A stretch of DNA of 64,000 nt from an uncultured Erythrobacter sp. (GTDB taxonomy: Bacteria > Pseudomonadota > Alphaproteobacteria > Sphingomonadales > Sphingomonadaceae): positions 1-64,000 of the forward strand of contig CANKYZ010000009.1 of the NCBI GenBank assembly GCA_947488325.1. Reading direction: 5' to 3'. Shown here piece after piece: positions 1 through 64,000 of this stretch. Each line of letters starts with the position of its first letter. Within the stretch, counting starts at the first letter, position 1. A model generated the notes under the pieces. It searched no databases. It worked only from the letters and a program-made list of their open reading frames with translations, and was not told the DNA's origin. Position numbers and translations under genes: made by a program.

Positions 1-273
1 AAGATTTTAGAGACGCTCCAAACGCTCGACATCACTCGAATAGCCATCGCTCATAGGCCTGCGACGCTCGAAGCGGCAGAAAGCGTTTGGAAGTCGATCA
101 AGGGCGAACTGCGGCCGATTAGGTTGCGTGGATTGGCTCGTAAGGAGACTGAGTTGGCCACTGAAGAAGCATCAGGTCTTGTAGGCGCTCCACGTGCCAA
201 CGCCGCACGCCATGGGCCACTTCCAGCGCATTCACATGTTGAGTTCGATCAAGACGAAGCCGTGTCGTCTTGA
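1..273 (+). CDS. C-terminal part of an ABC transporter ATP-binding/peptidase-type exporter subunit (5' end outside window)
   Basis: Frame 1 is open from the window edge to TGA at 271-273: ...LETLQTLDITRIAIAHRPATLEAAESVW..., with an H-loop-like 'IAHRPATL' as in PCAT/bacteriocin-type ABC exporters. Not in the ORF track because the start lies outside the window. Confidence 0.72.
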   Translation, partial: KILETLQTLDITRIAIAHRPATLEAAESVWKSIKGELRPIRLRGLARKETELATEEASGLVGAPRANAARHGPLPAHSHVEFDQDEAVSS

Positions 274-318
274 TTGTTAGGCTTGGTCACGGCAACAACA
301 CAACTAAGGAGAAGCTTT

Positions 319-876
319 GTGCTTACTAAAAAGATCATTGAGAACACAGGATTCCGAGCTTTGACGCCAACCGAGCTTGGAACGGTCAGCGGCGGTGACG
401 GCCATATCATTGTGACAGGCAATACCGTCGGTGGCGATGGCGGTGGAACCTTCATGGGCGGCGGCAACGCAGGCGGAGGCTTCGCAGGCCCCCCTCCGAG
501 TGAGACTCAAGATGCCCCTGGAGATCCAGATGCCGGCAATCCGCAGGATCCAAGCGATATCGGCGTTCAAGTGGGTGATGCCGATGTGACTGCCACGCTA
601 AATGAAGACGGAAACCTCGAAGTCGATGTTGACGCGTCACCATCGCAATTCACACTCGGGGTCGAATTTGACCTTTCTAATTTGAGCGTTGAAAACATTT
701 CCGTAGGTTGGGCCGGTTTAAACTTTGACTTCTCACCCGATTTCTCGAACGCAACCACAACTTTCACCGATTCACAATCGGGCTGGACTGTGACAGCTAC
801 GTTCACGGATTCGTTCAATAGCCAGTTCAATGCACAAGAGCAGAAAGTCGTGCTCACGCTGTCGCACGGACTCTAA
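319..876 (+). CDS. Double-glycine-leader, Gly-rich secreted protein (bacteriocin-like/GG-motif exported protein)
   Basis: GTG at 319 preceded by TAAGGAG (305-311). N-terminus LTKKIIENTGFRALTPTELGTVSGGDG fits the LSxxELxxIxGG leader pattern; followed by a Gly-rich segment and a ~110 aa Thr/Ser/Asp-rich, beta-like domain. Confidence 0.7.
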   Translation: MLTKKIIENTGFRALTPTELGTVSGGDGHIIVTGNTVGGDGGGTFMGGGNAGGGFAGPPPSETQDAPGDPDAGNPQDPSDIGVQVGDADVTATLNEDGNLEVDVDASPSQFTLGVEFDLSNLSVENISVGWAGLNFDFSPDFSNATTTFTDSQSGWTVTATFTDSFNSQFNAQEQKVVLTLSHGL

Positions 877-896
877 CTAAACAAGGAGGCGGCCCA

Positions 897-1844
897 ATGC
901 CTTTTTTCGAACTTAAATTTTCAGCATGGCATTGGCCTGTAGTGGCTGCCTGCGCACTTTTTTGGGTGCAGGCAGCTACGGCTCATAATGTAGATATTCC
1001 GTCGAGCCAACGAAACGAAGAGCGGCGAGGCACGGTCACGTTTTTCAACAAGCCTGGTGAAATAAAATATAGCAATTTTGATGATCAGAATGGAGTCATT
1101 TTATTCGAAGCAAATCTTGAAGGAAGAGATGTTTTGGCATTGCTTGACACTGGAAGTGACTATTCTCTGGTCAGCACCTCGTTGATTGAGGAGTTGGGAA
1201 TTAGTCCTCAAGATGTTGCGGAATCAATACGAACAACGAACTCAGCGCAGTTATCAAGGCGTGTGCCGAACCTTAGGTTTGAGCATATCGACCAATATTC
1301 TATGACTCGAGATTTTTATACTTTTGATTTATCGGGAATGTCTCAAGCATTGGGGCGTCGCGTAGATGTCGTTATTGGATATGATCTTTTAAGTCAGCTC
1401 TCTTTTGTTTTGGATGGTAAGTCCAAGAGAATACTTGTGCTTCCCTCAGGGTTGATAACCCCTACCGACGACAGGTTTGCTGTTATCAGACTAAACGGAG
1501 GTGTTTTCGAGGGCTCTTTGAATGGTAGGAATACCCGCTTTGCCGTCGATTTAGGCTCAAATAGCGAGATATCCGTTTATGAACCCGCTTGGGAAAGACT
1601 CTTCGGCAACCAGCATATGGTTTCGCGTGGAAGAATTACGGATGCATCCGGCGTAACCCGCGCAGGGGAGGGTATAGAAGGAGTACAGTTGAGCGCATTT
1701 GGGGCTTCTGCGACGGTGTTTGTGACAAAGAAGCCGCGCGAGAATGGCAATTTTGACGCTCTAGTCGGATACCCCTTGTTTCATGGTAGGGTAACAATTT
1801 TCGATTATCCAAGAAATGTTATTTATTTTGAAAGAGAGCCCTGA
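897..1844 (+). CDS. Secreted retropepsin-like aspartic protease (two-lobed)
   Basis: Signal peptide-like N-terminus; ALLDTGSDYSLVS (DTGS) and a second degenerate FAVDLGSNSEISV motif; strong RBS (AAGGAGG) upstream, 20 bp after the GG-protein stop. Confidence 0.8.
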   Translation: MPFFELKFSAWHWPVVAACALFWVQAATAHNVDIPSSQRNEERRGTVTFFNKPGEIKYSNFDDQNGVILFEANLEGRDVLALLDTGSDYSLVSTSLIEELGISPQDVAESIRTTNSAQLSRRVPNLRFEHIDQYSMTRDFYTFDLSGMSQALGRRVDVVIGYDLLSQLSFVLDGKSKRILVLPSGLITPTDDRFAVIRLNGGVFEGSLNGRNTRFAVDLGSNSEISVYEPAWERLFGNQHMVSRGRITDASGVTRAGEGIEGVQLSAFGASATVFVTKKPRENGNFDALVGYPLFHGRVTIFDYPRNVIYFEREP

Positions 1845-1916
1845 ACACCGGGCCTTAGGTCACATATCCAGAAACAGGAATTCCAAGAATGGTGAGTTCT
1901 TAAAAGCACTGGGTAT

Positions 1917-2388
1917 TCAAATACAGGCGCGAGCGTTGTTATCGCGCAGGTCATCTGCAGCTTTCGGGAAGCCGAGTATGAACACTTGATGCCCAACACC
2001 GACCGGTCGGGCGTTCAGCACCGAGGGTCGGAGCGTAACCCCTCCGACAATTCTGAGCGCGATCAAATCCGCGTTGCGATCTGAGGCGACAACGCGGACT
2101 TCGCTTTGCTCCCCGCCATTGGCCGGGATTATCAGGATCCGGAAGTTCCGAGGTGATCTCAGGGCGCGTTTCGACAACATGATGGTTGGTAACGACAGTG
2201 TTCTCATTTACCGCAAAACCAGACCCGAGATCGTAGGATATCACCTCGCCCGAGCTAGCGCTGAATTCAGCGACAAGGATGCGTGCCACGGAATCCGAGA
2301 CAAGCGTGACATCCCTGTTGTCTTGAGCCGATAGCGGGCCAGATAGTGCACATAGACTGAGCGCAACAAGAAACGCGATGGTCCGCAT
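1917..2388 (-). pseudogene. Trypsin-like serine protease remnant, frameshifted and C-terminally truncated
   Basis: Signal peptide MRTIAFLVALSLCALSGPLSAQ and GSGFAVNENTVVTNHHVVE in one frame; ANGGEQSEVRVVASDRNADLIALRIVGG...GVGHQVFILGFPKA continues in another frame; ends before any GNSGG serine motif. Confidence 0.7.
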
Positions 2389-2577
2389 CGTTCTGTCACA
2401 CCAAGCTTTCAAGCGATCACGAGCGAAATCTGATTGTGGAGCATTTCTTAGATAATTGAGAAAAGTTGTAGCGTTGACTACTGAGTGCCATTCCGCTTTC
2501 ACTCCATGTACGGACGTCCTGCACGTAGCGATTCAGAGTCCGCTTTCGGTATGCAAGCGGACTTGATCAGAGCTAGA

Positions 2578-3171
2578 TCACGCCGCTAACTTCCATTTTT
2601 CCGGATGCCACATTCGCTCGGCAAACATGCGTTCTTCACTGCCAACCACGTTCAGGTAGATTGCCGTTGTGGTGCTACTGGCATGACCCATCCAGCGCTG
2701 AATTAGATTGGGCGGGACTGATTGGGTTGCCGCCCAAATGCCAAAGCCATGACGCAGACCCTTGCAGGTCGCCATCGGCCCTTCAATCGTTGCCTCGGTC
2801 ATGACCTGTTTGATCCAGCGCCACGCGGTGGCGCGATGAATAGGCCAAAGCGAGGACTGGCCTCGTTTGGTCAATTCCAGCAGTGATCGAATGAGAAAGG
2901 CTGGAACTGGAACACAGCGAAAATGACGTTTTCGTCGCTTTAGGGTTTGAAAGATGACAGCGCCGCGATCTTGATCGATGTGGAAGCGTTCTAAGGCCAG
3001 AGCCTCAGAGATGCGACAGCCTGTGTACGCCATCAGATAGCACAGCGTCCTAATTTGCGTTGGCTGTCGATCAGCCACTTCGAAAAAGCGCAATCGCTCG
3101 CTTTGCGAGACGTATTTGCGCCGCCCCACCTGATCATAGATTTGCCAATCTGTCTGTTCTGTCACCGTCAT
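2578..3171 (-). CDS. Tyrosine recombinase/phage integrase family protein (catalytic domain)
   Basis: TGCRISEAL, LRHGFG, MGHASSTTTAIYLNV: R...HxxR...Y arrangement of tyrosine recombinases; 197 aa. Confidence 0.88.
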   Translation of the reverse strand: MTVTEQTDWQIYDQVGRRKYVSQSERLRFFEVADRQPTQIRTLCYLMAYTGCRISEALALERFHIDQDRGAVIFQTLKRRKRHFRCVPVPAFLIRSLLELTKRGQSSLWPIHRATAWRWIKQVMTEATIEGPMATCKGLRHGFGIWAATQSVPPNLIQRWMGHASSTTTAIYLNVVGSEERMFAERMWHPEKWKLAA

Positions 3172-3367
3172 GTTTCGGGCCTCCCTTGGCCCGCAACGAT
3201 CTCCACAAGTCTGTTGCGATGAGTGGAGTCAGAATTCCCACAATCCGCCAGTTTGGATTTCACCTTTTCCTTTAGGACACACCACGCCGTCCTTCTAAGT
3301 CAATAAAATATAACAACTAGCCTGCAACACTTTTGTGGATAGTGTTGCAATTCGTCATTCTTGGCGA

Positions 3368-3847
3368 ATGAGGAACTCAAGCAAAACAAGGCTCACAGCC
3401 GCATGTCTTTTGGTAACAACCACAGCATCTTTGCTACCGATTGCGACAGCTCGTCCGGCTCAGGCACAAGTATCAGATGAACGGTGCGCGCCACTGTTTC
3501 AGACATCGGCTGGTCGGCAGGTCAATGCCTCCTATAGCGCGCACCGTTACTCACAGGAGAATGTAGGCGCTGTTGGAATCTCGATCTTTCCGGGACGGAC
3601 CCTTAGCCAAGATGCCGCACACGCACTTGGTACCCAACTCGTACAGGCCTTGCATCAGAACGAAGTTGAAGCTCGTTGCTTCGTTCACTTTGAGAATGGC
3701 GAGAAGGGAAGCAGGTTCGACTTTATCATCACCGGGCTTTCATGGGACGATGAAAGGCCATTGAGCATTGTAGAGGCCACGGATGTCGCAACTTTGCGTG
3801 CTGTTATTGCCGAGGCCAAAACAGCGGGCACGTTGTTGCGCCAGTAG
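3368..3847 (+). CDS. Hypothetical secreted protein
   Basis: ORF with signal peptide (LTAACLLVTTTASLLPIATARPAQA); no recognised family. Start chosen as ATG 3368. Confidence 0.5.
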   Translation: MRNSSKTRLTAACLLVTTTASLLPIATARPAQAQVSDERCAPLFQTSAGRQVNASYSAHRYSQENVGAVGISIFPGRTLSQDAAHALGTQLVQALHQNEVEARCFVHFENGEKGSRFDFIITGLSWDDERPLSIVEATDVATLRAVIAEAKTAGTLLRQ

Positions 3848-4636
3848 CTACACTGGCTTCATCAAAGCCGATAAATCGATGCTTGCGGCTAGCTGATCCT
3901 CGTCAATCACGACCTCGTCTCGCGATTGTTCGAGGCTCACTTTTGAGACTTCAGCGGCGCTCTCACTTTCTGGGTTTGTGGCAACTGAAGCATGAGTAGC
4001 CTCATTCTTTGCACTGCGACTGAGATCACCCACTCCGATCTCCCCATGCTCATATTGAGCCGTTTGGCGGAGCATTTCAGTGGTCGCTTCCTTATGTTGG
4101 TCCAACCATTCCCGTGCCCAAGGATGGCCCTGCAGATCATCCGGCTTGATTGTACCGTTATCGAGGCCTTCCTGAATGCGTATAGCGATCGCACGGCGGC
4201 GCTCAGTGTCGTCTTCAATCGCCATAATGTAAGCGTATTCATCATCGGAAATCCGACCATTTGCACATAGATCAGCGAGCAAGTCGCCCGCGAAACTTTG
4301 CCCATATTGAGCAGCGAGATCGTTCTCCATCCGGGCAATGTCTTCTAGGATTGCAGCAAGTACCGTATCAGCCGTTCTTGCTTTCGCCTTAGCTTTGTTG
4401 GCTTGCTCGCTACGGCGGCGGCTTGCGAGAGCAGCACCGCGCTCAATCCGCCCGTCAATTGCGCCGCTGTCTTGACCGAGAAGTTCTTCGGTTTTCGCAT
4501 CGCGCAAGCGGGTCTGGTTGGCTCGGGCTTGATCTTCCGTCAAGCCGTATTCGGTGAATTTTTCGCGCAGGAATGCTCCGGGCAATTTTTGTGCCGCCGC
4601 ATAATATATTTCTGCCGATTTACCGCCTTGAGCCAT
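3848..4636 (-). CDS. Hypothetical protein, Ala/Glu-rich helical, accessory-element associated
   Basis: 262 aa ORF, MAQGGKSAEIYYAAAQKLPGAFLREKFTEYGLTEDQ...; family not recognised. Confidence 0.6.
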   Translation of the reverse strand: MAQGGKSAEIYYAAAQKLPGAFLREKFTEYGLTEDQARANQTRLRDAKTEELLGQDSGAIDGRIERGAALASRRRSEQANKAKAKARTADTVLAAILEDIARMENDLAAQYGQSFAGDLLADLCANGRISDDEYAYIMAIEDDTERRRAIAIRIQEGLDNGTIKPDDLQGHPWAREWLDQHKEATTEMLRQTAQYEHGEIGVGDLSRSAKNEATHASVATNPESESAAEVSKVSLEQSRDEVVIDEDQLAASIDLSALMKPV

Positions 4637-4748
4637 TCTTCCTCACAACGCGCCTCAATTGACGCCTGACCCCAATATTCTCCCATACTTTAGGTAAAGA
4701 TATGGTTAATAATGGGTTACCGTGTGTGTGTGATAGCCTGTAAGGCAG

Positions 4749-5063
4749 TTATGCAGGAGCAGCATCCGCCGCGCCAAAATCGAACGGCTTGACCTTTATC
4801 GACTTCTCGCGCTGGCGCATGTGATAGGCCTCGTAGCGCGCCTGCATCTTAAGCAGCGTATCCATCTTTACGCCGAACGCTTTCTCAATCCGCAAAGCCA
4901 TCTCAGGGGAAAGCGAAGCATTTTCGTTGAGCAGCGTAGAGAGCGCAGGCCGCCCCACGCCCAATATCTTCGCTGCTTCGGTGACAGTTAAGTCATCGGG
5001 CAATACCGAGCGCCTTATAAACCCGCCGACATGCGGTGGTTTCATTCCTATTTTTATCGCCAT
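4749..5063 (-). CDS. higA: HigA-type antitoxin, XRE-family HTH
   Basis: MKPPHVGGFIRRSVLPDDLTVTEAAKILGVGRPALSTLLNENASLSPEMALRIEKAFG is typical of HigA. Confidence 0.88.
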   Translation of the reverse strand: MAIKIGMKPPHVGGFIRRSVLPDDLTVTEAAKILGVGRPALSTLLNENASLSPEMALRIEKAFGVKMDTLLKMQARYEAYHMRQREKSIKVKPFDFGAADAAPA

Positions 5064-5080
5064 AACGCACCTCCTTGTGC

Positions 5081-5362
5081 TCAGTGATAGTCTTCATAAT
5101 CCATGTCATACAGCTCATTAGTCTCTTCATCGTATTTGAAGGTGATCCGCCAGTTGGGCGTCACCGACAGGCTGTATGTTCCCGCGCGATCTCCGGTAAG
5201 AAGGTGCGGCTTATATTTTGGAAGCGCAAACATCTCATCGATCTGATCCATCGCAATCAGATATTCCAGAATATCCGTAATCTTCGGGACGAAAATCGCT
5301 GGCAAGCCTCTTGCGGAGCCCTTTTCCAACAGATTGCGCAGCCCCTTATGCCGAATATTGCG
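5081..5362 (-). pseudogene. higB: HigB-type RelE/ParE-superfamily toxin; N-terminus interrupted by in-frame TAA or using a non-ATG start
   Basis: Frame reads ATG GGG TAA CGC AAT ATT CGG CAT AAG GGG CTG ... = (M G *) R N I R H K G L R N L L E K G S A R G L P..., then canonical HigB sequence to ...WRITFKYDEETNELYDMDYEDYH. First possible bacterial start after TAA is CTG 5341, CTG 5332 or TTG 5329. Confidence 0.6.
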
Positions 5363-5756
5363 TTACCCCATTTTCAAATAGTGGGTTCCAATGGAATGAT
5401 CAGGAGGTAAATGCATGAACGCCACCTGATCAAACCGAAGGAAGAACCGTCCTCATCTGGACGAAGGCAAGTGGATGATGCCGTTTATGTCCGATGCGCT
5501 AACAAAAGCGCGCCCGAAAGCAAGGCACTCTCCTAACCGATCTTATACATGCATGCAGCTTTAACCAAAGACTGCGGAGAGAAGCGCGACCCAGATGAAC
5601 GACAACCAAACCAAGGAACTTGACAGATGCCAATTAGAGAAGTGGACACTAGCTGCTGGAATGAACTTTACGTCAGTTAACCCACACCCATTTTCAGATT
5701 CTTTAAATATGAGAACTCAAATATAAAACGTTTAGCAATTCACGATCTGATAAGTC

Positions 5757-5820
5757 GGCCTTGGAACGAAGGGAAACGGATTGGGCAAAAGGCGCTACTG
5801 AAGCCAAAGGGAGCTTGGGT
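5757..5820 (+). pseudogene. Short remnant of a site-specific integrase
   Basis: Translation SRPWNEGKRIGQKALLKPKGAW resembles the recurrent integrase motif RPWNKGKxxGQKPPLKPKxxW; followed by unrelated sequence and a stop. Confidence 0.42.
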
Positions 5821-6043
5821 CATGGAGCAGTTCGTTAGAGTTATCGGTTGGCCCATCTTTATTTGAAATGCAGCCGGTATTTTCAGATTGATAGGAATGC
5901 ATTCCAGTCAAAATCTCGATCCCTCATGTCGTCTCAGATTCAAATATAGTAGAATCTGCAAACAACTTAGCTTATCAGTATTTTATTTCGCCTAGAAATT
6001 TATCTGATCGATTAAGTACCTGACTTGAAGATTAACGACCAGG

Positions 6044-6607
6044 TTGTGTGGATCAAAGCATGATAGGAAAATCGATTTGATCGACCGGAACAAAGAGATA
6101 GGCGAACTCTATCGCCTTTTTTTTGAACCGTTATGCGCTTCAATTCGCAAGGCTTTTGGTTCTGGCCCGCCCGACCCGGATGAAATCGCACAATCGGCAT
6201 TCACCAAATATCTCGCCATGGAAAATACGGACCATGTGCAGAATCCCAAAGCATTTCTGTTCACGATTGCACGAAATCTGGTGATGGATTCTAAGCGACG
6301 GATGAAGCGCGGCGAAGCGTATGTCGCGGAGCAGTTGGCGATAGACCCGGACCTGCAATTGGAAAAAATAACGCCCGAACGCGTCTTATTCGAAAAGCAG
6401 CGGTTTGAGTTGCTTTTATCGGCGATAAAAACGCTCCCGCACAAACAACAGGTAGTACTGACGATGAACCGGTTACACGGAAAAACCTATGAGCAAATCA
6501 ACAAGGAAACCGGTTGGTCGTTGGGTGATATCAGCAGGAATTTGAATGCAGCCAAAGCCGCATTATTGGATATTCTGGAGAATTCAGATCAACAGTTGGC
6601 AAATTAA
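6044..6607 (+). CDS. ECF-family RNA polymerase sigma factor, FecI-like
   Basis: Sigma-70 region 2 (DPDEIAQSAFTKYL...NPKAFLFTIARNLVMDSKRR) and region 4 (LPHKQQVVLTMNRLHGKTYEQINKETGWSLGDISRNL), followed by fecR and an STN-TonB receptor. Confidence 0.9.
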   Translation: MCGSKHDRKIDLIDRNKEIGELYRLFFEPLCASIRKAFGSGPPDPDEIAQSAFTKYLAMENTDHVQNPKAFLFTIARNLVMDSKRRMKRGEAYVAEQLAIDPDLQLEKITPERVLFEKQRFELLLSAIKTLPHKQQVVLTMNRLHGKTYEQINKETGWSLGDISRNLNAAKAALLDILENSDQQLAN

Positions 6608-6633
6608 CCGCTTCATTTTGAACGTCGGACGAT

Positions 6634-7692
6634 ATGGGGGCGGCAATGGAATTGAAAAATACTAAAGAGGAAGCCCTTCATTGGCACGGCTTGATAAACA
6701 GTGGGGAGCCCGATGCCGTTCTCAGGCGTGACTTCGAAAGTTGGCTTGATAAAGACAGTGCGCATCGAAAAGCCTATTTTGAGATGGAGCAACTGTGGTG
6801 CGATCTCGATTATGTACTGGCCGCGCACGACACAGAAATTTCAAATTCAGGAAAACAGAGTGACTTGGAAAAATACTCGGCTTGGATGACGAAATTCATG
6901 AAGTATCCGAAAGCAACAGCAATCGGCTCTGCTATTGCCGCGATATTCCTCGTGGCTGTCGTATTCAATCTACCGGCGACAGTTTCTCCTGTTGGCATTC
7001 CAGCGCATCATGAAACCAAGATCGCAGAGTTGAAAAAAATCAGTCTGGAAGACGGTTCGATCGTCACGCTGGGTGCGAAGTCGCATATCTCGGTGTCTTT
7101 CGACGAAGACACCAGGATCGTGTCGCTAGTTGGCGGTGAAGCTTTCTTTGATGTCGCCAAAGACAGTGATCGCCCATTCCTGGTGGCGGCCGGCGACACG
7201 ATCGTTCGGGTTGTGGGAACGAAATTTGAGGTGAAATACGCCGATGATGATATCCGTGTCGCTGTGCTTGAAGGCAATGTCCTGGTTGTAAGAGGTGCGG
7301 AAATAACCGATGTTGCACGATCTCAAGACATCGCGATCCTGAAGGACCGGTTTGAAACCGAGACATTGACGGAAAACTTGAAATTTTCCGCAGGTAGCGG
7401 CTCCGATGCTGTCCAGAAACTGGATCAGGCTGTCCCGGGCACATGGAGGAGCGGACGATTGGCCTATGAGGACGCCAGCCTTTCAGAAATCATCGCGGAT
7501 GTGAATCGCTATTCTCAGCGCTCCATCGAGATCGACGATGAGAGCCTCAAAAGTCTACGCTTCACAATGGGATTCAAAACAAGTGAAATCAGCCAATTGC
7601 TCGCAATCCTGGATAGCAGTGAAGTAATTGAGGTTCTCGACGATGACACCAATACGATTATCATTCGAGCTGAGGTGGCATCCGAAGAGTAA
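6634..7692 (+). CDS. FecR-family anti-sigma/transmembrane regulator
   Basis: N-terminal ALHWHGLINSGEPDAVLRRDFESWLDKDSAHRKAYFEMEQLW, single TM (AIGSAIAAIFLVAVVF), FecR domain DGSIVTLGAKSHISVSFDEDTRIVSLVGGEAFFDVAKD. Confidence 0.93.
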   Translation: MGAAMELKNTKEEALHWHGLINSGEPDAVLRRDFESWLDKDSAHRKAYFEMEQLWCDLDYVLAAHDTEISNSGKQSDLEKYSAWMTKFMKYPKATAIGSAIAAIFLVAVVFNLPATVSPVGIPAHHETKIAELKKISLEDGSIVTLGAKSHISVSFDEDTRIVSLVGGEAFFDVAKDSDRPFLVAAGDTIVRVVGTKFEVKYADDDIRVAVLEGNVLVVRGAEITDVARSQDIAILKDRFETETLTENLKFSAGSGSDAVQKLDQAVPGTWRSGRLAYEDASLSEIIADVNRYSQRSIEIDDESLKSLRFTMGFKTSEISQLLAILDSSEVIEVLDDDTNTIIIRAEVASEE

Positions 7693-7762
7693 AATCCGAC
7701 AGTTGTACAAGCGATTGAAATTGCGAAAAATGTTAAATTAATTAGGCCAAATTTGATTTTTC

Positions 7763-7790
7763 TGGAAAATTTTCCAATCCGGGCCGTCTC
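7763..7790 (+). promoter_or_regulatory. Candidate ECF (FecI-type) promoter overlapping a 14-bp perfect palindrome
   Basis: Palindrome TGGAAAATTTTCCA (7763-7776) contains GGAAAA as possible -35; CGTCTC at 7785-7790 as possible -10; placed between fecR and the TonB receptor. Confidence 0.4.
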
Positions 7791-7878
7791 CTTATGAGAG
7801 TCACAACTGATCGCAGATAATACCGTTTATAGAATTAGCGGTGATGGCGGTGGTGGTGAAAATGAGGGGAAGAGATAA

Positions 7879-10800
7879 ATGTCCAAGGGAAATCTGCTGC
7901 TTGCCAGCACTGTATTGTCGACAATATCAATCGCGGCGGGCCTGCCAAGCGCGGCTTATGCGCAAACCTCCAAAGTGCAATCTGTGAACACACAGAACAG
8001 GGCTGTGGTGTTCAACATCGAGGAGCAGGAGCTTTCATCCGCGCTGATTGAGTTTAACAATCAATCCGGCGTGATTGTGGTGGCTCCGCAGGAATTGCTC
8101 AGAGGGAAAAAAGCAAATCCCATTAGCGGAGCAATGTCCCCCGGACGGGCTTTGAATTTGTTGCTTTCTGGAGCGGGGTTGCGGGCCAAAGAACTTCCAA
8201 ATGGAGGCTTCACTATCATGGCCGCAGCAGTAAGCGTGGCCGACGGTGACGACAGCGAGAGTCCGGCAGCGGGGGAAGAGTCGATTGTCGTCATCGGAAC
8301 GCGGATCGAGGGCGCAGACCCGACCCAGCGCGTTGAGGTTATTACGCGTGAAGATATCGAAGCATCCGGTGCCAGCACTGTAGAAGATGCACTGCGGCGT
8401 GTTCAATCAAATGTTGCGTCGGTTAACTCCTTTTCTAGCGGTCAGGCTGCGGATCGTGAAAACCTTGCGCTTGGCCCCGTCCCGGACGGAGTATCTGGCG
8501 TCAACCTTCGTGGGCTGGGTACTGAAAATACGCTGGTATTGATCAATGGGCGCAGAGTTGCAGGTGTTGCGGGCAATGACAGCGGGTTCACCAACATTTC
8601 CAACATTCCGCTATCTGCTGTTGAGCGGATAGAGGTGCTGCCAGATGGTGCCTCGGCGGCATATGGCTCCGATGCCATTGGCGGCGTTGTGAATATCGTG
8701 TTGCGCAGCAATTATAGCGGTTTGTCTGTTACCGGTAGATATGAGCGAAGCAATAACAGCGCTGATCAAGTAAAATTTGGTGCGACCTATGGCACTGGAT
8801 GGGGAAGTGGTAGATTAACGGCGACCGCTTCCTATAATAGGAGGCAGAGAATCCGCGCAGCGGACGCGGGATTCACAACGAACTTTTATCCTGGTATTGC
8901 AACGGACTCGAACGGGGATACGGTTGACCTCGATTTTACGCGGGTTGAAGCTGCTACTGGTGGTGCAGTTGAACGCCGGACCTTTACCTTTTTTCCGGTG
9001 TTCATGGTTATAAATCAAAATGTGGCCCTGCCGGGCGACAATGACGGCCTGAATGTTACTGCGGCAGACTTCGTCCCTGTAGAGACCGTTTCGCGGACTC
9101 TGGATAGCGAGTTAATTCCAACTTTCCTGGGCCCCGATGAAGAGAGCTTCGGCTTTACGTTTGACATCTCTCAAGACATTTCTTCCGACTTGGAAGTCTT
9201 TGCCACTGCGTTTTATTCCCAAAACGAAACCTTCCGCGACAGCGTCGTTGGGCCGACGCGTATACGCGTGGGGGCAACCAATGCCTTTAATCCATTCGGT
9301 ACTGATATTTTTGTACGGTTCCGGCCACTTCAGGAATTTACCGACGGCATATTGGAGGCACCGAGTTTCAGTTCCCGGCAACGGCAATATAATTTCAATG
9401 CCGGGCTGCGCTGGAATATCGTCAACGATCTGGATCTTGAGGTAAGCGGCGGGTTTTCGAGATCAGCGAGCAGGCTTGAAACAAGAAACCGGCTAGATTC
9501 GTTCGCGGATGTTCTTAATTCCCCCGATCCCTCCGTAGCGCTGAATGCGCTTGGTAACGGAACGGCGCAAAACCCCAGCGCTATTCAAGCGCTATACGGC
9601 GTGAATGAGGTCTTCACCCCGGCGACCGAAATCTTCTCCATTGAACCGGTGCTACGGGGAAATGCGTTTGAGATATGGGGCGGTGATGTAAAATTTGCCG
9701 TGGGCGGGGATTACCGGGAAGAGCGTTTAAGCGACTCTCCTGTCCTGAGTTCCTTTGCGAGCATAGAAAATAACAAAAGAGAGTCCTTCGGCTTGTTTGC
9801 CGAAGCCAATTTCCCCTTAATCTCGCCAGCCAATCAAATCCCGGGTGTCCATTCCTTCTCGGTATCGGTGCAGGCGCGTTATGATGAATATCATACCGAA
9901 GGGCCCAATGGCGCCGATATCGACCAGAATCCCATCATTGAAAATATCAGCTATAACAGCCTGACCCCTCGCGTGGGTTTCGCTTACAGGCCGATTGAAG
10001 ATCTCAAGATCAGCGGATCATGGGGTGAGTCATTTCGCGCGCCGAGCACGGGCGATCTATTTGGTGTTTTCTCATCTCAATTCGATCAGCAACAAGCCGA
10101 CCCATTCGCTCCTGGTGGCCCCGCTATCGTAACGGTGCCATTCCTGTCAGCTAGCGGCAATGTGAACTTGAGGCCTGAACAAGCCGACAACTACAGTCTG
10201 GGCCTGGATTTCACACCGAGCGCCCTGCCCGGTTTGAGGTTCAGAGCGGATTGGAGCCGCGTGGAATTCACTGATCGTATTGTGAATGGCTTTATCGTGA
10301 GGAACCTGTTGTCAGCGTCTGATGACTTCCTTGCCCTGCCGGGTGTCGCGGAACGTGACGCAATGGGCAATTTGACACGCGTCAACATTTTCAACCTGAA
10401 TCTCGACAGCAGAATTGTGGAAACAATTCAGGGCGATATCGAGTATGTGCATGATACCCAAAGTAATGGAGAATTTACCTTCGGAATATCGGCCCTGCAC
10501 TATTTGGAACATGTCGATCAGATCTCTGAAGATACAGACCCGATAGAGTTGCTCGGAACATCAAGGGGGCCAGTCGAATATAAGTTGACCGGCCATGCCG
10601 GATGGCGAGGCGACAATGCCGGAGTTGATATCTTCGTTAATTACACACCGTCGAATATCAACGACTTCAATCAGGTCTTGAACGCGTTAGGCAACGATTT
10701 CGAACGCCTGAATATCGAGGTACCCTCATACACAACCGTGGATTTAACAGGATATTATGATATTGAGAAATTTGACTTAAAAATCGGCATTGGCGTCAGA

Positions 10801-10914
10801 AACCTATTTGATGCGGACTTCCCGATCAGTCCAACGGCGAGTCTCCCTTACGATCCAGTTCGGGTGGATCCGCGGGGGCGAGTGGCCTTTCTTGAACTTA
10901 CCAAATCTTTCTAA
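7879..10914 (+). CDS. TonB-dependent outer-membrane receptor with N-terminal STN signalling domain
   Basis: Signal peptide; STN-like FNIEEQELSSALIEFNNQSGVIVVAPQELLRGKKANPISGAMSPGRALNLLLSGAGL; plug VLINGRRVAG, RIEVLPDGASAAYGSDAIGGVVNIVL; C-terminal ...VAFLELTKSF. Confidence 0.95.
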   Translation: MSKGNLLLASTVLSTISIAAGLPSAAYAQTSKVQSVNTQNRAVVFNIEEQELSSALIEFNNQSGVIVVAPQELLRGKKANPISGAMSPGRALNLLLSGAGLRAKELPNGGFTIMAAAVSVADGDDSESPAAGEESIVVIGTRIEGADPTQRVEVITREDIEASGASTVEDALRRVQSNVASVNSFSSGQAADRENLALGPVPDGVSGVNLRGLGTENTLVLINGRRVAGVAGNDSGFTNISNIPLSAVERIEVLPDGASAAYGSDAIGGVVNIVLRSNYSGLSVTGRYERSNNSADQVKFGATYGTGWGSGRLTATASYNRRQRIRAADAGFTTNFYPGIATDSNGDTVDLDFTRVEAATGGAVERRTFTFFPVFMVINQNVALPGDNDGLNVTAADFVPVETVSRTLDSELIPTFLGPDEESFGFTFDISQDISSDLEVFATAFYSQNETFRDSVVGPTRIRVGATNAFNPFGTDIFVRFRPLQEFTDGILEAPSFSSRQRQYNFNAGLRWNIVNDLDLEVSGGFSRSASRLETRNRLDSFADVLNSPDPSVALNALGNGTAQNPSAIQALYGVNEVFTPATEIFSIEPVLRGNAFEIWGGDVKFAVGGDYREERLSDSPVLSSFASIENNKRESFGLFAEANFPLISPANQIPGVHSFSVSVQARYDEYHTEGPNGADIDQNPIIENISYNSLTPRVGFAYRPIEDLKISGSWGESFRAPSTGDLFGVFSSQFDQQQADPFAPGGPAIVTVPFLSASGNVNLRPEQADNYSLGLDFTPSALPGLRFRADWSRVEFTDRIVNGFIVRNLLSASDDFLALPGVAERDAMGNLTRVNIFNLNLDSRIVETIQGDIEYVHDTQSNGEFTFGISALHYLEHVDQISEDTDPIELLGTSRGPVEYKLTGHAGWRGDNAGVDIFVNYTPSNINDFNQVLNALGNDFERLNIEVPSYTTVDLTGYYDIEKFDLKIGIGVRNLFDADFPISPTASLPYDPVRVDPRGRVAFLELTKSF

Positions 10915-10953
10915 CACCAAATCTCCTGACGCGGGATTTCCAGGAAACCGAGC

Positions 10954-10986
10954 GAGTGGCCAAGAAGTTTCTCTTCTTGGCCGCTC
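10954..10986 (+). terminator. Strong stem-loop between TonB receptor and M16 peptidase genes (terminator/attenuator candidate)
   Basis: GAGTGGCCAAGAAG-TTTCT-CTTCTTGGCCGCTC: 14-bp stem with one G-U pair, 5-nt loop; no strong U-tract follows. Confidence 0.5.
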
Positions 10987-11057
10987 GTGCCTGATGCATT
11001 TCCAAAAGCGATATGGCGCTAAAACCTGAGTTTCATAATATGAAAATGAGTGAAAAT

Positions 11058-14021
11058 ATGAAAAAAAGCACTTTTGTTTGTTTGCTAATTGGACTGGGTT
11101 TTCAACCGGCGATTGCGCAAGATGATCTGTTGGCAGATATTGAGCATGTCAATCAAAGTGCGGATCATCAAATTCGCTTCCTGGAAAAAGTTGAAGCCAA
11201 AGATGATGCAATTGTCATCCCTTACGAAAAATATGAACTTGCAAATGGCTTGACCATCATTCTGCATGAAGATCGCTCAGACCCCCTAGTAAGTGTCAAT
11301 GTGACATATCATGTCGGTTCAGCACATGAAGAAATTGGACGTTCCGGTTTCGCCCATTTCTTCGAACATATGATGTTTCAAGGGTCCGAAAATGTGGGGG
11401 ATGATGAACATTTTCGCATCATTACCGAAGCTGGTGGAAATTTGAACGGTACGACGAGTTCGGATCGCACCATGTATTTTCAGAATGTTCCATCCAATCA
11501 GCTTGAGAAGGTACTCTGGCTGGAAGCAGACCGGATGGGCTTTCTGTTGCCGGCAGTGACAGAGGAAAAGTTCGAAATACAGCGCGAGACAGTCAAGAAT
11601 GAACGCGGGCAGCGCGTTGACAATGCTGCATATGGTCTAGTCGGCGAAAGGCTTGGCGAGGCCATCTATCCGCAGGGGCACCCATATTCCTGGCCTGTGA
11701 TCGGATATATTGAAGATCTGAATCGCGCCGACCTCGATGACTTAAAAAACTTCTTTAGACAATGGTATGGTCCCAATAATGCCGTGCTTTCCATCGGTGG
11801 TGATTTTGATCGCCGACAGACGCTGCAATGGGTGCAGAAATATTTCGGCGCTATTCCGAGTGGTCCAGAGGTGAAAGCGCTGGCCAAAAAGCCGGTGGTA
11901 CTGGATGGCGATAGATATCTTTCACTTGAAGATAAGAACGCTCCGGCTCCGATGATAGTTATCGCACTACCAACCGTATTTGCAAATCATCCCGACGAGC
12001 CCGCTCTGAATATTCTATCCTCTATTCTGGGTGAGGGAGAAACATCTTTATTGTATAAAAATATGGTGCGGAATGAACAGGCGACCAGCGCCTATACAAC
12101 ACACCGCTGCGCCGAATTCGGCTGTTCAATGTTAATCCTCGCACAGCCGAACACCGTGAAAGGCAAGGGATTGCCGGACATGGAGCGCGCCATGCGCGCA
12201 AGCCTGGCTGAAATTGAGCAACGCGGAATACAGCCGGATGATCTTGCGCGTGTAAAAAATGTCATCCGCGCACGCCAGATTTTCGGGCTGGAACGCGCCT
12301 GGCAGAAGATCATGAATCTGGCGGAATTCCAGATATCTACAGGCTCACCCAATGGAATAGAAAATGAGATTGGGCGATATGAAGCCGTTGATGCTGATGA
12401 TGTGATGCGTGTCTATAATAAATATTTCAAGGGACGCCCATCGGTTGTTTTAAGCGTCGTTCCCGATGCCCAAAAATATGAACTGGCACGTGCTGACAAT
12501 TGGCAACGCCCCGAGCGCATGATTGAAGAGCATTCCAACAGTGAAAGTTCGGCACCATCGCTCCAGAATCCGGCATCATCATCCTCTTCCGAAGATGCAT
12601 TTGACCGGAGTATCCAGCCCAGCGCATCGGACAATGTACCGGTCACCAGAATCCCTGATATCTGGAAAGCCTCTCTCTCCAACGGGATCGAAATTCTCGG
12701 CACAAAGAGCACCGAAGTGCCCGTCACAAGCATTTCGTTTCAAATTGCAGCGGGGCAGCGCGATGAACCCATGAACAAACTGGGTTTGGCGGCATTGACG
12801 GGATCGATGCTGAACGAAGCAACAGCGAGGTCGACGAAGGAAGAACTGGCCAATCGTATAGCCAAACTAGGTTCCCGTATCTCCGTTTTAGCCGATGACC
12901 AATATACAACCATACGGGTAAAAAGCCTGACGGAAAACCTTGATGCGACCTTGTCGATCGTTGCCGAGATGCTTTTTGAAAGCGCTTTTAACTCTGATGA
13001 TTTTCAAAGGGTTCTGGGCCAAAATCGGCAGAATATTAGGTCGCTTCAATCATCGGCCGGTGCCACAGCCAATCTTGCCATGAACCGCCTGCTATTTGGT
13101 TATGACACCGCTTTTGCACATCGCAATTCCGGCACGCTTGATACAATGTCAGAAATTACCATTGATGATGTAAAGGCATTTTACAGCAAGCATTATACAC
13201 CCGGGGCAATGCGGATAACGACCGTAAGTGATTTGCCCGAAGGCGAAATGGTGGATCGTTTGAGGGCATTCTCCAATCGCGGCGGGGAGACTGCGGAACA
13301 TCCACCCCTGCCAGAATTTCCTGATTTGAAGGTTAATGCGATTTACCTGATCGATAAACCGGGAGCGGCGCAGTCCGAAATCCGTATTGGCAAACGATTG
13401 ATGCCAGTGGATGCCACGGGTGAATATTTCCGCGTCACATTAGCCAATTTTCCTTTGGCAGGAAATTTCAGCAGCCGGATCAATATGAACCTGCGTGAGG
13501 ATAAAGGGTATACATATGGTGCCAACGGTTTGATCAAAGGGACGGATTCCTACGGCACTTATGTTGTTCAGGCTGCGGTTAGGACGGACGCAACGGTGCC
13601 TGCCATTCAGGAATTTTTCAAGGAACTGAGCGAGTATGCAATGACCGGCGTAACCGCAGAAGAGTTATCATTCACCAGGCAGGCAATAGGCCAGGGCGAA
13701 GCGCTTTCCTATGAAGGGTCGAGCAGCATGCTCCGGCTATTGACGTACATGCAGGAACATTCCCTTGATGTTGACTTTGTCGCTGAACAAATGCGCATAT
13801 TAGGCGCAATCGAAAAGGAAGAAATCGACACTGTTATCGATCGGCATCTAAATCCTGAAGACATGATCATGGTCATCGTTGGCGACAAGAACATGATCCT
13901 GGAGCCATTGCAGGAGCTTGGCCGTGAGGTAATAGAATTGGATATCAATGGCGATCAACTAACCGACACATCAGTTGGTAACGTGCAGGAAGCATCGGCG
14001 GTATCGAAAAGTACGGAATAG
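11058..14021 (+). CDS. M16-family zinc metallopeptidase (two-domain, periplasmic/secreted)
   Basis: Signal peptide MKKSTFVCLLIGLGFQPAIAQDD; HxxEH motif HFFEHMMFQGSENV; second inactive-like M16 half (ISFQIAAGQRDEPMNKLGLAALTGSML). Confidence 0.93.
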   Translation: MKKSTFVCLLIGLGFQPAIAQDDLLADIEHVNQSADHQIRFLEKVEAKDDAIVIPYEKYELANGLTIILHEDRSDPLVSVNVTYHVGSAHEEIGRSGFAHFFEHMMFQGSENVGDDEHFRIITEAGGNLNGTTSSDRTMYFQNVPSNQLEKVLWLEADRMGFLLPAVTEEKFEIQRETVKNERGQRVDNAAYGLVGERLGEAIYPQGHPYSWPVIGYIEDLNRADLDDLKNFFRQWYGPNNAVLSIGGDFDRRQTLQWVQKYFGAIPSGPEVKALAKKPVVLDGDRYLSLEDKNAPAPMIVIALPTVFANHPDEPALNILSSILGEGETSLLYKNMVRNEQATSAYTTHRCAEFGCSMLILAQPNTVKGKGLPDMERAMRASLAEIEQRGIQPDDLARVKNVIRARQIFGLERAWQKIMNLAEFQISTGSPNGIENEIGRYEAVDADDVMRVYNKYFKGRPSVVLSVVPDAQKYELARADNWQRPERMIEEHSNSESSAPSLQNPASSSSSEDAFDRSIQPSASDNVPVTRIPDIWKASLSNGIEILGTKSTEVPVTSISFQIAAGQRDEPMNKLGLAALTGSMLNEATARSTKEELANRIAKLGSRISVLADDQYTTIRVKSLTENLDATLSIVAEMLFESAFNSDDFQRVLGQNRQNIRSLQSSAGATANLAMNRLLFGYDTAFAHRNSGTLDTMSEITIDDVKAFYSKHYTPGAMRITTVSDLPEGEMVDRLRAFSNRGGETAEHPPLPEFPDLKVNAIYLIDKPGAAQSEIRIGKRLMPVDATGEYFRVTLANFPLAGNFSSRINMNLREDKGYTYGANGLIKGTDSYGTYVVQAAVRTDATVPAIQEFFKELSEYAMTGVTAEELSFTRQAIGQGEALSYEGSSSMLRLLTYMQEHSLDVDFVAEQMRILGAIEKEEIDTVIDRHLNPEDMIMVIVGDKNMILEPLQELGREVIELDINGDQLTDTSVGNVQEASAVSKSTE

Positions 14022-14132
14022 CCAAAAAACAACTAATTCTAATTATAATCTTAATAAAATATATTAGCTAGTTGAAGAATAAAAGCGATCTGGAATTCAT
14101 TTACTGTCGAACAGGAAATAGGATTCAGAGTA

Positions 14133-14416
14133 AAGTAATCCGACGTTTCTACAGCGCGATATTCCATCCATTGGTACTGGGACGATGGCGGGGTTGAAAG
14201 CTGACAGACAGAATCCAATAAAACGACTATATGATCTGGCGTTACAACATGGCGGTAAATGTGAAGAAGAACCAAGTTTGTGTCAGAGCGATAAGTTTTG
14301 CGTGGTTTACTTCCGCAATCCAGATGGTCACAAACTGATTACATTTGTCATGAGCAGCAATCAGCCAATGTCCAATTTTGGGCTTTTGGCGAAGATTGTA
14401 AAACGTCGGATTACTT
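14133..14416. repeat. Perfect 16-bp inverted repeats bounding ~284 bp
   Basis: AAGTAATCCGACGTTT (14133-14148) and AAACGTCGGATTACTT (14401-14416) are exact reverse complements. Confidence 0.6.
14185..14400 (+). pseudogene. C-terminal remnant of a VOC/glyoxalase-like protein
   Basis: LYDLALQHGGKCEEEPSLCQSDKFCVVYFRNPDGHKLITFVM matches the C-terminal style of VOC proteins (..AYxRDPDGNKL..); N-terminal part absent. Confidence 0.55.
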
Positions 14417-14627
14417 CACATTCATTTTCCTGTGTAATCGGTATCTAAGGCATCGTAATAGTTCTTCCATTGACTTTGCACTTCTGCCTCAGAAGAGCCG
14501 CGATCATATACGGGTGTAGAAATCTGGTGTGCATAATCAACAGGCATAACAACTATCGATCGTATTGACGAAACTGCATCTTTTGACCCAAGAAATTTAG
14601 CAAGACATCGAAATTCGCCACCACTCC

Positions 14628-14846
14628 TTGGGCGACCGGTATTTGCGCCAGCTACTGGTCGTGGGAATGTCATCACGCCTCAGAGCAGCCCGCTCACATC
14701 CTGAGCGTGTTGATCCGTGGACCGCATCCATATTAGAACGAAAGCCGGCCCGCTTGGCGACAGTTGCCATGGCGAACAAGACAGCCCGCATCATCTGGGC
14801 GGTGTTAACGCGCAATGAGCCATACACACCGAGAACCGCAGCATAG
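14628..14846 (+). mobile_element. IS110/IS1111-family transposase C-terminal remnant
   Basis: MGDRYLRQLLVVGMSSRLRAARSHPERVDPWTASILERKPARLATVAMANKTARIIWAVLTRNEPY is characteristic of the C-terminus of IS110-family (Transposase_20) recombinases; no N-terminal DEDD domain in window. Confidence 0.8.
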
Positions 14847-15397
14847 CAGAGCATCAACACTCAACAAAACAGGAGGTAGGGCAATCAGTTTACAAGGACG
14901 ATGAGAGTGATGGCAAACCGGTTAGACCGGGAACTCAGGCACCCCGACTAGTGTCCAGGACATCAATAGTCCGTTTAGCGGAATGGGACTGTGTTCGCGG
15001 AAACCATCAGGGCCAGTGGCACCAAAACTAACATGGGCCACATCAACAGGCCGGACACAGGACCGTATCTAACTTAGGTCAAGTCGCTCGAATAATCCTT
15101 GCAATGATGGAGCCATCCACACAGGACATTAGATACGCGCAGCGCCAACGTCTGTAAGTAGGGTGCAAGCCGTCGTTGAAGTCGTTCAACCTTTAAAGTC
15201 TGCAAATTGGATCCGCTGCCCAGAACCGGACATTCCGCAATCGGCCCAGAAGCCGTCAAAAAATAGATAAAGTCAATTATCGATGCTCTATGATTCTATT
15301 GACCAATTTTGACGTCAGAAACAATCAATAAAATCTAACTGAAAATTCGATTCTAATAGACGCTGACTAAACATTTTCGAAAATTATCGCTATTTGA

Positions 15398-15482
15398 TGG
15401 TGCGGGCGGTGGGAATCGAACCCACACTCCTTGCGGAACGGGATTTTGAATCCCGCGCGTCTACCAATTCCACCACGCCCGC
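15398..15482 (-). tRNA. tRNA-Leu(CAA), CCA encoded
   Basis: Reverse complement GCGGGCGTGGTGGAATTGGTAGACGCGCGGGATTCAAAATCCCG...GGGTTCGATTCCCACCGCCCGCACCA; paired acceptor stem, anticodon CAA, variable arm. Confidence 0.95.
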
Positions 15483-15633
15483 GCACCATGACGTGACCAT
15501 CTTAGCCGCGCCCAACTTCGATTTACACATTGTTGGACGCGTCTATGTCAAATCGCCCTGCATGTTTCAGGAAGTTGTTGTTTTTAAATGTAATCCGGAA
15601 GTACTTTGGTCTCGTTTCTCCTTTTATACTCAA

Positions 15634-15676
15634 CCTTTTGAGTGCGGCGCGTCTACCAATTCCACCACAAGGGCAC
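15634..15676 (-). pseudogene. Truncated tRNA-Leu-like 5' half
   Basis: Reverse complement GTGCCCTTGTGGTGGAATTGGTAGACGCGCCGCACTCAAAAGG; shares a 22-bp exact block (15647-15668) with the intact tRNA-Leu (15455-15476), but no anticodon 3' strand or T arm follows. Confidence 0.6.
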
Positions 15677-15826
15677 TGGGTAGAGCGGCGCTGTTAGCGA
15701 GGACTCTCGCAGCTGACAAGGTCAAGAAACGGCCTAAATTGCCGCAACGGTGACCGCTCGTCCGGAGCGACGCGATCTTTGATCGCATGAGTGCGGATAT
15801 CGCACCCTCCATTGGGTTGCAAAAAA

Positions 15827-16645
15827 TCAACGCAAACTGCCCGCTAGAACTTTGTGGAGTTTTGAATGCAAGGTCTGATTTGCGGCCAAAATCTGCTCCG
15901 AATGGACTGGATTGGAGCGTCCACGATAATCGCTGACAAAGCCGCCCGCTTCACGCACAAGCAAGCACCCTGCAGCTGTGTGCCAATCATTCAAACCGGT
16001 TTCCCAAAAACCATCAAAGCGTCCTTGAGCAACATAGGCAAGATCGAGCGATGCCGCGCCCAATCGACGAATTCCGTCAATCTCAGGACCGAGCGCACCG
16101 AAAATTCGGCTCCATTCGGCAAAGTCACCGTGACCTTGAGACGGAATTCCAGTGGCAATAAGCGCGTCAGACAGATGTGAACGCGCCGATACGCGCAGTC
16201 GGGCATCCATAAGCCAAGCACCGCGGGTCTTTTCTGCCCAATAGGTCTGATCGTTGACGGGGTGATAAATTACGGCGGCAGAGATTTCGCCCCAGCCTTT
16301 TCCGTCTAGGCGCGGTTCCTGCACTGCAATGCTGATCGCAAAATGCGGGATTCCGTGCATGAAATTGCTGGTTCCATCGAGAGGATCGACAATCCAGCGC
16401 GGTTTGTCTGGATCGCCTTCGATGATCCCTGCCTCTTCGAGCACAAATCCCCAACCAGGGCGCGCCACTGTCAGTTCGTCGTACAAGATGCGTTCTGACC
16501 TGATATCAGCTTTGGCAACAAAGTCCGCAGGGCCGTTGCGGCTCACCTGCAAATGTTCGATTTCGCCAAAATCACGCCGCAAACGTCCGCCTGCTTTGCG
16601 CGCGGCGCGTTCCATCACGCGGATAAGGCCTGAAAACATCGACAT
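15827..16645 (-). CDS. suhB: Inositol monophosphatase family protein
   Basis: PRWIVDPLDGTSNFMHGIPHFAISIAV and C-terminal NDWHTAAGCLLVREAGG motifs. Confidence 0.88.
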   Translation of the reverse strand: MSMFSGLIRVMERAARKAGGRLRRDFGEIEHLQVSRNGPADFVAKADIRSERILYDELTVARPGWGFVLEEAGIIEGDPDKPRWIVDPLDGTSNFMHGIPHFAISIAVQEPRLDGKGWGEISAAVIYHPVNDQTYWAEKTRGAWLMDARLRVSARSHLSDALIATGIPSQGHGDFAEWSRIFGALGPEIDGIRRLGAASLDLAYVAQGRFDGFWETGLNDWHTAAGCLLVREAGGFVSDYRGRSNPVHSEQILAANQTLHSKLHKVLAGSLR

Positions 16646-16651
16646 ACTGGG

Positions 16652-17215
16652 TCAGCCCGCCTTACCGACATAGGTCTGTTCATAGACATCAACGATGATC
16701 CGGGTGCCGCTTCCGATATGCGGTGGGACCATGATGCGTACACCATTGTCGAGCAACGCTGGTTTGTAGCTTGATGAGGCGGTTTGTCCTTTAACCACGG
16801 CATCGGCTTCGACAATCTCGGCTTCGACCTGATTTGGAAGCTGCACGCTTATCGGTTTTTCTTCCCACAGTTCCAGCTGCGCCTGCATACCGTCTTGCAA
16901 GAAAGGCCGTGCATCGCCGAGCAGATCGACAGGCAGCATTATTTGTTCGTAATTCACCTGATCCATGAAAACGAGCATATCACCATCTTCATACAAGAAC
17001 TGATAATCGGCCGTATCCAGCCGCACCTTTTCAACCGTATCAGCGCTGCGGAAACGGACATTCGTTTTGCGGCCATCCTGCAGGTTCTTCATTTCAACCT
17101 GCATATAGGCACCGCCCTTACCCGGTTGAGTGTGCTGAATCTTGGCAACTTTCCAGATGCCTTTTTCATATTCGATGATGTTGCCCGGACGAATGTCGAC
17201 GCCGCTGATCTTCAT
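16652..17215 (-). CDS. efp: Elongation factor P
   Basis: [57 protein letters not shown]...; start moved to the canonical Met. Confidence 0.97.
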
Positions 17216-17410
17216 ATGAATTGCTTTCTTTGGTGGGGTGGCGCGCACCGGTTTTACCGCGCGGCCCTTTGCAAGCGCGCCCAATAGCCGTTGATGAAGG
17301 TCACTTCAAGCGCGCTGGCCTTGCTACGTCCTTCACCAAACGCCTCGTGGTTAACGCATTGGCCTTCGCAATTGCACAATGCTATATAAATCGCGAAGGA
17401 TCCCTACCCC

Positions 17411-17821
17411 ATGAAGACCACTCATATTATTCTTTTGACGGCTTTTGCAGCTGGCCTAGCGGCTGTCGTGCCTGCGGTTGGTCAAGAAGACACCCAACAA
17501 AGTGCATCGCCAGCGCAGCCTACTTATGGTGGAGCGCTTCGCACTATGCCGCATGGCACCTATCAATGTGCGCTGCCAGGCGATGCCGGGGGGGCTGCAT
17601 ATATTGAACTGGCCGAAGAAAGTTTCCGCATATTCACCGCATCTCGATATGAAAGCATGAATGGTGCAGGAACCTATATCCTGCGCGGTAATGAGCTTAC
17701 CTTTACTCGCGGGCCCAAGAACGGCGAAAAATTTCAGCGAATTAGCGATAATCAATTGCGCAAGATCGGCGTCGATGGATCGCAAACCGAAGTGCTCTGT
17801 ACGCGCAGAGGTTCGCGCTAA
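17411..17821 (+). CDS. Hypothetical secreted protein
   Basis: Signal peptide MKTTHIILLTAFAAGLAAVVPAVGQ; elongation-like small beta domain. Confidence 0.75.
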   Translation: MKTTHIILLTAFAAGLAAVVPAVGQEDTQQSASPAQPTYGGALRTMPHGTYQCALPGDAGGAAYIELAEESFRIFTASRYESMNGAGTYILRGNELTFTRGPKNGEKFQRISDNQLRKIGVDGSQTEVLCTRRGSR

Positions 17822-17827
17822 TTCTCG

Positions 17828-18472
17828 TTAGCCGTTGATTACCGCGCGAAAAGCCTCGATCGCGGCAACTTCATCACCATTCCAAACTCCGCCTGACACG
17901 GCTAGAAAATCTGCACCCGCTGCAACTAGCGGCGCACAGTTCGCTGATGTGATCCCACCAACAGCCACCAACGGGATTTCGAACAGCTCAACCCAAAATT
18001 CGATCATTTCCAAGGTTGGACGTTCCGCATCACCTTTATCCTTGGTCGTCGAAGGGAAGAATGCACCGAACGCGATGTAGTCAGCGCCGGCCTCGCCCGC
18101 TTCCATCGCCAAATGTTTAGACGCATGGCACGTCACACCGATCTGGGCCTCGTGGCCCAACTCTTCACGGACTTCTTTTGGATCGCCGTCATCTTGGCCA
18201 AGATGCACCCCGTCCGCCTTCAGTCGTTTGGCAAGCGCTACATCGTCATTCACAATAAAAGCCACGTCGTGCGTCGCGCAGATTTCTTGCAATGGTTCAG
18301 CAAGCCGCGCAGCATCGTGTTGGTCCAGATCTTTCACGCGGAATTGGAAGGCCGTGACCAACCCCTCCCCAGCGATCAATGCACGTTCAAGTCGTTGCGG
18401 AAAACCGCCCGACACATCGAGCGGGGAGATCAGGTATAATTGGGTCGCTATTTCTTTCATGCAGCGCGCCAT
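17828..18472 (-). CDS. thiE: Thiamine phosphate synthase
   Basis: LKADGVHLGQDDGD, GADYIAFGAFFPSTTK, IPLVAVGGITSANCAPLVAAGADFLAVSGGV. Confidence 0.88.
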   Translation of the reverse strand: MARCMKEIATQLYLISPLDVSGGFPQRLERALIAGEGLVTAFQFRVKDLDQHDAARLAEPLQEICATHDVAFIVNDDVALAKRLKADGVHLGQDDGDPKEVREELGHEAQIGVTCHASKHLAMEAGEAGADYIAFGAFFPSTTKDKGDAERPTLEMIEFWVELFEIPLVAVGGITSANCAPLVAAGADFLAVSGGVWNGDEVAAIEAFRAVING

Positions 18473-18625
18473 AGCGGCATGAACTCACAACGCCAATAAA
18501 ACTGAAATATCAGGGCCTGCACATCAGACCGATATGGCTAACTGTCCAAGCACGGCACAGATCGAAAATTGGACCGACAAGGCCCCGCAATAACATGGTA
18601 TATGCCCTGTTAAGGAGTACGCCTG

Positions 18626-19027
18626 ATGTCTTGGTTGAACCGAATTCCCCTTGCAGCAATTGCAGCACTAGTGCTGATCGCAGCGCCCGCAAATGCGCAA
18701 GATTACATCACCGAAGATGTTGCCTTCTTTGAACGCGTCACTGTGGGTGAAATCGAAGTCACTCCATTCGGGATTGTGCGCGACCGGCGCTGTGCTGATA
18801 TCCGGTTCTGCACGCGCGAAAACACGCTAATAGTCTCAGTCCTGCTGCACAATTATCGCGGAGAAAACGAATTCGTTCTGAGGCTGGGCGAACCAACCGA
18901 AGTACCTGGCGGATTTCTAATCTTGCACGGTGCAGGCACCCGGCCCAGCCTTCGCGGCGCGATTCAACTAAGCGAATATGCGCTCACTTTGGAATTTGTC
19001 CCGCTAATCCTTGATTACGGGCGCTAG
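18626..19027 (+). CDS. Hypothetical secreted protein
   Basis: Signal peptide-like N-terminus and conserved Cys pair (DRRCADIRFCTREN). Confidence 0.65.
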   Translation: MSWLNRIPLAAIAALVLIAAPANAQDYITEDVAFFERVTVGEIEVTPFGIVRDRRCADIRFCTRENTLIVSVLLHNYRGENEFVLRLGEPTEVPGGFLILHGAGTRPSLRGAIQLSEYALTLEFVPLILDYGR

Positions 19028-19039
19028 TCAGTTTGCCCA

Positions 19040-19930
19040 TTACCCAGCAACGCTGGCGGTGGCGATTTGATCGATTGCTTTGCCCAGTGTGTCATCAAAC
19101 TCATCGTCAGACTGACCTTTGCGTAAATCCTGCAAGAGACCGCGGCTGAAGCTTGCAATCATTCCGCGATTCTTGGCCAGTTTGGCGCACGCTTCATCGG
19201 TCGTGAAGCCACCTGAAAGCGCGACGACACGCAAAACATTGGGATGCTCAACCGCCGGGATGTAATGCCCCGGCTTGACCGGAATTGACAGTTTCAGCAT
19301 CACTTTGCGGCCTTCTGGCAACGCATCAAGACCCTTCATAATTTCGCCGAGTAGAATGTCTTCGCCCGCTTCACGGTCCGCGGCCGTGATATCATATTCG
19401 GGCTCCAGCATCGGCATCAGCCCCGCATCCACGATTTGATTGCCAACTTCGAATTGTTGAGCAACCAAATCGGCAATCCCGCTGGGGTTGGCCGATTTGA
19501 TCACCGAACGCATTTTTGTGCCGAACATGCCGTTGCGTAGCGACTTTTCGAGTAATGCAGGCAATTTATCGAGTGGCTTCATCATCTGAATGCCGCCTGC
19601 TTCATCAGTGAGACCTTGGTCAATCTTGATAAAGGGGACAATTCCGCGCGATTTCAGTGCATCGGCTGTAGATTGCCCTTCGACTTCGCTATCCATCGTT
19701 CTTTCAAACAGGATCGCGCCGATCACACGACCGCTTCCAAAGCATGGCGACGTGATAACCCGGCTGCGCATTCCATGGATTTGCGCGAACATTTCTTCAT
19801 CACCGGACCATTCGTGATCTTCGACGCCATACCCACGCAGTGCCTTTGGCGTGGAACCACCTGACTGATCGAGCGCTGCGATAAAGCCTTGTCCGCCTGC
19901 AATCTTAGCGGTCATTTGGTCGATGATCAT
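19040..19930 (-). CDS. Class I fructose-bisphosphate aldolase
   Basis: GGQGFIAALDQSGGSTPKALRGYGV, VPFIKIDQGL, VMLKLSIPVKPG, RVVALSGGFTTDEACAKL. Confidence 0.92.
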   Translation of the reverse strand: MIIDQMTAKIAGGQGFIAALDQSGGSTPKALRGYGVEDHEWSGDEEMFAQIHGMRSRVITSPCFGSGRVIGAILFERTMDSEVEGQSTADALKSRGIVPFIKIDQGLTDEAGGIQMMKPLDKLPALLEKSLRNGMFGTKMRSVIKSANPSGIADLVAQQFEVGNQIVDAGLMPMLEPEYDITAADREAGEDILLGEIMKGLDALPEGRKVMLKLSIPVKPGHYIPAVEHPNVLRVVALSGGFTTDEACAKLAKNRGMIASFSRGLLQDLRKGQSDDEFDDTLGKAIDQIATASVAG

Positions 19931-20018
19931 GGCGTAAGGGCGCCTTTCATTTACGTGATTGAACTATATGCGAGGGGCCTTAGCCAGCGCTTTCGATACT
20001 CGCAACTCTGTACCCATG

Positions 20019-20492
20019 TCAGCGTGGTTTGAACCGCCGAATAATGCCGGTAAAGCTAAGAACGGACTTACCATCGCCAGTTATCAAACCACGCACAAAA
20101 ATTGTCTTACCGCCTCCGCGTGTGACCTCGCCGCGTGCTTCCATCAACGCTCCTGGCCCAGCTGCGCCCAAAAAGTCACTCGACAGGTTCATCGTTACCG
20201 CATTGCCATCCTCAAGCTCATCTGTGGCGATGGCAAACAGTGCGAAATCAGCAAACGTCATCAGGCACCCACCATGCATAAAGCCGGCTCCGTTCATATG
20301 GCGGTTCTCTGCCCGGAACGCGCTGAGATAGGAGCCGTCCTCCTCTCGCCGCATAAAGAACGGACCTGATCGCGTTTCATACGGATCGTGATTCCAATGA
20401 TACCATCCTGCGAATTCGCCATCTTTACAGGCAACCGCATTGCCGTAACCGTATTCGGTGGTGTCTGCAGCTATTGGCGTTGTTTCGGTCAT
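20019..20492 (-). CDS. PaaI-family/hotdog-fold thioesterase
   Basis: NGAGFMHGGCLMTFADFALFAIA hotdog motif. Confidence 0.85.
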   Translation of the reverse strand: MTETTPIAADTTEYGYGNAVACKDGEFAGWYHWNHDPYETRSGPFFMRREEDGSYLSAFRAENRHMNGAGFMHGGCLMTFADFALFAIATDELEDGNAVTMNLSSDFLGAAGPGALMEARGEVTRGGGKTIFVRGLITGDGKSVLSFTGIIRRFKPR

Positions 20493-21142
20493 GAATTGGC
20501 GCCTTTTATGGGCTTTCGAACAGCAACCAAATTAATCGCGACCGAGATACGCGTGCCACTGCCATGAAACGGTCGCACACAATGTTGTAGCCAGCTGGGG
20601 AACATCACGATCAGACCGGTATAGGGCCGAACCAATGGCTCGTTATTCTGGGCAGCGCCAGCCTCATTCGTGAGCCGAAGATCAGGGGCGGTCATCCGAA
20701 CCATCGGCATGCGCGGATCGCTTAACTGCAGTTCCCCACCCAATGTAGGCTCTGCCGATCCTTCATAGCCATCATCAATATACGCCACGGCTGACCAAAA
20801 ACTGCCAGGGTGACAGTGATATTGGTTGGCATTGGTTGGGCCGGAAACATTGGCCCACATTTCAGGCACCCAGCTGTATTCACGGCCTTCTTTTGCACCA
20901 ACATTGACATGGGCGTCATCTGCCATCGTCATCGCCTTATGCGCCAATGCACGCGCTGCTTCGCCGCCCCATTCGATCATTTTGGTGTTTGAATGCCACC
21001 CACCCAAATTGCTGATCTGAACACCGGCACTGTCTCGCGCCTGTTCTGTCAAAATCGCATCGCGGAGCACGCGAATACCCTCTGGGCTTTGCAGACGGTC
21101 AATTACAAAGGGGGTAGCAAATAGGTGACGCGTTTCACTCAT
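20489..21142 (-). CDS. 2OG-Fe(II) oxygenase-like protein (TIGR02466-type)
   Basis: WANVSGPTNANQYHCHPGSFWSAVAYID, PYTGLIVMFPSWLQHCVRPFHGSGTRISVAIN. Confidence 0.75.
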   Translation of the reverse strand: MSETRHLFATPFVIDRLQSPEGIRVLRDAILTEQARDSAGVQISNLGGWHSNTKMIEWGGEAARALAHKAMTMADDAHVNVGAKEGREYSWVPEMWANVSGPTNANQYHCHPGSFWSAVAYIDDGYEGSAEPTLGGELQLSDPRMPMVRMTAPDLRLTNEAGAAQNNEPLVRPYTGLIVMFPSWLQHCVRPFHGSGTRISVAINLVAVRKPIKGANS

Positions 21143-21182
21143 GATCTATCCCTATAATCCAAGTGCAGCCCAGAGCCACAAT

Positions 21183-21611
21183 TTAGCGCCAGAGCTGCAT
21201 TGCTCGGATCGCATCAAAGAGTTCGGTGCGTTTTTCGACGGGGGAAAGGCTGCGTTCTGCGAGCAACCATTTGCGGCGGACTGTGCCTCTGCGCCACAAA
21301 TCAGTGACAAGGAAATTGCCAGACCATACCTGCCGACCCAATCTCAACTCAAGCTCCACATGTGCAGAAAACCATACATTGTTGCCATATTTGCGCGCAG
21401 TCACTTCCTGAAAACGAAAGGACTCGCACAAGAATTCGTCTGCCATACCTGCAACAAAACTGGCCCGATCAAGCAAGACAGGCGGCTTGATCCCGAACAT
21501 GAAAATGCAATCACTTGAGACCATCGATTTGAAATCACGCGCGTCGCGGTGAACCCATGCCCGCATGAGCCGGTTTTCGAGAACCTCAAAGTTCTGTTCG
21601 ATGTCAGACAT
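21183..21611 (-). CDS. SnoaL/NTF2-like (DUF4440-type) protein
   Basis: MSDIEQNFEVLENRLMRAWVHRDARDFKSMVSSDCIFMFG; start moved to Met at 21611. Confidence 0.7.
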   Translation of the reverse strand: MSDIEQNFEVLENRLMRAWVHRDARDFKSMVSSDCIFMFGIKPPVLLDRASFVAGMADEFLCESFRFQEVTARKYGNNVWFSAHVELELRLGRQVWSGNFLVTDLWRRGTVRRKWLLAERSLSPVEKRTELFDAIRAMQLWR

Positions 21612-22812
21612 TGCTGGCAACCAAGGCTGCAACGCCAGGCAGTTCTTTGCCTTCCATCCATTCAAGGAATGCGCCGCCAGCGGTTGAGATATATGTCACA
21701 TCATTGGTGACCCCCGCTTGAGCCAGCGCCGCGACAGTGTCTCCGCCACCAGCCACACTGATGAGCGAGCCTTCCGATGTCAGCGCCGCCGCTGTTCGGG
21801 CAAGTGCTACCGTGGCGGCGTCAAATGGCTCTGTCTCAAACGCTCCAAGCGGGCCGTTCCACACCAGTGTCCGGCAAGTCTTGAGCACATCAGCCAATGC
21901 TTCAACCGCGCTGGCACCAATGTCCAAAATCATCTCATCTTCAGCGACTTCGTGGACGTTGCATGTCCGCAGGCTGGGTGGGTTTGCAGTGAATTCTTTC
22001 GACACGACCACGTCATAAGGCAGGTGCACAGTGCAGCCCGCATGATCAGCGGCGTCCAAAATGCGCGAGGCAGTGTCGGTGAGATCATGTTCACAAAGCG
22101 ACTTACCCACATTCACCCCGCGCGCTGCAAGGAATGTGTTCGCCATGCCGCCGCCAATGATCAGATGCTGGACCCGTCCGACGAGATTTTCGAGCACACC
22201 AAGCTTACTCGACACCTTAGCCCCGCCAACAACCGCAGCAACAGGAGCCTCAGGATTGCCAAGTGCTGCATCGAGCGCCTTCAATTCTGCTTCCATCGCG
22301 CGGCCTGCATAAGACGGCAGGAAGTGCGTGATGCCCTCTGTCGAAGCATGGGCGCGGTGTGCAGCACTGAACGCGTCATTCACAAAGAAATCGCCATGCG
22401 CTGCGATGGCCTGCGCTAAGCTGGAGTCATTGGTATCCTCGCCCGGCCAAAACCGCGTGTTGTCGAGCAAACCAATATCGCCATCGGCCAAGATGCCGAT
22501 CGACTGTTCGACCACTGGACCGGCAATTTCTGGGATGAACATCAGTTCCTTGCCCAGCACTTCTTCGACATCACCCACGACCATGCTGGTCGAAAGCATC
22601 GAAGACCGCTTTCCGCCCGGACGCCCGAAATGCGCGAGCAGCAGCACTTTCGCGCCGCGCTCGCTCAGTTCGAGAATGGTCGGTTTAACGGCCTCAACCC
22701 GCGTAACGTCAGTTGCCGACCCGCCATTCATCGGCAGATTCAGATCAACGCGGACAAGAGCGACCATCCCCGTCACGTCACCCAGATCATCAAGCGTTTT
22801 GAATGCGGCCAT
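21604..22812 (-). CDS. pgk: Phosphoglycerate kinase
   Basis: VALVRVDLNLPMNGG, LLLAHFGRPGG, VGGAKVSSKLGVLENL, VWNGPLGAFE, VAGGGDTVAAL. Confidence 0.97.
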   Translation of the reverse strand: MAAFKTLDDLGDVTGMVALVRVDLNLPMNGGSATDVTRVEAVKPTILELSERGAKVLLLAHFGRPGGKRSSMLSTSMVVGDVEEVLGKELMFIPEIAGPVVEQSIGILADGDIGLLDNTRFWPGEDTNDSSLAQAIAAHGDFFVNDAFSAAHRAHASTEGITHFLPSYAGRAMEAELKALDAALGNPEAPVAAVVGGAKVSSKLGVLENLVGRVQHLIIGGGMANTFLAARGVNVGKSLCEHDLTDTASRILDAADHAGCTVHLPYDVVVSKEFTANPPSLRTCNVHEVAEDEMILDIGASAVEALADVLKTCRTLVWNGPLGAFETEPFDAATVALARTAAALTSEGSLISVAGGGDTVAALAQAGVTNDVTYISTAGGAFLEWMEGKELPGVAALVASNV

Positions 22813-22825
22813 TATTTTGCGCCTT

Positions 22826-23836
22826 TTAGAGAAACTTCGCCATCACACCGGCAGTGTCGATCATGCGGTTGGAAAAACCCCACTCATTGTCATACCAACT
22901 GACAACGCGCGCCAATTTGCCTTCCATGACGGAAGTTTCGAGGCTGTCCACGGTCGAGCTGGCCGGATGATGGTTGAAATCGGAAGAGACAAGCGGCTGG
23001 TCGGTGTAATCGAGAACACTGGCCATCGGGCCAGCTTCCGAAGCCGTCTTCAATGCCGCGTTGAGTTCTTCTGCGGTCGTATCACGGCCCGGCTGGAACG
23101 TTAGATCGACGAGCGACACATTCGGAGTTGGCACGCGGATCGAAGAACCATCAAGCTTGCCCGCCAATTCTGGCAAAACCAGACCAACCGCGCGTGCTGC
23201 GCCAGTGGTAGTCGGGATCATATTCTGCGCGCCGCCGCGTGCGCGGCGCATATCGCTATGCATCTGGTCCAGCATGCGCTGATCATTGGTGTAAGAGTGA
23301 ATTGTGGTCATGAAGCCACGCTCAATACCAACAAGATCGTTCAGCACCTTCGCAACCGGTGACAGGCAATTGGTTGTACAGCTTGCATTGGAGACAATCA
23401 CATCATCAGCAGTCAACACGTCGTGGTTCACACCGTAAACGATGGTCGCGGACACGTTCTTTGCTGGAGCAGAGATCAAAACCCGTTTTGCGCCCGCGGT
23501 GATGTGAGGCGCGGCAGCCTCGTGGCTTTGGAAGAAGCCTGTGCATTCCAAAACAATGTCGATGCCCTGTGCAGCATGCGGCAGATTGCCGGGGTCACGC
23601 TCGCTCGTCACAGCAATGCTCTTGCCATTCACGATAATCGCGCCGTCTCCGACCTTTACCGTGCCGGGGAAGCGGCCATGGGTGCTGTCATACTGGAACA
23701 ATAGCGCGTTAGATTTGGTGTCGGCCAGATCGTTGATCGAGATTAATTCAAGATCATCGTCGTTACGCTCCAAAATGGCGCGCGCTACAAGCCGCCCGAT
23801 GCGGCCAAAACCGTTGATTGCAACCTTCGTCGCCAT
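22826..23836 (-). CDS. gap: Type I glyceraldehyde-3-phosphate dehydrogenase
   Basis: KVAINGFGRIGRLVARA, SNASCTTNCLSPVAKVL, SWYDNEWGFSNRMID. Confidence 0.98.
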   Translation of the reverse strand: MATKVAINGFGRIGRLVARAILERNDDDLELISINDLADTKSNALLFQYDSTHGRFPGTVKVGDGAIIVNGKSIAVTSERDPGNLPHAAQGIDIVLECTGFFQSHEAAAPHITAGAKRVLISAPAKNVSATIVYGVNHDVLTADDVIVSNASCTTNCLSPVAKVLNDLVGIERGFMTTIHSYTNDQRMLDQMHSDMRRARGGAQNMIPTTTGAARAVGLVLPELAGKLDGSSIRVPTPNVSLVDLTFQPGRDTTAEELNAALKTASEAGPMASVLDYTDQPLVSSDFNHHPASSTVDSLETSVMEGKLARVVSWYDNEWGFSNRMIDTAGVMAKFL

Positions 23837-23851
23837 AATAAAGACTCCCGT

Positions 23852-25861
23852 TTAGCCGTTCAATTTGTTGTAAATCTGGGGGATGATAGCATCCACAGTG
23901 AAACCGAAATGAGCGAACAGATCGCTCGCCGGGGCCGACCCGCCAAAACTGTCCATGCCGATATTGACGCCGTCACGCCCAGTATAACGTTCCCAACCCA
24001 AAGTGCTGCCTGCTTCGATGGAAACGATCAACGCATCTTTGGGCAGGACATCCGCTTTATAAGTGTCATCCTGCGCATCGAACAATTCAGTGCATGGCAT
24101 GGATACAACATCGGCACCAATACCCTCTTCTTCAAGCCTGTCAGCGCAGGCCATTGCCAAGGCTACTTCGCTGCCGGATGCCACAATCACAACTTTGAGT
24201 GCAGCCGTTGCAGCGCGCAAGCGATAGCCACCCTTGGCACTACGATTGCTGGCCATAGTCCATGTTTCATCGCCCCCACCATAATTGGCACCCCGCAATT
24301 GCGGCAGACCCTGACGTGACAACGCCAGCACCGAAGGCGTTTCCGGTGTGGAGAGAGCGTAGGCCCAGCATTCTGCTGTCTCGATCGTGTCGCATGGGCG
24401 GAATGTATTGAGGTTCGGGATCAAACGCAGGCTCATCACCTGTTCAACCGGTTGGTGCGTTGGCCCATCTTCACCCAGCCCGATGCTGTCATGCGTCATC
24501 ACATAGACGACCTGCGTCTTTTGAAGCGCCGATAAGCGGATCGCATTGCGGCAATAATCGCTGAAGATCAGGAACGTTCCGCCATAAGGCATCACGCCGC
24601 CATGCAGTGCCATACCATTCATCGCAGCGGCCATGCCGAATTCACGGATGCCATAATAGACATAGCGGCCCGAATAATCGCCCGCTGTAAATGGCAGCGT
24701 ACTCGGCGTTTTGGTGTTGTTCGACCCGGTAAGATCAGCCGATCCGCCGATCATCTGCGGCAATGCTGCGGTCAGCGGATTCAGCGCCATTTCAGACGCT
24801 TTGCGTGTTGCAACCTTTTGCGGCTCTGCGGCGAGCGCCCGGATATGTCCCTCAATCGCGGTGCCTGCATGATCGGCAACGCCCGTCATCTGGCTTTCAA
24901 ACGCGGCGCGTTTGTCTGATGCGGTAAGGCGTTGCTCCCATGCACTACGCGCTTTTGCTCCTGCAGCACCGGTGGCCCGCCAATCAGCGACGATGTCGGC
25001 AGGCACGTCAAACGGCTCAGAAGTCCAGCCCAACACTTCACGGGCGGCAGCAATCTCGTCTGCCCCCAGAGGCGCGCCGTGAGTAGCACTGGTGCCCTGT
25101 TTGTTTGGGGCACCCTTACCAATCACAGTCTTGCACGCGATCAAGGACGGGCGGCTGTCAGCCTTCGCCTCTGCGATTGCGCGCTCAATATCGTCAAAAT
25201 CGTGCCCGTCGCAGCTAACAACATGCCAACCCGCCGCTTTGTAACGCGCCTTCACATCTTCGCTGGTTGAAAGATCAGCCGATCCATCAATGGTGATGCT
25301 GTTATCATCCCACAGCACGTTCAACTGGCCCAGATGCAGATGCCCGGCAAGGCCGATGGCCTCGTGATTGATGCCTTCCATCAGGCACCCGTCACCCGCG
25401 ATCACCCAAGTGCGGTGGTCAACCAGATCATCGCCGAATGTCGCATTCAAGTGCCGCTCTGCCATCGCCATGCCGACCGCCATGGCAAGCCCTTGACCCA
25501 GCGGGCCTGTTGTCGATTCCACTCCGTCGAGAAGGAAATTTTCAGGGTGGCCCGCGCAAGGTGAACCCATCTGGCGGAAATTTCGGATGTCATCCATCGT
25601 CGGCCGCGCATAACCAGATAAATGCAACAGGCTGTAAATCAGCATTGAGCCATGCCCAGCGGACAGCACAAACCGATCCCGGTCCGCCCAATCAGGACGT
25701 GCCGGATCGAATTTCAGATGCCGAGAGAAAAGCACGCTAGCCACATCTGCCATGCCCATAGGCATTCCAGGGTGGCCAGAATTGGCGGCTTGCACAGCGT
25801 CCATCGATAAAGCGCGGATAGCATTGGCCATCGGTTGAAGGCGGGCGGCATCAATGGTCAT
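23852..25861 (-). CDS. tkt: Transketolase
   Basis: [58 protein letters not shown]; start moved to [17 protein letters not shown]. Confidence 0.97.
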
Positions 25862-26150
25862 ATTGCGGGAACGCTCCTGCTGCGTGTTTCCAGCGCGATC
25901 CGAGGATGGATTGAGCCAAAACACCAATAGTAAGGCGGGCCGAACCGGCGATTCGATCCCTAAAAGTGATGCGAATTGCCATTGCTTAGCGGCCCCAAGA
26001 GGTCAACACTTTGCCCCGCTGGTTCCCCCATAGGTTCTGAACCATCTCCACAAATTCGATCCAAAGCGTCGGGTTTTGTCGAGAGCACTTATCAACAGGG
26101 CCACGCAACACTTTGCGAAACGTCACATTCTTGGTATTTCTATCGCCACT

Positions 26151-26372
26151 ATGAACGCTGGTCGGATCGAAGGAGCGATGGCTCGCATCAATGCCGCGAT
26201 GAAACGGATCGAAGTTGCGCGCCCGCAGTATGGTGATGTGACACCTGACACTACAGACAATTCCGGTTCTGCTCGCGTCATGGCACTGGTCAACGCGCAT
26301 GAGAAATTGCGCGAAGAAGTGGCTGATACTATTGGTGAAATCGACTCATTGATTGATGAGTTAGGTCAATGA
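26151..26372 (+). CDS. Small hypothetical coiled-coil protein upstream of zapA
   Basis: Short acidic helical ORF MNAGRIEGAMARINAAMKRIEVARPQ... immediately before zapA. Confidence 0.65.
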   Translation: MNAGRIEGAMARINAAMKRIEVARPQYGDVTPDTTDNSGSARVMALVNAHEKLREEVADTIGEIDSLIDELGQ

Positions 26373-26382
26373 GCTTGCTGAA

Positions 26383-26961
26383 ATGAGCGAAGTCCGCATC
26401 AAGATCGGTCCAAAGACCTACCCTATCGCTTGTGGTCCAGGTGAAGAGAAACAAGTCGCAAAGCTGGGCGCACTGATCGACGAACACTATGCCAAACTGG
26501 GCGATGCGCGCGCTCCGTTAGAAGCTCAGAATATCGTCTTCGCAGCTTTGTTCATGGCTGACGAATTATCTGAAGCTCGCAGTTCTGCCAGCGATGCCCA
26601 CGCGAATCTTGCCGAAGTGCAGCAGGAATTGCAGCGCGCCAAAGACGATGCCGCCAATGCTGAAAAGCAAGCCCAATCCAGAATTGACGAACAAAAAGAA
26701 AAGGCTGGCGGAAAAAAAACTGAACTGCGCGAAGAGATTGAAACTTTGCGCAAGGCGGAAGAACGGGCGCGAAAAGACAATGACAAACTAAAGGCTGAAA
26801 TCGCCGAAATGCAGGAAAGTGCGCGCCACCAGCATGATATGTTTGGTGGCCCTGCAGAGGATGCCGCATTGTCCGAAGTGCTTGTCGAAAAGCTGGAAGC
26901 GCTGGCCAAACGTGCTGAAGCGACTGCGAGCAAGCTTGAAGGTCAGGCCGGTTCACACTAA
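26383..26961 (+). CDS. zapA: Cell division protein ZapA
   Basis: MSEVRIKIGPKTYPIACGPGEEKQVAKLGALIDEHYAKLGD...NIVFAALFMADELSEA then coiled coil; followed by 6S RNA and 5-FCL. Confidence 0.9.
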   Translation: MSEVRIKIGPKTYPIACGPGEEKQVAKLGALIDEHYAKLGDARAPLEAQNIVFAALFMADELSEARSSASDAHANLAEVQQELQRAKDDAANAEKQAQSRIDEQKEKAGGKKTELREEIETLRKAEERARKDNDKLKAEIAEMQESARHQHDMFGGPAEDAALSEVLVEKLEALAKRAEATASKLEGQAGSH

Positions 26962-26964
26962 CTC

Positions 26965-27150
26965 TAGTGGCGGCGGGGCTGCTCGATACGAGCCACTGAA
27001 AATCCCTGAGGCTATAAGCAATCCAAGGGAGCTGTCCCTTCCTAGGTTCACGGGCCAATGCGTTCTTCGGAGCGGACCTCTGGGACCCGGGTAAACGGCA
27101 CCCACCTGACTCTTCGGCGTCAGAGGATTTCCCGGCAACGACCCATAGTG
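26965..27150 (+). ncRNA. ssrS: 6S RNA
   Basis: Non-coding GC-rich structured segment exactly between zapA and 5-formyltetrahydrofolate cyclo-ligase, the standard ssrS position in proteobacteria; ends approximate. Confidence 0.8.
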
Positions 27151-27237
27151 GTCCCGTCATTTTGGTTTTGCGCACCCCATCAGAACTGCAAAGCTCTCAC
27201 ACTTGCGGCTTTTGTGGTCGAAGACTACTTCGCGCAA

Positions 27238-27819
27238 ATGAAAGCACTCCCGAACAAATCCGAATTGCGCAATGCGCTCCGCAAAGTCCGGCGTGAGCAT
27301 GTGGCGGCGCAGTCTGATGCTATTCGCGCTTTACCGTTCAATCGCCCCCCTGCCCCGCTGGTTGAAAGTTTACCGGCCAAGGCAGTGATCGGGTTGTACC
27401 ACTCGACCCCGCATGAGGCTCCAGCTGGTGGCTATGCGCGGTTCTTTCACGACGTAGGTCACACAATCGCGCTCCCCCACTTTGACGGTTTGGACGCGCC
27501 GATGGCTTTTCGAGTGCATTCAGATCCGCATGGCGAGAGCGATCTAGAACCCGGTCCATTCGATTTGAAACAACCCTCAGCGGACGCCGCTGAAATCACA
27601 CCTGACGTGCTGTTCGTGCCTTTGGTCGGCTTTACAGTGGAGCTCGCGCGGCTTGGCCAAGGCGGGGGGCATTATGATCGCTGGCTGGTGCAGAATCCGG
27701 GCGTAAAAGCGATTGGCATGGCGTGGGACGCGCAATTGGTGGAAACGCTGCCAACAGAGCCGCATGACATGGCTCTGGACGCTGTCGTGACACCAACCCG
27801 ACTGTATGGACTGATCTGA
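27238..27819 (+). CDS. 5-formyltetrahydrofolate cyclo-ligase
   Basis: NALRKVRREHVAAQ..., VGFTVELARLGQGGGHYDRWL; start moved downstream of the 6S RNA (ATG 27238). Confidence 0.93.
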   Translation: MKALPNKSELRNALRKVRREHVAAQSDAIRALPFNRPPAPLVESLPAKAVIGLYHSTPHEAPAGGYARFFHDVGHTIALPHFDGLDAPMAFRVHSDPHGESDLEPGPFDLKQPSADAAEITPDVLFVPLVGFTVELARLGQGGGHYDRWLVQNPGVKAIGMAWDAQLVETLPTEPHDMALDAVVTPTRLYGLI

Positions 27820-28073
27820 TGCGCGAAACACCAACTTGGAGAATTCCGTTTGGCGTGATTAGCCTGTTCATCGGGTTGATGATCTACGGCATCATTATCG
27901 CCCGTTATGCACCCAGTATTATCGGCAGCTGGCCCGGCCTTGCGCAGGCCGCAGTCTACCTGCTTCTGGGCCTAATCTGGCTGTTGCCGCTAAAGCGCTT
28001 TCTGATCTGGATGGAGACCGGCAATTGGTCAGCACCATCAGCCAACGCAGACAAAACAGATCAACCACGCTGA
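27819..28073 (+). CDS. DUF2842-type small membrane protein
   Basis: MRETPTWRIPFGVISLFIGLMIYGIIIARYAPSIIGSWPGLAQAAVYLLLGLIWLLPLKRFLIWMETG; two TM segments. Confidence 0.8.
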   Translation: MRETPTWRIPFGVISLFIGLMIYGIIIARYAPSIIGSWPGLAQAAVYLLLGLIWLLPLKRFLIWMETGNWSAPSANADKTDQPR

Positions 28074-28140
28074 ACGGCGCTGAGCTTGCCCCAAAGGGCT
28101 ATTCACAATTCCAGTCAGCTGAGAAAAACTGGGTCCCAAG

Positions 28141-28217
<77 letters not shown>

Positions 28218-28314
28218 ATAATGTGGGTTTGCACCGCTTGGGAGCGAGGCCATTAGGCCCCGCGTGATTTGCTGTCAACGCCTCTGACAGCCATTTCGCA
28301 TCATTTTCGGAACA

Positions 28315-29583
28315 TTATTCGCTAAGCAGCAAAACGGGCGTTTCGATCAGCCTTTTTACAGCCTGAATAAAGCTTGCCGCATCATAGCCATCCACGACCC
28401 TGTGATCACATGAAATCGAAATATTCATAAGCTTGCGCTTCTCGATTCGCTCCTGCCCATCAGTGCCGGTGACGAACATCGGCCGCTCAATGATCCGGTT
28501 AGGGCCAATAATTGCCACCTCAGGCCGATTGATAACCGGAGTGGTGGCAACACCGCCAAGAGGCCCGAGCGACGTCACAGTCAGCGTTGAGCCGGAAAGC
28601 TCATCAGATTTCGCCGATCCATCACGTGCGGCCTCAGCCAAACGCCCGATTTCAATCGCGAGCTGCCACAGATTACGCGATTGCGCATCGCGAATCACAG
28701 GAACCATCAAACCATTATCGGTCTGCGCCGCCATGCCCAGATGAATGCTGCCATGGCGTGTCACCACATTGGCTTCATCATCGAAACGTGCATTGATCAT
28801 CGGATAATCCGGGACGATCTTGCAGAATGCTGTGATGAGCATTGGCAGCATGGTCAGCTTCGGTTTGGCACCGCGCGCATTATTTAGATCGGCACGCATC
28901 CTTTCAAGTTCTGTCACATCGCACTCTTCGACATAGGTAAAGTGCGGAATGTTGCGCTTTGCCGCGCTCATATTCTGAGCGATGCGTTTGCGCAGGCCGA
29001 TGACTTTGATAACTTCGTCATTGCGCGTCGTCCCGGCGGGCGAGAAACCGCCGCTGGAATTATACGCAAGAAATTGATCGAGATCGCCGTGGCGAACGCG
29101 GCCATCATCGGCGGCCTTCACCTGGCTTAGGTCAATACCCAGGTCCCGTGCGCGCTGACGCACAGCCGGGCTGGCGATCACTTTGGCAGCCTCCACCACT
29201 TCCGGCTCACTGCCGCCTGACACAGTCTTCGGCGGCGTCACTGGTGATGGCGCAGGTGTTGGCGTAGGCGCCGTTTCGGGCTCTGGCTCAGGCGTCGCAA
29301 CAGGAGCCGGCGTTTTCTTCGCCACCTCATTCGAATCTTCTTCGGCTACCTCGACAACGAACAGCATAGATCCGACCGCAATCACATCACCGGCTTCGCC
29401 CGCCACTTCGATCACCGTTCCGGAAACCGGACTTTCAATGTCGATCGTCGCCTTGTCGGTCATCACATCGACAGAGTGTTGATCTTCCTCAATCTTACCA
29501 CCGACTTCAATAAGCCATTCGACGATCTCCGCCTCGGCCACGCCTTCGCCCACATCGGGCATGTTGAAAGTGAACTTGGCCAT
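28315..29583 (-). CDS. Dihydrolipoamide acyltransferase (branched-chain 2-oxoacid dehydrogenase E2)
   Basis: Lipoyl domain VMTDKATIDIESPVSG, E3-binding VRQRARDLGIDLSQVKA, catalytic SCDHRVVDGYDAASF. Confidence 0.93.
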   Translation of the reverse strand: MAKFTFNMPDVGEGVAEAEIVEWLIEVGGKIEEDQHSVDVMTDKATIDIESPVSGTVIEVAGEAGDVIAVGSMLFVVEVAEEDSNEVAKKTPAPVATPEPEPETAPTPTPAPSPVTPPKTVSGGSEPEVVEAAKVIASPAVRQRARDLGIDLSQVKAADDGRVRHGDLDQFLAYNSSGGFSPAGTTRNDEVIKVIGLRKRIAQNMSAAKRNIPHFTYVEECDVTELERMRADLNNARGAKPKLTMLPMLITAFCKIVPDYPMINARFDDEANVVTRHGSIHLGMAAQTDNGLMVPVIRDAQSRNLWQLAIEIGRLAEAARDGSAKSDELSGSTLTVTSLGPLGGVATTPVINRPEVAIIGPNRIIERPMFVTGTDGQERIEKRKLMNISISCDHRVVDGYDAASFIQAVKRLIETPVLLLSE

Positions 29584-29587
29584 TGGG

Positions 29588-30646
29588 TCAGTCCTTCAGA
29601 ATTTTGTCGATTGCTTCGCCAATACGAACGGGGCCTGGGAAATAGGCCCATTCGAGGCTGTGCGGATAGGGTGTATCAAAGCCGGTGACGCGCTCAACTG
29701 GCGCTTCGAGATGGTAGAAACAGCGTTCAGTAACCAACGCAGAAAGCTCCGCGCCAAAGCCACTTGTACGGGTGGCTTCGTGAACGATCAGGCACCGGCC
29801 AGTCTTCTCCACCGAAGCCTCAATCGCTTCGATATCAAGGGGTACAAGCGTTCGCAGGTCGAGGATTTCGGCATCTACGCCTTTCTCGCGGCACACAGCC
29901 TCAGCCACATGAACCATGGTGCCATAGGCGAGCACGGTAAGAGCTTCGCCCTCGCTCACATGCCGCGCTTTGCCCAGCGGGATCTTGTAATACCCCTCTG
30001 GCACGATCGCGTCAGGATGCTTTTTCCACGGTTCCACCGGCTTGTCGTAAAAGCCAGTGAACGGACCGTTATAAATGCGTTTTGGTTCGAAGAAGACCAC
30101 CGGATCATTGTCTTCGATACAGGAGATCAGCAATCCTTTGGCATCGTATGGAGTCGCCGGGATCACTGTCTTCAAACCGGCTACATGGGTGAACAATGAT
30201 TCGGGCGACTGTGAATGCGTTTGCCCGCCGAATATCCCGCCGCCAAAGGGCGAGCGAACCGTCATAGGCGCGATATATTCACTGGCGGAACGATAACGCA
30301 GCCGCGCAGCCTCTGAAATCAGCTGATCAAGGCCGGGATAGATGTAATCGGCGAACTGTATTTCCGGGACCGGGCGCAGGCCATAGGCCCCCATCCCCAC
30401 AGCTGCACCGATAATCCCGCATTCATTGATCGGCGTGTCGAACACACGGGTCTTACCGTGCTTTGCTTGCAAGCCAGCAGTGCAGCGAAAGACCCCGCCG
30501 AAATAACCGATATCCTCCCCCATCACGACAACATTGTCGTCGCGTGTGAGCATCACATCGAGCGCTTCGTTGATCGCCTCAATCATGTTGATCCGGCGTT
30601 CTCCGGGAGCCTCCGCCTCTGACGCAATTTGGGTTTCGGTACTCAT
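29588..30646 (-). CDS. 2-oxoisovalerate dehydrogenase E1 beta subunit
   Basis: NMIEAINEALDVMLTRDDNVVVMGEDIGYFGGVFR...; adjacent to E1 alpha and E2. Confidence 0.93.
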   Translation of the reverse strand: MSTETQIASEAEAPGERRINMIEAINEALDVMLTRDDNVVVMGEDIGYFGGVFRCTAGLQAKHGKTRVFDTPINECGIIGAAVGMGAYGLRPVPEIQFADYIYPGLDQLISEAARLRYRSASEYIAPMTVRSPFGGGIFGGQTHSQSPESLFTHVAGLKTVIPATPYDAKGLLISCIEDNDPVVFFEPKRIYNGPFTGFYDKPVEPWKKHPDAIVPEGYYKIPLGKARHVSEGEALTVLAYGTMVHVAEAVCREKGVDAEILDLRTLVPLDIEAIEASVEKTGRCLIVHEATRTSGFGAELSALVTERCFYHLEAPVERVTGFDTPYPHSLEWAYFPGPVRIGEAIDKILKD

Positions 30647-31959
30647 GCGTCGGGCCTTTCCGAACCGAATTTCGTGATCCGTTCATGCGTGGCTTGTTCA
30701 GCCTGCTCTTTCAGATGCCAAGGCAGATCTTCGAACACATCTTCGAACATTGTGCGGAATGGGTGGTGCAAACCATGACCCAGAATCCCGTTCTTTTCCG
30801 CTTCTTTGGTGGTCGCCTTCACTTCTTCCGCGCAAGCCTTGTCCATCGCCACCTGGCGATCTTCGTCCCACTCGCCAATAGCGATCAGGTGGTTCTTAAG
30901 GCGCATTACGGGATCACCCAGCGGCCATTCTTCGCGTTCTTGCGCGCTGCGATATCCACTTGGGTCATCCGATGTCGAATGCCCCTCTGCCCGGTAAGTG
31001 AAGTACTCGATCAGCGTTGGCCCGTGGTTCGCCCGCGCGCGGTTCGCCGCCCATTGCTGCGCGGCGTAGCAGGCAAGTGCATCGTTGCCATCCACGCGCA
31101 GACCCGCCAGGCCATAGCCCAGAGCGCGAGCCGCAAATGTGGTCCGTTCTCCGCCAGCGAAGCCAGAAAAACTGCTGATCGCCCATTGGTTGTTGATCAC
31201 ATTCAGGATCACCGGAGCGTTATAAACGGTCGCAAATGTGCAGGCAGAATGGAAATCGCCCTCTGCTGTTGAGCCTTCGCCCACCCATGTTGCAGCGATC
31301 CGGCTGTCACCCTTAATCGCGCTCGCCATCGCCCAACCAACCGCCTGTGGGGTTTGCGTGGCGAGATTGCCGGAGATGCTGAAAAAGCTGTGTTCTCGGC
31401 TCGAATACATTATCGGCAGCTGGCGACCTTTCAGCTTATCTCCTTTGTTCGAATATATCTGATTGATCATCTCGATCAGCGGGTATCCGCGCGCAATCAA
31501 GATGCCCTGCTGGCGGTAGGACGGGAAGACCATGTCATCGCTGGCCAGCGCCATCGAAGCTGCTACGCTGGTCGCCTCTTCGCCGGTACACTTCATGTAG
31601 AACGACGTTTTGCCCTGACGCTGCCCGCGGAACATACGTTCATCAAACGCGCGCACCATCGCCATATGACCCAACATTGTGCGCAAAGTTTCGGGATCAA
31701 GCTTTGGGTCCCACGGACCATGCGCTTTATTATCATCGCCCAACACTCGGACGAGATCAAAAGCGAGATCCTTCATATCTTCAGGTTTGGCGCTTTCATC
31801 GGGACGCGGCTGCACACCTGCCTCACTGATGGTAAAGTCTGAGAAATTGACCGGATCGCCAGGGCGCGATCGTGGTTCCGGAACATGCAGCGCGAGCGCA
31901 GGGCGATTATCGCCGCCGGCCCCGTCTCTTGTATTCGGTGTATCGGCCCGATCGGCCAT
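30643..31959 (-). CDS. 2-oxoisovalerate dehydrogenase E1 alpha subunit
   Basis: TPP motif GEGSTAEGDFHSACTFATVYNAPVILNVINNQWAIS; YRAEGHSTSDDPSGYRS; start moved to MADRADT. Confidence 0.92.
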   Translation of the reverse strand: MADRADTPNTRDGAGGDNRPALALHVPEPRSRPGDPVNFSDFTISEAGVQPRPDESAKPEDMKDLAFDLVRVLGDDNKAHGPWDPKLDPETLRTMLGHMAMVRAFDERMFRGQRQGKTSFYMKCTGEEATSVAASMALASDDMVFPSYRQQGILIARGYPLIEMINQIYSNKGDKLKGRQLPIMYSSREHSFFSISGNLATQTPQAVGWAMASAIKGDSRIAATWVGEGSTAEGDFHSACTFATVYNAPVILNVINNQWAISSFSGFAGGERTTFAARALGYGLAGLRVDGNDALACYAAQQWAANRARANHGPTLIEYFTYRAEGHSTSDDPSGYRSAQEREEWPLGDPVMRLKNHLIAIGEWDEDRQVAMDKACAEEVKATTKEAEKNGILGHGLHHPFRTMFEDVFEDLPWHLKEQAEQATHERITKFGSERPDA

Positions 31960-32088
31960 ATCTGCGCTCTCCCGCTGGATCGCGCGGCTCATCCAAAACG
32001 TGGCGAGCGCGCACCTTGCATTCATTGCTTTCGCGCGAATTTTTATTTCAACGCGAGGAGGCGGTCAAGCGTTGCGACCAGTCCTAGG

Positions 32089-33060
32089 CTAAACCGCAAC
32101 AGGTGCCTTGATCGGAGGCAGCGGCGCGTAATCATGCACCACGAAATCCTCTATCCGGTAGTCGAAAATTGTTTCGGGTGTTCGCGTGAGTTCAAGCGCT
32201 GGGCTGCCTTGCGGCTCGCGCGCCAGCTGTTCTTCGATCAAATGCGCATGATTGAGGTATAGGTGGACATCCCCGCCCATCCAAATCAGTTCACCCGGTT
32301 CCAGCCCAGTTTGCTGCGCCATCATCCGCATTAGCAGCGCCGCCGACCACAGATTAAATGGCAAGCCCAATGCGACGTCGCAGCTGCGTTGATAGAGCAC
32401 GCAATTTAGCCGGTCGCATCCTTTGGAATTTCCGGCGACGTGGAACTGATACGTCTTATGGCACGGCGGGAGAGCCATCTGATCCAACTCCGCAACATTC
32501 CATCCTTCGAGAATATGACGGCGGCTGCCCGGATCGTTCTTGAGGCTATCCACCACTTGCGCGACCTGATTGATCCCCCCGCCGCGTTCATAAAGACCGT
32601 CCTTGCGATAGCGATAGGTCGGCCAATCGACCCATTGCTTTCCGTAGACCGGACCTAGATCGCCCCAACGTTTCGCAAATCCTTCATCATCGGCGACGCG
32701 TTGCACGAAATCTTCAAGAGCAATGTCTTCGCCTGTCTCTTTGACATAGCGTGCATGCGGCCATTCATTCCAAATTTTCACGCCTTGCAGCACCAACGGA
32801 CGGATATTGGTTTCTCCGGTTAAGAACCAGAGCATTTCGCGTGTCGCGGTTTTCCAATAGACGCGTTTTGTGGTGAGCAACGGCATCGCGCCATCTGCAA
32901 GGTCGTATCGCAGCTGTGCCCCGCAGATTGACCGCGTGCCAATGCCAGTGCGGTCTGCACGCTCGCTACCGTTCTCCCAAATCTGACGCATCAGATCGAG
33001 ATATTGCCATTCTGGGTGACTGGTACCGGCAAGCTCGGACGGAATCGAAACAGTTTCCAT
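32089..33060 (-). CDS. thyA: Thymidylate synthase
   Basis: DRTGIGTRSICGAQLRYDL, LPPCHKTYQFHV, CVLYQRSCDVALGLPFNL. Confidence 0.97.
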   Translation of the reverse strand: METVSIPSELAGTSHPEWQYLDLMRQIWENGSERADRTGIGTRSICGAQLRYDLADGAMPLLTTKRVYWKTATREMLWFLTGETNIRPLVLQGVKIWNEWPHARYVKETGEDIALEDFVQRVADDEGFAKRWGDLGPVYGKQWVDWPTYRYRKDGLYERGGGINQVAQVVDSLKNDPGSRRHILEGWNVAELDQMALPPCHKTYQFHVAGNSKGCDRLNCVLYQRSCDVALGLPFNLWSAALLMRMMAQQTGLEPGELIWMGGDVHLYLNHAHLIEEQLAREPQGSPALELTRTPETIFDYRIEDFVVHDYAPLPPIKAPVAV

Positions 33061-33187
33061 GACCGAAACTATAGGCGGCAATCACTCACTTGCCACCCCG
33101 TCAATCCACATTTTCAAACGCTCGCTTAATGATTAGGACCGGCGTGCCAACTTGCAGGCACGGTCAATTTACTGCACCTCTGCTCCA

Positions 33188-33961
33188 ATGAACCTGTTCG
33201 ATCTTTCAGGCCGCGTCGCAGTCATCACGGGCGGCAATGGTGGCCTTGGTCTGGGAATGGCACGCGGCCTTGTGAAAGCAGGCGCGAATGTCGCAATCTG
33301 GGCGCGCAACGAAGACAAGAATGACGCTGCAACCAAGGAATTGCGCGCGCTTGGCGGCGGGGAAGTCATCGCGGTCGCCTGTGATGTGGTCGAAACCGCG
33401 CAGGTCGAAGCCGCAATGGCGACAACGCTCAACGAATTTAGGCGGGTCGATGCGGCCTTTGCCAATGCAGGCATAGCTGGTGCAGGCACTCGAATTCCCG
33501 ACATGACAGAGGAAGGCTGGGATGCAGTCATGGCCGTTAATGCACGCGGCCCTGCGTTGGTTTACAAACATGTATCGCGCCACATGATTGAACGCGCGGA
33601 AAACGGCGATCCGGGCGGCAAACTGATCGCAACATCATCTGGTCAATCAATTATGGGCGTGAATAAAAGTTCAGATTATGCTGCGTCAAAAGCCGCAGTA
33701 AATGGGCTGACACGCGGCGCTGCATTTGAAATGGCTCGACATCAAATCACCGCCAATGCCTTATTGTTTGGCTATTACGAAACAGACATCACCGCCGCTG
33801 CCAATCCCAAATTTGCAAAATGGATGGAGCAACGCATTCCCTTGGGCCGTCCTGGCGATCACGGAGGGTTAGAAGGTCTCGCGGTGTTCTTCGCCTCTCC
33901 TCACAGCGACTATATTACTGGCCAATGCCTGCCAGTCGATGGCGGGCTTTGCATAAGCTGA
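33188..33961 (+). CDS. SDR-family oxidoreductase
   Basis: GRVAVITGGNGGLGLGMARGL, FANAGIAG, YAASKAAVNGLTRGAA. Confidence 0.93.
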   Translation: MNLFDLSGRVAVITGGNGGLGLGMARGLVKAGANVAIWARNEDKNDAATKELRALGGGEVIAVACDVVETAQVEAAMATTLNEFRRVDAAFANAGIAGAGTRIPDMTEEGWDAVMAVNARGPALVYKHVSRHMIERAENGDPGGKLIATSSGQSIMGVNKSSDYAASKAAVNGLTRGAAFEMARHQITANALLFGYYETDITAAANPKFAKWMEQRIPLGRPGDHGGLEGLAVFFASPHSDYITGQCLPVDGGLCIS

Positions 33962-33964
33962 TAG

Positions 33965-35386
33965 GTGCAAACCCCTAGAAACCTCTCATCGCGGACCACT
34001 CACGATTTGACCGACGACATTCCAGATTTTGACGACAAAGATGTCGACCGCTCGCGTGAACGTGCTGTTCCATCGGGCCGCATGTCGCGCATTAGCACGT
34101 TTGGGAGGCTTGTCGGCGGAGTCGCTGGCGGCATGGTCGCAGAAGGTGCACGCCGCCTGAGCAGCGGAGAGGCAGTTTCCCCACGCGGCCTGATCCTCAC
34201 CCCTGGAAATGTCCAACGGATGACAGACCGGCTTGCGCATCTGCGCGGTGCGGCGATGAAGATGGGGCAGATGATCAGCATGGATTCGGGCGATTTCCTG
34301 CCGCCCGAATTGGCGAATATCCTAGCCAGCCTGCGTGATCAGGCGAATTTCATGCCGACCAAGCAGCTTGATCAGGTCTTGCGCGCCGAATGGGGCAATG
34401 ATTGGCGAAAGCAATTCCGCTGGTTCAATCCCCGTCCCATCGCTGCTGCATCAATCGGGCAGGTCCACAAAGCATTGACCCGCGACGGCAAAGAACTGGC
34501 AATCAAGGTCCAATATCCTGGCGTCGCCAAGAGCATCGATAGCGATGTCGATAACGTCATGGCTTTGCTCAAAATCTCGGGCTTTGCCCCGCCCGAGCTG
34601 GAAATTGAAAAGCTGCTGGATGCGGCGAAGAAACAGCTCCACGAAGAAGCCGATTATCAACGCGAGGGCGAACAGATGGCACTGTATCGCGAACGTTTAA
34701 CGGAGGTAGAAGGCTTTGTGGTGCCCAGCCTGCACGAAGGTCTGACGCGCGGTTCCATTCTGGCGATGAGCTTTGAAGAAGGCGTCGGCATTGAAGAATT
34801 GGACAAGGAAACGCCAAAACGCCGCAACGAAGTGACCGAGCGGTTGATGCGTCTGGTCGCACGTGAATTGTTCGAATTTGGCGTGATGCAAACCGATCCA
34901 AACTTTGCCAATTTTCGCTTTCGCCAGCAAACGGGTGAGATCGTCCTGCTCGATTTCGGTGCCTGCCGCGCTGTCGATCCCGAAGTTTCCAATGGCTATC
35001 GTAAATTGTTGATCGCCGGGCTTAACGGAGATCGCAAAGACGTGATCGCAGCCACTATCGAAGCTGGCTTTATGCAGCCAATCGTTGCGGAGAAATATCC
35101 TGAACGGGTCAACCGTATGATCGACCTCGTCCTGAATGAAATGCGCGAGGATGCGCCGTTCGATTTTGGCGATCGCAGCTTTGTCCCGCTGTTGCGCGAA
35201 GAAGGCTATGCGATCGCACGGGATAGGGAGACATGGGTGCTCCCGCCGATCGAAACATTGTTCGTACAACGCAAAGTCAGCGGGACGGCTCTGCTGGGCG
35301 CAAACCTAAAAGCAAAGGTCAATATCCGCCGGATGACCGAGGAGGTGCTCGCCAGTACAGAGCCCCTCCCCGTCAAAACTTCCTAA
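33965..35386 (+). CDS. ABC1/UbiB-family atypical kinase
   Basis: KMGQMISMD, AAASIGQVHKA, VQYPGVAKSIDSDVDN, QTDPNFANFRF, VLLDFGACR. Confidence 0.92.
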   Translation: MQTPRNLSSRTTHDLTDDIPDFDDKDVDRSRERAVPSGRMSRISTFGRLVGGVAGGMVAEGARRLSSGEAVSPRGLILTPGNVQRMTDRLAHLRGAAMKMGQMISMDSGDFLPPELANILASLRDQANFMPTKQLDQVLRAEWGNDWRKQFRWFNPRPIAAASIGQVHKALTRDGKELAIKVQYPGVAKSIDSDVDNVMALLKISGFAPPELEIEKLLDAAKKQLHEEADYQREGEQMALYRERLTEVEGFVVPSLHEGLTRGSILAMSFEEGVGIEELDKETPKRRNEVTERLMRLVARELFEFGVMQTDPNFANFRFRQQTGEIVLLDFGACRAVDPEVSNGYRKLLIAGLNGDRKDVIAATIEAGFMQPIVAEKYPERVNRMIDLVLNEMREDAPFDFGDRSFVPLLREEGYAIARDRETWVLPPIETLFVQRKVSGTALLGANLKAKVNIRRMTEEVLASTEPLPVKTS

Positions 35387-35399
35387 CATCGCAGCCGGA

Positions 35400-37169
35400 T
35401 CACCGCTCCGTTTTAGCCAGCTCCGATGCGATCCAGCGGTCCACATGACCCTCCAGCACGGAAAGCGGGATTGAGCCGTTCTCCAACACCGTATCGTGGA
35501 ATGTGCGCAAGTCAAAATCAGCACCCAGCGCTTCCTCCGCACGGGCGCGAAGTTCGCGGATCTTCAGCTCACCGATTTTGTAAGCGAGTGCCTGTCCTGG
35601 CCACGTCATGTAGCGATTGACCTCGGCATCGATATTCGCAGGCGAAAGCGCTGTGTTGTCGAGCATATAATCGACCGCTTGCTGCTTGCTCCAACCTTTG
35701 GAATGGAGGCCGGTATCCACGACCAACCTAGTCGCGCGCCACATTTCATAAGAGAGTCGCCCCATCTGCTTTGCAGGCGTGTCATACAGGCCCATCTCAA
35801 TGCCCAGTCTTTCGGAATAAAGCCCCCACCCTTCGACAAAGGCTGTGAAGAACGTGCCATTGGCGCGTAGCGGGTGGATATCGAGTTCTTGCTGTAGAGA
35901 TATCTGGTGATGATGCCCCGGCACCGCTTCGTGTACGCCCAACGCTGGCAGTTCCCATAAAGGACGTTGATCCAGCTCAGTTGTGTTGATGCGGTAAATG
36001 CCAGCTGCGCCAGTTTCCAGCGAACCAGGCTCGTAATAGGCGGTCGTGTTACCCTGAGCATTAGGCGCGGGGATCGGAGAGACCGTGTATGGCTGGCGCG
36101 GCAAGCGGCCAAACAGCTGCGGCATGAAGCCGTCAATATGCTTTGCCAGTGCCGCGACATAGGCAACATATTCGTCCGCATCGGTCATGTAGTATTGCGG
36201 ATCGGTGCGCAGGTGCTCAATAAACGCCTCGCGGCTGTCAAAACCTGCCTCATTTGCGACTTCGGCCATTTCCGCACGGATGCGCGCGACTTCGGAAAGG
36301 CCCAGATTGTGCACTTCATCCGGTGTCATATCGGTGGTGGTAAAGCTGCGCACGCGGTGAGCGTAATAGTTATCACCACCGGTAGTGGCGAGAATGCCGG
36401 GTGTTCCAGTTCGGCAATTGGGGGCGTAGTCTTCCTCATAAAATGTGAGAAACTCTTGATAAGCTGGCAGTACTTGCCCTTCGATTGCAGTTTGTGCTTC
36501 AACCTTTAGGCGTTCCCAATCCTGTTCAGAAACCGAACCCGGTTTCTCGCCTGCAAACGGTGCCCAAAAAGGCGACTGAGTGAAATCGGCAACGAGCTGC
36601 TGCTCGATGCGGTTTTCAAAACCCTGCATTGGCTCGCACGGCTGCGTCATCTCTAGCCTTACTGCTTCCCTGCTGCGTTCAATTCCTTGCGCATTCACCG
36701 CCTGAAACGCGGTCAGCCGCGCAACATAGCTTTCAAAATCGGCGAGAGTGAAAAAAGGCGAACGATATGGAAGCGATGCAAATCCTGAGAACCAGCCGCC
36801 GCGATTGGTGAACAAAATGTAGCGCGTCTGCGCATGCTCACTCGCCGCAATCATATCTTCGAAACTGCTCTGCATGATCGCGTAATCAACTTGCAAATTG
36901 ACTGGCAGCATACCCGCATCAATCGCATTCAACCGGGCCAAAAAGCCACCAGTTGCTGCAATTTGGCTCTCATATTCTGCTAAAGACAGATCACCCAATT
37001 GCCCGTCACCCCGGCGATCACCAATGCTGGTGGCCAAAGTTGGCGAATCGTCGAGCGTGGCCTCCCACACCTCTTCGCGCAATTCCTCAAAGTCTTCGAC
37101 AGGTCCAGCCACTAAAGCCGCGAGTGGTAGGACCGCCAAAACAAAACCCGAAACAATGTTACGAAACAT
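35400..37169 (-). CDS. DUF885-family predicted metallopeptidase
   Basis: [17 protein letters not shown] (HExxxxHH-like), [17 protein letters not shown]; signal peptide [22 protein letters not shown]. Confidence 0.88.
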
Positions 37170-37234
37170 AATTTTACCTCTTTTCAGGATGCTAACCCTT
37201 GCAACTTTGGACAAGGCGTCAGAAAGTCGCCGCG

Positions 37235-37735
37235 ATGTCCGAAGCTATTGAACCAAAACCGGCAATTCTGTTGGTTTGCCTTGGCAATATTTGCCGTTCG
37301 CCGATGGCGGAAGGTGCTTTGCGTGATGCTGCGAATATAGCGGGTCTCAACATTACAGTCGATTCCGCGGGCACTGCCGGATATCATATTGGTGAATCCC
37401 CTGATCCACGAGCGATCGCAACCGCGCTTCGGCATGGCGTCGACATCAGCGGCGCATCGGGCCGAAAATTGTCGGAAGAGGATTTTTACAACTTCACCCA
37501 TATTTTTGCCTTCGATAAAGCGAATTTGGCCGGGATCAAAGCGCGTCAGCCGCGACACGGCATGGCACGCGTAGCGCTTTTGCTGGACGTGTTGGATGAT
37601 AGCAAGGGTAAGCCGGTGCCCGATCCTTATTACGGTGACGACAGTGATTTCGAAGATTGCTGGATTATGGTCAAAGAAGCCATTGATGCCTTGGTGGCCA
37701 ATCTTAGCCAAGAGAGTGACAAACCAGCGACCTAA
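37235..37735 (+). CDS. Low-molecular-weight protein-tyrosine phosphatase
   Basis: VCLGNICRSPMAEGAL (CX5R) and PDPYYGDDSDFEDCW. Confidence 0.94.
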   Translation: MSEAIEPKPAILLVCLGNICRSPMAEGALRDAANIAGLNITVDSAGTAGYHIGESPDPRAIATALRHGVDISGASGRKLSEEDFYNFTHIFAFDKANLAGIKARQPRHGMARVALLLDVLDDSKGKPVPDPYYGDDSDFEDCWIMVKEAIDALVANLSQESDKPAT

Positions 37736-37752
37736 GCGCGGGATTCTATCCT

Positions 37753-39828
37753 CTATCCCCCGCGCAGCAATTGCACACCCCAATCACGTTCAAACAGATA
37801 TAGCAAAACGCGCGCTGCCTCCCCGCGCGGAGAAGTCAGCCCACCATCCCGTTCAATCAGCAGGCGTGCATCGGCATGTGCAACAGGAAGCAGCGACTGC
37901 ACCTGATCTAGGTTTGCAATGCGAAACGCCGCTTCGCCCGACTGCCGCGTGCCGAGCAATTCGCCGCCTCCGCGCAATTCCAAATCCTCTTCCGCAATTC
38001 GGAAGCCGTCCTGTGTTTCTCGCATCAGGCTAAGCCGCCTTTTGCCAGTTTCTGACAGTTCTGCGCCGCGCAGCAAAAGGCAGACCGATTTCTCGCTCCC
38101 CCGGCCCACGCGGCCGCGCAATTGGTGCAGTTGTGCGAGACCGAAGCGTTCGGCTTGTTCGATCACCATCAAAGTCGCCGCTGGGACATCGACTCCCACT
38201 TCGATCACTGTAGTGGCTATCAGCAGCCTTGCCTTACCGCTGGCAAAACGTTCCATATTTGCATCTTTAACATCCGGCTTTAGCTGGCCGTGTACCATCA
38301 CAACTTCATCACCGAATCGCTCTTTGAGCACCGCGTAACGCGCCTCTGCTGCGGCGATGTCATCGGTTTGCCATGAACCATTGGCCTCGCGCACCATTGG
38401 GCATACCCAATAGGCCTGTTGCCCTCCTGCCAGATGGCGCTCTACCCCAGCGACTACATCCTCCATCCGCTCCTGCACGACAACGCGGGTATCGATGGCT
38501 TGGCGGCCGGGTGGAAGTTCATCTAGGCGGCTCACATCCATCTCGCCATATTGCGCGAGCGTAAGGCTGCGCGGAATAGGCGTGGCTGTCATGGCCAGCG
38601 TGTGCGGAGCGCGTTTCCCCTTCCCTGCTAGGGCCAGTCGCTGAGCGACGCCAAAACGATGCTGCTCATCAACAACAATCAACCCGAGGTCTTTGTATAA
38701 AACGCTGTCCTGAAAAATCGCATGGGTGCCAATCAGAATATCTATTGATCCGTCGAGCAGCCCCATCAATATCCCTTCGCGTTCTTTCCCCTTGGCCCGC
38801 CCGGTGAGCATTGCGACTTCCACACCGGTGGGTGCCGCCATGGTCCGCAATGTTTCAAAGTGCTGACGCGCAAGGATTTCGGTCGGCGCAAGGAGTGCAG
38901 CTTGCTTGCCCGCCTCATTCGCGATCAGCATAGCTTCGAGCGCGACCACGGTTTTACCCGCACCCACATCACCCTGAAGCAGGCGAAGCATAGGGGATTC
39001 CTGCTGAAGGTCGCCTTCGATTTCTTGAACCGAGCGCTTTTGCGCGCCTGTCATCTCAAACGGCAATTTCAGTCGGTCACGGAAACGACGGTCGCCCACG
39101 AGTGCCTGACCTTTGCGCCGGCGCCCTTCTGCCTTGACCATCAACAGAGCGAGGCTGTTCGCCAGCAGCTCATCATAGGCCAGCCGGTCGCGCGCTTTGG
39201 CGTGGGTGTCTTTGTGAGCAAGGTGCAAAGCATCGCGCCATGTTGGCCAACCTATTTGGCTGAACTGGCTTGGTTCGATCCATTCTGGCAATTCTGGCAG
39301 CCGCTTGACTGCTTGTGCGATCAGTGAACCGATACGCGGCTGGGTTAATCCCTCTGACAGAGGGTAGACCGGCTCATTCAACCGTACGAGATTGGCTGCG
39401 GACTCCATCTCCACGTGGTCGGGGTGGACGATCTGGAGCATATCACCATACCGGTCGAGTCGCCCGGCAACCCAACGTTTCTCACCGACGGGGAGCTGTT
39501 TTTTCGCTGTGTAAGACGCGCGGCCAAAATAGGTCAGCGCGCAGATATTGCCCACTTCATCTTGCGCCATCACCCGGTACGGCCCCCGTCCGGGATTGTA
39601 GGGAGCACGGTGTTCGGTAGCGGTCAGCGCGACGATCACCTGTTCGCCCTCCGCCCCTTCATCCAGATTCGCAATGGAGCGGCGCGTCACGAACCGTTCT
39701 GGAAGATGATAGGCGACATCCTTTACCCGCGTCAGTCCAAGCTTCTCCAGCGGCTTCGCCAGTTTTGGCCCGACGCCGTCCAGCGTCTGGCTTTCAGCAA
39801 AGATCGAATTGAGCACTTCGGGACGCAT
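37753..39828 (-). CDS. recG: ATP-dependent DNA helicase RecG
   Basis: LLQGDVGAGKTVVALEAML, VVDEQHRFGVAQRLAL, TATPIPRSLTL, QLRGRVGRGSEKSVCLL. Confidence 0.96.
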   Translation of the reverse strand: MRPEVLNSIFAESQTLDGVGPKLAKPLEKLGLTRVKDVAYHLPERFVTRRSIANLDEGAEGEQVIVALTATEHRAPYNPGRGPYRVMAQDEVGNICALTYFGRASYTAKKQLPVGEKRWVAGRLDRYGDMLQIVHPDHVEMESAANLVRLNEPVYPLSEGLTQPRIGSLIAQAVKRLPELPEWIEPSQFSQIGWPTWRDALHLAHKDTHAKARDRLAYDELLANSLALLMVKAEGRRRKGQALVGDRRFRDRLKLPFEMTGAQKRSVQEIEGDLQQESPMLRLLQGDVGAGKTVVALEAMLIANEAGKQAALLAPTEILARQHFETLRTMAAPTGVEVAMLTGRAKGKEREGILMGLLDGSIDILIGTHAIFQDSVLYKDLGLIVVDEQHRFGVAQRLALAGKGKRAPHTLAMTATPIPRSLTLAQYGEMDVSRLDELPPGRQAIDTRVVVQERMEDVVAGVERHLAGGQQAYWVCPMVREANGSWQTDDIAAAEARYAVLKERFGDEVVMVHGQLKPDVKDANMERFASGKARLLIATTVIEVGVDVPAATLMVIEQAERFGLAQLHQLRGRVGRGSEKSVCLLLRGAELSETGKRRLSLMRETQDGFRIAEEDLELRGGGELLGTRQSGEAAFRIANLDQVQSLLPVAHADARLLIERDGGLTSPRGEAARVLLYLFERDWGVQLLRGG

Positions 39829-39883
39829 CGTAACAACCTATAGCCTGTTGCGCCCATTCTGCGAGTGCCTTACCTCACCTGAC

Positions 39884-40177
39884 ATGACCGATATGTCCAC
39901 ATTAGAGCCCAAATCTCTGCAAGATCGCCTCGCCCGCGCAAAATTCCGTGCATGGCACCGTGGCACACGGGAGGCGGATTATATGATCGGCGGTTTCTTT
40001 GATCGCTATCATGCCGAATGGGGCGAAGCGGAGATGGATTGGTTCGAAGATTTACTGGCTGAAGACGATGTCGATGTCATGGCCTGGGGCTTGCAATCGC
40101 AGGACGTTCCAGGGAAATTTCAGGGCGCATTGATCGAAAAGATGCAGAAGCTCGACTACGTCGATATCCCCAGCTAG
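39884..40177 (+). CDS. sdhE: Succinate dehydrogenase assembly factor 2 (SdhE/CptB)
   Basis: KFRAWHRGTREADYMIGGFFDRYHAEWGEAEMDWFEDLL. Confidence 0.93.
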   Translation: MTDMSTLEPKSLQDRLARAKFRAWHRGTREADYMIGGFFDRYHAEWGEAEMDWFEDLLAEDDVDVMAWGLQSQDVPGKFQGALIEKMQKLDYVDIPS

Positions 40178-40243
40178 AGCCGCGCTTCTTTTCCTATGTG
40201 CGCGGGACGACCCACGCGCCATCAGCTTTTGATCTGAGCGCCT

Positions 40244-43200
40244 ATGCCTGACCTCAATCGTATTTTGAATGCGGAAGTATCGCTGACCCTGTCATCGCTG
40301 CCACGCGGCGCGCAACCGCTCGTGATGAGCGACCTTGCGAGGGCAGCGAAACAGCGGGCGGTGTTTATCGCGCCTGATGATTCCGCGATGCGCAGCGTGG
40401 CAGAGGCTGCACGCTTCTTTGCTCCAGAAATTGAAGTTTTGGAATTCCCCGCATGGGATTGCCTGCCCTATGACCGGGCGAGCCCTGCGCTAACTGTCAG
40501 CGCAGCGCGCTTATCGGCGCTTTTCCGGATGCAGCGACCCGCAACGGGATCGCAATTGCTGGTCACCACGGTTAACGCCGCACTTCAACGCGTGCTTACG
40601 CCGTTCCGCATTCGCGAAAGCGTGCGCGAATTTAGGCCCGGCATGACTATCGGGCATGACAGTCTGGCGGTCTTACTAACGCGGCAGGGATATTCTCGCA
40701 CCGACACAGTCATCGACCACGGTGAATTCGCAGTGCGCGGATCGATTGTCGACATCTTCCCTTCGTCTCTCGATGAGGGATTACGGCTCGATTTCTTTGG
40801 CGATGAGCTGGAAAGCCTGCGTCTTTTCGACACTTCAACACAGCGTTCAACCGGGCGTCTCAATTCGCATTTGCTGCTTCCGGCATCAGAGGCATTGCTC
40901 GACGAAGACAGCATCAAACGTTTCCGTTCGCGCTATCGTGAGTTGTTTGGTGCCACCGCGACGCAGGACCCGCTTTATGAAGCCGTGAGCGATGGCCGCC
41001 GTCTGGCAGGGATGGAGCATTGGCTGCCGCTGTTTGAGGATAGACTGGCGACCTTATTCGATCACCTTGGCGAAGATGACGTGGTGGTGATCGATCAATC
41101 CGCATTAGGCGCTGCCGAAGAACGCCTGTCAGACATTGCCGATTACCATGAACAACGGGGCCGGGTCAGCAGCGACAAAACCGGCAGTTACCGCCCGCTT
41201 GCCAAAGACGCGCTGTATGCAAGTGACAGCGAGTTCAGCGAAGCTGTCGCCAATGCTCCTGCCCACCGCGCCAGCCTCTTTGCTGCGCCGATGAGCGAGA
41301 CCAACATCGATTTCGGTTTCAGAGCTGCCCGCGATTTTACACCGGAACGCGCACGCAGTGACAATGTCTATGAAGCCGCTGCCAAGCATTTGGTCGCTGT
41401 CGCGAAATCGGGCCGTAAGCCGCTTCTGGCCGCATACTCCACCGGCAGCCGCTCACGCATCGCTTCGATCCTGGAAGAAGCAGGCGCACCCGCGATCCTT
41501 GCCGATAGCTGGCAAGAAGCACTAGGCCTGTCCGCAAAGGGAAAAACCGCAGCAATGGTACTCCCGCTCGAAGCGGGCTTTGCCAATGACGATCTGGAAA
41601 TCCTCACAGAGCAAGATGTGCTGGGTGATAGGCTTGTCCGGCGTAAGAAAAAGCGCAAGGATTCCGACGCTTTCCTCGCGGAGCTTCAGGCTTTGGCGCG
41701 GGGCGACTTGGTCGTCCATGTCGAACACGGCATCGGCAAATATCTCGGCCTAGACCCGGTCCCCGTCGGCAAAAGTCAGCATGATTGCGTTTCGCTGGAA
41801 TATCGCGGCGGCGACAAGCTGTTCATCCCAGTCGAAAATATCGATGTCCTCTCGCGCTTTGGCTCTTCAGAAGAAAGCGTCCAACTTGACCGGCTAGGCG
41901 GCGAAGCATGGCAGAAACGCCGTTCTCGCCTGAAAGAACGGATCACCGCCATCGCTGGCGAGTTGATGAAAGTTGCTGCCGAACGCGCGTTGAAGAAAGC
42001 TCCGGTTTTCCAAGCAGAAGAAGCAAGCTTCAACCAATTTGTCGACCGCTTCCCCTGGGAAGAAACCGACGATCAGGACGCCGCCATTGGCGATGTTCTG
42101 CGCGATCTGGAAAGCGGCAGACCAATGGACAGGCTGGTCTGCGGTGATGTTGGCTTTGGCAAAACAGAAATCGCTTTGCGCGCTGCATTCGTTGCCGCGA
42201 TGAGCGGCCAGCAAGTCGCCATCGTCGCCCCCACCACTCTGCTTGCCCGTCAACACTACCAGAATTTCACCGAACGCTTCGCGGGTTTCCCGCTCAAAGT
42301 CGGACGTCTGTCGCGGCTTGTATCGGCCAAGGAGGCTGCCGAAACACGCGATGGTTTGGCCGACGGCACGATGGATCTAGTGATCGGGACCCATGCGATC
42401 CTAGCCAAATCGACCAAGTTCAAAAACCTTGGGCTTGTAATCGTTGACGAGGAACAGCGCTTTGGAGTGACGCATAAAGAAAAGCTCAAACAGCTGCGTT
42501 CCGATGTGCACATGCTGACGCTGACCGCCACACCCATCCCGCGCACACTGCAAATGGCGATGACAGGACTGCGTGAACTTTCGACTATTCAGACCCCGCC
42601 GGTCGATCGGCTAGCCGTGCGGACCTATGTAATGGAATGGGATGATATGGTGATGCGCGAGGCTTTGCTGCGCGAACACCACCGGGGCGGTCAGAGCTTT
42701 ATCGTCGTCCCGCGTATTTCGGACATGGCCGAAGTCGAGGAATGGTTACGCGGAAATGTGCCGGAGGTAAAACCGATCTCAGCGCATGGCCAAATGGGCG
42801 CAGGCGAGATCGAAGAACGTATGAGCGCGTTTTACGAAGGCAAATACGAAGTCCTTTTGTCGACCACCATCGTCGAAAGCGGGCTCGATCTACCTAGCGC
42901 CAATACGATCATTATCCACCGTGCAGATCGGTTTGGTCTCGCTCAGCTCTATCAGCTTCGCGGACGCGTGGGCCGTGCGAAACTGCGCGCCTATGCCTAT
43001 CTGACGTACGAAAAAGACGTCCAACTTTCCGAAATTGCCGAAAAACGCCTCAAAGTGCTCAGCGATCTCGACAGTTTGGGCGCTGGCTTTCAGCTGGCGA
43101 GTCACGATCTCGATATTCGCGGTGCGGGCAATCTGCTTGGTGATGAGCAATCGGGCCATATCCGCGAGGTTGGCTTTGAACTTTACCAGTCGATGCTGGA

Positions 43201-43735
43201 AGATGCGATTCTGGCCGCGAAGGCGGGCGAAATGGGTCTGGAGAAATCGCAGGACGCCTTCTCACCGCAGATCACCGTCGATGCGCCAATCATGATCCCG
43301 GAAGAATATGTGCCCGACCTGGCGGTGCGTATGGCGCTGTATCGCCGATTAAACCAGACGCATGATAAGGCCGAGATTGAAAGTCTTGCGGCAGAAATGA
43401 TCGACCGTTTCGGCGACTTGCCTGAACCGACAAAGAACCTCGTTCGGCTGATTGAGATCAAGCATCAGGCAATCACCGCCAATATCTCCAAGATTGATGT
43501 CGGTGCGCGCGGGACGTTGGTGACGTTCCACAAGGATAACTTCGCTGACGGGCCGAGCCTGATCGCTTATGTTGATCGCCTGAATGATGGGGCGCAAGGC
43601 ACGGCCAAACTGCGCCCTGATATGAAACTAGTTATCAACCGCGCATGGGGCGATCCGAGAAGCCGTTTGAACGGCCTGTTCCAGCTCACCAAAGGTCTGT
43701 CGAATATTGCGAAGAAGGCCAATAAGGCAAAGTAA
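40244..43735 (+). CDS. mfd: Transcription-repair coupling factor
   Basis: ARGDLVVHVEHGIGKYLGL, CGDVGFGKTEIALRAAF, VDEEQRFGVTHKEKLKQ, TATPIPRTLQMAMTGLRELS. Confidence 0.98.
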   Translation: MPDLNRILNAEVSLTLSSLPRGAQPLVMSDLARAAKQRAVFIAPDDSAMRSVAEAARFFAPEIEVLEFPAWDCLPYDRASPALTVSAARLSALFRMQRPATGSQLLVTTVNAALQRVLTPFRIRESVREFRPGMTIGHDSLAVLLTRQGYSRTDTVIDHGEFAVRGSIVDIFPSSLDEGLRLDFFGDELESLRLFDTSTQRSTGRLNSHLLLPASEALLDEDSIKRFRSRYRELFGATATQDPLYEAVSDGRRLAGMEHWLPLFEDRLATLFDHLGEDDVVVIDQSALGAAEERLSDIADYHEQRGRVSSDKTGSYRPLAKDALYASDSEFSEAVANAPAHRASLFAAPMSETNIDFGFRAARDFTPERARSDNVYEAAAKHLVAVAKSGRKPLLAAYSTGSRSRIASILEEAGAPAILADSWQEALGLSAKGKTAAMVLPLEAGFANDDLEILTEQDVLGDRLVRRKKKRKDSDAFLAELQALARGDLVVHVEHGIGKYLGLDPVPVGKSQHDCVSLEYRGGDKLFIPVENIDVLSRFGSSEESVQLDRLGGEAWQKRRSRLKERITAIAGELMKVAAERALKKAPVFQAEEASFNQFVDRFPWEETDDQDAAIGDVLRDLESGRPMDRLVCGDVGFGKTEIALRAAFVAAMSGQQVAIVAPTTLLARQHYQNFTERFAGFPLKVGRLSRLVSAKEAAETRDGLADGTMDLVIGTHAILAKSTKFKNLGLVIVDEEQRFGVTHKEKLKQLRSDVHMLTLTATPIPRTLQMAMTGLRELSTIQTPPVDRLAVRTYVMEWDDMVMREALLREHHRGGQSFIVVPRISDMAEVEEWLRGNVPEVKPISAHGQMGAGEIEERMSAFYEGKYEVLLSTTIVESGLDLPSANTIIIHRADRFGLAQLYQLRGRVGRAKLRAYAYLTYEKDVQLSEIAEKRLKVLSDLDSLGAGFQLASHDLDIRGAGNLLGDEQSGHIREVGFELYQSMLEDAILAAKAGEMGLEKSQDAFSPQITVDAPIMIPEEYVPDLAVRMALYRRLNQTHDKAEIESLAAEMIDRFGDLPEPTKNLVRLIEIKHQAITANISKIDVGARGTLVTFHKDNFADGPSLIAYVDRLNDGAQGTAKLRPDMKLVINRAWGDPRSRLNGLFQLTKGLSNIAKKANKAK

Positions 43736-43755
43736 TCAGGCCGTGGCCAAATGCC

Positions 43756-44610
43756 CTAACCGTGACCGCGTCCTCGTGCGGTCCGCGCCAAAGCCAATAC
43801 ATCTTGGCTCTTCATTGGCTGCGCGCGCAAAAAACCCTGCCAGTAATCACAACCTTCGCTGATAATCGCTGCGCGCTGCACGTCGCTTTCAATACCCTCG
43901 GCATAAATGTCGAGTTCAAGCGCCTTTGCCAAAGCCATAATTGCACGCAGCACTGCAAGCGCTTTCGCATCACCGGGAACGCCATCGACCATAATCTTGT
44001 CGAGCTTTATCGCATCCAGTGGCAATTCGCGCAGATACCGGAAATTGCAGAATCCAGCACCGAAATCGTCCAATGCGGTGCGGAATCCCAGTCCCCTTAG
44101 TGCGCCCAAAGCGGCTGCAGCCTGTTCAAGATTGCGCAACAATAGATCTTCGGTAATCTCTAGCATCAACCGTGCAGGCGCGATCTGGCTTTTGCTGATC
44201 AGTTCAGCAAAATCTGCGGCGAAGCGAGGGTCGCCGAGTTCCTCTGGCGTGATATTCAATGACAAAGTCAGCTCTTCGGGCCAGCTTCCAGCATCTTCCA
44301 ATGCACGTGCAACAACATGACGCGACAATGGAGCGACCAATGCCGCACGTTCTGCAATCGCAAACAGATCCCGCGCGCCAATTTCTCCCAAAGATGGATG
44401 CTGCCAGCGCGCCAGCGCCTCTGCCCCCACAACCGCGCCAGTGCGGCAGGAAAATTGTGGCTGAAACAGAACTTCAATCTCTCGCCGATCCAACGCGCGC
44501 AGCAAATCTGTATCGAGCGCGGTCGATTTGACGCCGGGGAAATTCCCTCGGACCGGGCCGCGCAAGGAACCCGGCAAGGTTCCCGAGGCAGATGATCGTG
44601 CGTTTTTCAT
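43756..44610 (-). CDS. EAL-domain protein (c-di-GMP phosphodiesterase-like)
   Basis: QPQFSCRTGAVVGAEALARWQHP, LNITPEEL, EITED, LDDFGAGF, KLDKIMVDG, AEGIES, GFLRAQPM: catalytic residues largely retained. Confidence 0.9.
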   Translation of the reverse strand: MKNARSSASGTLPGSLRGPVRGNFPGVKSTALDTDLLRALDRREIEVLFQPQFSCRTGAVVGAEALARWQHPSLGEIGARDLFAIAERAALVAPLSRHVVARALEDAGSWPEELTLSLNITPEELGDPRFAADFAELISKSQIAPARLMLEITEDLLLRNLEQAAAALGALRGLGFRTALDDFGAGFCNFRYLRELPLDAIKLDKIMVDGVPGDAKALAVLRAIMALAKALELDIYAEGIESDVQRAAIISEGCDYWQGFLRAQPMKSQDVLALARTARGRGHG

Positions 44611-44781
44611 GCTAATCGCTCTAAACTCACTTCGCGCACTTTGCGCTCTCCAATTGCAATCCGCCCAAATTTGGAACATCAGGTCACTTGATTAGCGCCA
44701 TGGGGGGCGCGCCGCTAGCTGAACCAAAGAACATGAACGGATTGGCGCAGCGGCGATCAGGTAGACTGGCGGAGATTTTGA

Positions 44782-45621
44782 ATGACAATTGCAACAGTCA
44801 CCGATGAAGATGGCTGCATCGCGACCGACAAACTAGCAGATGGGACGCTCCAAAATGTCGCGCTGTTGGCCTCGGACACACCACGCGCGCAAGAAGCATT
44901 TTCAATGCTGTGGGCCCAGCGCGACTGGTCACCATTGGAAAGCGCAGACGCCGCCGTGGTACTGGGCGGCGATGGTTTCATGCTCCAAATATTGCATGCG
45001 ATGCTTGATTCGGGCCGCGTCATCCCCGCTTATGGGATGAATCTTGGCACGGTCGGGTTTTTGATGAACCGGTTTAGCAAGCGAGCTGCCGTAATGACCC
45101 GGCTTAACCGAGCACGCGGCAAGATCATCGCACCGCTTAGAATTACCGCGGTAACGCAAGATGGTGAGCAGCATACAATGTGCGCAATCAACGAATTGTC
45201 GCTTCTGCGTGAAACGCGCCAGACCGCAAAGATTGAGATTACCGTGGGCAGCCGTGTCCGAATTCCGGAGTTGGTTGGAGACGGCGTGCTGGTGGCAACT
45301 CCAGCTGGCTCTACCGCTTACAACCTCTCCGCAAATGGCCCCATACTGCCGCTCGACAGCGGGATGTTGGCACTGACCCCGATCAGCCCGTTTAGACCAC
45401 GTAGATGGCGCGGTGCGATCCTTCCAGACGAAATGCGGATTAAACTTCGTGTTCTGGAACCATCCAAGCGTTCGGTAGCAGCTGTCGCCGATCAAAAAGA
45501 ACTGCGCGACATCGCCGAAGTGACGATCGAAATCGCGCATGATTTGAAACTTGAGCTCTTATTTGATCCCGGCCAATCGCTCGCGGAACGCATTGTGGCG
45601 GAACAGTTCGCAGTCGATTAA
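44782..45621 (+). CDS. nadK: NAD kinase
   Basis: VVLGGDGFMLQILH, NLGTVGFLMN, DGVLVATPAGSTAYNLSANGPI. Confidence 0.95.
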   Translation: MTIATVTDEDGCIATDKLADGTLQNVALLASDTPRAQEAFSMLWAQRDWSPLESADAAVVLGGDGFMLQILHAMLDSGRVIPAYGMNLGTVGFLMNRFSKRAAVMTRLNRARGKIIAPLRITAVTQDGEQHTMCAINELSLLRETRQTAKIEITVGSRVRIPELVGDGVLVATPAGSTAYNLSANGPILPLDSGMLALTPISPFRPRRWRGAILPDEMRIKLRVLEPSKRSVAAVADQKELRDIAEVTIEIAHDLKLELLFDPGQSLAERIVAEQFAVD

Positions 45622-45705
45622 ACTTTCCGCATTAATCCCTCTTGCAATGCTGGCGCACGAATCATATACGCGCGCCTCGCACTCGGCAGACAAATCGAGT
45701 GATGT

Positions 45706-45780
45706 TCCCCGATAGCTCAGCGGTAGAGTAGGTGACTGTTAATCACTTGGTCGTTGGTTCGAATCCAACTCGGGGAGCCA
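45706..45780 (+). tRNA. tRNA-Asn(GTT), CCA encoded
   Basis: TCCCCGATAGCTCAGCGGTAGAGTAGGTGACTGTTAATCACTTGGTCGTTGGTTCGAATCCAACTCGGGGAGCCA. Confidence 0.97.
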
Positions 45781-45883
45781 TTTTTTGATGACAACAGGTT
45801 ACGGCGAACATTATTAGCGCAGGTGGCGCGAGGATTTCACCAAGGATCCTGTGATAACGACATACGTTCTCTGGACCTGTTGG

Positions 45884-46633
45884 TTACGATCCAATCAGTA
45901 GCCGCACCCCAACCATCGTTACCAGCGCAGCTGTCAGCCACCTGATCCAGCGTAATGGCAGGACTTTTAGCGCCATTAAGCTGCCGATTTGGCCGCCAAT
46001 TCCCACCGCGATCAACAGTGGTAACGCCTCGACCATTGCTCCACCGAACATTGTAGGACCGTGCTTGAATAACTGGCCAGCCAGTCCGAACATCGAATTG
46101 ACGAGGATGAAAAAGCTCGCCGTTGCAGCGATTGCGCGCGGGTCGCGCCACCTGCTCAGATGCAACAATGGGGCAAGAAAAATGCCTCCGCCTATACCCA
46201 CCAACCCCGCAAGGAACCCGATAGGAGCGGCAATAAAGGGCATGGCTTTTGCAAAACCTGTTGGCTCACCATCACAGGCGCTAGCGACCGGTATGAGCAT
46301 GGTCACCCCTGTAAGCACCAGGCTGGCGCCAAGCAGCAGCAGGAATGCGTCCTGCTGGATCGGCACCATCCCGCCGAGGAACGCGGCTGGGGCAGCAAAC
46401 GCCGTCAGCGCCAAAGCCCCGCGCCAAGGCGTGACGCCTGCGCGCGCAAACCGGAACGTAGCACCCGCCACCACCACGATATTGCATGCCAGCGCCACCA
46501 GCGGCAGCACTCGGTAATCCAGTCCCGACAGGGCCAACAGCGCAGCATAGGTCGACCCTCCACCAAACCCAACGCTGGCATAAAGCAGCGCGGTGACGAA
46601 GAAGCCGATACCAAGAACGAGGATTAGCGGCAC
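45884..46633 (-). CDS. Sulfite exporter TauE/SafE-family membrane protein
   Basis: FVTALLYASVGFGGGSTYAALLAL, GIGGGIFLAPLLHL; multiple TM helices. Confidence 0.9.
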   Translation of the reverse strand: MPLILVLGIGFFVTALLYASVGFGGGSTYAALLALSGLDYRVLPLVALACNIVVVAGATFRFARAGVTPWRGALALTAFAAPAAFLGGMVPIQQDAFLLLLGASLVLTGVTMLIPVASACDGEPTGFAKAMPFIAAPIGFLAGLVGIGGGIFLAPLLHLSRWRDPRAIAATASFFILVNSMFGLAGQLFKHGPTMFGGAMVEALPLLIAVGIGGQIGSLMALKVLPLRWIRWLTAALVTMVGVRLLIGS

Positions 46634-46678
46634 GCGGCGCGCTCACCTCGGTCTGACCAAGTACCCACCACAGGCAGC

Positions 46679-49441
46679 CTATGCCGCTGGGCGCGGTCCC
46701 GCCGCACCGTGGCAATGCTTATACTTATTGCCCGATCCACATGGGCAAGGCGCATTCCGGCTGACTTCCAAATGAGCATAGGGGTTTTCGGTGTTTGCCC
46801 CGCCCGGCCCTGATGCGGCGCGCGGGCTGCCAGCGAGAGAACCAAACAATTCGGGCCGCTCTGCCGATCCATCGCCATCATTCGAGTTTTCAAGGCCCGT
46901 GAGCGGATCAATATGTCCGGTGAGGAATTCGGGCAGGTCAGGCAGCGCCTCTGGCTCAGGTTGTGTCATGCGGAGTTCGGATTTGAACAGCAGCTTGGTG
47001 ACTTCCTCACGCAGCGTATCGAGCATTGATTCAAACAGACCGAACGCCTCTTGCTTATATTCGTTGATCGGCTGTTTCTGCGCGATACCGCGCATCCAGA
47101 TCACCTGACGCAGCGCATCAAGAGTTGCGAGGTGTTCTTTCCAATGAAAATCGAGTTGACGCAGCAGGATGTCTTTCTCAACCAGACGCCAAATGCTCAG
47201 GTCGTTTCTGGCCATTTTGGCTTCCATCATCTCATCGGTTTGCGCGCGAAGACGTTCTTCGATGATTTCTTGTTCGACCTGATCTTCCTCCAACCAATCG
47301 TCGATTGGTGGGGTAAGACCAAAAACGTCCTCCAGTTTCTCTTTGAGACCTGCGACATCCCATTGTTCGGGATAGGATCCGGGGGGGCACGTGGTGGCTA
47401 TGATCGAATTGATCGAATCGTGGCGCATATCGACCACGACATCATCGACCGCTTCTGAATCCATGATTTCAGAGCGTTGCTCATAGATCACCTTACGCTG
47501 GTCGTTCATCACGTCATCATATTGGACGACCTGTTTGCGGGTGTCGTAATTGCGCGCTTCAACCTTTTTCTGAGCCGTCTCGATAGCTTTAGAAAGCCAT
47601 TTCGAGCCAATAGCCTCGCCGTCCTCAAGGTTGGAGTTCATCATTTTGGCAAACAAAGTGTCAGGGCCAAAGATGCGAAGCAGATCGTCTTCTAGGCAGA
47701 GGTAGAAACGCGAAAGGCCGGGATCACCCTGACGACCCGACCGGCCGCGCAACTGGTTATCAATCCGGCGAGATTCGTGACGTTCCGTGCCGAGAACGAA
47801 CAAGCCGCCCGCTTCGAGCACTTTGCGTTTTTCTTCCGCAACCTCCTCTGTCAGCTTGGCCACAGCCTCATCTTTAGCCGGACCGTCTTCCATTTGACCC
47901 AGTTCAGCTTCGATCCGGAATTCAAGATTGCCGCCGAGCTGAATGTCCGTGCCGCGACCCGCCATATTGGTGGCGATAGTAACCGCCCCAAGGCGACCCG
48001 CCTGCGAGACGATATGCGCCTCTCGTTCGTGTTGACGCGCGTTCAGAACTTCGTGCTTAACGCCTTCCTTATCGAGGAATTGGCTCAATAATTCGGACTT
48101 CTCGATGGACACCGTACCGACCAGAATAGGCTGACCGATGCTGGATTTTTCCGCGATAGATTTCGCAATTGCTTGAAATTTGTCGATGGTGCTTTTGTAA
48201 AATTCATCCTCTTCATCGATTCGTTGGACCGGAAGATTGGTCGGGATTTCAACCACATTGACCTTGTAAATATCCCAAAATTCCGATGCTTCGGTCGCGG
48301 CGGTGCCAGTCATGCCTGCCAGCTTTGGGTACATGCGGAAGTAATTCTGGAACGTGATCGATGCCATCGTCTGATTTTCAGGCTCAATCTTGACGCCCTC
48401 TTTGGCCTCGGTCGCTTGGTGCAGACCGTTTGACCAACGGCGGCCATCCATCATGCGTCCGGTGAATTCGTCGATGATAACAATCTTGCCATCCTTCACG
48501 ATATAATGGTCATCGCGCTTGAACATGTGGACGGCTTTTAGCGCTTGATCGAGATGGTGGACGACCTGCGTATTTTCGACATCATAGAGATTGTCGGTTT
48601 CAAGCAGCCCTTTATCGATGAGCATTTTCTCAACCGATTCAAGTCCGTCTTCGGTCAATTGGATGTTCTTGGTCTTCTCATCCTTCTCATACCATTCTTC
48701 CGGGATTTCCTTGGCGACCTCATCCAGTTTCAAATAAAGGTCAGACTTATCTTCGGTCGGGCCAGAGATGATCAACGGCGTGCGGGCCTCATCAATCAGG
48801 ATCGAATCCACTTCATCGACAATGGCATAATTGAATGGGCGCTGCGCCATTTGTGTGCGCTCATGTTTCATATTGTCGCGCAGATAATCGAAACCAAATT
48901 CGTTATTCGTGCCGTATGTGATGTCGGCATTATAGGCGTCGCGCTTGGTCAATTCGTCCATGTTCGGAACGATCACGCCGACTGTCAGACCCAGCCATGT
49001 GTAAAGCTGCCCCATCCATTCTGCATCGCGGCGGGCTAAGTAGTCATTGACAGTGATGACATGGACACCTTTGCCCTCAATCGCATTGAGATAGGTCGCC
49101 AGAGTCGCCACCAGTGTCTTACCCTCACCGGTCCGCATTTCGGAAATTTCGCCGCGATGCAGCACAATACCGCCGATCATTTGCACATCGAAATGCCGCA
49201 TTCCGAGCACCCGCATCGATGCTTCACGCACTGTGGCGAAGGCTTCTGGCAAAATGTCGTCGAGCGTGCTTCCACTGTCGAGCTGTTCGCGGAATTTGGC
49301 GGTCTGCGCCTGAAGCGTTTCGTCCGACAATTCCTGGATCATCGGTTCTAGCGCATTAATCTTGTCAACGATTTTACCTAGTGTTTTGACATATCGATCG
49401 TTTGATGAACCAAATACCGATTTGACGAGTGTATTGAACAT
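46679..49441 (-). CDS. secA: Preprotein translocase subunit SecA
   Basis: [37 protein letters not shown]-terminal [21 protein letters not shown]. Confidence 0.98.
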
Positions 49442-49573
49442 GAAAGATGCCCTTTGGGTGTTGCTTTGGAACGCGCTCGGCCCGCGCCATACAGGGCCTT
49501 ACGGAAATAAAGATGGTGTGATTGAATTCGCGCTGTTTCGCCGCGCGTTACGATAGAAATGCTATATGCGCGG

Positions 49574-49849
49574 CTACTCTAGCGCGCGCTCACTTCCAAA
49601 AATAAACGGCGGACGAAGCGCGCTTGGCGGGCTGATAGGCACAGGCTGCCGTTCACGCGTTGGGCACTTGGTGGTATGTTCACGGGCTTGCTGTTCGCAT
49701 TGACAGATTTCACTGGTCGTACTGTCATAGGCCCGGGCAAATGCGCGTGCATCCATTACCTGCGATTCCAACGCGGACGCATGTGTCGGCGCGTGTAACG
49801 CGGCAAGCCCAGTGAAAAGCGCAAACAGTGTGATCAGATGACGGCGCAT
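49574..49849 (-). CDS. Hypothetical secreted protein
   Basis: Signal peptide MRRHLITLFALFTGLAALHAPTHA; Cys-containing. Confidence 0.6.
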   Translation of the reverse strand: MRRHLITLFALFTGLAALHAPTHASALESQVMDARAFARAYDSTTSEICQCEQQAREHTTKCPTRERQPVPISPPSALRPPFIFGSERALE

Positions 49850-50014
49850 AATACCCCGCTATTTAGGGTATCTATTGCTCTGCGTCCACCTGCGGCGGCC
49901 AATCCGCCACAATTTTCGTTCAGTTTGCTTGTCATACTGTTGATACGAATGCTCTTAGGTGGCTGAGTGCGTGCGTCTTGCAGGTTCTCGCATTGGCTTA
50001 TAAGCGCCTGATCC

Positions 50015-51241
50015 ATGGATCTCGCCAATTCTCCGCTCGCACTGCCCTTCCCCGAATTGCCGCCAATCGCGGGTGTGACGCTGCGTGTGGCGCGTGCGCA
50101 TTACAAGGAATGGGATCGCGCGGATTTGACCTTTATCGAAGTCGCAGAAGGAACCGCCGTTGCGGGCGTCTTCACGCAAAGTGCCTGTGCCTCGACAGAA
50201 GTTGAGCTGGGCCGCGAGCAAGTCAAATCCGGAACCGCCCGCGCGCTGATCGTCAATGCTGGTAACTCTAACGCCTTCACCGGCTATCGCGGACGCGAAG
50301 CGGTTGAAATGATTATGGATCAAGTAAGTGAGGCACTGGGCTGCGATCGATCTCAAGTGCTGGTCTCTTCAACCGGAGTGATCGGCGTACCACTGCCCAA
50401 AGACAAGGCGCGCGAAGGTGTCACCGCCGCTGTTCACGCAGAGCCTTGCAGTTGGGAAGACGTCGCAAATGCAATTGCCACGACCGATACATTTGCGAAG
50501 GGCGCATATGCCTCCGCGATGATCGGAGAGACTCAGGTGGAATTGTGCGGGATCATCAAGGGTTCCGGCATGATCGCACCCGACATGGCAACGATGCTTG
50601 GTTACGTGTTTACCGACGCCGATATCGCACCGGATTTCCTGCAAGAGATGCTGGGCGCGGCCAACAATCAAACATTCAGCTGCATAACGGTGGATGGCGA
50701 TACGTCGACCAGCGACACGGTGCTTGCCTTTGCGACCGGTAAAGCTGGCCATGCGCGGATCGTCGGTTGGGATTGCCCCGGCGCCGATGCCTTTGCTGCT
50801 GCGCTGAACGACATCACCCGCCAATTGGCACAATTGGTGGTTCGAGACGGCGAAGGCGCCTCAAAATTCATAACAATTAGAGTATCCGGTGCGGCAAGTG
50901 ATGACAGCGCTCAGCACATTGGCCTCTGTGTTGCGAACTCGCCTTTGGTAAAGACCGCCATCGCTGGCGAGGATGCCAATTGGGGCCGCGTTGTCATGGC
51001 CGTAGGCAAGGCTGGCGAACCCGCCGACCGGGACAAACTCTCGATCGCATTTGGTGGAATATGGGCAGCGCGAGATGGATTGCCTGTCGATGATTATGAC
51101 GAAACACCAGTGGCCCAGCATCTGAAAGGCCAGAATATCGACCTCGCGGTCGAACTGGGCATCGGCGAAGGCAGAGCGACCGTTTGGACCTGCGATCTCA
51201 CCCACGGATATATCTCCATCAACGCAGACTACCGGTCTTAA
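50015..51241 (+). CDS. argJ: Bifunctional glutamate N-acetyltransferase/amino-acid acetyltransferase
   Basis: IIKGSGMIAPDMATMLGYVFTDA (autocleavage site KGSGMIAPxMATML), TVDGDTSTSDT, EDANWGRVVMAVGKAGE. Confidence 0.97.
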   Translation: MDLANSPLALPFPELPPIAGVTLRVARAHYKEWDRADLTFIEVAEGTAVAGVFTQSACASTEVELGREQVKSGTARALIVNAGNSNAFTGYRGREAVEMIMDQVSEALGCDRSQVLVSSTGVIGVPLPKDKAREGVTAAVHAEPCSWEDVANAIATTDTFAKGAYASAMIGETQVELCGIIKGSGMIAPDMATMLGYVFTDADIAPDFLQEMLGAANNQTFSCITVDGDTSTSDTVLAFATGKAGHARIVGWDCPGADAFAAALNDITRQLAQLVVRDGEGASKFITIRVSGAASDDSAQHIGLCVANSPLVKTAIAGEDANWGRVVMAVGKAGEPADRDKLSIAFGGIWAARDGLPVDDYDETPVAQHLKGQNIDLAVELGIGEGRATVWTCDLTHGYISINADYRS

Positions 51242-51253
51242 GAGGGGGCAGTC

Positions 51254-52057
51254 GTGACTGAACTTTCCGCTCTCGATGCAGAAATCCGCGATCTGATGCG
51301 CTTTGCTGCACGCAATTCGATGCTGCCACGCTTTCGAACACTGGCCAAGAATGAAATTGAAATGAAGGGTGAGGACGACCCCGTCACAATTGTCGACCGC
51401 GAGGTGGAAGCCTTTCTGACCGAAGCTCTGAGCAAACTCGCCCCCGGCGTTGCCGTCGTGGGAGAAGAGGCCGTTGCTGAGGACGAAACCGTTCTCAAAC
51501 ATCTTTCGGACCAGTGCTGGATAGTTGACCCGCTGGATGGAACCGCGAACTTTACGAGGGGCGAAGAGCCGTTCGGAATTATCATCGCGCTCGCCGATGC
51601 GGGAAAAGCCGTCGCAGGCTGGATCTATGATCCAATCTCTGACCGATTTTGCCACACGAAAGCAGGCGAAGGCGCGTTTGTGAATGGCGAGCGGATCGCC
51701 TCGCGAACCACGGGTCAGGAACGTCCCGTCGCTGGGATCAGCCGCCTTTTCCTCACCGAAGAACAACGCGCCATGGTCGATGCAAAACTGGCACCGTATT
51801 ATTCAATGGTAGAAATCCCGCGCTGTGCCGCAGAACAATATCCGCGCCTCGCCTTGGGTCAAAACGACGTTTCCAGCTTTAAGCGTACATTGGCATGGGA
51901 CCACGCGGCGGGGGTCTTATGGCTTAACGAAGCCGGGGGGAAAGCTGCCCGTCTGGACGGCAGCGAATACCGCGTTGATGAGCACGGCAAACCCGGCCTG
52001 GTCGGCGCGTCTAACCCCGAACTCTGGGATGAATTTGTCGCGCGGGTTTTGCTCTAG
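51254..52057 (+). CDS. hisN: Histidinol-phosphatase, inositol-monophosphatase type
   Basis: CWIVDPLDGTANFTRGEEPFGIIIAL, LAWDHAAGVLWLNEAGG. Confidence 0.85.
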   Translation: MTELSALDAEIRDLMRFAARNSMLPRFRTLAKNEIEMKGEDDPVTIVDREVEAFLTEALSKLAPGVAVVGEEAVAEDETVLKHLSDQCWIVDPLDGTANFTRGEEPFGIIIALADAGKAVAGWIYDPISDRFCHTKAGEGAFVNGERIASRTTGQERPVAGISRLFLTEEQRAMVDAKLAPYYSMVEIPRCAAEQYPRLALGQNDVSSFKRTLAWDHAAGVLWLNEAGGKAARLDGSEYRVDEHGKPGLVGASNPELWDEFVARVLL

Positions 52058-52128
52058 TCGAATGCTCAATTGCTGGCTATCCGACAATTTTCTGCATGTA
52101 GCGGACTCAATGAAACAGGAGGCTATCA

Positions 52129-52392
52129 TGACTTACAAACACAATAACATGACCGACCTGCCCTGCTTTCGAGCGTACATCTAAACGCCGCAGGGGCTTC
52201 CCATCCGAAACCAAGGTAAAGCGCGCCCTGCACTTTGTGCATGATGAAAAAGAACTAGTCGGAAAACTCGGCTGCAACGATCTGTGTCCGCGTGGATCGG
52301 GACAGTGTTTTCAAAAAGGGCTGTCTAAAATCTGGCCGCTTTCGATGGTGCTGAGCGACAAGACTATTGGCGTTAGGAAAAAGGGGCGCTGA
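52129..52392 (+). pseudogene. Degenerate SEC-C motif small protein
   Basis: Frame ending at TGA 52392 reads ...[56 protein letters not shown]..., resembling NDxCPCGSGxxFKKCC with Cys lost; the upstream [12 protein letters not shown] start lies in a different frame. Confidence 0.5.
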
Positions 52393-52413
52393 TTAGAGCA
52401 CCCCTCAACCTGA

Positions 52414-52734
52414 TCAAATTTCGCTTTCAATCCATTCTTTCAACTGATTCTTTGGCGCTGCGCCCACTTTGCGTGCAACAGCTTCACCGTTTTTGAACAG
52501 CACCATTAGAGGGATCGATTGCACGCCCATCTCTGCGGGGATGCCGGTGTTTTCCATGATGTCCATCTTGGCGATAGTAACGCTTTCACCCAACTCTTCG
52601 CTAATTTCTTCTAAAGCGGGGCCTATCATTTTGCATGGACCGCACCATTCCGCCCAGAAATCGACCAGCACAGGCTTGTCACTTTCGAGCACGTCGGTTT
52701 TGAAATTTTCGTCGGTAACGTTGACGGTGGCCAT
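52414..52734 (-). CDS. trxA: Thioredoxin
   Basis: VLVDFWAEWCGPCKMIGPALEEI. Confidence 0.97.
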   Translation of the reverse strand: MATVNVTDENFKTDVLESDKPVLVDFWAEWCGPCKMIGPALEEISEELGESVTIAKMDIMENTGIPAEMGVQSIPLMVLFKNGEAVARKVGAAPKNQLKEWIESEI

Positions 52735-52788
52735 ATCGGCTTCTCCTGAAGTTTCGTTGGTCTCAATTTAGGCGCGTTTGCGTTTCAC

Positions 52789-55700
52789 TCAATATGCAAC
52801 GGCAGTTTGTCGCGGATAGGAATCCTGCGTCTCTCCCAACCGATCCTTTTGTTGTTCGAGAGTCACCATCGGAAGTTCGATCAGATTCGGCGTGTGAGTG
52901 TAAAGAACCGCCGCGCGGATGGCGCGGTCCGGATAGATCGCATCGAGAGCAGCAACATAGGCTGCCATCTGGCGGACAGTGGCGGTGGGCACTTCTTCGA
53001 GCCGCGTCGGCGGGCGGCGCGTTGTCTTGAAATCTACCACGATGACAACGTCCTGCGTTACAAGCAGCCGGTCAGCAGTACCTGCCACCACAATCCCGCC
53101 AATTGTTGCGGCGAGAGGGATTTCGGCCAAGGCAGCATCAGAAAATATCTCTGTGAAATCCGGATGGCTCAGCACATTCAATGCACTGTCGATCATCTCG
53201 GCGCGAATATCGAGCTCAAGATCACCGGCCTGCCGTTCCAGCCATGCCTCTGCGGCGGACCAACGTTCCCCAGCAGCAATATCCGGCAGACGTTCGAGCA
53301 TACGGTGGATCAACGTCCCACGCCGCGCAGCTATAACCGCAGTACCGGGCGCGAGCGGTGCATCTGCCCCTTGTTCCTCACCAGCACTGCTCGGCGCAAG
53401 TGGTTTAGGCGGGCGCGGTTCTGGTCCGATAGGCGTGGTTGCCCATGCGGGAAGCAAGATTTGCGTGGCCGATGGCGCCTGAGTTTCATCGCCGACGACC
53501 GGGTCAGCCCGCACGCCCCATTCGTGCCGTGCCCCCCAGATCGAGTCTTCCAATTTTGGACCATCGAAAACGGGCTCCAAATGCGCGTACCAACTGTCTT
53601 CGGGCACACCCCTTTGGGCGTGTCTTGGCCCAAGCGATCCGCCTATAAACAAAGCCTCTTCGGCGCGAGTCATCGCCACATAGAGCAACCGCCAATGCTC
53701 TTGCATCTCTGCAATCTGAGCCTTGTCACCAGCGGCCCTAATCGTCCCGACCCGCTCCTCTTTTGACAGTGAAGGCAGCGGGACAATTGGTGCATCCTCT
53801 TTTTCCGCGCCCAAGGGATCGTCGCGCAATTCCAACGACCCACCCTGTCCTGGTTCTCCAGTGGCATCGGCAAGGATCACTATCGGAGCCTGCAAACCTT
53901 TGGAGCCATGCACGGTCATCACTCGGACCTGCCCGGTGGCTCCGTCAGTGTCACGCTTCAGTTCACCATTGCCAGCATCGAACCATTCGACAAACCCTGC
54001 AAGGCTGGGTGTGTGTGCGCTTTGATAAGAGAATGCCGCATTGACCAGTTCATCAATCGGATCGTTCGCCTCGCGTCCCAATCGCGCGATCAAGGCTCGC
54101 CGCGCCTGCCATGGCCCTGTCAATAGCCAAGCGAGCAATCCTTGCGGCGTTTGGTAATCTGCAAGATTCAGCAATTCGCCCAGCTTGGCAAAAGTCTCCG
54201 CGACAAAGGCGTTTTCAGATGTGCGCAAATGTTCCCACAACCGAATTTTCGGAGCGCGGGGAATATATTCCAGTAAATCATCCTGCGTCCAGCCGATAAG
54301 CGGCGATGCAAGCAGGTTCGCAAGGCTGAGATCATCGAGCGGCTGCGATGCAAAGCGCAGCGCCGCCATCAGGTCCTTCACAGCAAGAGGTGCGCCGAGC
54401 CGCAACCGGTCAACACCTGCAACAGCGACGCCTTTGGTATGCAATTTCGCGACAATCTGCGCGGCAAGATCTTTGCGCTTCCGCACCAAAACCATGATAT
54501 CGCCCGCGCGTGCATGACGCCTTTCATCCTTTTCCAACACGAATGGTTCTTCATCTGTCACCCAACGACGCACCTGTTCGGCGATATTATCAGCCAGCAA
54601 CGTATCATGCGCGGGCAGCCAATCGCGCTCGCCTTCATCTTCGAAATTATCAGCAATTCCGGTGACTGGGTTCCACATCGCGACAAGACCTGCGCGGTCT
54701 GCGCCGATATGCTTCTCAGGTGGTTGAGTAAGGCCAAATGCACCGTGTCCAATCGCCTCAATCGCGCGATTGACGAAGTCTAATACGGGTGAAGACGTGC
54801 GGAATGACCGGCCAAGGTCAAGGTCATTCCATGTCGGTAAACGGCGCGTGTCACGCAGTCCATGGGCGTTGGCGCAGGCAGCCTCAATCCGGGCGTGGAC
54901 TCTATTTTTTGCACGGGCAAAGTTGTCTGGGCTGGTCCCTTGAAAACCAAAGATCGCCTGTTTGTAATCGCCCACGGTGAAGATCGTGCGGACCGTGTCA
55001 CCGCGCGCGCCCTCTCCACTGAAAAAGTCGTCTATTAAGGCGAAGACAATGTCCCATTGCGCCGCATTCGTATCCTGAGCCTCGTCAATCAGAATGTGAT
55101 CGAAACTCCGGTCCAGCTTATATCTGATCCAGTCGGATGCCTCTGTCTTGGCCAGCAAATGCGCAGCCTTGCGAATAAGGTCGTCGAAATCGAGCAACCC
55201 TTCGCGCGCCTTTGCCGTTTCCCAGCGCAGCGCAAATGCGCGACCCATTTCCAGCGCGGGGGTAAGGAATTCTGCGAACGCCACCAAAGCTTGGCGTTCT
55301 GCGACCATGGCGATAGCATCGGCAATGTATTGTTGCCATTCAGGCAAGCGAGGCTCTGCCGTAGTGGGTTTAGCCATCGCGCGTGGTTCGCCATCTTTCT
55401 TGAGCACCGTATCAAGAAAGCCGGCATATTCCTCCGCGCGTTGCCTAGTGTCCAAACCCAACCAATGAGGAATAAACTGAGCGGTCAGGTTCCCAACCTT
55501 GGTATCCCATTCCTGCATCAGCGGCAGGATGGCGCGCAATTGATCGTCAGGGAACACGTCTGGGCTTAAGCTTGCAACCGCCCAATCCGCATCGGCATCG
55601 GTCGGCATATCGAGCAACCTCAAAACCCGCGATCGCATTGGCGGTTTCCACGCACTCGGCCCTTCCCACAATTCCGCGGCACCAACGCAGCGCATTAGCC

Positions 55701-56286
55701 AAGATCGCAGTGCATCGGGATCTTTGACGCAGGCGAAGTGGTTCACGGCTTCGATCAGCGCGTTGTCGCCGTTCGTCTCCGCGTCAGTCAGCATATCTGC
55801 CAACACTTCGCGCGCCAGCAATTCGCGCTCGCGATCTTCCATCGGACGCGCGCCGGGGGTCAATTCTGCCTCTTCGGGGAAGTTGGCAAGCAACCACTGC
55901 GAGAAGGCGTGAATCGTATCAATCCGCAACCCCCCGCCGGGACAATCAATCACGCTTGCGAACAGAGTTCGCGCCCGTTTCTGTGTTTCGGGATCGATTT
56001 CAGCACCCAAATGCGACAATTCAACCGCAAGCCTTCCCGGCTCCAACCGCACCCAGCGCGCCAGAACCGAATTGATCCGGTTCGCCATCTCCGCCGCGCC
56101 TGCTTTCGTGAAGGTCAGGCACAATATCTGCGCGGGATCAATGCCTGGCGTCAGTAACAGCCTCAGCACACGGGCGGACAAGACCTGCGTCTTGCCGGTC
56201 CCAGCAGAGGCAGAAAGCCAGATATTATCGCGCGGATTGGCAGCGCCCAACTGATTGTCCTTTAGGGGATAGACCGCGCCGCTCAT
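52789..56286 (-). CDS. addA: Double-strand break repair helicase AddA
   Basis: NIWLSASAGTGKTQVLSARVLRLLL, LIDEAQDTNAAQWDIV, VMTVHGSKGLQAPIVILAD, C-terminal nuclease VVIVVDFKTTRRPP. Confidence 0.95.
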   Translation of the reverse strand: MSGAVYPLKDNQLGAANPRDNIWLSASAGTGKTQVLSARVLRLLLTPGIDPAQILCLTFTKAGAAEMANRINSVLARWVRLEPGRLAVELSHLGAEIDPETQKRARTLFASVIDCPGGGLRIDTIHAFSQWLLANFPEEAELTPGARPMEDRERELLAREVLADMLTDAETNGDNALIEAVNHFACVKDPDALRSWLMRCVGAAELWEGPSAWKPPMRSRVLRLLDMPTDADADWAVASLSPDVFPDDQLRAILPLMQEWDTKVGNLTAQFIPHWLGLDTRQRAEEYAGFLDTVLKKDGEPRAMAKPTTAEPRLPEWQQYIADAIAMVAERQALVAFAEFLTPALEMGRAFALRWETAKAREGLLDFDDLIRKAAHLLAKTEASDWIRYKLDRSFDHILIDEAQDTNAAQWDIVFALIDDFFSGEGARGDTVRTIFTVGDYKQAIFGFQGTSPDNFARAKNRVHARIEAACANAHGLRDTRRLPTWNDLDLGRSFRTSSPVLDFVNRAIEAIGHGAFGLTQPPEKHIGADRAGLVAMWNPVTGIADNFEDEGERDWLPAHDTLLADNIAEQVRRWVTDEEPFVLEKDERRHARAGDIMVLVRKRKDLAAQIVAKLHTKGVAVAGVDRLRLGAPLAVKDLMAALRFASQPLDDLSLANLLASPLIGWTQDDLLEYIPRAPKIRLWEHLRTSENAFVAETFAKLGELLNLADYQTPQGLLAWLLTGPWQARRALIARLGREANDPIDELVNAAFSYQSAHTPSLAGFVEWFDAGNGELKRDTDGATGQVRVMTVHGSKGLQAPIVILADATGEPGQGGSLELRDDPLGAEKEDAPIVPLPSLSKEERVGTIRAAGDKAQIAEMQEHWRLLYVAMTRAEEALFIGGSLGPRHAQRGVPEDSWYAHLEPVFDGPKLEDSIWGARHEWGVRADPVVGDETQAPSATQILLPAWATTPIGPEPRPPKPLAPSSAGEEQGADAPLAPGTAVIAARRGTLIHRMLERLPDIAAGERWSAAEAWLERQAGDLELDIRAEMIDSALNVLSHPDFTEIFSDAALAEIPLAATIGGIVVAGTADRLLVTQDVVIVVDFKTTRRPPTRLEEVPTATVRQMAAYVAALDAIYPDRAIRAAVLYTHTPNLIELPMVTLEQQKDRLGETQDSYPRQTAVAY

Positions 56287-59200
56287 GGCTCGCCCCCCTC
56301 TGACCGCTCACTCAACCGTATCACCCATTCCTCTAACCGCATCAGCTGATCGTAATCGGAATAGCCGGGGTAATCGGGGTTTTCCTTGGCCGTGAAAGGC
56401 GCCGTGCCGAGCAGGTATTTGCTAATCGCCTCGTGCAAATACTGCTCATGCCGGGGCAAGAATTCCTCGCGCGTCAGGCCAGTGCGTTTCTTGCCGGTCT
56501 TTATTGGCTCATCAGTATAGCCAAACTCACCTTTTTTCTTGGCTAGAGACCAGTATTCGAATGCGCTTGTATCGCCGGTTATGATGCGGTCGCCCGCGCT
56601 GAAACCACCATCGCGCGCGATCAGGCCCAGCAACCCCATTTGCAACGCATAGCCCGCCTTCACCTGCCCCGCGCTTGGTGGGCCACCAGTTTTGTAGTCC
56701 ACAATGGCTAGGCTGCCATCCACCATCCGGTCGATCCGGTCCGCACGGCCGCGAACCTTCACACCGTCTACCATCATCGACCCGTTGGACTCTGTGATCA
56801 GGACCTCACGGCCCTCGACCGCAGCCTCATCGATCCATTCCTCAAACCGTTCAAGGGCGGCGAGAATTCGCGGCTGCCACAGCCCTTTGAACAAAGGATG
56901 GACCTGCGCCGCTTCAAACTTTCGTGTTGCAAAGGGGATAAGTGCAAGGTCAGGTTCTGCCACACGTGCCTTGTGCCAAGCATCAAGAATGTCGTGCACC
57001 AAAGTGCCACGCAGAGCCGGATCACCAAACGGATCGGCGGCCAAAGGGTCGAGTGTTCGCAGGCCAAGCACTTCTTGCGCATAGAATTGGTACGGATCGC
57101 CCAGCAGCCGATCGAGCGCAGTGACCTTGATGTCAACCTTGCGCTGCTCTGCCGTCGGAGTGGGCATCGGACGCGGATATTCCGGTGCGGGATCGGGTGC
57201 CCGGTCAAGAGCGGGGGGCAATTGGGGGATACGCGTTTCGCCATGCCCAGTGGCAAGTTCACCCAACAGCGCCTCAACCCGTAAGAGGAAGCGCGAAGGC
57301 AATGTCGGCCCGTCTGCATCACGCTGCGCCCGGCTCAACACCACTTCTGGCGCGCCTAGCGCCCCGGCCAAATCATGCGCAGAAAGGCCGATACGGAATT
57401 CTGCGCCCGGCACACCCAACGCCCGCAACACACCAGGAGCAAGCAAGGGATCAACGCCTGGAGCCTGAGGCCAACTTCCTTCATTTAACCCGCCGCAAAT
57501 CACCAGATCGGCGCGCGCCATGCGCGATTCAAGCAGACCGTAAATCGCCACACGCGGATGCCCGCCATAGGGTGGCCGCACAGCAACCTCATCCATCACG
57601 TCGCGCAATACCCCCGCCAGATCGCTGGGTGCAATTTGGGTGCGCTGCGCGCGCGCATGGGTCCGAAAATCCTCTACCATCAATGCGAGTGCGCGCCCGT
57701 CCTCTCGCGACCAAACGGCTTCTCCGGCCAACGCTTCGGCAGCATTCGCCACGATATCCAGAGCATCTGCAAGCGCTATTTCGGCGTCGCAGTCGAGCAA
57801 GGGCGCCAGAATCGTCTCCACCTCCTCCCACCATTCAGCAACGCCTGCCTTGCGCGCAGCCACGCGTAACGGATCGAGCCCTGGCGCAGGCGTTGCCCCG
57901 CGCAATTGCCGGTCAAAGGTGCGCAATGACCGCAGCCAAATTCCCCGTGCCTCTCCATCTCCGAACCGAACCAGTGGATGCGCCAGGGCACCAATTAGTT
58001 TGACAGGATCAGCGCCGTGCGAAACCAATTCGGCAATCAACCCCAACAGCCGCCCAGCAGCAGTAAGCGACAAGGTACGCCCAGCCGAATCATCCGCATC
58101 CACATTCCACCGACCGAGGTGTTGCGCCACACGCCGCGCGAGCGAGCGGTCTGCCGTCACCACCGCGATCCGTTTCTCGGGCTTTTCCAACGCCTCGCGA
58201 ACCAGCAATGCGATGCCCTGCGCCTCTTCTTCGCTGGTCGCGCTGGTCATCAGCCGAACGCCCGAAAGACGGCGTTTGTCACTGTCCAAGTCAATCCAGG
58301 ACTTACTCGCCTGGGGAGGGAGAAACAGCGAACTGATCGCATGACTTCGCGCTGGCTCCGCAGCAGATATTCCCTTGCGATGCCATGGACGGACTTCTTC
58401 GCGCGCAATGCCCATCCGTTCCAACAGTAATTTGAGGTGATATTGCGGATGGGTCAGCGCATCTTTCGCGCCAAACACTTCACCCCCCGGTGCATCCACA
58501 GAACCGGCGCGGCCCAGTTCGTCCCAAGCCTCACCCGACAGCGACAGGTCGAGGTCCGGGAGCACCACCGCGCCTTGCGGCAATGCGGTGATAGCCCGAA
58601 GCATGCGCGCAAGTGCGGGCGATGCACTGGTAACACCGGCTGCAAGGATGGGAGTGGCAGGCGGGGAACTACGCCATTTCTTTGCCGCGCGATCAAACAA
58701 CATATTGCGGCGGGTCGCCGCGTCGACCTCTCCATATTCATCCAGACGGACACGCCAACGGGCCTGCACGCGAGCAAATAGGCGGAGCGATTTTTGCCAA
58801 TGTCCGGAAAGGTCGCCGAGTTTTTCAAGCACCGGATCGCTGGTCAGGTCCTCAGGCACTTTGTCCTCGACCAACAGCCGATCCATCGTACGCGCAATGT
58901 CCCGCGCCAACCGCAAACGCGCGGCTCCGGGCAGCGGATCGCTGCCTTGTTCGGCGCGCTCCTGCGTTATCAATTCGGCAATTTCCAACCAGCGGCGCGT
59001 CGGCTCAACAGCAGGCGGAATATCACTCGCCCCCAACGGATCGAGCAATGCGCCCAGCGCCTCGTCAAGGTCGAGATCGCCGACCGCCACCATGCGCGGC
59101 ATCAACATGCCCGCCGCGCCGACCTCGCCCGTGTAGCGGATGAAGGCTTCGGAAATTGTGCGCGCAGCTCGTGAGCTGGGGACCAATAGGGTCAATCGAG

Positions 59201-59312
59201 CAAGGCCAACATCTGCTTCGGAATATCGTGGGACAATTCCCGCCACTAGTGCATCGGCAAAGCCGCGATGGGCAGCGATGGAGTATATTGCAGGCTGCGG
59301 GGCTTCACCCAC
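56283..59312 (-). CDS. addB: Double-strand break repair protein AddB
   Basis: Partner of AddA; GGLNEGSWPQAPGVDPLLAP, C-terminal nuclease LAIVDYKTGGPPSAGQV. Confidence 0.95.
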   Translation of the reverse strand: MGEAPQPAIYSIAAHRGFADALVAGIVPRYSEADVGLARLTLLVPSSRAARTISEAFIRYTGEVGAAGMLMPRMVAVGDLDLDEALGALLDPLGASDIPPAVEPTRRWLEIAELITQERAEQGSDPLPGAARLRLARDIARTMDRLLVEDKVPEDLTSDPVLEKLGDLSGHWQKSLRLFARVQARWRVRLDEYGEVDAATRRNMLFDRAAKKWRSSPPATPILAAGVTSASPALARMLRAITALPQGAVVLPDLDLSLSGEAWDELGRAGSVDAPGGEVFGAKDALTHPQYHLKLLLERMGIAREEVRPWHRKGISAAEPARSHAISSLFLPPQASKSWIDLDSDKRRLSGVRLMTSATSEEEAQGIALLVREALEKPEKRIAVVTADRSLARRVAQHLGRWNVDADDSAGRTLSLTAAGRLLGLIAELVSHGADPVKLIGALAHPLVRFGDGEARGIWLRSLRTFDRQLRGATPAPGLDPLRVAARKAGVAEWWEEVETILAPLLDCDAEIALADALDIVANAAEALAGEAVWSREDGRALALMVEDFRTHARAQRTQIAPSDLAGVLRDVMDEVAVRPPYGGHPRVAIYGLLESRMARADLVICGGLNEGSWPQAPGVDPLLAPGVLRALGVPGAEFRIGLSAHDLAGALGAPEVVLSRAQRDADGPTLPSRFLLRVEALLGELATGHGETRIPQLPPALDRAPDPAPEYPRPMPTPTAEQRKVDIKVTALDRLLGDPYQFYAQEVLGLRTLDPLAADPFGDPALRGTLVHDILDAWHKARVAEPDLALIPFATRKFEAAQVHPLFKGLWQPRILAALERFEEWIDEAAVEGREVLITESNGSMMVDGVKVRGRADRIDRMVDGSLAIVDYKTGGPPSAGQVKAGYALQMGLLGLIARDGGFSAGDRIITGDTSAFEYWSLAKKKGEFGYTDEPIKTGKKRTGLTREEFLPRHEQYLHEAISKYLLGTAPFTAKENPDYPGYSDYDQLMRLEEWVIRLSERSEGGEP

Positions 59313-60030
59313 GTTTCAGCGCGTCCTCTGTCGGAGCAATCGCCTGTGGTGTGCCAACTTCAAACCATCTCCCAGTGAAGGCCAAGCCGTATAACCGTCC
59401 TTCGGCAATCGCACGGTTCCACAGGATATTGGTTGAAAATTTCCCCTCTGGTGCCTCTCGCAACAGGCGCTTGGATACTAACTGAATTCCAGTGTAGATG
59501 AACGGCGCGATCCGGCCCGGACGGCGGCGAGAAAGCTCACCAACCGGGTCCATGTAAAAGTCGCCCTGACCGCTGAAATTCACCGCGCGCGAATGCCCAA
59601 CCAATAGCAGCAACGCGTCCATTTTCTCCGAGTCCCAACGAGCCGACAGATCGTAAAATGCATCTCTAGGCCCATCGAGCCAGATATTGTCTGCGTTGAG
59701 ACAGAAAAACGGATCAGGCAAATGCGGCTGCGCCTTAACCATCCCTCCGCCTGTTTCGAGCAATTCGGCTCGTTCATCAGAGATGATGACTTTTGGCTTC
59801 TCACGTTCCGTTAGATAGGCCTCAAGCGGATCGGCGAGATAATGAACATTGACCACTGCGCGCGAAACGCCTGCTTCGATCAATCGGTCCAGCGCGTGAT
59901 CGACCAAGGGTTTTCCCGCGACACGGACCAGAGGTTTTGGTGTCGTGGTGGTCAGCGGGCGCATTCTTTTGCCCAGCCCGGCAGCCATAATCATCGCAGT
60001 GTCACTTGCCAGAGCGGGACGATCGCTCAT
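59305..60030 (-). CDS. murU: Nucleotidyltransferase, MurU-like (MurNAc-1-P uridylyltransferase)
   Basis: MIMAAGLGKRMRPLTTTTPKPLVRVAGKPLVDHAL; adjacent to an AmgK-like kinase. Confidence 0.85.
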   Translation of the reverse strand: MSDRPALASDTAMIMAAGLGKRMRPLTTTTPKPLVRVAGKPLVDHALDRLIEAGVSRAVVNVHYLADPLEAYLTEREKPKVIISDERAELLETGGGMVKAQPHLPDPFFCLNADNIWLDGPRDAFYDLSARWDSEKMDALLLLVGHSRAVNFSGQGDFYMDPVGELSRRRPGRIAPFIYTGIQLVSKRLLREAPEGKFSTNILWNRAIAEGRLYGLAFTGRWFEVGTPQAIAPTEDALKRG

Positions 60031-61040
60031 GCGATTGTGCCCCCGCCCGAATTGCGCAGTTCTACAGGGATATTCTCATCAAACCAGCGCGCAACAGGTG
60101 CCAGTGCGGGGTGCGCCAAATCGCGCTCCATAGCCTCCCAAACACGCGGGATCAGTTCGAGATAACGCGGCTTTCCATCACGCTTATAGAGGCGCGTGAA
60201 TATGCCTATGATTTTGGCATTACGCTGCGCGCCCAGGCGGGCGTAATCTGCCAGAAAATCGTCGGTGGCCCTTGCATCAAAGCCAGTACGTTCCGCATAA
60301 CGGGCCAGCATCCTTTGCTCCAGATCCAGCGAGACTTCGCGCCGCGCATCCTGCAGTAATGAGACCAAATCATATGCCGGGTGCCCCGCCAGTGCGTCTT
60401 GGAAATCAATGAGACCCTGCGCGCCCAGCCCTGTTGCCGAAGCTCCCAGCAGCATGATGTTCTCTGCATGATAGTCGCGCAGCACCGTAACGGGACGTGC
60501 CGAGGAAACCGTCAACGGCGCGAGAACGTCGTCCCAGACCCTGATAAAGCCAGACTCATCAACCTCAAGGCCCGCTGCCGGTGCATACCATTCTGTAAGC
60601 AGTCTAACTTCGCGCTGATAGGTCGGCATGTCGTAATCTGGGAAAGGTCCAGCAGGGCAAAGATGTAATTCGACCAACGCATCAACGGCTGCTTCGTATG
60701 CAGCCAACTCACCATCCGGGTTAAGGTCTAGCCAATCACGCATCCGGTCATTGCCAAAATCCTCGGTCAAAACCCAACCTTGCGCTGCGTCTTGCGCATA
60801 GATCGCAGGCGCTCGCAGGCCTTGTTCCGTCAACCACGCAGCGACCTTTAGGAATGGCAGCGGGTCTTCTTCGGGTGGCCGCGCATACATTAGCATCGCT
60901 GTCGCAGGTCCGCTTGCATCGGTGCGGCGCAGGCGGAAGTATCGCCGGAATGAGGCATCACCGGGGATCGGTTCAACAACCGCCCCGGCCCAGCCAGCAT
61001 TTCCGACAAATTTGTTTAAACCATCAGGCAGTTCGCTCAT
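60027..61040 (-). CDS. amgK: Aminoglycoside phosphotransferase-family kinase, AmgK-like
   Basis: LRDYHAENIMLLG..GLIDFQDALAGHPAYDLVSLLQDARREV; operon with murU; start taken as MSELPD. Confidence 0.87.
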   Translation of the reverse strand: MSELPDGLNKFVGNAGWAGAVVEPIPGDASFRRYFRLRRTDASGPATAMLMYARPPEEDPLPFLKVAAWLTEQGLRAPAIYAQDAAQGWVLTEDFGNDRMRDWLDLNPDGELAAYEAAVDALVELHLCPAGPFPDYDMPTYQREVRLLTEWYAPAAGLEVDESGFIRVWDDVLAPLTVSSARPVTVLRDYHAENIMLLGASATGLGAQGLIDFQDALAGHPAYDLVSLLQDARREVSLDLEQRMLARYAERTGFDARATDDFLADYARLGAQRNAKIIGIFTRLYKRDGKPRYLELIPRVWEAMERDLAHPALAPVARWFDENIPVELRNSGGGTIA

Positions 61041-61492
61041 GGCCACCGTCCTAGCCAATCCGCGCCCACGCGGGCAATCGCAATCCTGCCGCCATCCTCA
61101 GTTTCGATGCGAATTGAGAGACACGTTGGCTCATGCCCAAAGCCGCCAGCATGATCGGGCCATTCCGCGATCAGCGCGGCGCCATCGCGGTAATCATCTA
61201 GTCCCAATTCAATAACCTCGCTTGGATGCTTCAACCGGTAAAAATCGGCATGGATCACCGGCAGTTTCAACGGTGGTGATTCATAGAGTTCGATGATCGT
61301 GAATGTCGGCGATGGAACTTCGCCTAAATACCCCAATGCTGCGATTATGCCACGCGCAAGTGTGGTCTTACCCGCGCCCAAGCCGCCTTCCAGCGCAACG
61401 ACATCTCTAGGGCGCAAGACCTTGGCAATTGCAGCACCAAATGTCGCCATCGCCGCAAGATCAGGCAAAAGGTGACGGCTTTCCTGCGTCAC
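61037..61492 (-). CDS. tsaE: tRNA threonylcarbamoyladenosine biosynthesis ATPase TsaE
   Basis: VVALEGGLGAGKTTLARGIIAALG, SPTFTIIELYE, HADFYRLKHPSEVIELGLDDY. Confidence 0.96.
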   Translation of the reverse strand: MTQESRHLLPDLAAMATFGAAIAKVLRPRDVVALEGGLGAGKTTLARGIIAALGYLGEVPSPTFTIIELYESPPLKLPVIHADFYRLKHPSEVIELGLDDYRDGAALIAEWPDHAGGFGHEPTCLSIRIETEDGGRIAIARVGADWLGRWP

Positions 61493-63852
61493 GGCAAGGT
61501 TATGGCCGCAACGGTTCCAACACCCTTTTCACTCGCCATTTCAAGCGTGCCACCATGGGCTACGACCAGTTGCCGCGCCAATCTGATGCCTAGGCCAGTG
61601 CCTTCGTCAATACCTTCACCAGCACCCTCGCCATCACTGCTACGCAAAACGCCTTCCGCGCGTGCCAGTTCATCGGCGGTCATTCCGCTGCCATTGTCGG
61701 TAATGATAATCATCCCGCGCCAGTCGTCTCCATCTGTTGGTTTGGGAATTTCAATCACAATCTTACCGGATCTGGGTGTCCCTTCGATGGCATTGTCGAG
61801 CAAATTGCCCACGGCTCGGCCCAATTGGCGCGGATCCGCTTTGATCATGCGCCCTCGTCGGCCTTTCAGATCGAGGCCGATCCCAGCAGCGATGATGGCC
61901 TGTTCCCGTTCTCTAACCATGCTCGTCAGAAACCGCAGCAGGTCGATCTCTTCCTTTTCAATTGGCAGCAATCCGGCTTCGCTTTGTGACAGGTCAAGCA
62001 CATTTTCGACCTGATCGGTTAGTCGCGCCGCAGAACTGAGGATTGCATCAACATATTCGCTCGCCTGCTCATTTATCTCGCCCGCTGCACCACTCTTCAG
62101 TAGCTCGGCAAAACCGCCAATTGTCGTAAGCGGCGTGCGGAATTCGTATGACATATTGGCCAGAAAGCGCGCCTTCACTGCATCCGCTTCTTCCAGCGCA
62201 ACCGCCCGTTCGCGCAATGCTTTTTCAGCCTTCTGGGAATCGGTAATGTCGAGGACAGTCAGCAATCCATTGCCATCGGGCAGCGGAATCCCAGCAAAGC
62301 GCAACGTGCGACCATCGTTCAATGCAATCCGCCCTTCCTTCTCTTTCCGGTCCAATGTCGCAGCGCGAACCACACCGCTGATTTGTTCAACTTGGCTAGG
62401 TTTGGATAGGTTTTGCGCGATCGCCTCTAGGAGATCTTCCGCGCTGGGATGGGTATCGAGAAATTCGCCGCTTAGCCCCCAAGTGCCCGCAAAACTGCGG
62501 TTCCACAGCTGCACAGATCCATCAGGTGCAAAGATCGCCAACGCTTCGAATAGGCTATCTAGGGTTGCAGTACGAGTCCGCAGCAGCGTGTCGCGCGTCG
62601 CAGACAGAGCAAGTTGCTCAGTGCGGTCTTCCGCGAACATAACCAATCCACCATCTGGCATAGGCTGCGCCAAAATCCGCAGGTGCGTACCCCCGGAAAG
62701 CGGCCAGTTCTCTTCCCGAATATCGGCACTGTCGAACCACGCGCGGTGTTCGTGGCGCCATTCAGGAAAGTCGCGCACTTCAGGTGTGCTTCCATGCTCG
62801 CGTGCATCCGAAAGGAAGCGATCAAACGCAATATTCCCTTCGATAGCATCATTCGTGAGACCAAATTGGCGGCGGAATGGGCGGTTCGCAAAGGTCAGCT
62901 GTTCTTGCGCGTTGAACTGCGCCACCCCGACCGAAAGCTGATCCAACATCGCGCGCTGAGCATCGCGGAATGCACGAAATTCGCGAGTAAGCTGCTGCAA
63001 TTCTTCGATATCGATCGCATATCCTGCCACGCCCTCGCGCCCCAGCGGCAGATCGGTGACACGCAAAGACCGCCGTTCTCCGTCGATTGTGACTGCATCA
63101 ATTCGCTGAATTTCGGCCTGCTTCGCCAAGCAATCGCGGGCAATATCGGCAGGTGCTTTTCCGCCTTCGGGCTCAAGCAATTCGATCTGTCCTTCGATCA
63201 CCGCTTGCAGGCTCTCGCCACCCACCGCCTTTATATAGGCCTGATTGACGAGACGCAGTCGCATATTCGCATCTCGGAACCACATGGGAATAGGCGCAGC
63301 TTCAATCAAACCAATTAGCGCAGAAAAATCCGCCTCTGCTCGTCCGGCAGTATCGCGCAGGCTGACCAACTCTTCTTCACTGGCGGTAAAGTCGAACACC
63401 CAAACAATCGCAGCGCCGCCGGGCGACACTTGCGGATCAGCCAGTGCGCCTTGCAATGAGAGACTACGCCGAGATGCGGGCGGTGTCAGCACCATCTGAA
63501 ACGGCGCCGCACTCTTTTGCGTTAGCCGAACTTTTTCCGACAGTTCTTCGACCTGTTCTTTTGACAGGCCTGTTTCTCCATCGCCGGCCAGCTCGGTCAG
63601 ATAACTCGGCATTTCGTCCAACCCAAGCCAACGCGCGAGCCGCTCTGGCGCTTCGATCCGTCCATCTACCCGGACAAGCAGCGGAACAGATGGCGACACA
63701 TCAAGCATATGCTGCATGCGCCTGAATGACGTTTGCAGTGCTTTGCTGCGCCGGGTCTTAGAATTCGACCGTAAGACAACCACAACAGCCGCGATCGTCC
63801 AACCTGCCAAAAGCAGCGCAATTCCAATCAAAGCAAGCGGCGAAAATTCCAT
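61489..63852 (-). CDS. divL: DivL-like PAS sensor kinase with Tyr in the H-box
   Basis: TM, several PAS-like segments, dimerisation box ARFLANMSYEFRTPLTTIGGFAELL (Tyr where His is usual), HATPase NLLDNAIEGTP, DNGSGM, GTGLGIRLARQLVVAHGG; adjacent to tsaE. Confidence 0.85.
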   Translation of the reverse strand: MEFSPLALIGIALLLAGWTIAAVVVVLRSNSKTRRSKALQTSFRRMQHMLDVSPSVPLLVRVDGRIEAPERLARWLGLDEMPSYLTELAGDGETGLSKEQVEELSEKVRLTQKSAAPFQMVLTPPASRRSLSLQGALADPQVSPGGAAIVWVFDFTASEEELVSLRDTAGRAEADFSALIGLIEAAPIPMWFRDANMRLRLVNQAYIKAVGGESLQAVIEGQIELLEPEGGKAPADIARDCLAKQAEIQRIDAVTIDGERRSLRVTDLPLGREGVAGYAIDIEELQQLTREFRAFRDAQRAMLDQLSVGVAQFNAQEQLTFANRPFRRQFGLTNDAIEGNIAFDRFLSDAREHGSTPEVRDFPEWRHEHRAWFDSADIREENWPLSGGTHLRILAQPMPDGGLVMFAEDRTEQLALSATRDTLLRTRTATLDSLFEALAIFAPDGSVQLWNRSFAGTWGLSGEFLDTHPSAEDLLEAIAQNLSKPSQVEQISGVVRAATLDRKEKEGRIALNDGRTLRFAGIPLPDGNGLLTVLDITDSQKAEKALRERAVALEEADAVKARFLANMSYEFRTPLTTIGGFAELLKSGAAGEINEQASEYVDAILSSAARLTDQVENVLDLSQSEAGLLPIEKEEIDLLRFLTSMVREREQAIIAAGIGLDLKGRRGRMIKADPRQLGRAVGNLLDNAIEGTPRSGKIVIEIPKPTDGDDWRGMIIITDNGSGMTADELARAEGVLRSSDGEGAGEGIDEGTGLGIRLARQLVVAHGGTLEMASEKGVGTVAAITLP

Positions 63853-63903
63853 GCTTTCCAGCTATGCCGGAGCAGCCCAGCTTGCAACCGCAATAGACGT
63901 GGA

Positions 63904-63949
63904 AAGCCCCCACATTCTCGGCAAAATGTTGCAGAGACCATGGGGGCTT
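63904..63949. repeat. Nested hairpin upstream of divL
   Basis: AAGCCCCCA(63904-63912)/TGGGGGCTT(63941-63949), TCTC/GAGA and GCAA/TTGC with AATG apical loop: 17 paired positions in 46 nt. Confidence 0.65.
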
Positions 63950-64000
63950 CAATACTTAAGCCGATATTTGGAACCTAATCGGTCTTAATAACGGTAATGA

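What the first reader, a model, noticed from the sequence alone, without database searches (positions are those of the whole stretch)
1..1844. Exporter + double-glycine-leader Gly-rich protein + retropepsin-like aspartic protease: candidate undescribed secretion/maturation locus
Seen: frame 1 (1-273) ends like an ABC exporter (IAHRPATL). 45 bp later an RBS and GTG start open a 185 aa protein with a near-ideal GG leader (FRALTPTELGTVSGG|DG) and Gly-rich segment; 20 bp after that, a secreted protease with DTGS and DLGS motifs. Known: GG leaders are cleaved by C39-peptidase ABC exporters (PCAT family). Inference: the retropepsin-like protease is a dedicated second processing, surface-release or immunity factor for the exported protein. 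I know of no described GG-peptide system using a retropepsin-like partner, but cannot search.
Basis: partly seen in the sequence, partly recalled or inferred. Interest (0 to 1): 0.8.

Follow-up and report, generated by a model that had tools for sequence, protein, structure and literature searches.

The report
Swappable toxin-like cargo with protease partner
An Erythrobacter genome carries several copies of an export pump whose exported protein sits next to a gene for a secreted protein-cutting or other hydrolysing enzyme; here the partner is an HIV-protease-like (retropepsin) enzyme, and the same pairing recurs in three more species, so it looks like a bacterial warfare cassette with an unusual partner enzyme.

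Summary
The window begins at a contig end inside the last ~90 codons of an ABC exporter. Relatives show this exporter has a Peptidase_C39 domain and an HlyD adaptor. Its middle is a collapsed repeat, and at least three contigs in this genome start at it. Each exporter end is followed by a different GG-leader protein and then a Sec-type secreted partner: retropepsin here, ClpP-like or alpha/beta-hydrolase at the other copies. The leader belongs to a 20-member family with invariant R, E, G, G. Retropepsin plus beta-rich GG protein recurs in three more Erythrobacter species; 4 of 5 readable members of the closest retropepsin subclade have the pair. GG-protein type tracks partner type (permutation p = 0.0004). 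The locus is therefore a cargo-and-partner cassette that swaps behind a C39 type I exporter. The role of the retropepsin is not shown. I favour proteolytic self-protection (immunity): it survives intact, catalytic Asp and all, where its GG partner has lost the leader or is gone. Two-step maturation (as CylA/LicP) is the main rival. I found no published GG system with a retropepsin in the open-access library. New variant of a known kind.

The parts
1..273 (+). C-terminal end of a C39-peptidase ABC exporter (5' part lies beyond the contig end); bases 1-77 identical to the exporter copy at the end of contig C7
306..312 (+). ribosome-binding site of the GG protein (AAGGAG)
   Evidence: read from sequence
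319..876 (+). GG-leader cargo protein, 185 aa, GTG start
319..396 (+). double-glycine leader, 26 aa (MLTKKIIENTGFRALTPTELGTVSGG)
   Evidence: V-4, L-7, L-12 before GG
397..555 (+). post-leader IIVTG motif and Gly-rich linker
556..873 (+). beta-rich C-terminal domain (nine predicted strands, low to moderate confidence), homologous to the proteins upstream of the G495, G502 and G348 retropepsins
897..1844 (+). secreted two-lobed retropepsin-like aspartic protease, 315 aa
897..983 (+). signal peptide, probable cleavage after ATA (residue 29)
   Evidence: read from sequence
1146..1148 (+). catalytic Asp84 codon (DTGS)
   Evidence: invariant
1548..1550 (+). catalytic Asp218 codon (DLGS)
   Evidence: invariant

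Best explanation
The locus is the 3' end of a C39-peptidase type I secretion system (HlyD adaptor, C39-ABC exporter, presumably a TolC-type outer channel) and the cargo cassette behind it. The exporter cleaves the 185 aa protein after GG and moves the 159 aa product, a beta-rich toxin- or surface-type protein, out of the cell. The 315 aa retropepsin crosses the inner membrane by its own signal peptide and acts in the periplasm on the product or its close kin. Most likely it is the cognate self-protection (immunity) factor, cutting product that comes back or leaks. Such cargo-partner pairs are exchanged by recombination at the conserved end of the exporter gene. Shown: exporter type, leader family, recurrent pairing, multicopy cassettes, conserved catalytic Asp. 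Inferred: export, cleavage, toxicity, periplasmic action, immunity.
For: Exporter: Peptidase_C39, ABC_membrane and ABC_tran in the relative, plus HlyD_3; own HlyD and C39 N-terminal half at the start of C2; assembly-graph overlap of exactly 77 bp. Cassettes: own genome at C9, C3, C7, C2:54k and C2:327k, GG proteins with differing partners, and a decayed copy of this pair on C4. Pairing: ABC end, GG176, retropepsin in G495; leaderless beta protein plus retropepsin in G348 and G502. A profile built without the window ranks the window protein first of 10,712. GG cores follow partner class, p = 0.0004. Immunity over maturation: retropepsin intact where the GG partner lost its leader (G348, G502) or is absent (G436), with pN 0.27 against saturated pS. 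Partner folds differ although exporter and leader are shared, as expected for immunity factors.
Against: No toxicity, cleavage or export is shown. Immunity proteins are usually small binders; here the partners look like enzymes with kept catalytic residues, which also suits maturation. Some loci hold a separate small membrane protein that could be the immunity factor as well as the hydrolase (G123, G418, G436, G409). The selection acting on G348 and G436 may predate loss of the GG partner. The C2-C9 join is not shown directly.
Confidence: 0.45

Rival explanations
1. Second-step maturation: after the exporter cuts at GG, the secreted retropepsin trims the product (for example the IIVTG/Gly-rich segment) to its active form, as CylA, LicP and MfuP do for lanthipeptides.
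For: Precedent of two-step processing after PCATs with secreted serine or metalloproteases (PMC10885120). Most partners in the slot look hydrolytic, with conserved catalytic residues.
Against: The post-GG segment is the conserved part of the cargo while the proteases are unrelated to one another; a common trimming step would predict one protease type. Retropepsin persists where the GG protein is dead or absent.
Confidence: 0.28
2. Surface release: the GG protein stays on the cell surface (as CdzC/D do) and the periplasmic retropepsin controls its release, in the manner of LapG and LapA (LapG/LapA from memory).
For: Beta-rich, Gly-rich cargo; a surface-bound type I product is known in Caulobacter (PMC5380434).
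Against: No adhesin or anchoring domain found; orphan retropepsins have no substrate next to them.
Confidence: 0.12
3. Neighbour without a link: the retropepsin is a common sphingomonad protease that happens to lie beside the exporter.
For: Asp_protease_2 proteins occur in all 29 exporter genomes tested and, apart from the window, only G070 has one near a C39 exporter. Many homologues sit next to helicase or acyl-CoA dehydrogenase genes or in metal-resistance islands.
Against: The close subclade has the pair in 4 of 5 readable loci, with intergenic gaps of 7-24 bp; partner class tracks cargo class; the decayed copy keeps both parts.
Confidence: 0.07

Closest known systems
Cdz system of Caulobacter crescentus (CdzABCDI, PMC5380434)
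   Same: Alphaproteobacterial type I exporter plus adaptor, small Gly-rich cargo next to the exporter, partner gene after the cargo.
   Different: CdzC/D are 84-86 aa and CdzI is a three-helix membrane protein; no secreted hydrolase belongs to the system. Here cargo is about 150-300 aa and the partner is a secreted enzyme.
PCAT two-step processing (cytolysin CylB/CylA, lichenicidin LicT/LicP, MfuP; PMC10885120)
   Same: C39 exporter cutting at GG, with a separately secreted protease encoded nearby.
   Different: Those proteases are serine or metallo enzymes acting on lanthipeptides; 'aspartic' and 'aspartyl' do not occur in the review. No modification enzyme gene was seen in this window cassette.
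Polymorphic toxin cassettes (CDI, Rhs; from knowledge)
   Same: Constant delivery part, variable C-terminal part, adjacent partner, decayed and orphan copies.
   Different: Here the constant part is a GG leader and the exchange point lies in the exporter gene; toxicity not shown.
Bacterial retropepsins (APRc, PMC4140852; Pseudomonas retropepsin-like enzymes, PMC12239564)
   Same: Retropepsin-type aspartic proteases of bacteria.
   Different: Not described there with a GG-leader cargo (titles and abstracts only read); the enzyme here has two DxG lobes in one chain.

Membership tests
C39-peptidase ABC exporter / type I secretion | N-terminal Peptidase_C39 domain with Q, C, H, D residues | tested here: met
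   Pfam match in G123; Q21, C27, H100, D120 invariant in five relatives; own N-terminal half at the C2 contig end, 95% identical to G123
C39-peptidase ABC exporter / type I secretion | window 1-273 is the same gene as the C39 half | tested here: inconclusive
   77-bp identity with exporter copy C7, whose C-terminal end has the ABC motif LILDEGTANLD; the join to C2 lies in a missing repeat
C39-peptidase ABC exporter / type I secretion | HlyD-type adaptor gene | tested here: met
   own HlyD at the start of C2; HlyD_3 in G348
GG-leader substrate | leader with hydrophobic -4, -7, -12 and GG | tested here: met
   V-4, L-7, L-12, GG; family alignment
GG-leader substrate | cleavage after GG and export | not testable with these tools
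   needs protein chemistry
retropepsin-like aspartic protease (clan AA) | Asp_protease_2 domain with catalytic Asp | tested here: met
   profile matches DDI1 and HIV protease chains
retropepsin-like aspartic protease (clan AA) | peptide bond hydrolysis | not testable with these tools
   second motif is DLG, not DTG/DSG; activity open
bacteriocin / toxin-immunity pair | cargo is toxic and partner protects | not testable with these tools
   only genetic pattern
Cdz | CdzC/D-like cargo and CdzI-like three-helix immunity protein | tested here: not met
   185 aa beta-rich cargo and secreted protease partner
CylA/LicP-type second-step protease | serine protease of the CylA/LicP type | tested here: not met
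   aspartic protease family

The most novel reading that the evidence does not exclude
Enzymatic immunity by unrelated secreted hydrolases: retropepsin, ClpP-like and alpha/beta-hydrolase partners each inactivate the cognate GG-exported toxin in the periplasm, and the pairs are swapped as cassettes behind a shared exporter.
Probability: 0.35. Interest if true: 0.82.

Novelty: new variant of a known kind. Interest (0 to 1): 0.62.

Why it matters
If right, one exporter and one leader serve a changing set of exported proteins, each tied to its own secreted enzyme. Either reading of the enzyme is useful: proteolytic immunity of this kind would be a rare way to be safe from one's own toxin, and an aspartic protease as second-step processor would add a protease class to GG-peptide maturation. 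The leader, the exporter-linked position and the partner list make such cassettes searchable in marine alphaproteobacteria.

Tried and rejected
The C8 contig end (HlyB-like ABC gene, 344 aa) was considered as the upstream half and rejected: G123's exporter aligns to C2 (95%) and to the window end, while C8 is 25%. A naive neighbourhood test with Asp_protease_2 in 29 family genomes gave no clear enrichment because the Pfam family is broad; the close subclade test was needed. Homologues of the precursor were absent from 151 family genomes and from plasmids. Single-sequence AlphaFold gave a beta-rich but low-confidence precursor and no usable retropepsin model; fold search gave nothing significant. 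PDB search with the single protease gave no match. The viral contig scan found no relative. ClpP-like naming of one partner class rests on weak profile matches and motifs. dS between the G348 and G436 retropepsins is saturated, so no ratio could be given. Paper searches for GG leader plus aspartyl protease found nothing relevant; the library is open-access only.

Full report
Observation. Open frame 1-273 has no start because window base 1 is base 1 of contig C9 of its genome. The 185 aa protein starts at GTG 319 and the 315 aa protease at ATG 897; both have good ribosome sites. The protease passes the Pfam cut-off for Asp_protease_2.

Upstream gene. A search with the intact exporter of a same-genus genome (G123) finds its N-terminal C39 half at the start of contig C2, next to an HlyD adaptor, and its C-terminal end at the start of C3 and the end of C7. 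C3 and C7 share an identical 77-bp end, and the first 77 bp of the window lie inside C7. That is how contigs of a k = 77 assembly end at a repeat (inference). The exporter middle is therefore a collapsed multicopy sequence. The window continues into the ABC domain of that exporter; the N-terminal part is inferred, not read through. The exporters of C7 and C9 are identical up to window base 77 and then diverge at once, which looks like an exchange boundary.

Cassettes in this genome. After each exporter end or remnant comes a GG-leader protein and a secreted partner: C9 GG185 + retropepsin; C3 GG168 + ClpP-like 321 aa; C7 GG199 + alpha/beta-hydrolase 344 aa; C2:54k GG161 + alpha/beta-hydrolase 355 aa; C2:327k a GG protein with a 457 aa homologue of the G449 partner downstream. 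Contig C4 holds a decayed copy of the window pair: window 677-798 at 90% identity followed by 978-1004.

Cassettes in relatives. Same-genus loci keep the order HlyD, C39-ABC, GG protein, partner. Partners are ClpP-like (G348, G409), alpha/beta-hydrolase (G420), an S9/S33-like hydrolase behind a small zinc-ribbon membrane protein (G123, G418), a 512-513 aa protein of unknown type (G436, G449), a multi-helix membrane protein (G426) or a small secreted protein (G422). Only the alpha/beta-hydrolase of G420 and the S9 peptidase of G070 pass a Pfam cut-off, apart from the retropepsins; the others are named from weak matches and motifs. Twenty leaders align with invariant R, E, G, G. Cores paired with the same partner class resemble each other more than others (p = 0.0004). 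Pairs inherited together as units would give this result too, so it shows linkage, not function.

The retropepsin pair. Among 114 genomes of the genus, 12 carry this retropepsin family. The subclade nearest the window has six members. G495 has the full set: exporter end, GG176 with leader MLQKNVIEKVTGFRTLDDNEIEAVSGG, and the retropepsin 7 bp later. G348 and G502 have a leaderless beta-rich protein 24 and 19 bp before the retropepsin. G436 has the retropepsin alone beside a transposase-like frame. G483 is cut by a contig end. A profile of the G495, G348 and G502 cores, without the window, ranks the window protein first of 10,712 (E 0.0085). Other homologues lie in unrelated chromosomal places, and beyond the genus only distant ones were found. 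Asp84 and Asp218 are invariant.

Mechanism. Export by the C39 system and cleavage after GG follow from the leader and exporter families. The partner's signal peptide puts it in the periplasm or beyond. I favour immunity because retropepsin genes stay intact where the GG protein has lost its leader or is gone (G348, G502, G436), and because the partners differ in fold while exporter and leader are shared. Maturation remains open: secreted second-step proteases after C39 exporters are known, and the partners look catalytic. Some loci contain an additional small membrane protein that could be the immunity factor. The cargo itself is not proven to be a toxin; its C-terminal domain is predicted beta-rich and matches nothing known.

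Known systems. Cdz is the nearest characterised type I killing system in this class of bacteria, but cargo and immunity protein differ.

Noticed in passing
window 6044-14021: FecI-type sigma factor, FecR, an STN-containing TonB-dependent receptor and an M16 peptidase in one direction; order recalls ferredoxin uptake (FusA/FusC, from memory).
   Followed up: partly
window 2578-3168, 4749-5329: Truncated phage-type integrase and an HTH/HigB-like toxin-antitoxin pair (minus strand) close to the cassette.
   Followed up: partly
L005 5660-11619 (G000:C4): A stand-alone C39-type peptidase among proteins with repeated GNxGVNxAxGxxNQQxN-like motifs and a 478 aa outer-membrane-like protein; reads like a Fap functional-amyloid operon.
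   Followed up: no
L096 4772-6161, L098 12956-14330, L210 5188-6577: Sulfotransferase-like gene plus a 269-282 aa protein between exporter and GG protein in some loci: possible modification of the cargo.
   Followed up: no
L075 731-1243, L098 15870-16892, L078 10942-11808: GG-leader proteins with enzyme-like motifs read by eye (CYVHD as in phospholipase A2; HExxH-like HEVGH); no Pfam support.
   Followed up: partly
L091 2606-10344 (G070): C39 exporter, GG111, S9 peptidase, duplicated exporter C-terminus and a PDZ/TPR retropepsin in one direction: an independent GG locus with a retropepsin.
   Followed up: partly
L006 8357-9388 (G000:C8 end): HlyB-like ABC exporter with a degenerate C39 domain lacking the cysteine, also cut by a contig end.
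   Followed up: no
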